Shown here one piece after another: positions 1 through 46,414 of a stretch of DNA of 46,414 nt. Source of the stretch: Bacillus sp. 522_BSPC (GTDB lineage Bacteria > Bacillota > Bacilli > Bacillales > Cytobacillaceae); contig NZ_JVDT01000153.1 of NCBI RefSeq assembly GCF_001076885.1, forward strand, positions 1 through 46,414, in the 5' to 3' direction. The first letter of the stretch is position 1. Each line of letters opens with the position of its first letter. The notes beneath the pieces were generated by a model. That model had not been told where the DNA came from and ran no database searches. It saw only the letters and a program-made list of their open reading frames with translations. The translations under genes and the position numbers were made by a program.

Positions 1-118
1 GTGCCAGCGTATAATGGTAAATAAGTCAAATGGAAATTTCTTAGAAAAAAGACAAACTTTAAGAAAAGTCCCCTATTTCCATTTTTAGGAAGAATCAACC
101 ATCACAGAGTATTATTAT

Positions 119-300
119 AGGGCTCCTCTAGAGCGTGAAAGGACCTTGCGTTTCATCCTACAGGGATACCGCCTAGCGAATATAAACTTCGATTTTCACG
201 TATTATTCGTATTTGCAGGACAAGATCCATAACGCTGGCACACGAGGTCTAAAGCCTCAGGCACGAAATACAATGTGATCTAACGTCCTAGAGGAGCCCC
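119..300 (-). ncRNA. candidate bridge RNA (seekRNA) of the first IS110-family element
   Basis: A long closing stem is visible: GGGCTCCTCTAG at 120-131 pairs with CTAGAGGAGCCC at 288-299. On the minus strand, the segment GTGCCT (rc of 259-264) equals the flank left of the element (rc of 1885-1890). The segment GTGCCAGCGT (rc of 232-241) is the reverse complement of the other flank plus end (bases 1-10 on the plus strand read GTGCCAGCGT). The two segments are separated by a small GAGG/CCTC hairpin. This is the arrangement expected of left and right target guides. The boundaries are inferred from the stem only. Confidence 0.6.
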
Positions 301-362
301 ATTTTAGCTCAAACAATAATAAATTTATAAAAGGTTAAATAATGGTACGATAAACTTCTAAA

Positions 363-1772
363 TTAAGCTGATAGGCAAGTATTTGACAAGACGTGGACTT
401 CATAAAACCGTTTTGTGTTAGCGACTCTAAGCTTCTTACTTATTTCATCTACTAGAACATAGTTCTCTTGATCCGTATGGTATAAGGTATGGTTTCGAAT
501 CATGGAAAAGGCTAGGCGAATCATTCGGTTTCCTAAGGCTATATAGGCCTGACCCGTGAGTTTTCCACGCTCCTTAAAGGCTTTATATCTTTGTTTCATT
601 TCGGGATTATTTACAGCTAGGGATTTACCTACCTGGTAGGTGATATTTCGGAATGTTCTTCTTCCTTGTTTAGAAATACAGAAATAAGATGGTCTTTTCC
701 CTCCCGATTGCTTCACAATAGGATTGGTCCCTGCCAATTTAATTAATTGCCCCGCATGTTCGAAATCGGAGATATCGCCCATTTCAGCGTATAATTCAGC
801 TCCAGTAACCACTCCTATCCCAGGAACACTTAGAATAACTGCTCCCTCCATACCAACAAACAAATCTTCAATTTTACGTTCTAATTCACCAATTTGGTTA
901 TTCAATAATTCAAAACGATCCAATTTTTGAGTTAGGAGAAAAATGTCCCCCTCTAAAGATGCTTTGGGTTGAGATATCGAATTTTCCGCATAGTTTAATA
1001 GAATCTGAATGGTGTTGTCTCTTATTTTTAAGTTTTCACGAATGGAAAGATCACGTAATCCCTTTTCCCCAAGCTTTAAAATATCGCTTGGATGGGGATA
1101 ATGCCTCATGAGGTAGAGAGGTGCTTTTCCAAACAAATTACTAAATGGTTCCACTTTTTCACGCTTTCCTTTTACCCAGACGGATTTCCCCTGAAATTCC
1201 CTAAAAATATGGTCTAAATGCATACGAATCAAGTTTTGAGTAGCTGTTCGTTCCCCCACTAATTCGCGTCGGGCACGTGTAAGTTTCTGTAGGCTTAGCA
1301 CATCACCAGAAGCTAACTCGTTGGATGTCCCCCGGCCATGAATCATGGATTGAACAATGGCCATTAGATCTAAATTATCCGTCTTAGACCAATTTAATAG
1401 GGTTTGTCTTTCCTGGGCAGTAGTAGCTGCATTCAAAGTTCGAACATGATAGCCAAGCGAATGACTTTTTCTAACAAGATCCTCGTAATAATGCCCTGTC
1501 GTTTCAATCCCCACTACTACTTCTTTCAGTCTGTTTTTATTCTTTTCCGACTCAATGATTCTCTTTAAATAGTCGAAACCAGTCATAGAAGCATCAAACT
1601 CGAAAGGTTTGACTAAAATGTCCCCATAAAACGTACAAATCAATGCTTTTTGTGTAAACTTTGCCGCATCAATCGCCACTAACATTAAATTTTCTGTCCC
1701 TGTCTCTCTCAAGAACTCTGCCCATCGACTTCCTTTTTTACCTTGAATGTGGTTAAATATTGAATATGCCAT
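363..1772 (-). CDS. IS110-family transposase (DEDD recombinase)
   Basis: This is a recombinase of the IS110 family: an N-terminal RuvC-like DEDD domain (VAIDAAK near residue 33, GIETTGHYYED near 90, KTDNLDLMAI near 130), a coiled-coil middle, and a C-terminal Tnp20 domain with VPGIGVVTGAELYAE and QSGGKRPS carrying the likely catalytic serine. At 469 residues it is longer than many family members. The start at 1772 is preferred because AAGGAG lies 9 bases upstream; the longer reading from 1781 would begin right at that ribosome site. The frame is intact, so it may be active. The RNA it would use lies downstream of the stop, as in IS1111-type elements. Confidence 0.93.
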   Translation of the reverse strand: MAYSIFNHIQGKKGSRWAEFLRETGTENLMLVAIDAAKFTQKALICTFYGDILVKPFEFDASMTGFDYLKRIIESEKNKNRLKEVVVGIETTGHYYEDLVRKSHSLGYHVRTLNAATTAQERQTLLNWSKTDNLDLMAIVQSMIHGRGTSNELASGDVLSLQKLTRARRELVGERTATQNLIRMHLDHIFREFQGKSVWVKGKREKVEPFSNLFGKAPLYLMRHYPHPSDILKLGEKGLRDLSIRENLKIRDNTIQILLNYAENSISQPKASLEGDIFLLTQKLDRFELLNNQIGELERKIEDLFVGMEGAVILSVPGIGVVTGAELYAEMGDISDFEHAGQLIKLAGTNPIVKQSGGKRPSYFCISKQGRRTFRNITYQVGKSLAVNNPEMKQRYKAFKERGKLTGQAYIALGNRMIRLAFSMIRNHTLYHTDQENYVLVDEISKKLRVANTKRFYEVHVLSNTCLSA

Positions 1773-1892
1773 CGTTTTCATCTCCTTGGTAAGGGTAGTA
1801 AGATTGGAAGTTCTGTGATAGGTACTTCCATTTTACAATGAAAACGGTGGCTTTTTTCTAATTATTTGACCTATTTACTATACTAGGCACCC

Positions 1893-2417
1893 CTAATTGG
1901 CACTCTTAATGATTCTTTGCTTAAACCCTTTTGTTAGTGGCACAACGATAATACCGGCGATGACTAGTTGCATGATATTACCTGGGACGGAGCCGAATGG
2001 CAGGATCCAGTTTCCATAAAGGATTACTTCTGTAAAATAGTAGCCGACAACTTTGATGATCATGGCAACAGCAACTGCCAGTACATATACAAGAGATTTT
2101 TTGCCAGGCATCTTTTCCACAATAAGTCCAGCTATATACCCCATAGTACCAACGATAACAAATGTGAACGGAGCCCATAATGTCCATCCTGACATTATAT
2201 CAAATAAAGCCATTCCAAAAGCTCCTACAATTGCACCTGACTTCTTGCCAAAAATAAACGCAGCAATCAAAAAAGGAACGTTACCCAAATGGATTAGTCC
2301 CCCATTTCCCATTAATGGCAGCCTAATGTTGATAAACATTGTAGCAAGAAACGTTAAAGTAATAAATAGAGCATTGAGAACCAGCATTCTCGTTTTGTTT
2401 TGTTCAGTCGTAAACAT
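1893..2417 (-). CDS. ECF transporter S component, predicted vitamin-type substrate
   Basis: This 174-residue protein has about five or six hydrophobic segments and the ECF S-component pattern (MGNGGLIHLGNVPFLIAAFIFGKKSGAIVGAFGMALFDIMSG). Such proteins bind a vitamin or precursor in the membrane and work with a shared energising module (EcfT, EcfA, EcfA') encoded elsewhere. The start at 2417 has AAGAGG 9 bases upstream; the first Met at 2426 overlaps that site and is less likely. It is transcribed divergently from a MocR/PdxR-like PLP-binding regulator. That suggests a vitamin B6-related substrate, but the substrate is inference and other vitamins are possible. Confidence 0.8.
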   Translation of the reverse strand: MFTTEQNKTRMLVLNALFITLTFLATMFINIRLPLMGNGGLIHLGNVPFLIAAFIFGKKSGAIVGAFGMALFDIMSGWTLWAPFTFVIVGTMGYIAGLIVEKMPGKKSLVYVLAVAVAMIIKVVGYYFTEVILYGNWILPFGSVPGNIMQLVIAGIIVVPLTKGFKQRIIKSAN

Positions 2418-2490
2418 GCAAATCATCCTCTTCTTTCAAGTGTTAGTTTTTCAGTTTAAAAAAAAGAATCTCCTCTTCTTCCATGATTAC

Positions 2491-2525
2491 TAGTATAATA
2501 AAAACTGACAATATAAAAAGTGTCA
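2491..2525. promoter_or_regulatory. divergent promoter region with palindromic candidate operator
   Basis: Between the ECF gene and the MocR-like gene lies TGACA (2506-2510), a 10-base spacer and TGTCA (2521-2525), an interrupted palindrome next to an A/T-rich TATAATA-like stretch at 2494-2500. It is the best candidate site for the adjacent regulator. MocR sites often also contain direct repeats, which are not obvious here. Confidence 0.4.
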
Positions 2526-2566
2526 ATTTTTATAAAAATAACATGGTCAGAGAGGAGGGGTCTCGA

Positions 2567-3964
2567 ATGGATATGCTTATGTTTGAATTGAATAAAAACA
2601 CAACAAAACCCTTGTATGAGCAGCTTTATATAGGTATCAAAACCGCTATTTTGAGCCAGCAAATTGAAGTTGGAACACAATTACCCTCCAAAAAAAAATT
2701 GGCTGATTTTTTAAATATCAGCCAAACAACGGTTGAAGTGGCATATGCTCAGCTCGTTGCAGAGGGATTTATTGTATCAAAGCCGCGGATTGGTTTTTTT
2801 GTAGAGGATATAAATGAATTACCTTATATTGAGACAGAACATGTTGAGTTGCCTATGGAGGAAACGGAGAAAAAAACAATCCAATTTGACTTTCACCCTG
2901 GAAAAATCGATACAGACTCCTTTCCTTTTTCACAGTGGAGAAAGTATGCAAAAAATTTATATGATACCCCGTCGAAGGAATTGCTACAAATTGGAGAACC
3001 CCAAGGGGAATACACTTTACGGACGGAAATAGCCAAATACCTATATCAATCGCGTGGGATTGTATGTAAGCCGGAGCAAATTGTGATTGGTTCAGGAACA
3101 GAACAACTCTTTCCTATGATTTTAAGGTTGCTAGATCATGATTCAAACATAGCCCTTGAAAATCCTGGCTATTCAGCAAGCCCCAGGATTCAACTAAAAA
3201 ATAAAGCGATCCCTATTCCAGTTGATGAAGACGGATTGATGGTGGAACACCTTGAAAAAACAAATGCGAATGTCGTCTACATTACGCCATCTCACCAATT
3301 TCCCACAGGTGCCGTTCTTTCCGCAACAAGAAGAACACAGTTAATGCAGTGGGCAGCAAAAAGTAAAAATCGCTATATCATTGAAGACGATTACGACAGC
3401 GAATTTCGTTACACTGGTAAACCCATTCCCGCCTTACATGGGATGGACCAAAACGATAAGGTAATTTATCTAAGTACATTCACCAAGTCATTAATGCCAT
3501 CATTGCGATTGGCCTATTTTCTTTTACCAACAACCTTGCTGAAAAAATATAAGGAAACATTCAGTTATTATTCAGCAACTGTCCCAAGATTCGACCAGCA
3601 TATAGTAGCCAGCTTCATGAGAGACGGTTATTTTTCAAAACACTTAAACCGTATGCGGAAAATTTATCGGAAGAAACATGATAAACTGACTCATATTTTT
3701 AAAACTCATTATCCTGAAGTTATCATCACTGGAGATCAAGCCGGGATGCATATTTTAATTTCCCTTCCGCTACAAAAAAGTGAAAATGAGTTAAAAGCCA
3801 TCGCAGCAAAAAGTCATATCTCCATTTATCCTTTAAGCGATTATCTGTTAAAACCAATCGAATATAAGCATCCAACATTCCTGTTAGGATTTGGAGGCAT
3901 CCCATTAGAGAAAATCGAGGCAAGCATTCACCAATTAATGCAATGCTGGGAAATGGCAAAATAG
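2567..3964 (+). CDS. MocR/PdxR-like transcriptional regulator (GntR HTH fused to aminotransferase fold)
   Basis: The N-terminus is a GntR-type winged helix-turn-helix (residues about 5-75: KPLYEQLYIGIK, LADFLNISQTTVEVAYAQLVAEGFI). A PLP-dependent aminotransferase class I-like domain follows (about 95-465), with IEDDYDSEFRYTG and the lysine expected to hold PLP in STFTKSLMPSLRL. MocR proteins sense PLP or a related metabolite. The start at 2567 is chosen because AGAGGAGGGG lies 6-15 bases upstream; the reading frame is open back to 2483. Its divergent neighbour is an ECF S component, so it probably controls vitamin uptake. Exact orthology to PdxR is not established. Confidence 0.88.
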   Translation: MDMLMFELNKNTTKPLYEQLYIGIKTAILSQQIEVGTQLPSKKKLADFLNISQTTVEVAYAQLVAEGFIVSKPRIGFFVEDINELPYIETEHVELPMEETEKKTIQFDFHPGKIDTDSFPFSQWRKYAKNLYDTPSKELLQIGEPQGEYTLRTEIAKYLYQSRGIVCKPEQIVIGSGTEQLFPMILRLLDHDSNIALENPGYSASPRIQLKNKAIPIPVDEDGLMVEHLEKTNANVVYITPSHQFPTGAVLSATRRTQLMQWAAKSKNRYIIEDDYDSEFRYTGKPIPALHGMDQNDKVIYLSTFTKSLMPSLRLAYFLLPTTLLKKYKETFSYYSATVPRFDQHIVASFMRDGYFSKHLNRMRKIYRKKHDKLTHIFKTHYPEVIITGDQAGMHILISLPLQKSENELKAIAAKSHISIYPLSDYLLKPIEYKHPTFLLGFGGIPLEKIEASIHQLMQCWEMAK

Positions 3965-4052
3965 TTAAGCTTGTACTAACTCCAGCTAGAATTTCTGTTT
4001 GGCTTTATACTATTGCGCAGTATTATGTAAGAAGTACGTGTTAATCCTTCTA

Positions 4053-4193
4053 TTATTGAATAATAAAGAAAATGTACAACACTATAAGAAGGAATGTCAT
4101 ATAGGTAAATTTCTTTTTTAAACTATTCAACTTGTTCCTTATCGGTGGTAAATATCTTAATTTTATGCCTATATTTTTCAGAATCCAAAGCAT
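4053..4193 (-). CDS. possible small membrane protein (46 aa)
   Basis: A short reading frame starts with ATG at 4193 behind a strong AAGGAG site five bases upstream. It encodes a basic stretch (LRYLPPIRNKLNSLKKK) followed by one hydrophobic helix (MTFLLIVLYIFFII). The ribosome site and topology make it a plausible small membrane peptide. Nothing is recognised by family. It lies 40 bases from the hairpin at 4217-4237 and is the only coding signal I see in the 523-base gap 3965-4487. Confidence 0.3.
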   Translation of the reverse strand: MLWILKNIGIKLRYLPPIRNKLNSLKKKFTYMTFLLIVLYIFFIIQ

Positions 4194-4216
4194 TTTCTCC
4201 TTGAATAAATAAAATG

Positions 4217-4237
4217 ACCCACCTTGGCGTGGTGGGT
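4217..4237. terminator. hairpin, probable terminator
   Basis: ACCCACC and GGTGGGT pair around a 7-base loop. U-rich sequence follows on the minus strand (ATTTTATTTATTC) and more weakly on the plus strand, so it may act in either direction, including for the MocR-like gene. It would precede the small frame at 4053-4193. Confidence 0.5.
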
Positions 4238-4487
4238 TCTGTTACTTTTAATCATGATATATATATGGATTGAGATATGTAAAGCATTGAATTTAGACAC
4301 CAATAATGTATTCATTTTTAGTGCCGTTATTTTTCAGGACACTCTACTTGTTAACAGACCAATGATGCGGATATTCCTCAGTTGGTAATCATTAGCAACT
4401 GGTTCAGAAATAGGAATGTAAAGCTATTGCTATTCGATAAACACTTCCTTATCAACTCTTTATTGAGAAAGCACTACTTAATAAGAA

Positions 4488-4874
4488 TTAGCTTGTTGTG
4501 ACTATTTCAACCAACTCTTCAATAGTTCCCATACATTTTTGGACTTCCGATAAATGATAAAATGTACTAGTAGTATCTAGATTATTTACTTCATCATTTG
4601 GTGAATAGAGATATATTCTTTTTCCTTGTCCAAGAGCAATACCTAATTCGATATGACTTCCTTTACCAGCTGGTAATATCACGATTATAATATCAGCATC
4701 TATGACAGCATTTTTTTCATTTAGTCCTATTTCTCTTAAATCCTCAATTGTAGAGGCACTCTCATTTACCGTCCAATCATATGTATAGATGTATCCTTTA
4801 TTTTGTAAATTCTTACTCACTAAGCGAACTATTTCAATGTTTTTAAAACTTGATGCAACGTAAAATCTTTTCAA
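4488..4874 (-). CDS. nucleoside 2-deoxyribosyltransferase family protein
   Basis: This 128-residue protein matches the nucleoside 2-deoxyribosyltransferase fold: FYVASSF at the N-terminus, AVIDADIIIVILPAGKGSHIELG in the middle, with the Glu of HIELGIALG in the position of the catalytic nucleophile. Family members move a deoxyribose (or ribose phosphate) between bases or hydrolyse nucleotides. The start is TTG at 4874 with AAAGGGG about 10 bases upstream. It lies 87 bases downstream of a nucleotidyltransferase gene on the same strand and may be co-transcribed. The exact substrate cannot be read from the sequence. Confidence 0.8.
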   Translation of the reverse strand: MKRFYVASSFKNIEIVRLVSKNLQNKGYIYTYDWTVNESASTIEDLREIGLNEKNAVIDADIIIVILPAGKGSHIELGIALGQGKRIYLYSPNDEVNNLDTTSTFYHLSEVQKCMGTIEELVEIVTTS

Positions 4875-4961
4875 TTAATCTGACCCCTTTGTAAAGTTAA
4901 ACTCCCCCGATAGCGACATAAGAGAAATGCACCTTTTCTTTATAAAAAATCACCATATAAT

Positions 4962-5915
4962 TTAATAAATTTCAATATGGTGGACTTGAATTTTATGCCA
5001 AACAGCTTTCCAATTCTTCTTATTGATTCTTTCCTCATAAATAACAGCTCGTTCTTTCGTCTCTCTAAAATATGGTGTGGGCTTTAACTCTAAATTTAAT
5101 ACATCTTCTATACCGCAAGGAGCAGTAAGAATTAGTTTATTATTCTTGTCTACTTTCACTCCAAGAGCAGTTGCAGTCTCTGGAAATTTTGAAATAGCAT
5201 CTTCTGAAGATATATAAGGTGGGATATCATTGAGAACGTGCATTCTTGCTTCATTCTTAACAGACCAAGGTATATCAGGTAGAATTACTCTCAATTCAGC
5301 TTCTAAATTTTTTTCGGTCCTCTCGTCAATATTTTTTTCGTCAAAATATATAACATCCACATCTGGTATATTAGTTCTTATTTCAAAACCATGCATTGTG
5401 TCCCAAACTTTAGAGCGTGCAAGCCCTGCCCTAACTATGATTTTCATAACCCATCCACAACAATCCAATATATCTTCAATATTTTCATTTCCATCGAGGT
5501 CTTCTTTTGCTTGATGAACTTGATTCTTTAGGTTCATTAGATGTTCGTTACCAAGTGTTGTATCTGCCTTATAATTAGGTAAATGGCCGCTTAAATCTTC
5601 TCCATATACACAAATACTATGCGTTTTAATCATAAAAGGTATTATAGAAAATTTATTTGTTTCTAAAACATCTTTTATGTAATAGTAACTAAGTTCCACT
5701 CCATTTACTATGATGTATTTTTTGTTTAATTCTTGTTCAACCTTGTCTATCCATTTTAAGTCTATATCATTGATTTCTTTATTCGTAATGGCAAATGTAT
5801 CTAAATCTGAAACACTATCTATACCTAATCCACGAGAAATGGATCCTCTAATATATATACTATGTAGGTCTTCTCCTAAGTGAGTTTTGCATTTTTCTAC
5901 TATCTTTTCAATCAC
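4962..5915 (-). CDS. nucleotidyltransferase-domain protein
   Basis: A polymerase beta-like nucleotidyltransferase motif is clear: IYIRGSISRG followed by DSVSDLDTFAI (the GS...G-DxD signature) near residues 20-45. The rest (to 317) is helical and unassigned, ending VWHKIQVHHIEIY. Aminoglycoside adenylyltransferases share this N-terminal motif, but I see no basis for a drug-resistance call. The listed start is GTG at 5915, which lacks a good ribosome site. The same frame stays open upstream through 6014, where ACG sits 10 bases after a strong AAGGAG, so the real gene may have begun there with a since-mutated ATG. Confidence 0.75.
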   Translation of the reverse strand: MIEKIVEKCKTHLGEDLHSIYIRGSISRGLGIDSVSDLDTFAITNKEINDIDLKWIDKVEQELNKKYIIVNGVELSYYYIKDVLETNKFSIIPFMIKTHSICVYGEDLSGHLPNYKADTTLGNEHLMNLKNQVHQAKEDLDGNENIEDILDCCGWVMKIIVRAGLARSKVWDTMHGFEIRTNIPDVDVIYFDEKNIDERTEKNLEAELRVILPDIPWSVKNEARMHVLNDIPPYISSEDAISKFPETATALGVKVDKNNKLILTAPCGIEDVLNLELKPTPYFRETKERAVIYEERINKKNWKAVWHKIQVHHIEIY

Positions 5916-6080
5916 CTTGTAAAATTCAGGTTTAATTTTGTTTAGACTTGAATCATTTATTATAAATCCTTTAATATCCTTCGGACAAAAACGTCCAATA
6001 TTTTTAATTTGCGTTAACCTATCTCTCCTTTTATTTGTTCCTGTTCACCTGCGCTGGAATGGAACGAGGGTTGAAGAATA

Positions 6081-6100
6081 GCCCCCGTTAGCTGAACAAG
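6081..6100. repeat. dispersed intergenic motif, copy 1
   Basis: GCCCCCGTTAGCTGAACAAG. Related copies with the core GCNCCCGTTA occur at 7797, 12033, 15927, 19592 and 36912, always between genes. Confidence 0.5.
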
Positions 6101-6116
6101 TAACTAGCTCACCACT

Positions 6117-6970
6117 TTATTCAAGTGTTATACCTAAGCAAAATAAAATGATTGCTTGTTGAACATATATTAAATTCTTTTTAAATTCGTATCCAACAAA
6201 ATAATTTGAAGAGATAACATCACTACTTACTTCTTCATTTCTAAAAAAAGGTGGGCAGGGGTTTAACATTGCATGTTTATTAGCTAATTTCATCTTTTCT
6301 AAAGTAATTTGATACTGGTTTATGTATTTTTCTGTTCTTAATTCAGATGGCAACGAATCAGTTAAAACAATGTCGCTAAAAGATAAAACAGATTCAAGTT
6401 TAGTATGAAATTTATAATTCCGATTGTCTGACCCTAACTCAAAACCCCTGATACAAATTTGATTAAAATTAGGTCCATTACTTCTGCAATGTTCTTCCAA
6501 GACCTTGAAATATTACTTTTTGGTCCAACAAAGGTATAAACTAAATCTCTATAGTTTTCTTTTACTTCCCTAATTGAATACAAGTCAGATAAAATTTCAC
6601 AAGGGTGATTTTCCGAAGTCATAGCATTTATTATAGGGACTGTTGAATACCTTGATAATTCCTGTATTTTAGAAAAATCAGAATGTCTGACAATCACCCC
6701 ATCTGCCCAATTAGAGACGTATTGTATAACATCCTCTAATTCTTCTCTTTTATCTAAACTTTCTGGAGGAAAAAGCATTGCTTCCCCACCCAAGGCTTTT
6801 ATTCCTTTTTCGAAAGTAATTCTTGTCCTTAAACTTGATTCCGGGAAGAATAATACAAATTGTCTTCCATTTAAAACATTGATATTACCTTGATTTTTTA
6901 TCTTTGCAGCTAAATTGAATATATGATTTACTTTTTTTACAGACAAATCATTGATGCTTAATAAATTCAA
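6117..6970 (-). pseudogene. aspartate/ornithine carbamoyltransferase-family gene, frameshifted
   Basis: Two overlapping frames together form one carbamoyltransferase-like protein. The first part (6970 to about 6470) carries PESSLRTR, the carbamoyl-phosphate loop equivalent of STRTR, and HPCEILSDLYSI, equivalent to the HPxQ motif. The second part (about 6465 to 6117) continues with NFNQICIRGFELG and ends with LNPCPPFFRNEEVS. One missing base in the A/T run at 6461-6472 would join WKNIAEVMDL to NFNQIC. The start is TTG at 6970 with AAAGGAG upstream. Motif variants suggest a divergent member rather than ArgF or PyrB. A sequencing error is also possible. Confidence 0.75.
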
Positions 6971-7098
6971 AAAGTCAACTCCTTTGTTTTAAAGTAGACC
7001 GCCTAATCCTCTTCACTAAAATCATATCGCTTGACCAAAAATATCACCTTTAAACACTCACCTGTTTGTTCATTTTTCTCAGGAGAGTGTAAGGATGC

Positions 7099-7606
7099 TT
7101 ATACTATACGAAAATAGTAAGCTACATCGGTAACTCTGCCGAGTAAATTCGATTCAGGCAACACCGCTACCAAAGTAAATCCGAGTTTTTCAATTAACTT
7201 TTTTGACTCCATATTTTTATTATCTATAGTAGCAAATAGGCATTTAAGGTTTAATGTGCTTTTACAATGCTCAATGACCGCGGAAACCGCTTCATACGCA
7301 AAACCACATCCCCAATGCTCCCTCATGAAGCGATAACCAATTTCGCCAAGATACCTTCTGCTATTTCTGGAATCATTACATCACCGATGAATTCATCAGT
7401 ATCTTTTAATGCGACAGTCCATTTTGTTTCATTACGGTTCCTAACCATTTCTAACATTGAGTGTTATCACGAGGGGGATTACTTCCAAGAAATTCTCTTA
7501 CTTCATCATTGTTAAACATTTTAAGCATATTGGGAATGTCTTTTCCCTCTCTCGGACGTAAAATCAATCGTTCTGTTTGAATTTTCGGTGCTTCTTTTTT
7601 TGCCAT
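7099..7606 (-). pseudogene. GNAT-family N-acetyltransferase, broken
   Basis: The N-terminal part starts at ATG 7606 (MAKKEAPKIQTERLILRPR, the RimJ/RimL-like opening). The C-terminal part is open from 7326 to 7099 (REHWGCGFAYEAVSAVIEHC, ending VAYYFRIV) and contains the acetyl-CoA binding region. Between them an in-frame TAG (near 7460) and shifts of frame interrupt the reading, although the protein sequence can be followed across frames (EMVRNRNETKWTVALKD). At least two lesions are needed to explain this, so a real pseudogene is more likely than a single sequencing error. Confidence 0.75.
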
Positions 7607-7768
7607 GATTTATTCCAGCCTTTCGTACCTTATATAAATAATCTATCAATGTGTACGGTATTGAACTTCATCGTTTGTTATCTCCTTATGAAATTTATAA
7701 TATAATTCGATACCGATTATTTGGATTCCTTCTTCAAGTAACCTGCCCCATTAGTACCTTATTAGATA

Positions 7769-7813
7769 AAAGGGCATTCATCCATCTTGGATTAATGCCC
7801 CCGTTACTTTAAG
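7769..7813. repeat. hairpin plus dispersed intergenic motif, copy 2
   Basis: GGGCAT pairs with ATGCCC around an inner ATCC/GGAT stem, and the motif GCCCCCGTTACTTTAAG runs from 7797 to 7813. The rest of the 525-base gap 7607-8131 holds TGACA-N8-TGTCA at 7928-7945 and the terminator at 8023; I see no gene in it. Confidence 0.45.
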
Positions 7814-8022
7814 TATACTAATTCACAATCCAAATTATAATTTTAACATAAGTTGCCAATTCCTTAGTTATTTATCAGAGGAATTAGCTTAGTTATTAGG
7901 GCGTGTTTTGCTAATGAATTATTCAGTTGACACAAATTTATGTCATCTTGGTAAAATAAGTGCCAAATAAGTAGCCATTTCTCTTTCTTTTTGTAGATAA
8001 ACATTGTTAAACCAACAAAAAT

Positions 8023-8056
8023 TAGCAATCCATTTTATATGCTAATGGGATTGCTA
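8023..8056 (-). terminator. terminator of the FNR-type regulator operon
   Basis: On the minus strand TAGCAATCCCAT pairs with ATGGATTGCTA around an A/T-rich loop and is followed by ATTTTTGTTGG. It lies 76 bases past the stop of the regulator gene. Confidence 0.6.
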
Positions 8057-8131
8057 AAAGGTTTGTTATTTTATGTTTTGTACTATTAAACCGAACCAAG
8101 TTAGTATGATGGCACGCTGCTCTGCTTATAT

Positions 8132-8839
8132 TTATTCAGTATGAAGTAACAATTGATCTAAATCCATTATTTTAATTTTCTTTTTCGGTAACTGTTTAAT
8201 CAATCCAAGTTCTTCTAGAGTAGTAAATTTACGGCTGATTGTTTCTGGTGTGGTACCAAGATACGAGGCTAAATCCTTTTTGGACATTGGTAAGGTAACC
8301 GTTGGACTATTGCCACTTCCCTTTTCAACATTTTCAGCTAAAAAGGATATAATGCGGGATTCTACATTTTCAATTGCTACTTGTGTGGTTTGTTTTTCAG
8401 AATCCTTCAAACGTATCGTTACTTCTGACAGTATTTTTAATGGGATCTGCGGATATTCCACCAAATACTTCAGTAAATCCTCTCGTTTAATTAAACAAAT
8501 GGATGTATTTTGTAGTGCTTCCGCATAATTTTCATGAACACTTCCAGGTTGGAAAATGGCCACTTCACCTGTAAAATCACCTGGATTTAAAATGCGAACA
8601 AGTTGTTCTTTTCCGGAATCCGATAAGCGGTAAATCCGAGCCTTACCTGAATTGATAATATATAAGGTGTCATCTTCCTCACCTGCACGGAATAACATTT
8701 CCCCTTTTTGTAGATGAAGTGTCTTGGCAGATTCCGCAATCAAATCCATTTGTGAGTCTTCCAGATGGTTGAAAATGGGAACGATACGAATACATTCTGT
8801 ATGTCCATGTTGGTGATGACAACATTGATTTTGTTCCAA
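8132..8839 (-). CDS. Crp/FNR-family regulator with four cysteines (FNR-like)
   Basis: The protein has a cyclic-nucleotide-binding-like domain (about 20-140) and a Crp-type winged helix (about 165-225). It has exactly four cysteines, C6, C7, C16 and C115: three N-terminal and one central, the layout of the iron-sulfur ligands in E. coli FNR. The recognition helix reads TTPETISRKF with the E-x-x-S-R signature that reads TTGAT-N4-ATCAA, and such boxes lie upstream of this operon and of the neighbouring ATPase. The N-terminus (CCHHQHGHTEC) is also rich in His and could bind metal. It is last in a minus-strand operon; the start is TTG with AAAAGGAGAGG upstream. It is probably oxygen- or metal-responsive and autoregulated. 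Confidence 0.88.
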   Translation of the reverse strand: MEQNQCCHHQHGHTECIRIVPIFNHLEDSQMDLIAESAKTLHLQKGEMLFRAGEEDDTLYIINSGKARIYRLSDSGKEQLVRILNPGDFTGEVAIFQPGSVHENYAEALQNTSICLIKREDLLKYLVEYPQIPLKILSEVTIRLKDSEKQTTQVAIENVESRIISFLAENVEKGSGNSPTVTLPMSKKDLASYLGTTPETISRKFTTLEELGLIKQLPKKKIKIMDLDQLLLHTE

Positions 8840-8903
8840 AATAACCTCTCCTTTTTATAAAAAGCCCAAGAGGGCATCTTAGGCTTCCATTCTATTTACT
8901 CGA

Positions 8904-9137
8904 TTAAGCAGGTTTTACCTTTGATTTGACAACAGGATATCCTAAGTCTTCAATTGATTTTTCGATATCGTTAATAGCGACTGCATCTGAATCAAAGTCT
9001 ACTTTTACTTTACTTGCATTGAATAATACTTTCAAGCTACCTTGATGAACACCGTTTATTCCTTTCACCGCATTTTCAATCTTTTGCATACAAGATGGGC
9101 AAGATAAGGTTTCTAATTGAATGGTTGCTTTTTGCAT
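8904..9137 (-). CDS. small HMA-domain metallochaperone-like protein, copy 1
   Basis: A 77-residue single heavy-metal-associated domain with the metal-binding motif SCPSCMQKIENAVKG (CxxC at residues 14-17), of the CopZ type. It is 66/77 identical to the protein at 9551-9784, so the pair arose by duplication. The nearby ATPase lacks its own HMA domain, so these proteins may deliver metal to it. It sits between the small RIC-like gene and the FNR-type regulator in one operon. Which metal it carries cannot be read; the extended motif differs from the usual CopZ GMTCxxC. Confidence 0.85.
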   Translation of the reverse strand: MQKATIQLETLSCPSCMQKIENAVKGINGVHQGSLKVLFNASKVKVDFDSDAVAINDIEKSIEDLGYPVVKSKVKPA

Positions 9138-9203
9138 AAATCATTTCCCCTTTCTTATTTTAACGATCGTAAACCAAGTTCATTCTTTTGGTTTTGAGTT
9201 ATT

Positions 9204-9503
9204 TTAAGCCTGATAGGCATTATCTACTTCTGATAACATTTCGTAGGTGCCTGCATATGTTTCACAAACATCTCCAGGAATGGTGTAGTTGTCTGTGATT
9301 TTTCGTAATTGAGCAAATTCAGCATCTAAGTCAGGTTTGTTCGTACCTGCGTCCTTTATCTTTTTACTGATTTTATCGAATAGTTCACGTACTTCAAAGG
9401 CTTCTGGATGGTTCTTACCATGGGCCCGTGTAATCGCAGTAGTGTATAAATCCAGTTTTTCAAAATGGTTTGTTATTATTTCGTTAAATGTTTGTTCAGA
9501 CAT
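9204..9503 (-). CDS. small RIC/ScdA-related protein (iron-sulfur repair-like)
   Basis: A 99-residue acidic protein resembling the short proteins annotated as RIC (repair of iron centres) relatives: FNEIITNHFEKLDLYTTAITRAHGKNHPEA, then NYTIPGDVCETYAGTYEML, similar to the part of YtfE/ScdA around the His-Cys-Asn-Thr-Tyr segment. It is much shorter than full-length ScdA (about 220 residues), so it may hold only part of the di-iron site. It is flanked on both sides by the HMA proteins and belongs to the FNR-controlled operon, which fits a role under low oxygen or nitrosative stress. The function is inferred from family resemblance and context. Confidence 0.65.
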   Translation of the reverse strand: MSEQTFNEIITNHFEKLDLYTTAITRAHGKNHPEAFEVRELFDKISKKIKDAGTNKPDLDAEFAQLRKITDNYTIPGDVCETYAGTYEMLSEVDNAYQA

Positions 9504-9550
9504 TATTATTTCCCTCTTTCTATAAATAATTTTTGTTATGTGTGTTTGTC

Positions 9551-9784
9551 TTAGGCAGATTTTACTTTTGATTTAACGACGGGGTATCCTAAGTCTTCAA
9601 TTGCCTTTTTGATATCGTTAATGGTGATCGTTTTTGAATCAAAATCTACTTTTACTTTACTGGCATTGAATAATACTTTTAAGCTATCTTGATTAACCCC
9701 GTTTAATCCTTTCACCGCATTTTCAATCTTTTGCATACAAGATGGACAAGATAATGTTTCTAATTGAATAACTGCTTTTTGCAT
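9551..9784 (-). CDS. small HMA-domain metallochaperone-like protein, copy 2
   Basis: A 77-residue HMA domain with the same SCPSCMQKIENAVKG metal loop as the protein at 8904-9137. It is first in the operon that runs through the RIC-like gene, the second HMA gene and the FNR-type regulator. Its promoter region carries an FNR box (9877-9890). Differences from copy 1 cluster near residues 51-55 and 60-62, while the metal loop and the C-terminal DLGYPVVKSKVK are unchanged. It probably supplies or buffers metal for the P-type ATPase encoded next door. Confidence 0.85.
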   Translation of the reverse strand: MQKAVIQLETLSCPSCMQKIENAVKGLNGVNQDSLKVLFNASKVKVDFDSKTITINDIKKAIEDLGYPVVKSKVKSA

Positions 9785-9845
9785 GAATTATTTCTCCTTT
9801 CATCTTATCTTTGATTTTTTTGTTTTCCCTCTTCTTCTTTACAAT

Positions 9846-9890
9846 TTAAGTATAGCTCAGGTTCAACGAAATGAAATTGACGCAAATCAA
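9846..9890 (-). promoter_or_regulatory. FNR-box class II promoter of the HMA-RIC-HMA-fnr operon
   Basis: TTGACGCAAATCAA (9877-9890; TTGATTTGCGTCAA on the minus strand) matches the FNR consensus TTGAT-N4-ATCAA except at one base. TATACT (rc of 9849-9854) fits a -10 element. With a start near 9842 the box is centred at about -41.5, the class II activator position. No good -35 box is seen, as expected for an activated promoter. Confidence 0.7.
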
Positions 9891-9977
9891 GTTTTAAGAA
9901 AAAAGTAGGGGAGTATTTTGTTCTTCCTACCTGAATACTTCCCCTTTATCATTCATCAAGACCGCTTTCTATTAAAA

Positions 9978-11831
9978 TTATTCTCTCAACCGGTATCGAA
10001 GCAATCTCATACCATTCAAGATGACTACTAAGATACTTGCTTCGTGAACCAACATCCCGATTGACATATTCATCCATTCACTAAATAGTAGGCTGGCAAG
10101 TAAGACTACTACCACACCAACTGCTATGGTAATGTTCTGTTTCATGTTTCTTGAAGTTGATTTTGTCAAGCCTAATGCGTGTGGTAAACGACTAAAGTCA
10201 GAATTCATTAAAACGACATCCGATGTTTCAATTGCAACATCTGTTCCACTTCCCATGGCGATTCCGATATCCGCTAAGGCTAATGAAGGACTATCATTCA
10301 CTCCGTCACCGACAAAGGCAATGATTTGGCCTTTTGCTTGCATTTTTTCAATATATGCTGATTTTCCTTCTGGAAGCATATGACCGTGTGCTTCTGTTAA
10401 TCCAAGTTCTCGAGCAACTAAATCTACGGTTCCTTGGTTGTCCCCTGAAAGAACGACTAGGTTTTTGACTCCAAGTTTTTTTAGGTTTTGAAGATTTTTT
10501 TTAACACCTGGGCGGATTTGATCCCGAATACCCATCAGAACTTTTAATTCTCCGTCGACCGCAGTTAACACAAGAGAATTCCCATTTTTCTCAAAGCGTT
10601 CGACATCTTTTTTAGCTTTTTCACTTAATTTCACATTATCTTTTTCCATTAAAGCTACGTTACCAACGGCTATACGATGAACACCTATTTTTGCTACAAT
10701 TCCGCCACCTTTAACGACTTCGGTTTCTTCAACAGTAGATAAAGTTGTCTCGCCAATATCCTGTAGGACAGCTTTTGCTAGTGGGTGGTCCGATTCACGC
10801 TCCACACTTGCTAAGTAACCTAGAACTTCTTCAGTATTGTTTCCGTAAAATTCTTTTTCGGCAACTTCAGGGTTTCCTACTGTCAATGTTCCTGTTTTAT
10901 CAAAAACGATAGTATCTACTCTGCTAAAGTCATTGATAACTTCACTACCTTTTAGGAGGACACCATTACGTGCACCGTTTCCGATACCGGCAACGTTGGA
11001 TACAGGAACCCCGATAACTAATGCACCTGGACATCCTAAAACAAGAATCGTGATAGCTAGTTCAATATCTTTTGAGAATAGCCAAACAATAAAACCAAGG
11101 ACTAAAACAGCTGGTGTATAATATTTAGAGAATCGATCAATAAACCGCTCTGCTTCTGATTTGGAATCCTGTGCTTCTTCAACTAATTCGATAATTCTAC
11201 CAAATGTTGTATCTTCCCCTACACGGTCAGATTGAATTTGAATCGTTCCATTTTCTAAGATTGTTCCCGCAAATACTTCAGAATCAACCTTTTTGCTTAC
11301 TGGAACTGACTCTCCAGTAATACTTGCTTCATTGATGTGACCTTCACCTGTTAACACGGTTCCATCTACGGGGACTTTTGCACCCGTTTTGACTAATAAA
11401 ATGTCACCTTCACCTACATCATCGACATCAACTTCTTCAAATTCTCCATTTTCCATTTGCTTTAAAGCACTTTCTGGTGCCAGCTCTGTTAATTCTTTAA
11501 TGGCAGAACGTGTTTTGTTCAAGGTACGTTGCTCCAAGTAAGAACCAAATAAGAATAAGAAAGTAACGATGGCTGATTCCTCATAATTTTGAATCAATAC
11601 TGCCCCAATTACTGCAATGGTAACTAAAACATCAATACTGACAACTTTTACTTTTAATGCCTGATAGGCTAGAATCGCAATTGGTGCTACACCAAGAATA
11701 GATGCAATGATGAGCGACCAATTGAAAATGGCCATGTTGTCTAAGGAAAATCGTCCGAAGAATGCAAGTGCAATCAAAATTGCACTGATCAGTGTAATGG
11801 AATTCTTTTTACTTAATATATATCTTTGCAT
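9978..11831 (-). CDS. P1B-type heavy-metal ATPase with a CPG motif
   Basis: A membrane pump of about 617 residues with the P-type ATPase set: TGES in the actuator domain, DKTGTLT (phosphorylated Asp about 311), HPLAKAV, and GDGVNDSP. Eight membrane segments are expected for this class. The membrane metal motif reads LGCPGALVIG (CPG, about 267-269) instead of the usual CPC or SPC, and the last membrane region reads MLVHEASILVVILNG. There is no N-terminal HMA domain; two separate HMA proteins are encoded just downstream. The start at 11831 has GGAGGG nine bases upstream. An FNR box precedes it. The metal is unknown; zinc, iron and copper are all possible. Confidence 0.88.
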   Translation of the reverse strand: MQRYILSKKNSITLISAILIALAFFGRFSLDNMAIFNWSLIIASILGVAPIAILAYQALKVKVVSIDVLVTIAVIGAVLIQNYEESAIVTFLFLFGSYLEQRTLNKTRSAIKELTELAPESALKQMENGEFEEVDVDDVGEGDILLVKTGAKVPVDGTVLTGEGHINEASITGESVPVSKKVDSEVFAGTILENGTIQIQSDRVGEDTTFGRIIELVEEAQDSKSEAERFIDRFSKYYTPAVLVLGFIVWLFSKDIELAITILVLGCPGALVIGVPVSNVAGIGNGARNGVLLKGSEVINDFSRVDTIVFDKTGTLTVGNPEVAEKEFYGNNTEEVLGYLASVERESDHPLAKAVLQDIGETTLSTVEETEVVKGGGIVAKIGVHRIAVGNVALMEKDNVKLSEKAKKDVERFEKNGNSLVLTAVDGELKVLMGIRDQIRPGVKKNLQNLKKLGVKNLVVLSGDNQGTVDLVARELGLTEAHGHMLPEGKSAYIEKMQAKGQIIAFVGDGVNDSPSLALADIGIAMGSGTDVAIETSDVVLMNSDFSRLPHALGLTKSTSRNMKQNITIAVGVVVVLLASLLFSEWMNMSIGMLVHEASILVVILNGMRLLRYRLRE

Positions 11832-11881
11832 GTTGATTCCCTCCAATTTCATTTTCATTTGTATTCCTTGTTGATGACTCT

Positions 11882-11923
11882 AGTATAGGATGTTTCTATG
11901 AAATAAAAATTGATTCGGATCAA
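11882..11923 (-). promoter_or_regulatory. FNR-box class II promoter of the CPG-ATPase gene
   Basis: TTGATTCGGATCAA (11910-11923) is a perfect FNR box. TATACT on the minus strand (rc of 11882-11887) is a -10 element. With a start near 11875 the box is centred at about -41.5, the same geometry as the promoter at 9846-9890. Confidence 0.78.
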
Positions 11924-11970
11924 GTTCTATTGTAAAAGTGAAAAATTATAAAAGAACAGCAAACTAAAAC

Positions 11971-11990
11971 GCTCAGAAAATATTCTGAGC
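11971..11990 (-). terminator. terminator of the SMI1/KNR4 gene
   Basis: GCTCAGAA pairs perfectly with TTCTGAGC around a 4-base loop, followed on the minus strand by GTTTTAGTTTGC. It lies about 90 bases past the SMI1/KNR4 stop codon. Confidence 0.6.
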
Positions 11991-12032
11991 ATCTTTATCT
12001 TAATATTTAATTTTTCTTCTTCAACTAAACTG

Positions 12033-12048
12033 CTCCGTTACTTTAAGT
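12033..12048. repeat. dispersed intergenic motif, copy 3
   Basis: GCTCCGTTACTTTAAG, preceded by TTCTTCAACTAAACT. It lies between the terminator at 11971 and the SMI1/KNR4 stop codon. Confidence 0.5.
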
Positions 12049-12080
12049 GTAATTCTTAACAAACTCTGTTTTCAAACCGA

Positions 12081-12518
12081 CTAAACACCAATCTCACTAG
12101 TAATCCAGCCTTCAATAAAATGCTTTAATGACGCTGCAACCCAAGTACGACTATCATCCTCGTGATTCCAAACGTAAATATCGGTTTTTTCAATGGTTCC
12201 ATTTTTTAATATTGCATAACAAAATAAATCGCCATTGCCTGCGTCTGAAAAAAAGAGAAGATTATCAAATGGCATATAAATATCTCTATAATCTTCAAAA
12301 TTTCTATAAAATAGATTGTCCTTCATAATTTGGGAAGCTGACCAAACCAAAGGACAATTCCTGTTGTCAAACACACCATTTGTTTCATTAAAAATGGCCG
12401 TTAATTCTTCTGGTAATTCAACATTTAATTCTTTTTGAATCTGAGCAAGCTCAATCTTTGTTACAGGGTCTTTAAAGTGATAGTCCTTAGAAATGGAGTT
12501 GACAAATTCTTTCCACAT
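12081..12518 (-). CDS. SMI1/KNR4 (SUKH) family protein
   Basis: A 145-residue SMI1/KNR4-type protein: ELNVELPEELTAIFNETNGVF near the N-terminus, FSDAGNGDLFCYAI in the middle, and VWNHEDDSRTWVAASLKHFIEGWI at the end. In bacteria these proteins often act as immunity partners of secreted toxins, but no toxin gene is next to it. The start at 12518 is chosen because AGGGGG lies just upstream; the frame is open to 12560. The IS3-family element begins about 80 bases upstream and may have separated it from its original neighbour. Confidence 0.82.
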   Translation of the reverse strand: MWKEFVNSISKDYHFKDPVTKIELAQIQKELNVELPEELTAIFNETNGVFDNRNCPLVWSASQIMKDNLFYRNFEDYRDIYMPFDNLLFFSDAGNGDLFCYAILKNGTIEKTDIYVWNHEDDSRTWVAASLKHFIEGWITSEIGV

Positions 12519-12663
12519 TTCATTTCCCCCTAATTTTGGATGAGTATGTTTTATATTCATTTTTTACTTTTAAAATCCTTCTTAACCTAAATTTGGATAG
12601 GTTACACTTAGTTGGACAGATTTATTAAGGTCAAATAAACTTAATTCATTAAAGTTAGGGAGA

Positions 12664-12957
12664 ATGAAGTCTGACCAAAAGAGAAAGAAGAACATTCACG
12701 AAAGAATTTAAAGAACAAATTGTTCAGCTGCACCTTACAGGTAAATCTAGAAGTGAAGGATTATCAAAGAATATGAGCTGACGCTATCTGCCTTTGATAA
12801 GTGGGTTCGCCAGCATAATACAAGTGGATCGTTTGAGGAAAAAGACAATAGAACTCCGGAGCAAGAAGAATTAATTCGGCTTCGTAAAGAAAATCAACGG
12901 CTAATGATGGAGAATGATATTTTAAAGCAAGCCGCGCTGATAATGGGACGAAAGTAG
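12664..12957 (+). pseudogene. IS3-family orfA (helix-turn-helix), frameshifted
   Basis: The OrfA protein can be followed across frames: RRTFTKEFKEQIVQLHLTG, then EYELTLSAFDKWVRQHN, then the leucine-zipper-like part RLRKENQRLMMENDILKQ, ending ALIMGRK. One shift is needed near 12690 and another near 12762 (an extra base in GAAGGATTATC). The first frame as read hits a stop at about 12706. The intact form would bind the IS ends and be fused to OrfB by programmed frameshifting. Two lesions make this copy probably unable to move by itself. Confidence 0.8.
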
Positions 12958-12959
12958 AT

Positions 12960-13805
12960 GTGATTCGGAATAACCTTCACAAATACTCGATATCAGCAAT
13001 GTGCGCCGTCCTACAACTACCTAGAAGCACGTACTATTATGAGGCGGAAATCCGAGATAATCAGGATGATGAATTAACAGCTATAATTGTTAAAATTTTT
13101 AAAGATAGTCGGAATATTTATGGACAAAGAAAAATAAAAAAAGAACTTCAAAAGCAAGGATGGAAAGTGTCACGTCGTCGTATTGGGCGAATAATGAAAG
13201 AACAAGGACTTGTCTCCAAATATACAGTTGCCCAATACAAACCTAGAAAATCAATCGTAAATGAGTCCGAAATTGGAAATGTCTTGAATCGTGAATTTAA
13301 GCAAGACAAGGAATTGAAAGTGATTGTGAGTGATTTAACATATGTTCGAGTGAAGCAAAACTGGCATTATATTTGTGTTTTAGTAGATTTATATAATCGT
13401 GAAATTATTGGTTACAGTGCTGGCCCTAATAAGAGTGCTGGGCTAGTTCAACGTGCCTTTTCATCGGTAAAACATAACCTAAACCGCCTCGAATTATTTC
13501 ACACGGATCGAGGAAGTGAGTTTAAAAATAAACTGATAGACGAGGCATTAGAGACGTTTGGTATTGCGAGATCTTTAAGTGAAAAAGGGGCACCTTATGA
13601 CAATGCAGTTGTCGAGGCAACCTTCAAAACTATTAAAACAGAGTTCGTTAATGGGAAGGTTTTCGATAGTCAACAAAAACTTGATCTAGAGCTATTTGAT
13701 TACGTTAATTGGTTTAATAATATTCGAATTCATGGATCACTGGACTATTTAACCCCTAAAGAATATAAGCGCAAGCATCTAATAAAAACGAGTCATATTA
13801 AGTAA
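12960..13805 (+). CDS. IS3-family transposase OrfB (DDE integrase)
   Basis: A 281-residue DDE transposase: an HTH_21-like N-terminus (IYGQRKIKKELQKQGWKVSRRR), then the rve catalytic core with D in SDLTYVRV, D in HTDRGSEF and E in NAVVEATFKTIK. The frame begins at GTG 12960, overlapping the orfA stop region, as expected for a protein normally made by fusion with OrfA. The catalytic triad is intact, so it could still act in trans if expressed. The orfA lesions argue against normal fusion production in this copy. Confidence 0.92.
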   Translation: MIRNNLHKYSISAMCAVLQLPRSTYYYEAEIRDNQDDELTAIIVKIFKDSRNIYGQRKIKKELQKQGWKVSRRRIGRIMKEQGLVSKYTVAQYKPRKSIVNESEIGNVLNREFKQDKELKVIVSDLTYVRVKQNWHYICVLVDLYNREIIGYSAGPNKSAGLVQRAFSSVKHNLNRLELFHTDRGSEFKNKLIDEALETFGIARSLSEKGAPYDNAVVEATFKTIKTEFVNGKVFDSQQKLDLELFDYVNWFNNIRIHGSLDYLTPKEYKRKHLIKTSHIK

Positions 13806-13817
13806 GAAGCACCCACT

Positions 13818-13920
13818 TTACTTGGAGAGGCGGGCGTGATAGCTTTGATGGCTGAGCCAGATTATTTGATAAATCTTGCTTCCTGGCTCATAATCTTGCC
13901 CGCAGAGGCTCCGAGTCAAG
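13818..13920. other. structured inverted-repeat region inside the IS3 element
   Basis: Nested stems are visible: ACTTG/CAAGT and GGAG/CTCC outside, GCGGGC (13830-13835) with GCCCGC (13898-13903), and TGAGCCAG (13853-13860) with CTGGCTCA (13883-13890). It is richer in G/C than its surroundings and lies between orfB and the right inverted repeat, where IS3 elements normally carry little sequence. Confidence 0.55.
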
Positions 13921-14340
13921 TGACAAACAGCACACACTGTTTTTCGTCTAAGTACCAATTATTTAGAAACTATATGGTATGTGTTCCTTAATAATTTTGT
14001 TCAGTTTAGTGTTGACATACCAATTAAAATATAAATAAAAAGTGCCAAAAATCTATATAGAAGGATTTCAAACACTCTATACTCCCTGCTTATGCATATT
14101 TTAATAACTTAGGTTACAACCCTCCTCACTCTCTCTTACCCTCTAAAAATTTTAACCTTATCCTTTCTCCAAGAAGATGTGTGAAAACCATATCAGATTT
14201 TTGATTCACAATAGTAGCATTATAAGCATACATTGTGAAATCAACTGCAGCTAAGGTGACTCAAACACAGAACAAGTGAGCTAACTTAGTGCTTTTCAAA
14301 AATCAAATTAGGTGTCTATTAATATGTTTATAAGTATAAA

Positions 14341-14375
14341 AAAAAATGCAACTGATTGTATCAGCTGCATTTTTT
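14341..14375. terminator. bidirectional terminator-like hairpin
   Basis: AAAAAATGCA-a-CTGAT pairs with ATCAG-c-TGCATTTTTT around a 3-base loop, giving A- and T-runs on both sides. It stands in the 707-base stretch 14018-14724, in which I see no gene. Confidence 0.6.
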
Positions 14376-14650
14376 CGTATAATTTGTTTCCTATTTTTCT
14401 AATGGAAACTGTTACTAATTTCTCTCCCTTTTATTACCCACAAAGTGCTAACAATCTTTTTCTTTGGACTTTTTATCTGTTGCTTCGATGAATGAATTCA
14501 AATCATTCCCCTAGTATGGGAGGAGTTTTCCAATCTTCTAAAGTTCTAGTCGCTTATTCTCCTACCATCCCGTCGTTATCATTATCGCGCATATATTTGT
14601 ACAACCAATGTTATATTTAGGTTAGGCAAGTGAAACAGTTGAAATTAAAA

Positions 14651-14688
14651 GGACCATACATATTAGGTATATCTAATATGTATGGTCC
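14651..14688 (-). terminator. terminator of the flavin oxidoreductase gene
   Basis: A perfect 16-bp stem (GGACCATACATATTAG at 14651-14666 with its complement at 14673-14688), followed on the minus strand by TTTTAATTTC. It lies 37 bases past the stop of the oxidoreductase. Confidence 0.7.
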
Positions 14689-14724
14689 AATTTTATTTCA
14701 TTCTTCAACTAAAGCACCAGTTCG

Positions 14725-15768
14725 TTAATATAACCTTTCTTCTATTTTTTTAACAATATGTTTTGCATCATATCCTACACCTTGTAATAAAGCAGATCCA
14801 CGTCGATATTGCCATGGTAAACCAATGAAATATAACCCTTGAATTTTTGATACTCCTCTACTATGTATTACTTTGCCTTCGTTATCCAGAACCCCATCTA
14901 TTTGTAACCAAGGAAATTCGGTTTCAAATCCTGTTGCCCATATAATATTGGATACTTTAATCATTGTATTATCTTCAAATTTAATCTTATTTTTGTTTAC
15001 ACCAATAACCCTTTTCTTAACTTTCACTTCATTTTCTTTAATTGCCCGTTTTAATTCAAAGCCAAATATGGGGTCTCCTTTCTTTTGAATTATTCTTCCA
15101 AGTCTCGAATTACTGTTTGCCTTCAATATTCCTAATTTATCAAACCAAAAAAAAATACTCTTTCTCATTAAAACTAATGGTAAGTAACTAAGATTTTTAC
15201 TAACTGCTAAGTAAGTATCCCTTTCCTTAGACAATTCCACAGCTATCTGTGCTCCACTATTACCTCCCCCTATTACTAACGCATTCCCATCCAACAATTG
15301 ACTTGAATTTTTATACTGTGATGAGTGAATTTGATTAATAGTAGATGGTATCTCTTTTGAAAATAATGGGATTTTAGGTGTTTGGAAAGGACCAGTTGCA
15401 ATAACAATATTTTTTGCTTGATATTCACCTTGATTTGTTTTTATTAAGAAGTTACCATTCAACTTAGAGACGCTTACAACTTCTGTATGAAAATGAATTG
15501 GTATCTCATATCTCTCGACATAATTTTTTAGATAAGTAACAACTTCATCTTTAGTAGGAAAACCTTGTTTATCTCCTTCAAAAGACATTCCAGGTAAAGA
15601 GTTATAAATTCGAGGGGTAAATAAAATTAAAGAATCGTATCTCTTTTTCCAGATTTCTCCCACTTCGCTCCCTTTATCTAAAATAATATAGTTATGATTA
15701 TATTCTTTTAGATAGTAGCCTATCGAAAGACCAGCTTGACCAGCACCAATTACAATTGTGTCATACAT
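14725..15768 (-). CDS. FAD/NAD(P)-dependent flavin monooxygenase-like oxidoreductase (CzcO-like)
   Basis: A 347-residue protein with two nucleotide-binding loops: VIGAGQAGLSIGYYLKE at the N-terminus for FAD and VIGGGNSGAQIAVELSK near 170 for NAD(P)H. The ATGPFQTPKIP and IIWATGFETEFPW segments are typical of the flavin-containing monooxygenase/TrkA-like group that includes proteins named CzcO. The start at 15768 follows GAGAG; the frame is open to 15816. It lies next to the cadmium operon on the same strand but after that operon's terminator, so it likely has its own promoter. Its substrate is unknown; an accessory role in metal or oxidative stress is only contextual. Confidence 0.85.
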   Translation of the reverse strand: MYDTIVIGAGQAGLSIGYYLKEYNHNYIILDKGSEVGEIWKKRYDSLILFTPRIYNSLPGMSFEGDKQGFPTKDEVVTYLKNYVERYEIPIHFHTEVVSVSKLNGNFLIKTNQGEYQAKNIVIATGPFQTPKIPLFSKEIPSTINQIHSSQYKNSSQLLDGNALVIGGGNSGAQIAVELSKERDTYLAVSKNLSYLPLVLMRKSIFFWFDKLGILKANSNSRLGRIIQKKGDPIFGFELKRAIKENEVKVKKRVIGVNKNKIKFEDNTMIKVSNIIWATGFETEFPWLQIDGVLDNEGKVIHSRGVSKIQGLYFIGLPWQYRRGSALLQGVGYDAKHIVKKIEERLY

Positions 15769-15907
15769 TTTTCGTCTCTCCAATACTTTATGATTAATAT
15801 ATGAATACATGCTCATATATCAATCGTAATTTAATTACTATTTATACTCAAGCACTTTAAGAGTTCTATTCAACAATTCTGTCTTTAATAAATTCAAGAA
15901 GAAAAAA

Positions 15908-15929
15908 TGCTTATCTTTTAAGATAAGCA
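15908..15929 (-). terminator. terminator of the cadmium operon
   Basis: TGCTTATCTT pairs perfectly with AAGATAAGCA around two bases, followed on the minus strand by TTTTTTC. It lies nine bases past the cadD stop codon. A copy of the dispersed motif (GCACCCGTTTGTTAAA) overlaps its right side. Confidence 0.8.
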
Positions 15930-15937
15930 CCCGTTTG

Positions 15938-16555
15938 TTAAAATAGGAATGAGAATAAAGCATTAAATGTTCCATTTTCAAACAATATATAAATCCCTAA
16001 CCCTATGAATACAATTGGTACAATCCAACGTTCATATTTTTCAATTGTTTCCGATACAAAATCGAATGAAGCTAGACGGTAACTGACATAGCACAAAACT
16101 CCAACCATAATTAAAAAGACAATAGAAGCAATAAAGATTTCAGACATATTTAAGGTCGTGAAGTACGGTATATAAATGGAAAAGTCATCCGCACTGGAAG
16201 CCAATACGATGAAAGTCATCGTCAAAAATAGTTTATTAAATTTTTCAGAGGAGAATAAGGATAAAATACTACTTTCATCTTGATCCTCTTCTCCTTTAAT
16301 CCATATTTTCACACCTAAGTAAAGTGGTAAAAGTCCAAGTAGTCCGATAACCCATTGCTGCGGAATTAAATTCACAACCCCCTGTGCAACTAAAAGACTT
16401 GCTCCTATCACAATTGCAGTCCCTATATATTGTCCTATCCAAATATGTTTTACCTGACCTTTTTTTACTTGCGAAAACAAAAGAATTAATATGACGAGAT
16501 AATCAATTCCTGTTGCTACATATACCGCAGCAGCCGTCAGTATCGTTGCGATCAT
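15938..16555 (-). CDS. cadD: CadD-family cadmium resistance transporter
   Basis: A 205-residue membrane protein with about five or six helices, matching the CadD family: YVATGIDYLVILILLFSQ near the start, QYIGTAIVIGASLL, and SSADDFSIYIPYF near the centre, with acidic residues in membrane segments likely to contact the cation. CadD confers cadmium resistance in staphylococci by export or sequestration at the membrane. It is last in the cadC-cadA-cadD series, 78 bases after cadA, and is closed by the strong terminator at 15908-15929. Confidence 0.88.
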   Translation of the reverse strand: MIATILTAAAVYVATGIDYLVILILLFSQVKKGQVKHIWIGQYIGTAIVIGASLLVAQGVVNLIPQQWVIGLLGLLPLYLGVKIWIKGEEDQDESSILSLFSSEKFNKLFLTMTFIVLASSADDFSIYIPYFTTLNMSEIFIASIVFLIMVGVLCYVSYRLASFDFVSETIEKYERWIVPIVFIGLGIYILFENGTFNALFSFLF

Positions 16556-16633
16556 TTTTCCATCTCCAATATTTTAGGGTAGGACTTTTCTTCAAATTGA
16601 AAAGCCCTTCCGTAAATTTCACACATATAGTAC

Positions 16634-19048
16634 CTATTTATCCTTCACTCTCATCAGTCGTAAACTATTTAATGCTACCAAAATAGTAGCTCCCATATCT
16701 GAAAGAATAGCAATCCAAAGCGTTAACCAGCCTGGAATAACCAATAGTAAAGCAATTAATTTAATTCCAATAGCAAAAGTGATGTTAGCTTTGATGATAT
16801 TTAGCGTTTTTCGACTGAGTCTTACTGCAAATGGAAGTTTGCTTAAATCGTCTCCCATTAAGGCTATATCAGCTGTTTCGATTGCAGTATCTGTACCAGC
16901 CCCGCCCATTGCTATTCCGACAGTGGATGCAGCAAGTGCAGGAGCATCATTAACGCCATCGCCAATCATAGCTACGTTACCATGCTCCGATTGCATTTTT
17001 TTAATAAAATCTAATTTATCCTGTGGCATCAGTTCGGATTGAATATCAGATACGCCTACATGTGCACCAATTGCATTTGCGGTACCTTGATTATCACCAG
17101 TTAGCATTATTGTTTGCTTAATTCCTAACTGGTGAAGTTTTTGAATCACATTTTTGCTTGTCTCACGTACTTCATCTGCAACCGCAATTACACCGAGGAT
17201 TGTTTGTTCCGTTCCAATGATCATGGCTGTTTTTCCTTGATTTTGTAGGATTTTCACATTGTTTTCAAACTCAAGGCTAAAATCGGAAACATTTAATTCC
17301 TTAAAAAGTCTGGGACTACCAATATAATAAGTTGTTCCGTTTACAACCCCTTTTATACCTCGCCCAGTAATCGAAGTGAAGTCTTCCACTTGCACATTCG
17401 AATAAGGAATATTATCTTGCTCAGCCCTCTGCATAATTGCTGAAGCAAGTGGATGTTGTGAACGATATTCTAAAGCTGTAATAATGGAAAATAGCTCTTT
17501 TTCTTCCACTTGATTATTTAATACTTTAAAATCTGTTACCACTGGTACACCTTTTGTCAGTGTTCCTGTTTTATCAAATGCGATTGCCTTGATGGCTCCC
17601 AATTCCTCCAAATAGGCACCGCCTTTAATCAACACACCTTTTTTAGCAGCATTTCCAATTGCCGAAACAATCGAAATTGGAGTAGAAATTACTAATGCAC
17701 AAGGACACCCAACTACAAGTACTGCTAATCCTTGGTAAACCCATGTATCCCAACCTCCACCAAAGAATAAAGGTGGAACGACTGCAACCAAGGCTGCAAT
17801 AACCATAATGATCGGAGTGTAATATTTTGCAAACTTATCTACGAATGCTTGGGCTGGAGCACGCTCCCCTTGTGCTTCTTCAACAAGATGAATAATTTTG
17901 GCAATGGTTGTATCTTCTACATATTTGGTGATTTTTACTTCAAGTAATCCCTCTTCGTTAAGCGTACCTGCAAATACTTCATCATCTACCGTTTTGGAAA
18001 CAGGGACTGATTCTCCTGTTATAGCTGCCTGATTGACAGCCGACAAGCCATTAACAACTAGCCCATCCATGGCAATTTTTTGCCCTGGTTTGACAATCAT
18101 AATATCGCCTACAACAATATCATCTACATGGATCATTATTTCCTGACCATTTCGTCTAACAAGTGCTTCTTTTGGGGCAATATCCATCAATGAACGAATG
18201 GACTGTCTTGCTCTGTCCATAGAGAAACGTTCAAGAGCTTCACTGATTGCAAACAGAATGACAACAATGGACGCCTCTGCCCATTCACCGATGATGGCAG
18301 CTCCAATAACGGCAACTGTCATCAGGGTTTTCATGTCGAAATCAAAGCGTATCAAATTTTGAAAACCAACTTTAAATAGTGAATATCCGCCAATTACAAT
18401 TGAACCTACAAATAACATGGAAGTTACGAGGTTATCTTCTCCATTTACAAAGTGAGAAAGGTAACCAAAAGCAATTAGTAATGTGGCAAACAGTAATGTA
18501 CTATGTTTTTTATAAAATGGTATTTTCTCTTCTTTTTGAACCTTGTTGTCCTCTCTGGTCTCTTTTGTCGTTTGATTCGCCAGTTTTTCAGGAAATACTT
18601 TAAGATTCTCGAAAGCACCTGCTTTTTCAAGCTCTTCAAGGCTTGTATTTCCGAAAACATCAATTTTAGAAGCTCCAAAGTTTACTTTTGCATCCTGAAC
18701 TCCTGATAGTTGTTTTACATTTTTTTCAAACTTTCCAGCACAGTTTGCACAGGAAAATCCCTCAACACGATAAACATTTTTATCTTCAATTACCACAGGT
18801 TCGACCCGTCTTCTTGCTTTCTCTGGTACCACTTTAAGATTCTCGAAAGCACCAGCCTCTTCTAGTTCTTCAACGGTTGCATTTCCAAATACATCAATTT
18901 TAGAAGCTCCAAAATTGACTTTAGCATCCTGTACTCCTGGTAGTTGTTTTACATTTTTTTCGAATTTCCCTGCACAGTTTGCACAGGAGAAACCCTCCAC
19001 ACGATAAACATTTTTATCTTCTATTAAGGTTTTTGCTGTATTATCCAA
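16634..19048 (-). CDS. cadA: CadA-type cadmium/zinc P1B-ATPase with two N-terminal HMA domains
   Basis: An 804-residue exporter. Two almost identical metal-binding domains come first ([15 protein letters not shown], CxxC at 22-25 and 100-103), then the P1B core with [26 protein letters not shown] and GDGVNDAP, ending [17 protein letters not shown] with the Asp typical of zinc/cadmium pumps. It is about 77 residues longer than single-HMA CadA proteins because of the domain duplication. The start is TTG within the end of cadC (8-base overlap) behind GAAGGAGG. It is expressed with cadC and is expected to export cadmium, zinc and possibly lead. Confidence 0.95.
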
Positions 19049-19406
19049 CTTTCGTAGCCTCCTTCTGATGCTCGAAGGCTTTTTCTACGAGCTGTTTAAC
19101 ATGCTCATCATCTAGTGAATAATAGACTAATTTTCCTTCTTTACGGTATGTTGCTATACCTAGGTTTTTCAATAATCTTAAATGATGGGATGCCGTAGCC
19201 GTTGAAGATTCAATAATATTCGCTACATCACAAACACATAACTCTCCCTCTAAAGATAAAACGTAAGCAATTTTAACCCTTGTATCATCTGACAGAGCCT
19301 TGAAAACTTTCGCTACATCCATAGGATTCTGTTTAGCAAGGTCTTTTTTAGCCCTGTTTACTTTATCTTCGTGAATACAGGTAACTTCACACATATCTTT
19401 CATCAT
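19041..19406 (-). CDS. cadC: CadC, ArsR/SmtB-family metal-sensing repressor
   Basis: A 121-residue winged-helix repressor. The DNA-binding helix region is [16 protein letters not shown]. Metal ligands are present: C6 and C10 near the N-terminus and C57 and C59 in ELCVCDVAN, matching the four cysteines that bind cadmium or lead in S. aureus CadC when offset by one residue. Metal binding releases the operator. GGAGGG lies upstream of tandem ATG codons at 19406. It leads the cad operon and overlaps cadA by eight bases. Two palindromic candidate operators flank its promoter. Confidence 0.93.
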
Positions 19407-19430
19407 AATTACCCTCCTTATTCAAATGAC

Positions 19431-19490
19431 TGTTTGTTTGATGAGTATAATATATCCCAACATAAGCAAATAGTCAAATGATTGTTTGAT
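19431..19490 (-). promoter_or_regulatory. cadC promoter with two candidate CadC operators
   Basis: On the minus strand TTGACT (rc of 19472-19477) and, 17 bases on, TATATT form a promoter. TCAAATGATTGTTTGA (about 19474-19489) overlaps the -35 box and TCAAATGACTGTTTGTTTGA (from 19432) lies near the start site. Both have TCAAA/TTTGA arms and were probably made by duplication of one operator. Confidence 0.65.
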
Positions 19491-19514
19491 TATTATATAT
19501 TAATATTACAATAA

Positions 19515-19551
19515 AAAAGATTGGTTTCTAATGTTAGAAACCAATCTTTTT
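19515..19551. terminator. strong terminator hairpin
   Basis: AAAAGATTGGTTTCTA pairs with TAGAAACCAATCTTTT around ATGT, with A- and T-runs on both sides. It separates the cadC promoter from the neighbouring IS110-family element; either direction is possible. Confidence 0.65.
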
Positions 19552-19601
19552 AGAGAGCTTAACCAAATTTTAAAGCATCTTAAACATAACTGCCCCGTTA
19601 G

Positions 19602-19820
19602 CCATCCATGAAGCGAAAAATCAGCGCTTCACCACAGAGAATGAAAATGGTTAAGAACCGTCAATACTGATTCTACGGCTGGGAGAGGAAGGTCGCTTAA
19701 CTATGGTGCGTTAGAGCCCATCCGTTAGTCTGACTCCAACGACCACGGTGCACCACTGACTGTCGCTCCCTTTCGGGAAGCACACATGGTAGATTAATCC
19801 CATTCTGGTTGCTGCACCAG
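19602..19820 (+). ncRNA. candidate bridge RNA of the second IS110-family element
   Basis: About 250 non-coding bases precede the transposase and fold locally: GAAGCG/CGCTTC (19610/19625), TCCC-TTTC-GGGA (19767-19778), and GGTGC/GCACC (19705/19750) enclosing a loop. Inside the loop CGTTAG (19709-19714) and CCGTTAG (19722-19728) equal the left flank. Farther on, CATGGTAG (19785-19792) equals the element's right end exactly, and GGTTGCTG (19807-19814) can pair with AGCCATCC at the left end with two wobbles and one mismatch. This order, a target loop and then a donor loop, is that known for IS621-type bridge RNA. The right target guide is unclear. Confidence 0.65.
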
Positions 19821-19859
19821 CCTCCAATTATATTCAGAGCCGTAGGAAGGATGTTTTCA

Positions 19860-21083
19860 ATGGATGTAGTCATTGAAAGAGCATGTGGTATGGATGTTCA
19901 TAAGGACAATATTACTGCATGTATTATGACCCCAGAAGGAAAGGAGATTCAAACGTTTTCTACTAAAACTGTATTTCTATTACAGTTGGTTGACTGGATT
20001 AAACAGCATAACTGTACTCATGTTGCCATGGAGAGTACGAGTGTATACTGGAAACCTATTGTGAATTTACTAGAAGCGGAAGATATTGAGTTTCTAGTTG
20101 TGAATGCCCAACATATGAAGGCAGTCCCAGGACGTAAAACTGATGTCAAAGATGCAGAATGGATTGCCAAGCTTCTTCGTCATGGACTCTTAAAAGCTAG
20201 TTATATTCCTGATCGTAATCAACGAGAATTACGTGAACTAGTTCGATATCGCAGGAGTATTATTGAAGAACGAGCTAGGCAACATAATCGCATTCAAAAG
20301 GTATTAGAGGGTGCAAATATTAAGCTAGCTTCTGTTGTTTCGGACGTTATGGGAGTTTCAGCTCGAGATATGCTTAACGCTATTGCCGAAGGCGAAGAAG
20401 ATCCTGAAAAACTAGCAAACTTCGCTCGACGTACAATGAAAAAGAAAAAAGATGAACTAATGCTCGCCCTAAAAGGCTATATCAATTCACATCAACGCCT
20501 TATGTTGAAAACAATTTTGAAGCATATTGATTTTTTAACTGAGCAAATCGAGATGCTCGACCAAAAGGTCGCTGAAAGAGTTAGCTCCCATCAAGAAGAC
20601 GTGGACCTACTAGATTCAATTCCTGGCATAGCTACAAGAATGGCTGAGCAGATTCTATCAGAAATTGGAACTGATGTTAAAAAACAATTCCCAAGTGCAG
20701 CTCATATGTGTTCTTGGGCTGGTTTGGTTCCAGGTCACAACGAAAGTGCCGGCAAAAGGAAATCAGCTAAAACAAAAAAAGGGAACAAGTATTTGAGATC
20801 AGCATTAACAGAAGCAGCCCATTCTGTAAGAGGATCTAAGAACTATCTCGGAGCACTGTATAGGCGTACAGCCTCACGAAAAGGTAAGAAACGAGCTGGA
20901 ATAGTAGTAGCCCATGCCATGTTGAGAATTGCTTATTACCTCTTAACTCGAAAAGAGATGTATGTAGACTTAGGCGAAGACTACTTTGATAAACAGAGGC
21001 AGCAATCCATCGTGCGACATTCACTCCGAAGACTTGAAAGTTTAGGATACACAGTTACTTTACAAGAACCTGAAGCATCTTAA
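19860..21083 (+). CDS. IS110-family transposase (DEDD recombinase)
   Basis: About 407 residues from the chosen start. The N-terminal DEDD domain shows ACGMDVHKDNITACI, VAMESTSVYWKP and GRKTDVKDAEWIAKL; a coiled-coil middle follows; the C-terminal Tnp20 domain shows IPGIATRMAEQILSEIG, FPSAAHMCSWAGLVPG and NESAGKRKSAKTKKG with the likely catalytic serine. The start at 19860 has GGAAGG nine bases upstream; the frame is open to 19809, inside the putative RNA region. It is unrelated at close range to the transposase at 363-1772. The frame is intact, so it may be active. Confidence 0.93.
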   Translation: MDVVIERACGMDVHKDNITACIMTPEGKEIQTFSTKTVFLLQLVDWIKQHNCTHVAMESTSVYWKPIVNLLEAEDIEFLVVNAQHMKAVPGRKTDVKDAEWIAKLLRHGLLKASYIPDRNQRELRELVRYRRSIIEERARQHNRIQKVLEGANIKLASVVSDVMGVSARDMLNAIAEGEEDPEKLANFARRTMKKKKDELMLALKGYINSHQRLMLKTILKHIDFLTEQIEMLDQKVAERVSSHQEDVDLLDSIPGIATRMAEQILSEIGTDVKKQFPSAAHMCSWAGLVPGHNESAGKRKSAKTKKGNKYLRSALTEAAHSVRGSKNYLGALYRRTASRKGKKRAGIVVAHAMLRIAYYLLTRKEMYVDLGEDYFDKQRQQSIVRHSLRRLESLGYTVTLQEPEAS

Positions 21084-21219
21084 TCCAGTCCATATTCCTA
21101 CAATAGATCCATGAATCAGGCGCGCTTCCCTTTTAAAAAAATGAATGAGCTGCGTCTTCTTAAGTATTGCCTTTTTCACGAAATTACAGAAGTTTATTTT
21201 CATGGTAGTTGAATAAGGA

Positions 21220-21615
21220 TTATATACTCTCAAAATAGTTAGCCAGCTTTTCTTTTTCATTTTCACTTAATTGCTTATTTTCTAGTTCAAGTTCTTTATT
21301 CTTTTTCTCCAGTTTTTCAATCCTTCTTTTAAGTGAAGCTATTACAGCGTTTTGATTATTTTCATCCCGTTTTATCCTTGAATCTACAAACTTTTCTTCT
21401 TGTTGATTTCGTAAGAAATTGATACGCTCTTTAAGAGCTGAATGGTTATACAGCGTTGCTTTGCTCACTCCAGCTTCTTTCGCTACGCTATTAAAGTTAA
21501 TTGCCTTAGAACTCTTTATAAGGCGTTTAATAGCTTTTTCAACCTTATCTTTAGTTTCTTGCTTTCTCTTTTCATGTAGCCGCCTTAATTGCTCCTCACG
21601 ATCAAAACTAGCCAT
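21220..21615 (-). CDS. tnpC: TnpC-like protein of Tn554 family
   Basis: A 131-residue charged protein: an N-terminal part with a helix-turn-helix-like segment (INFNSVAKEAGVSKATLYNH) and a long C-terminal coiled coil (RRIEKLEKKNKELELENKQLSE). It matches the TnpC/DUF6262 type that accompanies the two recombinases of Tn554-like elements and influences orientation and frequency of transposition. ATG at 21615 follows AAAGGTG and overlaps the end of tnpB by eight bases; a GTG at 21624 is possible but lies inside the ribosome site. Confidence 0.82.
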   Translation of the reverse strand: MASFDREEQLRRLHEKRKQETKDKVEKAIKRLIKSSKAINFNSVAKEAGVSKATLYNHSALKERINFLRNQQEEKFVDSRIKRDENNQNAVIASLKRRIEKLEKKNKELELENKQLSENEKEKLANYFESI

Positions 21616-23746
21616 GTCTAACACCTTTCTTTTTCTTACGTTCTAATTGTCTCTTCATGCGGTCAAATCGACCAAAAATAACATTACCTTCTTTGATTGT
21701 TTCGTAAATATTTTGGTACCTTTCCAAGTTTTTTTCGTTTGCCTTAACCATATCTTCACGACCATACTCTTTAGATGCTTCAATCCACTTTGTGGTAGTT
21801 TCTATAAGAAGTTCGTACTTTTTAACATCAAAACTTGTCATACCTACCGCTAAATCAAAACAAGGTTTTCCATCGTTCGCAGTGAGACAAGGTGGTTCTG
21901 CTGCCAATGGGCAATTCCCATTGACCCTTGCTCGACAGGTCCCATAAGGGTTATCTAAGGCATTTAACTTCTCATCTTTCCACAACATATCAAGAATGTC
22001 TTTAGGGATTTGTTCCTTTTCGGAGACCTGATGAATTTCCCCATTTAAGTCAAAGGCAAATACACCTTGTCTCACAACTTTCTCAAATTCTTTACGTTTC
22101 GTATCATCTAATAGACGAGCATATAGAATGGTCATTTCGGGTGATGCGTGGGCTAATAACTCCTGCACCGTTATAATATCAGCTCCACCATTTATCATTT
22201 TTACTCCATAAGTATGTCGGAACTGGTGATTTTTGAAGTGAAATAAATTTCCTGATTCATCTGTTATATTCTTTTTTAACGCTAATTTGTTTAGTTCTTC
22301 TCGAACAAAATTCTGACTAAAGGGTCTTCCCTTACGAGGACCTCGGTAGCGAACAAAAAGGTATCTTTCAGGATTGTTATCATCATTGCTGTTTTGCTTG
22401 GAACGGTCAATTAAAACTGCAATTATATCCGCTAGATGATCATCAATGGGGATTTTATGACCTATTACATACGTCTTTTCAATATCTGTTGTAAGATTTG
22501 ACTTTCCATTTATTTTACCTAAACAATCCTGCGTTAATCCCAATGTATCGCTTATGCGAAGCCCTGTTTTGAAAGCAATCCAGACAATTGGCTGTACATC
22601 TGGATGAAGGTCATTTAGATTATTAAACAGTTGTTCCAATACATAGTCAGGTATGTAATCAATATCATCCAATGATTTTTTAGGGAGATTAGGAAAGTCT
22701 TCAGGATATATTAGACGAAACACCATTTCTTCAGGTGCAAAATCCTCGAACTTCTCTAAAATTTGAAGATCTCTTATGAAGGCACGAACACACTTTAATG
22801 CTTGACGAACATATTTTTTAGGATTGGAATTTTTCTTATTTAATTTGGTCTTTATATATTCATTTAACTCTTCTATGTACTTTTCTATATGTTTTCTTTC
22901 AAGTTCTTTAAAATCGTTCCATTTTGGATTTTGTTTTGAAATTGAGTTTAAAAAAGGAATAGTGTATGTTCCATAACTTCGAGCTGTACCCCAGGTGAAG
23001 TTTTTGCCGCTGATTAGACGACCTTTTAAATATTCTTTAAATATTTTACGGAAATTTTTATTCTCTATATTTGAAAAATCAATGTGATAACCACTTGTTG
23101 ATTCATTGAATCCTATCCCATATTTTTTATACAGCACCCGTATATCCCATCGGTCCTTCTCCCATTCATCACGGGTGTCTGTTAATTGAAAAAGTGTATT
23201 ATAAATCCGTGCTAAAAAGCCATCTATTTCCGTACGGGCTACGATTTCTTTCCCTCTCCACTTCTTGATGTAACTCGTCTTTTCTCCTTTACCATTCAAC
23301 CAAAAGGTCCAAAGTTTTTGCTCTTTATTGATGTCTAAATCAAGAAGGGAAGTGAGATTTGGGTGCTTTTCGTTTAAATACTCAGCCAGTTTTTTTAACG
23401 AGCCTGAGATACTTTTAAATATAGTCCTTATTCCCCAACGGTCTGAAAAAATTTGATTGTAGTAAACAAACTTAATCTCCATGTTGACGTTTGGATTTTC
23501 GCAGTTGAAGTAAATGTTATTTACTATTCCTTTTCTCTTGTTATATTGCTCTTCAAAATTAGGGATTTTACCAATCTCGTGTATATTCCAAATATCATTG
23601 ACTAAAAAGTAATCATCATTCACAACTCTTTTTGTTACTTTTCCATCGTTGGAAATTTCTTTAACCTCGTAAGAGGAAAGAGTGGAAGTGATTAAGTCCC
23701 AATATTCGCTTTTAAGGATTGAATTACTCTGTATGATATTATCCAA
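21608..23746 (-). CDS. tnpB: TnpB-like tyrosine recombinase of Tn554 family
   Basis: A 712-residue protein, the second recombinase of Tn554-type elements. The catalytic domain is in the second half: TGLRISDTLGLTQDC (first Arg), HQFRHTYGVKM (His-x-x-Arg), LLAHASPEMTILYARL (His and the nucleophile Tyr). Near the C-terminus a Cys-rich stretch (CRARVNGNCPLAAEPPCLTANDGKPC) may bind zinc. The start is TTG at 23746 behind AGGAGGG. It is somewhat longer than the Tn554 prototype. The stop overlaps the tnpC start, showing coupled translation. Confidence 0.92.
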   Translation of the reverse strand: MDNIIQSNSILKSEYWDLITSTLSSYEVKEISNDGKVTKRVVNDDYFLVNDIWNIHEIGKIPNFEEQYNKRKGIVNNIYFNCENPNVNMEIKFVYYNQIFSDRWGIRTIFKSISGSLKKLAEYLNEKHPNLTSLLDLDINKEQKLWTFWLNGKGEKTSYIKKWRGKEIVARTEIDGFLARIYNTLFQLTDTRDEWEKDRWDIRVLYKKYGIGFNESTSGYHIDFSNIENKNFRKIFKEYLKGRLISGKNFTWGTARSYGTYTIPFLNSISKQNPKWNDFKELERKHIEKYIEELNEYIKTKLNKKNSNPKKYVRQALKCVRAFIRDLQILEKFEDFAPEEMVFRLIYPEDFPNLPKKSLDDIDYIPDYVLEQLFNNLNDLHPDVQPIVWIAFKTGLRISDTLGLTQDCLGKINGKSNLTTDIEKTYVIGHKIPIDDHLADIIAVLIDRSKQNSNDDNNPERYLFVRYRGPRKGRPFSQNFVREELNKLALKKNITDESGNLFHFKNHQFRHTYGVKMINGGADIITVQELLAHASPEMTILYARLLDDTKRKEFEKVVRQGVFAFDLNGEIHQVSEKEQIPKDILDMLWKDEKLNALDNPYGTCRARVNGNCPLAAEPPCLTANDGKPCFDLAVGMTSFDVKKYELLIETTTKWIEASKEYGREDMVKANEKNLERYQNIYETIKEGNVIFGRFDRMKRQLERKKKKGVRHG

Positions 23747-23820
23747 TATTTGCCCTCCTAAAATACTAATATCGCTCTAAAAAGGTGCTACTTCGTCAGT
23801 AAACCTGTTTGAAACGCTTC

Positions 23821-24954
23821 CTATTTGTTCTCCACGCCTCGCCTAATTTCAAAGGCATGAGAGGCTTTTTCCCATTCCTTACGAATATCATCTTCGGAAG
23901 GGTGAACATATAGGTCAATGGTTGTTTGTATTTGTGCATGACCTAGACGTTCTTGTACAGCCTTTATGTTCTTTGTTTGAAGATAAAATATGGTTCCATG
24001 GGTATGTCGGAATAAATGCGGAGTAATATATAGGCCTATTTTTCTTTCTATCTCCTTAAAAGTGGCATAAACATCAGAATAAGTTAAAGGTTCTCCAACG
24101 TTCTTACCCCAAATCTTCACAAATACAAAGTTATGGTTAGGATTATATTCATCTAGCACTTCGTATAAGTAATCATCATACAAGTCCATTAGTCCTTGAG
24201 AGATGTCAATCTTTCGTTCTCCAGTCTTCAATTTTCCCCCGTTTGGTAACTCCCCTCTATCTGTTAGTTGGATTTTGTGCTTCCTTTGTATGGCATCAAA
24301 TTGAAAATCCTCAAGAAATAAGGAAAGAACTTCACCTATACGTAAGCCAGTTTCAAAAAGCAATCTTACTAGAAACCTATCCCTAAGATTAGTAGTAGAT
24401 TTATAGATTTCATTAACTTGCTCCTTTGTAAATATCCTCACTCTTACTTTAGGTTCGTCTAATTTAAGCACATTTTTGAAACGTGGTTTTTCTTTATTTA
24501 CATGATATAAAAAATCCTTATATCCATTTCCACTGGCACCTTGAAACATCTTCTTCATCAACTTTTCAACAACATTTGATTCAACTAATTCTTCTCTGTA
24601 TAGATAATCATAAAATGATGTCACTACCGTAAGGTAAGTGTTTACTGTTCTTTCACTGCGTTTAGCCTTAACTTCTTTTTGAGGTACTACTTTATTGCTT
24701 TCATATGGATTTCTGAGCCAAGCAACGAAGTCAGATATTATTTGAAAGCTAACTTGCTGATAATCAATTTCTGTTTGTTCTAAGTATGTAAAGTAATATT
24801 TCAAAGCTGTACAATAAGTCTGTAAAGTATTGCTACTACTCTCCTTGTTATAGTGAAATTTCATATACTTCGCAACGGGTTTAACTGGCGTTCCATTTGA
24901 ATCAATAAGCAGATATACTTTTCTATTCCCAATCAATATTTGTTCTACCTTCAT
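23821..24954 (-). CDS. tnpA: TnpA-like tyrosine recombinase of Tn554 family
   Basis: A 377-residue tyrosine recombinase. The N-terminal SAM-like core-binding domain (about 20-140) is followed by the catalytic domain with ETGLRIGEVLSLFLED (Arg), TPHLFRHTHGTIF (His-x-x-Arg) and RLGHAQIQTTIDLYVH (His, Tyr). The start at 24954 has TTGGAG eight bases upstream; the frame is open to 24972. It is the first gene of the tnpABC set, 74 bases before tnpB. The transposon end should lie in 24955-25187, where a CCTCG-CAC-CGAGG hairpin (25033-25045) is visible. Confidence 0.92.
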   Translation of the reverse strand: MKVEQILIGNRKVYLLIDSNGTPVKPVAKYMKFHYNKESSSNTLQTYCTALKYYFTYLEQTEIDYQQVSFQIISDFVAWLRNPYESNKVVPQKEVKAKRSERTVNTYLTVVTSFYDYLYREELVESNVVEKLMKKMFQGASGNGYKDFLYHVNKEKPRFKNVLKLDEPKVRVRIFTKEQVNEIYKSTTNLRDRFLVRLLFETGLRIGEVLSLFLEDFQFDAIQRKHKIQLTDRGELPNGGKLKTGERKIDISQGLMDLYDDYLYEVLDEYNPNHNFVFVKIWGKNVGEPLTYSDVYATFKEIERKIGLYITPHLFRHTHGTIFYLQTKNIKAVQERLGHAQIQTTIDLYVHPSEDDIRKEWEKASHAFEIRRGVENK

Positions 24955-25187
24955 AAAAGCATCTCCAACCAATTGAAATTTACGATAGTGCTGCTACTTA
25001 TAATGTTTACCGTTATTGTTGTTTCTTTAAGGTCCTCGCACCGAGGCTACGTCCTCCAGCAATACAAACAAATGTTCTTGTTTATGGTTTCATATTAAAC
25101 TATTAATACAATATTTTCAACCTTTATTTATCCAATAAATTATGTAAATAAAAATGGATAACCAGCCCTCATATTAGACTAACTATC

Positions 25188-26096
25188 CTATGAATTAATA
25201 TCTAAATTTAACCAATGATCACTTGTTATTGGCATACTGAAACCGGCTGCCTTTGCTTCTGCGATTGTCACCATACCATTTCCATTTGTATCAATGCTGG
25301 AAATATCCTCATTTGTGTTGGAACTACTTGAATCGGTAGGCTCACTATCTGTTAAACCAAGAGATTCGTTTACTTCATCAGGATTCACATTGTCAAATGA
25401 ATCCGTAATGACATTTCCCTTTATTGTATAGGTATACTGATAACTGGAGGGAATTTGCGTTTCTGTATTCGGATAGGTGATAATTGCTTCAAAATTTGTC
25501 GCTCCGCCTGCCTTGCGGATCACTTCTTCCATATAAGCTTGATCACCATGTCGGTTTAGCGTACTATCTTGTGGGGTAATATTATAAGCATTTGAGACCC
25601 CTCCAAGTGAATCGGCAATGATATGTCCTTCATCTAAAACATCACTTTCCACACCAGGAACCTTCGCCTCGTCGGGATAGTATCTGCCAGAAGATAATAC
25701 AGGTTCATTATCGTCATCTTGAAGAATGATTTCATCAGCTACAACACGTACTAATTGCCCGTATTCATTGGTAAATGCCCAATATTCACGGTCGCCATAA
25801 CCAATGTCAACGACAACGTTTGATTCACGGTGTCCAGACAGATCTCCTCCATCAACTTCCATAAGTTTATACCCTGCGAACAGTTCATTATTTGGCTCGG
25901 TTTGTGTCTCTTCTACTACTGATTCATCGTCATCCTTCGTGCTCGTTTCTTCTTCACTATTTTCATTTGTATTAACAGTGGTTACTTCTTGTATTTCTGT
26001 TTCTCCATTTTTATTTGAAGTATCTTCTACATTGGCACAACCAACCATAACAATCGTCATTAAAATCATGATTAAATAGTTCATTTTTTTGTTCAT
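25188..26096 (-). CDS. lipoprotein DNA/RNA non-specific endonuclease with a C-terminal EF-hand-like motif
   Basis: A 302-residue secreted protein. A lipoprotein signal is clear (MNYLIMILMTIVMVGCAN, cleavage before Cys), then an acidic Ser/Thr/Glu-rich linker (about 20-70). The nuclease domain of the Endonuclease_NS_2 type follows, with DEGHIIADSLGG and NITPQDSTLNRHG, giving the His of the DGH-like motif and the metal-binding Asn. The C-terminus has DTNGNGMVTIAEAKAAGF, a calcium-binding EF-hand-like loop. The start at 26096 follows GGGAGAGC. It likely degrades extracellular DNA or RNA at the membrane surface. Confidence 0.85.
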   Translation of the reverse strand: MNKKMNYLIMILMTIVMVGCANVEDTSNKNGETEIQEVTTVNTNENSEEETSTKDDDESVVEETQTEPNNELFAGYKLMEVDGGDLSGHRESNVVVDIGYGDREYWAFTNEYGQLVRVVADEIILQDDDNEPVLSSGRYYPDEAKVPGVESDVLDEGHIIADSLGGVSNAYNITPQDSTLNRHGDQAYMEEVIRKAGGATNFEAIITYPNTETQIPSSYQYTYTIKGNVITDSFDNVNPDEVNESLGLTDSEPTDSSSSNTNEDISSIDTNGNGMVTIAEAKAAGFSMPITSDHWLNLDINS

Positions 26097-26319
26097 TCTA
26101 TGCTCTCCCATGGTAGTTTTATATTATTCCTGCTAAAAATCTTGGAATGTTAGGATTAATTAACAACATTAACCCAATGATAATAGTATATTCTAAGATT
26201 AGCATTATTTCAGCAGATATTTATTGGAAGTGTGAAAGATTATCATTTCAAAAAAGGCTTGCTCTATTTAAATAGCAATTTAAATAATGAAGCATAATTT
26301 ATGAAATCCCTATAAAAAT

Positions 26320-26363
26320 AAAAGAGACCAAAAAAGGATAGTTACTTCCTTTTGGTCTCTTTT
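26320..26363. terminator. terminator hairpin
   Basis: AAAAGAGACCAAAA pairs with TTTTGGTCTCTTTT around a 16-base loop with T-rich flanks. It probably ends the peptidase E-like gene on the minus strand. The rest of the gap 26112-26579 has a possible gene scrap at 26464-26580 (G/C-rich, plus strand) that I cannot identify. Confidence 0.6.
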
Positions 26364-26579
26364 GTTTTATGCCTCTAATCTTCCCTATTTTAAAGGATCT
26401 ATTAATTCTGAATGAGCGTTAAAAAATTCAGCACCATTTGCTACTATTGAATTTAGACAGTAGTTGCTGAGTTATGATCATCCGCCCTTGCTAGGTAAGC
26501 TACACAGCAACGCCACCAAACATGTCGAACTATCCCACTATTCCATGAAATTATTTAAAGAAGCGGGCGTATATCATGC

Positions 26580-27248
26580 TCAAGGTGTAAATAGTTTCCA
26601 TTGCCCTTCAGATAAAACTTCTACCGCTCCGTCAACTACTTTGATTGCAGTTTGATCATCAATTGCATATGCAGGTCCCTGTATCTCGACTGCCCATCTC
26701 TCTGCAGCAGCCATGGTATTTCCTGGCAGCATCTCGTGATCTAGATGCGGAAAAATGGAAAAATCAACTATTCTCAGTGTTCCATCACTTCCACTTGGTG
26801 GAGTCCAGCCAACAAAGTATTCTCCTATTCTAGGTGTCAAAACCATGCTCCCAGCACTCATTCCCACATAAACTGAGTTCAGTGATGTTAAAAGGTCTGC
26901 CAGTCCAGATTGACGCATCCAGTGGCACAGGTAAAGGGCGTCGCCGCCTGACACTAGCAGTACATCTGTTTCTTGAACAAGTGGTATCCATTGGTTTTCG
27001 TCGATACTTGGAAGTGCTGTAAGCTCCAACACGCCAACTGACTTCCAGCCAAGGTTGACCATGGGATTCTCTTCTTTTCCACTGATGAACTGCCATGCTT
27101 TGACTCCAGGGCCAACCCAAGGATGTCCATACATCGCTGTGGGAATGCACAGAGCGTTTGCCTCAGCAATCGGCTTTCCTAGCATATCAACCAGTGCGTC
27201 GTGTATGATTTTGTTATTGACGCCTCCAGATGTAAGCAGAAATTTCAT
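26580..27248 (-). CDS. peptidase E-like protein (peptidase S51 / type 1 glutamine amidotransferase-like)
   Basis: A 222-residue cytoplasmic protein: MKFLLTSGGVNNKIIHDALV at the start, DVLLVSGGDALYLCHWM, and the nucleophile elbow VYVGMSAGSMVL with Ser in the S51 position, then IFPHLDHEM with a likely catalytic His. Family members are aspartyl dipeptidases or cyanophycinase relatives. The start at 27248 has GGAGTGAGG directly upstream. The gene is visibly richer in G and C than its neighbours, which suggests acquisition from elsewhere. No operon partner is seen. Confidence 0.82.
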   Translation of the reverse strand: MKFLLTSGGVNNKIIHDALVDMLGKPIAEANALCIPTAMYGHPWVGPGVKAWQFISGKEENPMVNLGWKSVGVLELTALPSIDENQWIPLVQETDVLLVSGGDALYLCHWMRQSGLADLLTSLNSVYVGMSAGSMVLTPRIGEYFVGWTPPSGSDGTLRIVDFSIFPHLDHEMLPGNTMAAAERWAVEIQGPAYAIDDQTAIKVVDGAVEVLSEGQWKLFTP

Positions 27249-27423
27249 AACCTCACTCCTGTCTTTGCTTCGTATTGTCAAGTTTGTTTAGATTGTTAGG
27301 ATTGCATCCCTAGCTTAATGAACAATTCGAACATTTTAATTGAATCATTGCTATTCAGATGCCTAGTTAACTTATCTATCCAATACTAGATAAGTATAAT
27401 CTGTCCTATGCTATAAATTCTTG

Positions 27424-28185
27424 TTAATTGAAAAGGTGGTGTAATATTCGGTTCTTATCTGCAAAAAACTGTTTCATAATAGAATAATGTTGAGTATCTT
27501 CCAATTTAGACTCACTTAATCCTTCTTCTGTAATTTGGATGATTTTAGCATTTGGATATGCCATAATTATCGGCGAATGGGTAGCGATGATAAATTGAGA
27601 TCCTTTATTAACAAGTTCATTGATTCTAGCCAGCATCGTCATTTGTCTTAAGGGTGACAAGGCTGCTTCTGGTTCGTCTAAAATATATAAACCATTTCCT
27701 TGAAAACGCTCGTTAAATACGGCAAAGAATGATTCTCCATGGGATTGTTCATGAAGTGATTTACCTCCATAAGAATCTATAATTTTGGGATCCAAAAATG
27801 GTTCTTCTTTATCTAAATCTTCTATATTGGTTGCTACATTATAAAAAGTTTCAGCTCTAAAGAAAAAGTGTTCCTTTGGCCGGTTTACTCCTTTGATTAA
27901 ACGTAAGTATTCGTCTAAATTTGAATGAGAGTCATAACTCGAAAAATGAAAATTCAATGTGCCGCCTTCTGGATTGAATCCTAATGCAATAGCAATCCCC
28001 TCTAGTAATGTTGATTTTCCCATTCCGTTTTCACCGATAATATAAGTAACATTAGGATGAAACTGTAATTCATTTAAGTTCTGAATAGTTGGCAGATTAA
28101 GCGGAAAGTTGTCATAAGATAAAATATGGTCTCTTTTAAGACTTACAGACCTAATGTACTGAGAATCTTGCTCTAACGTTTTCAA
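27424..28185 (-). CDS. AAA-family ATPase (ABC-like single-domain ATPase)
   Basis: About 253 residues with the full ABC-type ATP site: Walker A IIGENGMGKSTLLEG (about 50-60), a signature-like SLHEQSHGESFF, Walker B GLYILDEPEAALSP and the H-loop IIATHSPIIM. There is no membrane domain and no partner gene, so it is not a typical transporter; such proteins are annotated simply as AAA ATPases. TTG at 28185 lies ten bases after GAGGTGA and is preferred to GTG at 28197, which is part of that site. The cellular role is unknown. Confidence 0.82.
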   Translation of the reverse strand: MKTLEQDSQYIRSVSLKRDHILSYDNFPLNLPTIQNLNELQFHPNVTYIIGENGMGKSTLLEGIAIALGFNPEGGTLNFHFSSYDSHSNLDEYLRLIKGVNRPKEHFFFRAETFYNVATNIEDLDKEEPFLDPKIIDSYGGKSLHEQSHGESFFAVFNERFQGNGLYILDEPEAALSPLRQMTMLARINELVNKGSQFIIATHSPIIMAYPNAKIIQITEEGLSESKLEDTQHYSIMKQFFADKNRILHHLFN

Positions 28186-28360
28186 TAAAAAAATCACCTC
28201 ATTCTGTCTGAATAAAAACTAACTTCTTCAGTCAAATAACTTATATTCCCGTTAAAACATAACCTTATTTTACCATAAATCGTTAAATTTACATGAAATA
28301 GAATCCATATGAAACAACAAGGAAATTAGCAGCCACTTTCATTATTAGTTAATCCCCTCA

Positions 28361-28735
28361 TCATAAAATCAAAGATAAAACAACCATCGAAAGGAAGACT
28401 GTCATAATAGTAAGTGCAGCAAGAATTAAAACAATTCCCATTGCACTTATACTAATAACTTGAAAGTGAATTAATATAATAAACAGAAAAAAATAAAACA
28501 TTATAATAAAATAGGAGTAAAACATTCCTTTTTCTCGTATTACTTTCATTCTTTCATCTTTATTCTTAAATTGTGGATGCAAATAACCAAGAGAAAGAAA
28601 CATAACAGATAACGCAAGAATTAGTGCATAAGTTGGAGATAATGGAAAATCACCTGTCATTCCACCATATAGGAAATAACCACTTTCTATCAATAAAAGA
28701 AAACCAATGACTATATAACCTAACCTTGATTTCAT
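28361..28735 (-). CDS. four-helix membrane protein paired with an XRE regulator
   Basis: A 124-residue protein with about four hydrophobic segments and a short charged loop in the middle (LHPQFKNKDERMKVIREKG). The start at 28735 follows GGAGGGAG. It lies 30 bases downstream of a small XRE-type regulator. Such regulator-plus-membrane-protein pairs are common in Bacillaceae; the membrane proteins carry various DUF names and have no established function. I do not recognise it more precisely. Confidence 0.7.
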   Translation of the reverse strand: MKSRLGYIVIGFLLLIESGYFLYGGMTGDFPLSPTYALILALSVMFLSLGYLHPQFKNKDERMKVIREKGMFYSYFIIMFYFFLFIILIHFQVISISAMGIVLILAALTIMTVFLSMVVLSLIL

Positions 28736-28765
28736 ATATACTCCCTCCTAATTTGTAAGCAAAAT

Positions 28766-28978
28766 TTATTTATAATCTCCTTCTTCTAAGATAAAAATAT
28801 TTTCCACATTTGTTTGAAATATTTCGGCGATCATCATTGCTAAAGGGAGGGATGGATTGTATCTCCCCTTTTCAATTGAAATAATTGTTTGTCTGGAAAC
28901 ACCTAACTTTTCAGCTAATTTATCTTGAGACAAACCAAATTGATTTCTATGTTCACTTAATTTATTTTTCAAATTCAT
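28766..28978 (-). CDS. small XRE-family transcriptional regulator
   Basis: A 70-residue protein that is almost entirely a Cro/C1-type helix-turn-helix (NQFGLSQDKLAEKLGVSRQTIISIEKGRYNPSL), followed by a short tail (VENIFILEEGDYK). ATG at 28978 has AGGTGG immediately upstream. It is typical of the small regulators that precede a membrane-protein gene, here 28361-28735, and probably controls that pair. Confidence 0.88.
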   Translation of the reverse strand: MNLKNKLSEHRNQFGLSQDKLAEKLGVSRQTIISIEKGRYNPSLPLAMMIAEIFQTNVENIFILEEGDYK

Positions 28979-29211
28979 CACCACCTATATTCCTTTACAG
29001 TATAAATGTAAAGGAAACTTAACGTCAAGTTACCTTTACATTCTAGTGATGACTATTTAATACAAAGTCTATCTCCTTTGCACTCTTCTATTCTTCTTTC
29101 CCAATAGAGGACACTCTTTACTCTTCTACAGCCAAAAAAGGGGCAACAATGAGGAGAATCCACCATATTGCAAAAAAAAAATCACTTGCCCTATCTTGTC
29201 GCCCTTTTCCC

Positions 29212-29805
29212 TTAAACGTGAAATACGATATTTGCGCGTTTTTTCGGACATTCTTTCTCAATATAATAATCCTCTGCCTTCCAGTACCTATTTTTGAATT
29301 TATCTAGATTCAGCTGCGTTTCTTTCCTTTCTCGTGAAAACCTAATTTCTTTTGGGCAATCTAAATAAAGAATAAAGTCAAAAAAATCTCTCCATTCTAT
29401 TCGTTGTAAAAAAACTCCCTCCATTATGATTAAGTCAGTATGTAACAATGAAATTATTTCTATTTGTTGGGTATCCGATTGGGAATTATATGTAGGCAAC
29501 TGTATTTCTGTTGCATTTTTGAGCTTTTTAAAAAGTTTTTCCTGTAATGCTTGGACATCCCATTGTAAATGATAGTATTCATACCATTCCTCATAACCAG
29601 TATGATAACGCCGATTTCTTTCTACAATATAATCATCTATATGTAAAACTTTCACAGAAAGTCCTCTTTCAAGGAGACTTGCTTCTAGTTTTTTTACCAT
29701 GGTTGTTTTTCCAGACCGGCTTAGCCCGTCTATACCTACGACTACTCTTTTCCCTTTTGCCGTTGGTAGCATGTTTTCTACTATAGCATTTATCTTATCT
29801 TGCAA
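29212..29805 (-). CDS. uridine kinase-like P-loop kinase
   Basis: A 197-residue P-loop protein: Walker A VGIDGLSRSGKTTMVKKL near residue 25, VLHIDDYIVERNRRYHTGYEEW after it, and DLIIMEGVFLQ as Walker B, followed by RFSRERKETQ. These features match the uridine kinase/phosphoribulokinase-like family that phosphorylates nucleosides or related small molecules. The start is TTG at 29805 behind GAGGGAC. It lies 18 bases downstream of a VOC-family gene and is probably co-transcribed. The substrate is not known. Confidence 0.78.
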   Translation of the reverse strand: MQDKINAIVENMLPTAKGKRVVVGIDGLSRSGKTTMVKKLEASLLERGLSVKVLHIDDYIVERNRRYHTGYEEWYEYYHLQWDVQALQEKLFKKLKNATEIQLPTYNSQSDTQQIEIISLLHTDLIIMEGVFLQRIEWRDFFDFILYLDCPKEIRFSRERKETQLNLDKFKNRYWKAEDYYIEKECPKKRANIVFHV

Positions 29806-29823
29806 ATTAGTCCCTCTTTTCCT

Positions 29824-30219
29824 TTACAGCTGTTTGCTTAAAATAGCCATCATTCGTTCTCGTTCTTCCTCTTTATCGTTGTATTCAAACAAACCAATCT
29901 GATTTCCCCATGGATCCTGGAAAGTTCCCCATCTAACTGGCACCTCTGCCCTCCCTTCTATCTGTAAACCTTCTATTTCTAACTCGCTCCTTAACCGATC
30001 CTGCTCGAAGTTAATATCCTTTACGGCAAAGCGGAGCGGTCCGCTTCCTTCGGATGGAATACCTTCTGCCACTTGCAGCCAGCATCCCGGCAGTATTTCC
30101 CATTCTGCAAACCCTTCATGGGGAACAAAATCCGGTTCCCTTTGAAAAAAAGTACTGTACCACTTTATTCCGTTCACTATATCCGATACTCTTATTTGAT
30201 AAGTCATTTCAAAAAACAT
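29824..30219 (-). CDS. VOC-family (glyoxalase/bleomycin-resistance fold) protein
   Basis: A 131-residue protein with the paired beta-alpha-beta-beta-beta modules of the VOC fold: QIRVSDIVNGIKWYSTFFQREPDF at the start and PVRWGTFQDPWGNQIGLFEY near the end, the last being the usual closing motif with a Glu-equivalent metal position. It could be a dioxygenase-like, lyase-like or drug-binding protein; the sequence does not decide. AGGTGAG lies just upstream of ATG 30219. It precedes the kinase gene by 18 bases. Confidence 0.78.
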   Translation of the reverse strand: MFFEMTYQIRVSDIVNGIKWYSTFFQREPDFVPHEGFAEWEILPGCWLQVAEGIPSEGSGPLRFAVKDINFEQDRLRSELEIEGLQIEGRAEVPVRWGTFQDPWGNQIGLFEYNDKEEERERMMAILSKQL

Positions 30220-30535
30220 TTACTCACCTCGTTGTATTAGTTGCCATATTTGCTTATTTTAAAATTATTTCTCCGCACTATTCTATCTTTTTCAACTAAT
30301 TTCCTACTATCAGACTTCCGCCTATATTCTCTCTTAAGGATAAATTAAGGTTAAATAGTAATAATAAGAACCATAAACAGGACTTTATACTCAGATTTTC
30401 ACATTAAGGAGGATCGCGGAAGACTTTTTAGCAAGTTTTAAAGAGAATTGGAAAAACAAGATAACTATTTTCCTAATGATTAGGCTAGAAATATATAATC
30501 TTTTTGAATATTATATATTTTACATCTAAGAAATT

Positions 30536-30553
30536 CCAATATAATTATATTGG
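30536..30553. promoter_or_regulatory. perfect 18-bp palindrome upstream of the chemotaxis receptor
   Basis: CCAATATAATTATATTGG is its own reverse complement and lies 39 bases before the receptor start. It looks like a dimer binding site. The rest of the 373-base gap 30220-30592 is A/T-rich and shows no gene. Confidence 0.35.
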
Positions 30554-30592
30554 TCATTCAAAAATTAAATTGTAAACGGCGGTCATAACTAT

Positions 30593-31924
30593 ATGAAAAA
30601 AATATCAACAAAGATTATCCTTTTATCTTTATTAAACTCAGTGTTAGTAGCTATTATTAATGTAAGTGCCTCTTTATTTATGAATGGGAGTGGCAGCGAT
30701 ACAGCTACTGCTGATCCAAGTATTGGCGCGGCACAGCCAATGCAAACTGGCTTTATGATTCCTACACCCATATTATGGGGATTAATTATTTCATTAATTA
30801 TTGGTATTATCTTATCTTATATTTTAGGCAAAGCAATCGAAAAACCGATTGTGAAGGTGACGGAATTTGCAAAGAAAACAGCCGATTTAGATTTGGCTGA
30901 TACAGATGATGACTTAGAAAAATTAGTAGAAATAAAAGACCAAACAGGGAATATGGCAAGAGCACTATATGAAACTAGAAAAGCACTTAAGAATATTACT
31001 TCCGAACTGCAAATAGTGTCTTCCACGGTTACTAATCAATCCAATCACCTTACTAAAAACACAGATGAAAATGTGAGCTCCATTACACAAATCGTTAATA
31101 CAATAGATCAGCTAGCACTCGGAAATTCCGAACAAGCAGACACCATGAGTGGAATTAGCGGGACTTTAGCAGATGTCGTTTCTTTAATTGATGGAATAGC
31201 TGCGAAAACATCTGAAAACGCAGAACAAGCTACTCATTCATTGGATTCTATCAATGAAGGCCAATTAAGCGTTGATATACAAACGAGGAAAATGGAGGAA
31301 ACACTTCTTGTATCAAATGAAGTTAATCATTCTATTAACGAACTAAAAGAAATGATTCATCAAGTTACAGGATTTGTTGGAATTATTACCTCTATTGCAG
31401 AACAAACGAATTTATTGGCACTAAATGCTTCTATAGAGGCTGCCAGAGCTGGTGAAGCTGGAAAAGGATTTTCCGTAGTAGCAGATGAAATAAGGAAATT
31501 AGCAGAACAGTCTTCCCATTCAGCAAGAGAGATAACATCTATTATCGAAAAGACTTCTGAGAAAACCGATTTAGCTGTTGCAAATATTGAACAATCCAAT
31601 AAATTAATCGATGAACAAAGAGATGCATTAAATATTACGGAAAAAGCTTTTGATAAAATTAGAACAATGTATGAAGGAATTGTAGACGGCTTTAAACAAA
31701 CTGCAACTGCTATGAAGACGGTTAATGGAAGTTCGCAAACGGTGTCGAATCAAATTCAAGATTTAACATCCCGTGTGGAGGAATTTGCAGCAAGTACAGA
31801 AGAAATATCCGCAACAGGAAAAGAACAGTTACTATCAACTGAAACCATTGCTAGTGCTGCTAAAGAATTAGACATTTTAGCTAGTAGATTAAATAAGCAG
31901 ATTAATAAGTTTAAGATTTCCTAA
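30593..31924 (+). CDS. methyl-accepting chemotaxis protein with a minimal outer segment
   Basis: A 443-residue receptor. The first membrane helix (about 8-30) is followed by only some 25-30 outer residues ([20 protein letters not shown]), then a second helix (about 58-80), a HAMP-like linker (80-130) and a long signalling coiled coil. The hallmark hairpin [21 protein letters not shown] (about 265-285) is intact. The lack of a normal ligand-binding domain suggests it senses membrane or cytoplasmic conditions or acts through a partner. It stands alone and is closed by the terminator at 31957. Confidence 0.93.
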
Positions 31925-31956
31925 TAATGATTCAAAATCATTCAAAACACTGAAAC

Positions 31957-31993
31957 AAAAGAGACCAGGTTGGTGGGGACCCTGGTCTCTTTT
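31957..31993 (+). terminator. terminator of the chemotaxis receptor gene
   Basis: AAAAGAGACCAGG pairs perfectly with CCTGGTCTCTTTT around an 11-base loop, followed by more T. It lies about 33 bases past the stop codon. Confidence 0.85.
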
Positions 31994-32105
31994 TCTGTGT
32001 TATACAAGGTGCAATTAAACCTTTTTAGTTAAAGGAAACAAAACGCAATCTTTAATCGTCTCCTTTCTTTAATATCTAAAAGACAGCTTCAATTGGAATT
32101 TTTCA

Positions 32106-32528
32106 TTAATCCTGACTAATCAAGTATTTCTCTTTAAAACTTGGACTTAACTCACTCCATACATCAAATTTATTTCCATCCATATCGAAAAAGACAAAAT
32201 TATTACCTGGATGTCCTCTATCCTCTATATCCCCTACCGTTACACCTTTTTCCATTAACACGTAATGAAGTTTCTTTAAATCTTCTATACCGTCTACTTC
32301 AAATGTCAGAAAGAAATGCTCCTTATCTTTGCCATCTTGAAAGGCTGCTTTTTCTCCTTTCTGCGATTTAACAAGAAAGAAGCTTTGATTCGCAAAATCC
32401 AGAATGGCTTTCTCTTCATTTCTGAAATTTTCAATTGCACCTAATTTTTCTTGATACCAGTTTGAAGCTAACTCTGGATTCTCAACTGGTAGATAGATTG
32501 TTCCAACTCTGTGAATGATTGTATTCAT
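32106..32528 (-). CDS. VOC-family protein
   Basis: A 140-residue glyoxalase-fold protein: HRVGTIYLPVENPELASNWYQEKLG at the start, HFFLTFEVDGIEDLKKLHYVL in the middle, and GHPGNNFVFFDMDGNKFDVWSEL near the end, the standard closing motif of the VOC fold. His, Glu and similar residues could bind a metal. The start follows AAAAGGAGG. It is a single gene with no partner, so its substrate is unknown. It is not closely similar to the VOC protein at 29824-30219. Confidence 0.8.
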   Translation of the reverse strand: MNTIIHRVGTIYLPVENPELASNWYQEKLGAIENFRNEEKAILDFANQSFFLVKSQKGEKAAFQDGKDKEHFFLTFEVDGIEDLKKLHYVLMEKGVTVGDIEDRGHPGNNFVFFDMDGNKFDVWSELSPSFKEKYLISQD

Positions 32529-32799
32529 CTTGATCCTCCTTTTGGGATAATATAAGATTCATACTTTCATTCGACAAAAGGAAAAGATATCCTTTTTCTT
32601 TTAGCAATTTACACTATATCAATTTGGCTAACATTCTTGCTTGGTTAGGTGATTAATTGTGAGTTTGGATCATATATTATAATTTGGCCTGATATCATTC
32701 CTACGTTTTATATTTTCGCTAAGGAGATTCATGAACACTTGTAAAACTGCTCTTTTTTATAACGAGAATCTTTAAATAGTTTTAATCTAACACCTTTTT

Positions 32800-33225
32800 T
32801 TAAGCTAATTTAATGATGGTTGGTTCTACTTCACTCAAAATTTCAAAGGTTTCATCCGAGGTAACAATAATATAATGGTCTATATGATAATGCTCACTTC
32901 CTGGACCAGGTAGTTGATCATACCAATCTACAAAATCTGAATTTATAGCCTTATATAAGGACCATGATTTTCTGACTGTATCCACTTCGTTTTTACGAGC
33001 CTGAAAAGCTGGTTCTGCTAAATCACTCCGCTTCATTTCATCTGCAAATCTACAGGCTAAAATATAATTTCCATTCTTTTCTTTATTAAATTGTATTTGA
33101 TAAGTATTATTCTGAATATCTTCTAACGTTATTTGTAAGCCCTTTGAGTATTTGAACTCAACTAATTCTAGTGCTCCTTCTATAGCAATGCTAGGAATCC
33201 ATACTTTTAAGTTAAGCTTTTTCAT
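32800..33225 (-). CDS. uncharacterised soluble protein
   Basis: A 141-residue protein with no signal peptide or membrane helix, preceded by a clear AAAAAGGAGG site. The centre holds a charged segment (ADEMKRSDLAEPAFQARKNEVDTVRKSW) and the C-terminal half carries LPGPGSEHYHIDHYIIVTSDE, with several His that could bind metal. I do not recognise the family. It is followed by the hairpin terminator family at 33294 on its upstream side and stands alone. Confidence 0.6.
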   Translation of the reverse strand: MKKLNLKVWIPSIAIEGALELVEFKYSKGLQITLEDIQNNTYQIQFNKEKNGNYILACRFADEMKRSDLAEPAFQARKNEVDTVRKSWSLYKAINSDFVDWYDQLPGPGSEHYHIDHYIIVTSDETFEILSEVEPTIIKLA

Positions 33226-33293
33226 ACTTTTCCTCCTTTTTGAAAAACTCCTTCAGTTAATATTTCCCATCCATTATAACTCTTTTTTTATAC

Positions 33294-33341
33294 AAAAAAC
33301 CCACCTTTCGTATGACCTTTTCATACAAAAAGTGAGTTTTC
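33294..33341. terminator. terminator-like hairpin (recurring type)
   Basis: AAAACCCACCTTTCGTATGA faces TCATACAAAAAGTGAGTTTT around a short loop. Very similar hairpins occur at 38413-38465, 40529-40575 and, truncated, from 40640. Confidence 0.6.
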
Positions 33342-33428
33342 TTTTATCATTATCTTTTTAACCATGTTCCCTCAGCTAACCTTTCATCGCTAAATTCTCT
33401 AAAAAGATTACATCCTACTGAAATTGTA

Positions 33429-33917
33429 TTACTGTTTATTATACTTATAACTTTCCAATAGTATCACTTCTAACTTTCCAATCCATTTATAATAAACTAA
33501 TAAGATAAGTAGAAGGATAGGTACAACAATTAATTCATACCATAAATGCCACCAACCCAAATGGAAATATCCCCAAGGTTCTGGAAGTAAAACAAGTGCT
33601 TCATAAATGATAACTCCCACTGTCCAACTAGCAATATAAATTACCTTTCTTTTCAAATCGGATACAAAAGGAAACCAACTTAAAAATAGGATGTTTACTG
33701 GAGGAATCAGTAATGTATGTGCAAGGACACCAAGCCAATCAATACCTTTATCAAAATACCAATATCCATGGTACTTGAATTCGACCATCACATCAAAAAC
33801 GTTCTGAAATGCAATGGTAAATATCCAAATACTAAACATTGCATTCATGCTAGCTATTTTATTTTTTTGAAAGGCAATTAAATTAAATAAAATAATGGAA
33901 ATAAATAGAAAAATCAT
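33429..33917 (-). CDS. CBO0543-like integral membrane protein
   Basis: A 162-residue membrane protein with about five helices. The pattern WYFDKGIDWLGVLAHTLLIPPVNILFLSWFPF and the later YEALVLLPEPWGYFHLGWWHL match the CBO0543 family found in spore-forming Firmicutes, whose function is not known. The ribosome site (AAGGA) is weak and rather far upstream. Another protein of the same general type is encoded at 34433-35008, so these may be diverged paralogues. Confidence 0.65.
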   Translation of the reverse strand: MIFLFISIILFNLIAFQKNKIASMNAMFSIWIFTIAFQNVFDVMVEFKYHGYWYFDKGIDWLGVLAHTLLIPPVNILFLSWFPFVSDLKRKVIYIASWTVGVIIYEALVLLPEPWGYFHLGWWHLWYELIVVPILLLILLVYYKWIGKLEVILLESYKYNKQ

Positions 33918-34432
33918 CGTTTGTATTATTTTCCTTTTTAATAATATGTTATCCTGAATAAATCTAATAATACATCGCTAAGCTTGTTTATTAAAAAATC
34001 TTCCTAAACCAACTACACTTTTTATACCAATAATACAGCCCCACTATTTGCTTAAAGCTCCAACCGGGTAAAAGCGAAATCAATATTAAATTTTCAACAT
34101 GTTATCTTTTCCAACCCATTCGAAAAATTGTCATTGGTTTACTGGAAATGAACCTATCTTAGTGAGGTCTTGATGAAATAAGACCACCTAAACTTAGGGG
34201 GCAGCCACAATGAGTTATTCTCTATATGTCATTTTATTCGATTGCATAGTTTCACAACTTGATCATTGAATATGAATGATGATAATCAATTTATTCTTAT
34301 TGCGCGAGTGGTAAGGAGATAGGCTGCCTATAGGGACATATGAAGAAGAGATTCTATTGCTAAAACGCTACTCTCCTTCTTTAATTATATGAAGATTCCT
34401 TCGAGAAAGTATAGTTACAATAATCAACAGCA
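33918..34432. other. 515-base stretch without a recognisable gene
   Basis: A small GGTCTT/AAGACC hairpin lies at about 34167-34186 without a T-run. A 19-codon frame from 34210 has a G-rich sequence before it but is too short to call. I see nothing else. Confidence 0.4.
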
Positions 34433-35008
34433 TTAATTGTTAATTATTGTAATATTAGATAATTTAATAAAAACATTTGTGATAACTTTTGCGATTAATG
34501 CTATAGATAAATAATATCCGATACTGTATAGAAAATTAACGTTTCCGTACATCTTAAGTAGCCCTAACTTTACTGAAATTGGATCACAAACTAAGGCGAA
34601 GACCATAGCAGCAAAGAAGAGATAAAAATAGTAGTTTTTTTTCTTATTTAATGTCCATTGATATACTAACATATATGTGACTGGCACCACAGATGCGTCA
34701 AAGGATGCACTGGGAATTAGCGGAATTAAGGAAATAGGATAGTTCCAAATTCCGGTATTAATTCCTATTAAATTTATATAATGACCAAAAATATGCACGC
34801 TATATCCATAAAATCCAATTACAAAAATCTTTTCCTTATCAATTTTCCATATCACAAGTATCAATGGAACAAAAAAGAGGAGGACCAATAACCAAAATTC
34901 AAAAGTTGTATAAAGGGAATAATCTAACCAATTATCTACAAAAGCTTTGGTAGACTCTTTTCTCAATTTCACCGCCTTGTCAAATAGTTCAATACGAGAA
35001 TCTGACAT
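34433..35008 (-). CDS. integral membrane protein, CBO0543-like
   Basis: A 191-residue protein with a charged cytoplasmic N-terminus (RIELFDKAVKLRKESTKAF) and about five helices. The layout, with conserved-looking GIWNYPISLIPLIPSASFDASVVP and CDPISVKLGLLKMYG, resembles CBO0543-family membrane proteins of Bacillaceae. AAAGGATGG precedes the start. No function is established. It lies about 515 bases from the similar protein at 33429-33917 on the same strand. Confidence 0.6.
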   Translation of the reverse strand: MSDSRIELFDKAVKLRKESTKAFVDNWLDYSLYTTFEFWLLVLLFFVPLILVIWKIDKEKIFVIGFYGYSVHIFGHYINLIGINTGIWNYPISLIPLIPSASFDASVVPVTYMLVYQWTLNKKKNYYFYLFFAAMVFALVCDPISVKLGLLKMYGNVNFLYSIGYYLSIALIAKVITNVFIKLSNITIINN

Positions 35009-35178
35009 CTAACCATCCTTTTATCGATATTTTTTTAATTTAAGTAATTTTTTCTTGTTTGAATTATATTATTGGTCACTATAAAAATTTTATCCCCCCT
35101 ATTCTCTGTATTGGATGCATTACCTCTATCAAAAGGATAAAAAAAGTATCATTTGAAGACATCGTTTAACAACCAAAA

Positions 35179-35222
35179 GACCCACCCCTTAGATATTTTC
35201 AAATCATTCAAAGGTGGGTTTC
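35179..35222 (-). terminator. terminator of the ZIP-like gene
   Basis: GACCCACC pairs with GGTGGGTT across a loop that contains further A/T pairing; TCTTTTGGTTG follows on the minus strand. Confidence 0.5.
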
Positions 35223-35281
35223 ACTTATAACCTTGCTCTCCTAAATCCGCTTTATAATACCTTATTGCACTGTGGACATTC

Positions 35282-36022
35282 CTATTTCCCCCTTAGCTCA
35301 ATAAGCAATAACAAGACAGAATAACTCACCAAACCAAGAAAAAAAGCAACGAAACTGCTCTCTCTTTCTTCTGGCAACTCTTCCTTTAGTACATTTAATA
35401 TTATCCCACCTGCCAAGAATGCTGTGAGCAATGAGATATAAACTTCTTTTAATTCTGTAAATACTCCAACCACCCATCCTAATAATATTGCCAATGTCAG
35501 TAACCATCTTCCAAAATGGTCATATATTTCTTTGTGATCTTTCCTTAGACTGTGATCATTGGTAACAAAATGAACCGCCATTGCTAAGAAGTAGAAAAAC
35601 ATCCCCCAATGACTTTTATATGTTTCTCTAATCAAAAGGTAGCCTATTAGCGCATTATATACAAAAAAAGATGTTATATGAATCCAAAATACACCGGGTT
35701 TCGTTTTTTTCATACCACTTTCTTTTTTTGAATTCTTCACCATTCTTTCTAGTCCATAGAAAATAGTCAATCCCAGTAGAGCTATCAGATAGGCGTGATT
35801 CTCAAATAGGTGAAAGACTCCTTTAGCTCCTGCTTGCTCCAATACTCTTTGATGTTTACTTAATTCGGGCAATAGATGGATAAATACATAAGAAACAGCA
35901 ATCCCTCCCGCAATGGAGAGAAACCTACTTCTAGGTGAATCTTTGATAAACTTCATTGCTTTAGAAAAGAAATGAATAAAAATAAAGCCAATTGCAAAAA
36001 CAAAACTTAGACTAATCGTCAT
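35282..36022 (-). CDS. ZIP-like membrane protein
   Basis: A 246-residue membrane protein with about seven or eight helices. AGGIAVSYVFIHLLPEL, HFVTNDHSLRKDH and LTAFLAGGIILNVLKEELPEE recall the metal-binding helices of ZIP-family zinc/iron transporters (His and Glu in a helix, then a second His-rich segment). It is shorter and more divergent than typical bacterial ZIP proteins, so transport is not assured. GGGTGGG lies upstream of ATG 36022. There is no metal-regulator gene beside it. Confidence 0.65.
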   Translation of the reverse strand: MTISLSFVFAIGFIFIHFFSKAMKFIKDSPRSRFLSIAGGIAVSYVFIHLLPELSKHQRVLEQAGAKGVFHLFENHAYLIALLGLTIFYGLERMVKNSKKESGMKKTKPGVFWIHITSFFVYNALIGYLLIRETYKSHWGMFFYFLAMAVHFVTNDHSLRKDHKEIYDHFGRWLLTLAILLGWVVGVFTELKEVYISLLTAFLAGGIILNVLKEELPEERESSFVAFFLGLVSYSVLLLLIELRGK

Positions 36023-36196
36023 TTAAATCCCACCCAATTTTTAGTTATGTACATTAAATAACCTAAATCTACATAACAAAACCATACTCGGAAGATTACA
36101 ACCTATCTACTCTGCTCATTTTAAGAATATTCTTCTTTAACTTTCCAATTCTATTCCAGTAAAACCTTGAAGATTCCTATGCTAAAAGAGCATTAA

Positions 36197-36643
36197 TTAT
36201 CTAAGTTTTTCTTTCACTTGGTTTAAGTGGTGGATATCGTGTTCCAAAAATATTTCAATGAATTTTTCTGGTGAAAATGAGTTTGGCTCATTTTCGATAT
36301 AAAATTCGATATCCCTATCAAGCTCTTTTAACTCTTTCACTAATTGTTTCCGTGTTTTTGCGAAATCATCGATTATCTCCCTAACATTTTTATATTTCTT
36401 TAAATGGGCGACAGCTTCCTTGTTATGTAAATCGTGATTGGGAAAAGGCGGTAAAACCATCTCGTTAGCCATCAAAGGTACCATCTTTTCTAATATAAAT
36501 TTATCCCAATAAAACAAATGTCCCACTATCTCTCTAATGGACCACTTTCCTTCTGAAATAGGTTCATTAAGGATTTTTTCAGGATAGTCCTTTAATTCAA
36601 ATAATTTTTCAATTATGTCTTCATATTGATTGATTTTATTCAT
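36197..36643 (-). CDS. DinB-family protein
   Basis: A 148-residue four-helix-bundle protein of the DinB/YfiT type: GKWSIREIVGHLFYWDKFI holds the first metal-ligand His, and EIFLEHDIHHLNQVKEKL near the end holds the other two. Family members include thiol transferases that use bacillithiol, but many are uncharacterised. A G-rich ribosome site precedes ATG 36643. It is a single gene. Confidence 0.85.
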   Translation of the reverse strand: MNKINQYEDIIEKLFELKDYPEKILNEPISEGKWSIREIVGHLFYWDKFILEKMVPLMANEMVLPPFPNHDLHNKEAVAHLKKYKNVREIIDDFAKTRKQLVKELKELDRDIEFYIENEPNSFSPEKFIEIFLEHDIHHLNQVKEKLR

Positions 36644-36773
36644 TTTCTAAGCCCCCCCAAAGTTAGGAAAAAATCAAACGAACGTATGTTCACTTTTATA
36701 ATACAAGAAAATTCAGCTTATTCAACCATGCTACCCTGTTAGTCCAAAGAGAAATGAATTCCTAGATAAAGAT

Positions 36774-36802
36774 GGAGTAGCAAAACTTGTGTTTGCTACT
36801 CC
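36774..36802. terminator. 11-bp stem hairpin
   Basis: GGAGTAGCAAA pairs with TTTGCTACTCC around a 7-base loop. It lies 131 bases upstream of the DinB start on the minus strand. No clear T-run follows, so terminator function is uncertain. Confidence 0.4.
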
Positions 36803-36911
36803 CATTCATACTATATTTTCAGATACAATCATCTACAAATAAATTCTTCTAACTTTTTTAGGAATATTAGGAACTATCAATATATTAAATATACTTTCTT
36901 TTTAAAGAAAG

Positions 36912-36928
36912 GCCTCCGTTACTCTAAG
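36912..36928. repeat. dispersed intergenic motif, copy at 36.9 kb
   Basis: GCCTCCGTTACTCTAAG, close to the copies at 7797 and 12033. In the gap 36644-37206 I also see, at 37083-37206 on the minus strand, about 30 codons of a hydrophobic protein end (ALSLLFPIGFIIGLSLLLVG) without a start, perhaps a gene remnant. Confidence 0.45.
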
Positions 36929-37206
36929 TACATCATTTCACAAAATCTTATACTACTGAAAGAACCTGATTATCGTTTATCTTCCCCTTTTATATTTCTA
37001 TTATTTCAACTAACCCCTTTAGTTACTGAAATAATCAAAAAAAAGAATAACAACTTATGTCAATTTCCTTTAATCAAATATCTATCACATGGAATTATTT
37101 GTATCTGATTTCTTAAATATTCCTACTAAAAGCAAACTTAATCCTATGATAAAACCTATTGGGAATAATAAAGAAAGTGCTAGTTCAATAAGACATTTAA
37201 CGCTTA

Positions 37207-38247
37207 TTACAATAAAAGAGATTTATAAATTTCTCCAATAATCCCTTTCAATTGATGCACACCTAATTCTGCATTCGTCATAATAACGGCACCTTTCTCT
37301 ATGTGTGGGTACGCCACCATCATACATTGAAAACCTACTCCCCATCCCATAGATGTAATTTCTAATTCTTTTTCGGAACCATCTAAAAATACACCTAATC
37401 CAGTCCAGCTTTTTCCTATTTGAGAAGTTATCATTTCTTTAGCTAATCTTTTTGAAATTCCAATTTTACTTTCTCCTTTTAATGCATTCATTAACTCAAG
37501 GACTAGTGTAGCTAAATCTAATGCAGTCGTCCATAATCCTGCAGCTGCAGGATAAGGGTAGATAGGATATTTTTCTTCTACCAACTTACCGTTTTTATTA
37601 TGACCACAAGAAAACTCCTTTTTACCTATCTCGAACATCGTTGTATTTAAATAGCTATTTTCCATTTTCAATGGCTTAAATATTAGCTCATTTACCACAT
37701 GATTAAACTGCTTTTTCGTTACATCTTCTATTAGTTGCTGAATAATACAATAGCCCGCGTCAGAATAATGAAATTCACTTTCTGGCTCGAATTGCACCTC
37801 AATAGGAACTTTACAATAATGGGATTTTCCCTCTAACAATTCAACCATCGAGGGAAACCCTATATCTAAATTCTGTTCAAAAAAACTACCTTCAGGGTCC
37901 TTGATTCCCGATTGATGACTAAGTAAGTTTCTTAAAGTAACTTTTTTATTTTTTGTATATTTATTTTCAGACACTTTCCACGTTACAAGTCTTTCATTTA
38001 CACTTTCATCTAAATCAAGAAGCCCTTCATCCAGTAACTTTATTGCTATTATTCCAGTCAGGAACTTACTAATGGAACATGCACTGAAAATAGAATCATC
38101 ACTTACCTTTCTATCGCTTTTCACTTCAAGTAAACCATAGTTTTTTGTTCCACTGATTTGACCTTCTTCGAATAATGCAATACTTAAACCGTTTACATTA
38201 TAATATTCCATTCGTTCTTCCATATGGATGTTTCGTAAGTTCATCAT
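37207..38247 (-). CDS. class C beta-lactamase-family serine hydrolase
   Basis: A 346-residue enzyme of the beta-lactamase class C/penicillin-binding-protein-like family. The Ser-x-x-Lys motif is FSACSISKFLTG, the Tyr-x-Asn position reads YSDAGY (Asp instead of Asn), and LRNLLSHQSGI is a family marker. There is no signal peptide, so it is cytoplasmic and more likely an esterase or peptidase than a resistance enzyme. Tandem ATG codons at 38247 and 38244 follow GGGGTGAG; the frame is open to 38304. It is a single gene. Confidence 0.85.
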   Translation of the reverse strand: MMNLRNIHMEERMEYYNVNGLSIALFEEGQISGTKNYGLLEVKSDRKVSDDSIFSACSISKFLTGIIAIKLLDEGLLDLDESVNERLVTWKVSENKYTKNKKVTLRNLLSHQSGIKDPEGSFFEQNLDIGFPSMVELLEGKSHYCKVPIEVQFEPESEFHYSDAGYCIIQQLIEDVTKKQFNHVVNELIFKPLKMENSYLNTTMFEIGKKEFSCGHNKNGKLVEEKYPIYPYPAAAGLWTTALDLATLVLELMNALKGESKIGISKRLAKEMITSQIGKSWTGLGVFLDGSEKELEITSMGWGVGFQCMMVAYPHIEKGAVIMTNAELGVHQLKGIIGEIYKSLLL

Positions 38248-38424
38248 TCTCACCCCAGATAACTTTATAATGAAACTATAACACGAATATACGTTCTTAT
38301 ACATATATTTGGAAAAATAATTTTGCTCTGTTTATTGAACAAGAATCGTACACATTTATGTGTAGTTTGGAAATTAATAATTTAAATATGCTTAAATATT
38401 CTTCTTCAAACAACAAAAAACCCA

Positions 38425-38533
38425 CTTTCTGTATGGTTCCAATTCCATACCAAAAAGTGAGTTTTCCCTTATCCTTATCTAGCTTACTCGCCTAAATCGA
38501 CGTTATGATATACTTGCTGCACATCATCTAAAT
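38425..38533. repeat. 109-bp direct repeat, left copy (attL-like)
   Basis: Identical over 109 bases to 40640-40748. It contains the terminator and the last 16 or so codons of the yebC-family gene (ending VDLGE and TAA). Only here is the full 5' arm of the terminator (AAAACCCACTTTC) retained, so this looks like the original 3' end, displaced by an insertion. Confidence 0.85.
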
Positions 38534-38726
38534 TAAGGCTGCTATTTATATTACTATATCAATGTTTTCACTAATCATTTAGTGTATGAAGTTATTAACA
38601 TTTATTATAATTTAAATTATCTAGTCGTTAATGATAATAGGTTTTCTTTGGAAGTTAAAGCTAGATAAAAGAGACATTTTTTCATGAGGATTAGGTTATA
38701 TTCCCCTTTCTCTATAATTTAAAATA

Positions 38727-38760
38727 AAAAGACCCCCACCAGTTAAGGTAAGAGTCCTTT
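38727..38760 (-). terminator. terminator-like hairpin after the MazF-like gene
   Basis: On the minus strand AAAGGACTCTTACC faces GGTGGGGGTCTTT with G-U pairs, followed by TTATTTT. Confidence 0.45.
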
Positions 38761-38793
38761 TAAATGTAATGACAACAACTGCCATTAAACAAT

Positions 38794-38838
38794 ACACCCT
38801 ATCATAGATAGGTGTCAGACGATCACGACAAGGTGATC
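38794..38838. other. twin hairpins in the prophage remnant
   Basis: ACACC-c-TATC pairs with GATAGGTGT (38794-38815), directly followed by GATCAC-GACAAG-GTGATC (38821-38838). Neither is followed by a T-run. The rest of 38534-38969 holds no gene that I can see. Confidence 0.4.
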
Positions 38839-38969
38839 TAACATAATTTATACTCTAATAATAAACAATAACTTTCTTTATGTCAAGAGATAAACATATA
38901 TCCTATCTATGAAAGAGTACGTTATTATTTTATTCAATATTATCAATATTATGCTAGGCGGTCAAAGAT

Positions 38970-39476
38970 TTAATATCCAAACATATACATTAATCTGGAC
39001 TTCAATAATTTCATATCTTTCTTTTCAATATTAAATATCAAATCACCAATACGACTAATGTCTATAGTTTTAATATCTTCACATTTTATAGCTGATAATT
39101 CTTCTAATTCCTTGTATTTATTTTTATATAAAAAGAAATGATTTTTATACTTAGGTATTTTCTTTCCATGAGCCACACTATAAGGGAATTTTGTAGATAT
39201 AGGTATAACCACTACAGTTTCCCCAGTATTTAAGTGATTAGGAGAGACTATTACTGCAGGTCTAGTTTTATTTTTCTCAGCACCCAAATTACCTTTCCCA
39301 AAATTGACCCAATACACTCCACCACGAAAAACATCTCTAATTGGTGGCTTTTTACCTCTTACTTTTGGTTTACTGGCATGTGAATTTAGCATTTTTTCTT
39401 TATCATCCATTAATTTGTATTTTTCAGATAACCATTCTGCTGATTGTCTAATATTCTCATTTTTATTCCACGGCAT
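38970..39476 (-). CDS. PemK/MazF-family toxin-like protein with an N-terminal extension
   Basis: A 168-residue protein. Residues 1-45 are a charged helical extension (NIRQSAEWLSEKYKLMDDKEK). The MazF fold follows: RGGVYWVNFGKG, NKTRPAVIVSPNHLN, VVVIPISTKFPYSV, and a C-terminal DISRIGDLI. MazF proteins are sequence-specific endoribonucleases. No antitoxin gene is adjacent; solitary proteins of this kind occur in prophages. ATG at 39476 follows GGGAGG; the frame is open to 39491. It lies in the prophage remnant next to tail genes. Confidence 0.82.
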   Translation of the reverse strand: MPWNKNENIRQSAEWLSEKYKLMDDKEKMLNSHASKPKVRGKKPPIRDVFRGGVYWVNFGKGNLGAEKNKTRPAVIVSPNHLNTGETVVVIPISTKFPYSVAHGKKIPKYKNHFFLYKNKYKELEELSAIKCEDIKTIDISRIGDLIFNIEKKDMKLLKSRLMYMFGY

Positions 39477-39624
39477 AACTTTACCTCCCATATTTCTCTA
39501 TATTTTACCATATTAAGAGAATAGCAGGGAGGAAATTATTCGAAATAAAGAACATTTTGTCAGTTGTTGCGGTTTCCGGGGAAATCTTTGAGAACTTGGA
39601 AATTTAACTCCGAGTCTTTTTATG

Positions 39625-39925
39625 CTATTCGTTATTTACCATTTCACTAATTGTGTTTTCAAGTTCTTCGATACGCTGCTCTAAAGAAGTTATATAAACC
39701 CTTGCAGTAGGATATACAAGTCCTTTCAAACTAACTCGTAAATCGACAACTTCTGAAGGTTGAGGATTTTCATTAATTAATTTATCCACTTGAGCTTGAA
39801 AACCTTCTCCATATGATTGAACATTTTTTATATGGTACTTCAATACGTTTTAAATTATCATTAAAAAGGTTTCGGTAATCTCTATTTATATTTGTCCCTA
39901 ATGTTGGATAAGGATAATTAGGCAT
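39625..39925 (-). pseudogene. phage baseplate/tail gene (BppU-like N-terminus), frameshifted
   Basis: Starts at ATG 39925 behind GAAAGGAG and reads MPNYPYPTLGTNINRDYRN, the usual opening of small phage tail or baseplate proteins. A one-base shift near 39845 then moves the reading to the frame that continues KNVQSYGEGFQAQVDKLI and VVDLRVSLKGLVYPTARVY, ending in a coiled coil (LEQRIEELENTISEM). The full protein would have about 100 residues and may also be truncated compared with intact phages. Confidence 0.6.
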
Positions 39926-39960
39926 CTATAATACTCCTTTCAAGTAATAAAAGGATACTT

Positions 39961-40125
39961 TTATTTAGTAGTATCCTTTGTTTGTTTCAACTCATTTAAT
40001 TGTCCTTCTAAATCTTGTATGTATGCGTCTTTCATTGCTAAGGTCACCTGTAAATTAGCCAATTGTTGAGCAAGATTCCCCATTACGATTTGTTCATTTA
40101 CAGTAACTTGTTTTTTCTCAGCCAT
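39961..40125 (-). CDS. small phage coiled-coil protein (54 aa)
   Basis: Begins MAEKKQVTVNEQIVMGNLAQ and continues with heptad-like helix to DLEGQLNELKQTKD. The start at 40125 is two bases after the stop of the tail-fibre fragment, as in a tightly packed phage operon, with GGTGAATTGAAA before it. Small proteins of this type stand next to tail genes in Gram-positive phages; no function is known. Confidence 0.6.
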   Translation of the reverse strand: MAEKKQVTVNEQIVMGNLAQQLANLQVTLAMKDAYIQDLEGQLNELKQTKDTTK

Positions 40126-40127
40126 TT

Positions 40128-40502
40128 TCAATTCACCGCCATTTCTAAATCAGCAATTTTATGTTCAGCTTCTTCTAACCTTGTTATTAGTTCTTGAGTA
40201 GCTTTCCTGTTCATAGATAAACCTTTATACATATTAATTGTGTCACCTTTTCTAAGCATAGGTGCCGCTTCTGCAATAAAACCTATTTGTTTATTGTCGT
40301 ATATACCTTCATTTAAATCACTTTTCAAGAAATATGTGAATACCGGATGATCTTTTACAATATCCATACCACTCTCTGAGAATGGTTCGATATTGTCTTT
40401 ATAAAGTACACTAGATGCTGGATTGAATTCGCTCGCATATATTGGTCTATAAGTAACTCCATTACCTTCGTTGTATCCAGCGTGATCTGTAACTCTAACA
40501 GC
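40128..40502 (-). pseudogene. C-terminal fragment of a phage tail-fibre protein with peptidase S74-like chaperone domain
   Basis: The frame is open from 40502 (an in-frame TGA lies just before) to 40128 and reads VRVTDHAGYNEGNGVTYRP, then IGFIAEAAPML and a closing coiled coil (LITRLEEAEHKIADLEM). The IGFIAE motif is the signature of intramolecular chaperone domains (peptidase S74) at the end of phage tail spikes. The N-terminal and main part of the gene is gone, so this is a deletion scar. Confidence 0.7.
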
Positions 40503-40528
40503 TCAGTATACATCATCTAATAACAAAC

Positions 40529-40575
40529 AAAAAACCCACTTTCCATATGAATTTAATTTCATACAAAAAATGAGT
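40529..40575. terminator. terminator-like hairpin (recurring type)
   Basis: AAAACCCACTTTCCATATGA faces TCATACAAAAAATGAGTTTA; same family as the hairpins at 33294 and 38413. Confidence 0.5.
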
Positions 40576-40639
40576 TTAGTTTATCATCATAAATATTATG
40601 ATTTTTGATATAGTATATCGTAGCTTAAGCTCCAACTCC

Positions 40640-40748
40640 CTTTCTGTATGGTTCCAATTCCATACCAAAAAGTGAGTTTTCCCTTATCCTTATCTAGCTT
40701 ACTCGCCTAAATCGACGTTATGATATACTTGCTGCACATCATCTAAAT
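40640..40748. repeat. 109-bp direct repeat, right copy (attR-like)
   Basis: Identical to 38425-38533. This copy now supplies the 3' end of the yebC-family gene and part of its terminator; the 5' arm of the hairpin is cut short at 40640, where the sequence becomes that of the remnant. Confidence 0.85.
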
Positions 40749-41418
40749 CTTCAATCGCATCAATCATTTTCTCGAATTGTGCTTGTGCGTCTGGATCTAA
40801 TGTTACATCGTTTTGTGCAAGCATTGTTAGCTCGGCTACGGTGAATTCTGTTACACCAGCTTGTTTAAATGCTTCTTGTACAGCGTGGAATTGATCTGGC
40901 TCTGCGTATACAATAACAGAATCTTCTTCTTCCATAATATCGCGTACATCTACATCTGCTTCCATTAGAAGCTCTAATGCTTCTTCTTCTGTTTTTCCTT
41001 CTACCCCAATAACGGCTGTTGCATCAAACATATAAGAAACGGAACCACTTACTCCCATGTTTCCACCATTTTTACCAAATGCGGCACGAACATCTGAAGC
41101 TGTTCTGTTTACGTTATTTGTTAAAGCATCAACGATTACCATCGAACCGTTAGGACCAAAGCCTTCATAGCGAAGCTCATCATATGTTTCTTCGGAACCG
41201 CCTTTTGCTTTTTCAATTGCACGGTCAATAATATGTTTTGGTACACTATATGTTTTTGCGCGCTCTAGGACAACTTTTAGCGCTTGATTAGATTCTGGAT
41301 CTGGTTCCCCTTGTTTTGCCGCTACAAAAATTTCACGGCCGAATTTTGCATAAATACGACTAGTATTTGCATCTTTTGAAGCTTTTTTGTCTTTAATATT
41401 GTTCCATTTACGACCCAT
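40699..41418 (-). CDS. YebC/PmpR-family protein
   Basis: A 239-residue protein with the family pattern: [20 protein letters not shown] at the start, [28 protein letters not shown], and [18 protein letters not shown]. YebC proteins were described as DNA-binding regulators; more recent work links members to translation of difficult (for example proline-rich) sequences. Annotated relatives in Bacillus include YeeI. ATG at 41418 lies behind GAAAGAGAG; the frame is open to 41427. Its last codons lie in the 109-bp repeat, so the present 3' end may have been delivered by the inserted element. Confidence 0.93.
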
Positions 41419-41744
41419 TATGAACACTCTCTTTCTGCTTATACATTCAACTTATTTATTATAGATAAAAACACAGCATTTCTTCAACTTTTATTGATTG
41501 TATTTCGCGTTTATCTACCTGCCATTTCTTAAAGCCACTAACATTATACATGAAATGGCCATTTTATTCAGCTTTTTGTTAAAAACTTTGTGGCAAAGCT
41601 TAGACAAATTTGTCCAGAGAAAATTCTAACATTACTTTTATATCCGCTATTTAGGCTCCTTCTCTATACATTAGTCGGAAATTCTCCGCTTATTCGTTCT
41701 CCTGCTACTAAAAAATCACAATGAATAATAACAGCGCCTAATAC

Positions 41745-41780
41745 AAAAAACTTGCAACAAATAAAAAGTTACAAGTTTTT
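41745..41780 (-). terminator. terminator of metE
   Basis: AAAAACTTG-c-AAC pairs with GTT-a-CAAGTTTTT around A/T-rich sequence. It lies just past the metE stop. Apart from it, the gap 41428-41787 shows nothing. Confidence 0.65.
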
Positions 41781-41787
41781 ATATCTA

Positions 41788-44073
41788 TCACTGGTTTTGC
41801 ACTAATAGCTTTTCTCTCATTCCCTTTGCTGCCTCTACCATTACTTCTAGTGCACCGATTGTTTCCTCTTCATTCCTTGTCTTCAAGCCACAATCCGGAT
41901 TAATCCAGAATAAGCGTGGATCAAGAACAGCTAGAGCGTTTTCGATGTTTTCGGTAATTTCTTCTTTTGTTGGCACTCTTGGACTATGTATATCATATAC
42001 GCCAAGTCCAATTCCTTTTTCGTATGTTTTCTTTGCAAATGTTTGAATAAATTCCCCGTGACTTCTGGATGTTTCGATAGAAATCACATCGACATCGAGT
42101 GCATCAATGGCATCAATAATGTCCTCAAAATTCGAGTAGCACATATGTGTATGAATTTGCGTTTCTCTTTCCACAGACGTTGTTGCAAGTTTAAAAGAGT
42201 AGACAGCTGCATCTAAATATTTCTTCCATTTTTCTTTTTTTAGTGGCAGTCCTTCCCGAAGAGCTGGTTCATCTACTTGAATCATACGAATATTGTTTCT
42301 CTCAAGCTCCTCCACTTCTTTCTTGAGACTGAAAGCGATTTGCTTCGCTACTTCTGCTCTTGAAATATCATCTCTTACAAATGACCAGTTCAAAATGGTG
42401 ATTGGCCCTGTCAGCATTCCTTTTACAGGTTTAGTCGTCAGACTTTGCGCATAGACCGTTTCTTTCACGGTCATTGGATTCTCATATGCGACATCACCAT
42501 AAATAATGGGTGGCTTCACACAACGAGAACCATAGGATTGAACCCAAGCAAACCTAGTAAACTGAAAGCCGGCTAGCTTCTCACCAAAATACTCCACCAT
42601 ATCTGTCCGTTCAAATTCTCCATGAACAAATACTTCTAACTCTAAATCCTCTTGTATCTCTATCCATTTTTTAATTTCTGCTTGAATAAAAGTCTCATAC
42701 TCTTCATTGGTTATTTCTCCTTTTCGCCATTTTAACCGCTCCTTCCGCACTTCCTTCGTCTGTGGAAAACTTCCGATTGTCGTTGTCGGAAGAATTGGAA
42801 GTTTGAAAGCTTCTTGTTGTGCTTGCTGTCTTATTTTTGCATTATCGCTTCTTTCTGGTTTGCCAGCAGCCCTTTTTAATTCTTCTTGAAGAACTTGATT
42901 ATTTCTTGCACTGGACGAGTTCAATCTAATAATCCCTTCTTTACTTTTATCGATTTGAGCTCGAATGACTGCTTTTCCTTTTCTGGCTCCCTCTGTTAAC
43001 GTATTTATTTCTTGTAATTTTTCATCTGCAAAGGAAAGTGCCTCTTTTAAAATCAAATCTATTTGCTCTTCCTTCACCGTTACTGGTACATGAAGCAAGC
43101 TTGATGACGGCTGGATGATTATCTTGTCACTTCCGATAGCCTTCTGTATTTCTGCAAGCAGCTCTCCCTTTTCTTCCAAATTAGCTCTCCACACATTTCT
43201 GCCATCAATAATACCTGCAGCAAGGACTTTCTCTTTTGGAAATCCATATTGCTGAATAGATGCTAAATTCTCTCCGTCATCGTGAACAAAATCTAAACCA
43301 ATTCCTGCGACAGGTAACGAAATAATCGTTTTATAATCTGTCACAGCGTCAAAATAGGTTTGAAGAATCACTTTTAATTTTGGGGCCGCCTTTTGCAATG
43401 TTTGATAGATTTGCTGTGTAATGTTCCATTCTCTTGGTGTGACATCTGTAACTAAATATGGTTCATCTATTTGAAGCCATTCCACTCCCTCTCTTTCTAG
43501 CTCTGTTAAAATTTGTGCATATAAAGGGAGATAAGATTCCACTGTTTCTTCTAGCTTATCTTCTTCATAGCCTTTTGCTAATTTTATAAAGGTCAGTGGT
43601 CCTAACAATACCGGTTTTCCCTCGATTCCTAATGCTTCCTTTGCTTCCCGGAAAAATGCCAGTGGGCGATTCTCTGTTAATAGTGGCTTTCTTTCTCCCA
43701 GCTCTGGCACCATATAGTGATAGTTTGTATTGAACCATTTTTTCATGGCTGATGCTACTGCATCCTTATTTCCTCTAGCAATCTGAAAATAAGTTTGCAA
43801 GGGAACCTTCCCCCCATTATAAGCAAATCTAGCTGGCACTTGCCCAAACATCGCAGCCGTATCTAATACATGATCGTAGAGACTAAAATCACCAACAGGA
43901 ATTAAATCAATTCCTTGATGCTTTTGCTTTTGTATGTTTTTTAATCGAAGCTTTTTCGTTTCTTCCAGCAGCTCTTCTTCCGAACTCTCCCCCTTCCAAT
44001 AACGCTCCAATGCTCTTTTCCATTCTCGTTTCTCTCCAATTCTTGGATAGCCTAAATTAGAACTTTTATACAT
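41788..44073 (-). CDS. metE: MetE, cobalamin-independent methionine synthase
   Basis: A 761-residue enzyme that transfers a methyl group from 5-methyltetrahydropteroyl-polyglutamate to homocysteine. Both homologous barrels are present: the N-terminal one opens SSNLGYPRIGEKREWKRALE and the C-terminal one starts at about 430 (LPTTTIGSFPQTKEVRKER). The zinc ligands H643 and C645 (HTHMCYSNF) and C728 (NPDCGLKTR) are intact, and the length is standard. GGGGAAAC lies before ATG 44073. A 600-base leader holds SAM and cobalamin riboswitches, so it should be made only when both ligands are scarce. An MetH enzyme elsewhere is implied. Confidence 0.97.
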   Translation of the reverse strand: MYKSSNLGYPRIGEKREWKRALERYWKGESSEEELLEETKKLRLKNIQKQKHQGIDLIPVGDFSLYDHVLDTAAMFGQVPARFAYNGGKVPLQTYFQIARGNKDAVASAMKKWFNTNYHYMVPELGERKPLLTENRPLAFFREAKEALGIEGKPVLLGPLTFIKLAKGYEEDKLEETVESYLPLYAQILTELEREGVEWLQIDEPYLVTDVTPREWNITQQIYQTLQKAAPKLKVILQTYFDAVTDYKTIISLPVAGIGLDFVHDDGENLASIQQYGFPKEKVLAAGIIDGRNVWRANLEEKGELLAEIQKAIGSDKIIIQPSSSLLHVPVTVKEEQIDLILKEALSFADEKLQEINTLTEGARKGKAVIRAQIDKSKEGIIRLNSSSARNNQVLQEELKRAAGKPERSDNAKIRQQAQQEAFKLPILPTTTIGSFPQTKEVRKERLKWRKGEITNEEYETFIQAEIKKWIEIQEDLELEVFVHGEFERTDMVEYFGEKLAGFQFTRFAWVQSYGSRCVKPPIIYGDVAYENPMTVKETVYAQSLTTKPVKGMLTGPITILNWSFVRDDISRAEVAKQIAFSLKKEVEELERNNIRMIQVDEPALREGLPLKKEKWKKYLDAAVYSFKLATTSVERETQIHTHMCYSNFEDIIDAIDALDVDVISIETSRSHGEFIQTFAKKTYEKGIGLGVYDIHSPRVPTKEEITENIENALAVLDPRLFWINPDCGLKTRNEEETIGALEVMVEAAKGMREKLLVQNQ

Positions 44074-44118
44074 GCTGTTTCCCCATTTCCGATTTTTTTA
44101 TCTCTAGCAAAAGTTAGT

Positions 44119-44160
44119 CAAAAAAAGAGCCGGACGTCCACATATCTATATAGAAGCTCT
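44119..44160 (-). terminator. probable terminator of the cobalamin riboswitch
   Basis: On the minus strand AGAGC and GCTCT enclose about 25 bases and are followed by TTTTTTTGAC. The stem as I read it is short, so the exact structure is tentative. It lies between the riboswitch and metE. Confidence 0.45.
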
Positions 44161-44309
44161 CTACTTTCTTGCTTCCTAGATAAACAGTGGAGTCAGACTC
44201 TTATGAGATTTCTCATTTAAGTTCAGCACTAACTAGAGTTGAGACAATTCTTCTCCCAACACATATTCTCCCTCCTCTATATCCACGTAGAGTAGCTTAC
44301 TTACAAATA

Positions 44310-44470
44310 GGCAGGTCTCCTGACTTAGGATCATCACTCCTTCTCTCCTTCCCATCTAGTTAAGACAGTGGATATGAGAATTTGTTCCTCCTTACAGTGG
44401 CGGGACCGCGCCGGATTCTAACCGGTCTTCCCTTTTAAGCCATGAATGGGAATTCATAAGCACCTATTTG
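44310..44470 (-). ncRNA. cobalamin (AdoCbl) riboswitch
   Basis: The conserved parts are all visible on the minus strand: AATAGGTGC at the 5' side (rc of 44460-44468), AAAAGGGAA followed by CCGGTTAGAATCCGG, the core GGTCCCGCCACTGT, AAGGAG, and the 3' B12 box GTCAGGAGACCTGCCT (rc of 44311-44326). It binds adenosylcobalamin and stops expression of metE when B12 is present, since the B12-dependent enzyme MetH can then be used. It is the second switch in the leader. Confidence 0.95.
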
Positions 44471-44510
44471 CGCTATTTAATTTTCAGTTCATTTCTATAA
44501 TAAAAAATAA

Positions 44511-44539
44511 AAACCTCCCTTTATAAAAAAGAGAGGTTT
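44511..44539 (-). terminator. terminator of the SAM riboswitch
   Basis: AAACCTCtCTTT pairs with AAAGgGAGGTTT on the minus strand and is followed by TTATTTTTTATTA. It is placed directly after the SAM aptamer, as in standard S-box leaders. Confidence 0.85.
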
Positions 44540-44559
44540 CGTCGTGTATCTTTATCCCC

Positions 44560-44668
44560 CTCTTATCTTTCAAAGCATCATCGCTTTGCTGGAATTAGCA
44601 CCTTTTCTTAAAAAAGAATGGTTGCTGAGGTATCAACGGGCCAGTCCCTCCACCTCTCTACATAAGAG
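44560..44668 (-). ncRNA. SAM-I riboswitch (S-box)
   Basis: On the minus strand the P1 stem CTCTTAT/ATAAGAG (44662-44668 and 44560-44566) closes an aptamer with AGAGAGGTGGAGGGACTGGC, CCTCAGCAACC, GGTGCTAATTCC and AAAGATAAGAG, the full S-box consensus. Binding of S-adenosylmethionine favours the downstream terminator. It is the first of two switches in the metE leader. Confidence 0.96.
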
Positions 44669-44697
44669 TTTTTTATGTACTTTTTCGAATTAACAAA

Positions 44698-44726
44698 ATA
44701 TTAGCACGGTAATTTCTCATTGTCAA
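44698..44726 (-). promoter_or_regulatory. metE promoter
   Basis: TTGACA (rc of 44721-44726), a 17-base spacer and TAATAT (rc of 44698-44703) form an almost perfect sigma-A promoter. Transcription would start about 20 bases before the SAM riboswitch. The IS1380 element starts 21 bases upstream of the -35 box. Confidence 0.85.
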
Positions 44727-44747
44727 TTCTTGTTTTACATACTGTAT

Positions 44748-46414
44748 CCTGAAATATTCATAGCACTTTAAAAGATGCACGTTTTTCTAAAATGCAGGTG
44801 AGAGTTTTCTATCTTTTTATAAGATTGAACATTTTCTAACCTTTAAAATCTAATTAATTTATTTCCCATTGGAAATGTCCTATTTTTAGGCAGACTTCTC
44901 CCCTTAACTGAAATTTAAATTTTTTTCAGTTGGTAAAACCAAGTTAAGCTACTCAATCTGGAGTTTTTGTATTTGACCCAATACGTTCCAAAAGAATTTC
45001 TGATAGACAAAACTTGATGACAATTTAAAGTAATAAGATCTACCTGATTTCACTAGTTTACTGGCAACTTTAATAAGCCTTGTACGTATGGTATCAATTT
45101 GCATCATCTTTTGACCTTGTGGAAAGCAAATGGTTCGTAACCAATTCGTTAAATTATAAGCAAGCAGGCTTAGCATCATTTTTACCGTGTTGACTTGAAA
45201 AGAATGACTATTCATGTGATCCAAATAAAAGCCATTCTTTGATTCCTTGATATAGTTTTCCATCGTTCCTCTTTTTTGATAAGCTCGTACGATGTCTTTT
45301 GGAGAAGCTATTTCAAAATTTGTAACAAAAAAGGAATGGGCAAAAAGTAATTCACCAGCTGGTCGTACCGATTGGATAATCACTTTTCTTGGTTTCGACC
45401 ATGACTTGGCTTGATAAGTGGCTTCTTCAAAATAGCGCTCTGTTTCTGAAACATCTCGTGGTGCAGAAGAAGGATGGTATTCTTTAGCAAGACTTTGTAA
45501 TTGTAGGTTAGATTTTAATCGGATCACATATAAAACGGATTCCTTTTCACACAATTCGTACAAGTCGGGGACGGCAAACCCACTGTCTCCACGAAGGAAT
45601 AAATTCGTTTCAGGGAACTTTTGGTTGTAGTGTTCAATTAATGGCTGAATAAACTCAACAATACCATTTGAAGTATATACATTTCCGGGACGAAGCTTCG
45701 CTTTAAGAAAGTCACCTGTAGCACCATCAAAAGCAACCAATGGATGAAAACCCATTGTTCCATAATGCGTATTGTAGGAAGAATCCTCTTGATTTCCATA
45801 AGTATCAGAATGGGTTGAATCCAAATCGATAAATAAAGCTTCGGACCCCCGAAATGAATGGATTTTATCAAGTAATTCTTGGTTTGCTTGATTTAAATGA
45901 TCAATAGACTCTTTATCAAAACGTGTGTAAAAACGAGATAAACTCGGTTGTGAAGCGAGCGCTGGCGTTCCTATGATTTGGGTGAAAACTGGATCTTTCG
46001 TTAAATGATCAGCTGCATCATCCTCGGAATAGCCCGCAATCATTTGATAAATCTTTTGACGTAATAAGTTCTCGTTTGAATGGAGGTAATAGGCCCTAGA
46101 ATCGTTTAACCTCAAATGGTTTTCTAGTGTTTTTGAAAATCCAATTTTCTCATCGAATTCCCTAAAAAGAAATTCACCAGTATCGGAGGACAGATCCCCT
46201 CCATCATTTGACAATTTAATTTTGCGATTGAAATCAAGGGTAATTTGCGGTAAAGTAGCCATTATAAGAATCCTTTCTGTGGTTATTTCGTCGTTGTTTT
46301 AACCTTATCAGAAATGGATTCTTTTTTCATTTATCAAGTGAATTAACATTTAACAAAAAAGCTTATTGGAATAACGATTGTAACCAATTAATGATTTTCT
46401 ATGAATAATTCAGG
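44748..46414 (-). mobile_element. IS1380-family element, complete, ends at the window edge
   Basis: The left end CCTGAAATATTCATAG (44748-44763) and the reverse complement of the right end CCTGAATTATTCATAG (46399-46414) form a 15/16 inverted repeat. The right end is the last base of the window. The size (1667 bp) and the single transposase fit the family. The target duplication cannot be seen because the right flank is missing. Confidence 0.85.
44949..46262 (-). CDS. IS1380-family transposase
   Basis: A 437-residue DDE transposase of the IS1380 family: FIDLDSTHSDTYGNQEDSS near residue 145 (first Asp), LFLRGDSGFAVPDLYELCE near 220 (second Asp), and YQKRGTMENYIKESKNGFYLDHM near 325 (the Glu with the YREK-like surroundings). 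Full length, intact frame, AAAGG before the start at 46262. It points towards metE, so read-through could enter the metE leader, where both riboswitches still lie downstream. Confidence 0.95.
   Translation of the reverse strand: MATLPQITLDFNRKIKLSNDGGDLSSDTGEFLFREFDEKIGFSKTLENHLRLNDSRAYYLHSNENLLRQKIYQMIAGYSEDDAADHLTKDPVFTQIIGTPALASQPSLSRFYTRFDKESIDHLNQANQELLDKIHSFRGSEALFIDLDSTHSDTYGNQEDSSYNTHYGTMGFHPLVAFDGATGDFLKAKLRPGNVYTSNGIVEFIQPLIEHYNQKFPETNLFLRGDSGFAVPDLYELCEKESVLYVIRLKSNLQLQSLAKEYHPSSAPRDVSETERYFEEATYQAKSWSKPRKVIIQSVRPAGELLFAHSFFVTNFEIASPKDIVRAYQKRGTMENYIKESKNGFYLDHMNSHSFQVNTVKMMLSLLAYNLTNWLRTICFPQGQKMMQIDTIRTRLIKVASKLVKSGRSYYFKLSSSFVYQKFFWNVLGQIQKLQIE

Follow-up and report, generated by a model that had tools for sequence, protein, structure and literature searches.

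The question raised by this locus is whether an IS110-type insertion sequence in Bacillus sp. 522_BSPC carries, upstream of its recombinase gene, an RNA that chooses its insertion site, and in what order the guides of such an RNA are arranged. The locus is part of contig NZ_JVDT01000153.1, all 46,414 nucleotides of which are here termed the window. Comparison with homologues argues strongly that positions 19602-21208 are an IS110-type insertion sequence with a left-end bridge RNA of about 156 nt that guides target choice. As an IS110-family member with a bridge RNA, the element is of an already known kind. What appears to be new is the order of the guides and the existence of derivatives that have no recombinase, IS621 and ISEc21 being compared here by their text descriptions. 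The main parts of the element, apart from the RNA, are as follows.

19595..19601, forward strand: left target half CCGTT plus core AG, in the left flank; covaries with RNA 19722-19726
19602..21208, forward strand: IS110-type insertion element, 1607 bp with one core copy counted (at the right end), from homologue comparison
19602..19612, forward strand: left end, seen directly
19610..19630, forward strand: left-end hairpin GAAGCG/CGCTTC, upstream of the promoter, by eye
19642..19670, forward strand: putative bridge-RNA promoter of sigma-A type; homologues show similar motifs on visual inspection
19860..21083, forward strand: IS110 recombinase, 407 amino acids from the ATG at 19860 (Pfam, NCBIfam, HMMER)
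21084..21208, forward strand: right end, 125 bp, with AAGTATTGCCTTTTT and terminal TTTTCATGGTAG
21207..21214, forward strand: core AG (right copy) plus right target half TTGAAT, from complementarity covariation

Beyond the left boundary, between AG and CCATCC, and beyond the right boundary, directly after CATGGTAG, copies are unrelated except for the target among the relatives listed, and the element is therefore delimited as 19602-21208. The end at 21218 that was first proposed is incorrect. The proposed core AG is borne out by the homologues. AG is present at 19600-19601 and 21207-21208 and is common to target and donor; the target of the window element is CCCCGTTAGTTTAAG. The heptamer CCATGAA (19606-19612) is subterminal in the left end and has an inverted copy at 21199-21205. 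Two hexamers, TGAAAA (19642-19647) and TACTGA (19665-19670), are 17 bp apart and probably form the sigma-A promoter of the bridge RNA. By eye, the left-end hairpin displays paired changes in homologues (GCAGCGC/GCGCTGC and GTAGCGC/GCGCTAC).

The translated recombinase displays the DEDD RuvC-type and Transposase_20 domains (PF01548, 141.7 bits; PF02371, 76.7 bits) and scores 287.7 bits with NF033542 of NCBIfam, the cut-off being 140. The 407 amino acids are counted from the presumed start at 19860; a second in-frame ATG is found three codons further upstream. In a HMMER alignment to 8wt6, the catalytic residues of IS621 correspond to D12, E58, D95, D98 and S296 of the window protein. The protein is related to IS621 and ISCro4, both of known structure, and its relation to IS621 is a distant protein similarity only (phmmer E 1e-16). 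In a protein tree the deep order of IS110 and IS1111 types is not resolved.

The left junction is also fixed by an uninterrupted target. The cadA-cadC-DUF6262 neighbourhood is found without the element in Staphylococcus plasmids: the joined flanks of the window element, searched against plasmids, matched 36 records, 25 of them from Staphylococcus, and in the best 20 of the 36 matches bases 1-166 of the query are covered at about 87%. The Staphylococcus aureus plasmid SAP019A (L182) has the uninterrupted target beside cadC with a single AG. There the left flank of the window element runs via CCCCGTTAG into TTTAAGTGCA, and likewise via AACTGCCCCGTTAG directly into TTTAAGTGCATCC. As the right flank in SAP019A is unlike that of the window, this empty site proves the left junction only, and the right junction rests on homologue comparison. 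An empty site was not found in the genomes of relatives: in the nearest right-side relative (L168) the left flank is missing, and the match to the right flank begins only some 36 bases into it.

The element's neighbours in the window (16634-19406 and 21220-23746) are a P-ATPase, called cadmium-type after the Staphylococcus annotation, and an ArsR regulator, next to which are a DUF6262 protein and a recombinase of phage-integrase type. The Staphylococcus plasmids share the ATPase, the regulator and the DUF6262 part with the window. Elsewhere in the window, cobalamin and SAM riboswitches lie in tandem on the minus strand (44293-44668), upstream of minus-strand genes.

The target resembles a short repeat near the 3′ ends of genes in Bacillaceae. 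The exact sequence CCCGTTAGTTNAA is present in 102 of 151 genomes, some sites being close together, as a raw count. An abundant target repeat was not found in the host genome, which has one exact site and, with one mismatch allowed, 14 sites, fewer than the reversed control (25). By eye, the repeat-like target adjoins minus-strand genes at their 3′ ends, and some copies are close to terminator-like hairpins. It is seen at window positions 6085, 7800, 15930 and 19595, three of these being further copies or near-copies besides the element's own.

Relatives were drawn from the matches listed for 201 genomes, host included, of which 137 gave some match, and additionally from the best 80 of 531 loci in named genomes and from 40 stretches taken by coordinates. 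After orientation there are 144 elements. Protein identity reaches 55% or more in 106, of which 97 were aligned and 90 are distinct in guides and flanks. The left guide was testable in 81 elements and the right in 82. One element (L096), whose upstream stretch would not align, was left out, as were elements at contig ends without flanks; three (L148, L151, L152) were left out of a distant clade that is 38-50% identical. The parts of the RNA that these comparisons delineate are listed below.

19674..19829 (approximate ends), forward strand: bridge RNA, about 156 nt, from alignment A1, its consensus fold and model R1
19677..19822, forward strand: outer stem GGCT (19677-19680) / AGCC (19819-19822), consensus fold
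19695..19702, forward strand: right target guide GCTTAACT, pairs with the top strand of core and right flank; 5′ side
19705..19719, forward strand: hairpin GGTGC (19705-19709) / GCCC (19716-19719) between the target guides, consensus fold
19722..19728, forward strand: left target guide CCGTTAG, equal to the left flank, pairs with the bottom strand; 3′ side
19747..19818, forward strand: donor-binding region, closed by GGTGCA (19747-19752) / TGCACC (19813-19818), consensus fold
19785..19792, forward strand: left donor guide CATGGTAG, equal to the right end; donor scan and permutation
19807..19813, forward strand: candidate right donor guide GGTTGCT against core and left end, no covariation

Two long matches described in the preliminary description are confirmed in the sequence: CCGTTAG (19722-19728) equals the left flank at 19595-19601, and CATGGTAG (19785-19792) equals the right end at 21201-21208. 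In the non-coding stretch of 258 bases a given 8-mer would occur by chance in about 0.4% of cases and a given 7-mer in about 1.6% (arithmetic), so that both matches are unlikely to have arisen by chance; tests on homologues are decisive.

A covariation scan compared every RNA alignment column with 34 target positions, in the same and in the complementary sense, which makes 14,620 tests; it used 75 distinct insertions of relatives, down-weighted to an effective 44.5. The four top values form the left-guide diagonal (RNA 19723-19726 against target positions -6 to -3, same sense, z 6.5-8.4), and 19722 with -7 ranks seventh (z 7.3); the covariation shows the left-guide role of CCGTTAG. Fifth is a complementary right-guide pair, 19700/+1 (z 4.6), with 19699/+2 and 19698/+3 in eighth and ninth place (z 3.6 and 3.1), such that target positions +1 to +3 covary by complementarity with RNA 19700-19698. 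The right target guide, which the preliminary description had called not clear, is accordingly found at 19695-19702. The sixth value, 19703/+4 in the same sense (z 4.4), is on neither guide diagonal, and 19703/-3 is another off-diagonal single pair (z 4.9); such pairs are as linked columns would give. Among the 45 scan pairs listed, the only diagonals of at least three pairs are those of the two guides.

The same scan bears on the standard IS621 layout, in which the left target guide (CGTTAG at 19709 or CCGTTAG at 19722) would be 5′ and the right guide further 3′. Such a layout is highly improbable here. The family and the left-end location of the RNA do fit IS621 and ISEc21, and single complementary pairs 3′ of the left guide are present in the scan (19738/+2, z 3.1). 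However, the complementary pairs in the top ten all fall on a single diagonal to the 5′ side of the left guide, the 45 listed pairs contain no diagonal 3′ of 19728, and class-specific right guides are all at the same 5′ place.

The hexamer CGTTAG at 19709-19714, which had also been put forward as a guide, does equal part of the left flank, but the equality is attributed to chance. It gives no diagonal among the 45 listed pairs (19712/+1 alone, z 2.9), and homologues vary there independently of their own target.

Permutation of flanks among elements, in which related sequences are only partly independent and are not down-weighted, gives the same result. The left guide matches its flank at 4.975 of 6 positions versus 3.825 ± 0.068 when permuted (81 elements), and the right guide at 3.909 of 6 versus 3.271 ± 0.072 (82 elements); none of 20,000 permutations was as high in either case, nor when the right-guide value became 3.884 after re-reading of L083 and L097. 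The flanks of other copies, proposed as a check on the target loop, match it well: all five non-core guide bases agree with the element's own left flank in 77 of 81 elements, and four of five in the remaining four. The right target guide is looser than the left, with 71 of 82 elements reaching at least three of five at +1 to +5 and 11, L070 included, falling below three.

On a different reading, the left non-coding region is conserved for a role as 5′ UTR or regulator in recombinase expression, and a target preference of the protein produces the guide matches as by-products. The region is directly upstream of the gene, and as many as 49 of the 81 elements carry one common left guide, so that many matches could be inherited. 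This explanation is nevertheless scarcely credible: flanks change along with their guides across 19 left-guide classes and 26 right-guide classes, the latter including two misparses, the match remains above permutations with one member per class, and the RNA is kept and conserved in recombinase-less elements, described below. Guides follow targets across homologues, and the pattern of an unchanged target loop at different targets was not seen.

Individual classes illustrate the agreement. The left guides CTATAG, CTTTAG, GGGCAG, CCGCAG, CATGGTAG and GTGTCAG are each found with an identical flank. Right guide GAGACTCC is found with flank AGGAGTCTC, and ACTTACT with AGTAAG, each guide being complementary to its flank and at the same 5′ place in the RNA. 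Two further cases are outside the count: L053, with right guide GTTTGTGTT at the same 5′ place and complementary to its flank AGCACAA (a further copy in its genome, L138, has one mismatch), and L022, whose right guide AGGCTCT is complementary to its own right flank over five flank bases only.

A relative that is 62% identical (L021) has CATGGTAG as its left guide and is located in the right-end junction of a window-type copy; it appears to be retargeted onto its own relatives. A subgroup (L016, L091, L095, L098) targets CCGCAG or CCATAG followed by GAGTCT, and these targets lie within a GC-rich, REP-like repeat.

The fold of the RNA is derived from alignment A1, which consists of 49 sequences, and from model R1, built from A1 with the window sequence included. 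The window RNA scores 183 bits with R1, whose training set contains it. In the consensus fold 9 of 30 pairs show double changes, and the covariation energy term is small (-1.08). The hairpin between the target guides has three of four pairs with both sides changed, in 2, 1 and 4 of the 49 sequences, and a further hairpin precedes the left donor guide. Since GGTGCA/TGCACC closes the donor region and GGTGC at 19705-19709 pairs with GCCC, the GGTGC/GCACC stem earlier thought to close the target loop is rejected. Folded alone, the window RNA is no better than shuffled sequences (z -0.32), and Rfam at gathering thresholds has no match at the element. Under strict filters and with up to 15 candidates scored per genome, R1 finds the RNA in at least 39 of the 201 genomes, host included, at no fewer than 78 places; it is weak in the distant clade (best E 0.0006).

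The left donor guide covaries with the right end. The top two pairs of a donor scan over 71 elements, 19790 with right-end position -3 (z 7.1) and 19787 with -6 (z 6.4), are in exactly the CATGGTAG register. The match is 5.755 of 6 versus 5.045 ± 0.065 (53 combinations), and the highest of 20,000 permutations is 5.358.

For the right donor guide, seven registers were compared by permutation and the RNA was scanned position by position; no candidate was accepted. The pairing first suggested, of GGTTGCTG (19807-19814) with the left end AGCCATCC, is present in the sequence, but the match is weak and does not covary. Windows ending at 19680, 19813, 19711 and 19767 score nearly alike (4.81, 4.75, 4.52 and 4.42 of 7), and for this reason none is preferred; 19761-19767 falls within a conserved hairpin. 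The search in the distant clade was likewise negative (9,372 of 20,000 permutations, with 11 combinations, among them L027, which was read at the wrong place). A right donor guide on the 3′ (GGTTGCTG) side would give the donor loop an orientation opposite to that of the target loop, whereas one on the 5′ side would mean that the two loops are inverted together.

The preliminary description expected exactly the IS621 arrangement, and in this it fails. The right target guide is 5′ of the left, with the doubly changed hairpin between them. This target-guide order is the reverse of that described for IS621 and ISEc21 and the same as that reported for IS1111 RNAs. In the distant clade the left guide covaries (none of 20,000 permutations as high) and the right guide does not do so significantly (2,080 of 20,000; 23 elements), so that the case for a swapped order in this clade comes from the left guide and from inspection, by which the right guide is 5′ in the 23 combinations listed. 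Two families of a single, still more distant genome show the left guide on visual inspection.

As described in the published texts, the window element shares with IS621 a left-end bridge RNA with target and donor regions and a recombinase with DEDD plus serine residues (PMC11208160, PMC11208158), as well as left guides that pair with the bottom strand, right guides that pair with the top strand and a core dinucleotide included in the pairings (PMC11208160). The two differ in core (CT in IS621, AG here), in protein length (328 versus 407 amino acids) and in the order of the target guides. For the published IS621 RNA consensus, proteins were required to share at least 30% identity with IS621 across 80% of either sequence (PMC11208160), and on protein similarity it is unlikely to include the window clade. 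ISEc21, by its seekRNA description, also has a non-coding region upstream of tnp with two opposite-strand target matches, but its top-strand match is 3′ of the bottom-strand match, whereas in the window element it is 5′ (PMC11187229). Members of the IS1111 group (ISEc11, ISPa11, ISKpn4) are described with the top-strand match 5′ of the bottom-strand match, as here; however, they nearly always encode the RNA downstream of tnp, and have transposases of 330-350 amino acids (PMC11187229), whereas the window RNA is upstream. Subterminal inverted repeats of IS1111 are 7-17 bp; CCATGAA in the window has 7 bp, and by eye the repeats of L055 and L105 are shorter. The IS110 subgroup sensu stricto, with transposases of 395-455 amino acids and an upstream RNA (PMC11187229), is like the window element in both respects, and no guide map for it was found in the text of the literature searched.

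Elements without a recombinase form the second new aspect. A plasmid search with the element returned left-end matches without the gene, and at 31 of 194 RNA places, repeats of the same place included, the 1.5 kb downstream contain nothing similar to the window recombinase; of the 31, three are repeats, several are truncated, and L106 and L211 have less than 1.5 kb available. Ten gene-less elements with both ends recognised (L184, L185, L188-L194, L218) have a length of 370-380 bp and consist of promoter, RNA, a middle segment and right end. They are spread over several genera. Two are given as examples.

L184, 2009-2388: recombinase-less element
L185, 2007-2383: recombinase-less element

In a tree of 66 RNAs, 13 of 17 recombinase-less RNAs fall in one clade (support 99/96). 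Five changes of type are needed, three of them forced by well-supported branches, and none of 500 label shuffles was as low. In 11 clade members both the RNA and the right end are complete. Per pair of these, differences amount to 9.6% in the RNA and 27.6% in the middle segment, 2.9-fold less in the RNA. The corresponding values are 24% for the left end, raised by the lost left end of L219, and 8.5% for the last 24 bases. The left target guide is invariant, and the right target guide differs by 17%. Seven genomes have long matches to a gene-less element, and among the matches listed two (G098, G042) show a full-length relative, defined by at least 55% identity and no stops.

These elements of about 375 bp could be decayed leftovers whose RNA is conserved only through youth, which is possible but doubtful. 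In favour of decay, several of the 31 places are truncated, L219 has lost its left end and L194 is without the usual left target. On the other hand, thirteen are in a single well-supported clade, the RNA differs far less than the middle segment, and the guides of the unrelated L269, of another lineage, match by eye its own, different target. There the left flank (...TAAATAG) and right flank (CGGAAC) fit the guides TAAATAG and GCTCCGCT, the latter at 7 of 8 positions with the core.

Nine still shorter elements of 195-204 bp (L186, L187, L223-L226, L228, L231, L237) have ends only, without RNA or gene, and are found at the same kind of target (CCGTTAG-type, CTTTAG or CTATAG).

No description of bridge-RNA-only elements was found in a literature search that covered few subscription papers and not bioRxiv, nor in the text of PMC11208160. 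Coxiella QMITE2 was considered as a precedent for RNA-only derivatives and set aside, as its published description makes it a target of IS1111 and not a derivative.

It remains to consider whether the window copy is dead, its ends and guides being intact by descent alone. This is unlikely, even though the host genome has only one full copy and the left end of a 72% relative is cut. The gene is open with five of five catalytic residues, the guides match the copy's own flanks, and relatives 94-97% identical in protein occupy other sites in other genera. The preliminary description spoke of a working programmable recombinase with a readable guide RNA; the RNA is readable and the IS110 gene is open, and the word working is a presumption of activity from these features.

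Comparison at the level of sequence establishes the ends, both target guides, the left donor guide, the core AG and, for the left junction, the empty target. Circle formation, strand exchange and protein-RNA binding would be expected for the window element by analogy with IS621. The recombinase would excise the element as a circle in which the right end, AG and the left end are joined; RNA from the element's own left-end promoter would bind the recombinase; and exchange at the AG core would insert the element with no target duplication.

With a slight preference over its alternatives, it is hypothesized that the bridge RNA of this clade has, compared with IS621, an inverted target loop, with the target and donor DNA then being held differently (or that the donor loop is inverted too, with the right donor guide 5′ of CATGGTAG), and that guide-only transposons arose more than once, one of them radiating across genera under selection on its RNA while borrowing a recombinase. 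Interest in bridge recombinases stems from their use as programmable enzymes for DNA insertion. A clade with swapped target guides and an AG core tests the generality of parts of the IS621 mechanism and supplies a ready set of natural guide-target pairs. Recombinase-free elements with a conserved bridge RNA would be natural evidence of the RNA acting in trans, and would give a simple model of guide-RNA parasitism.
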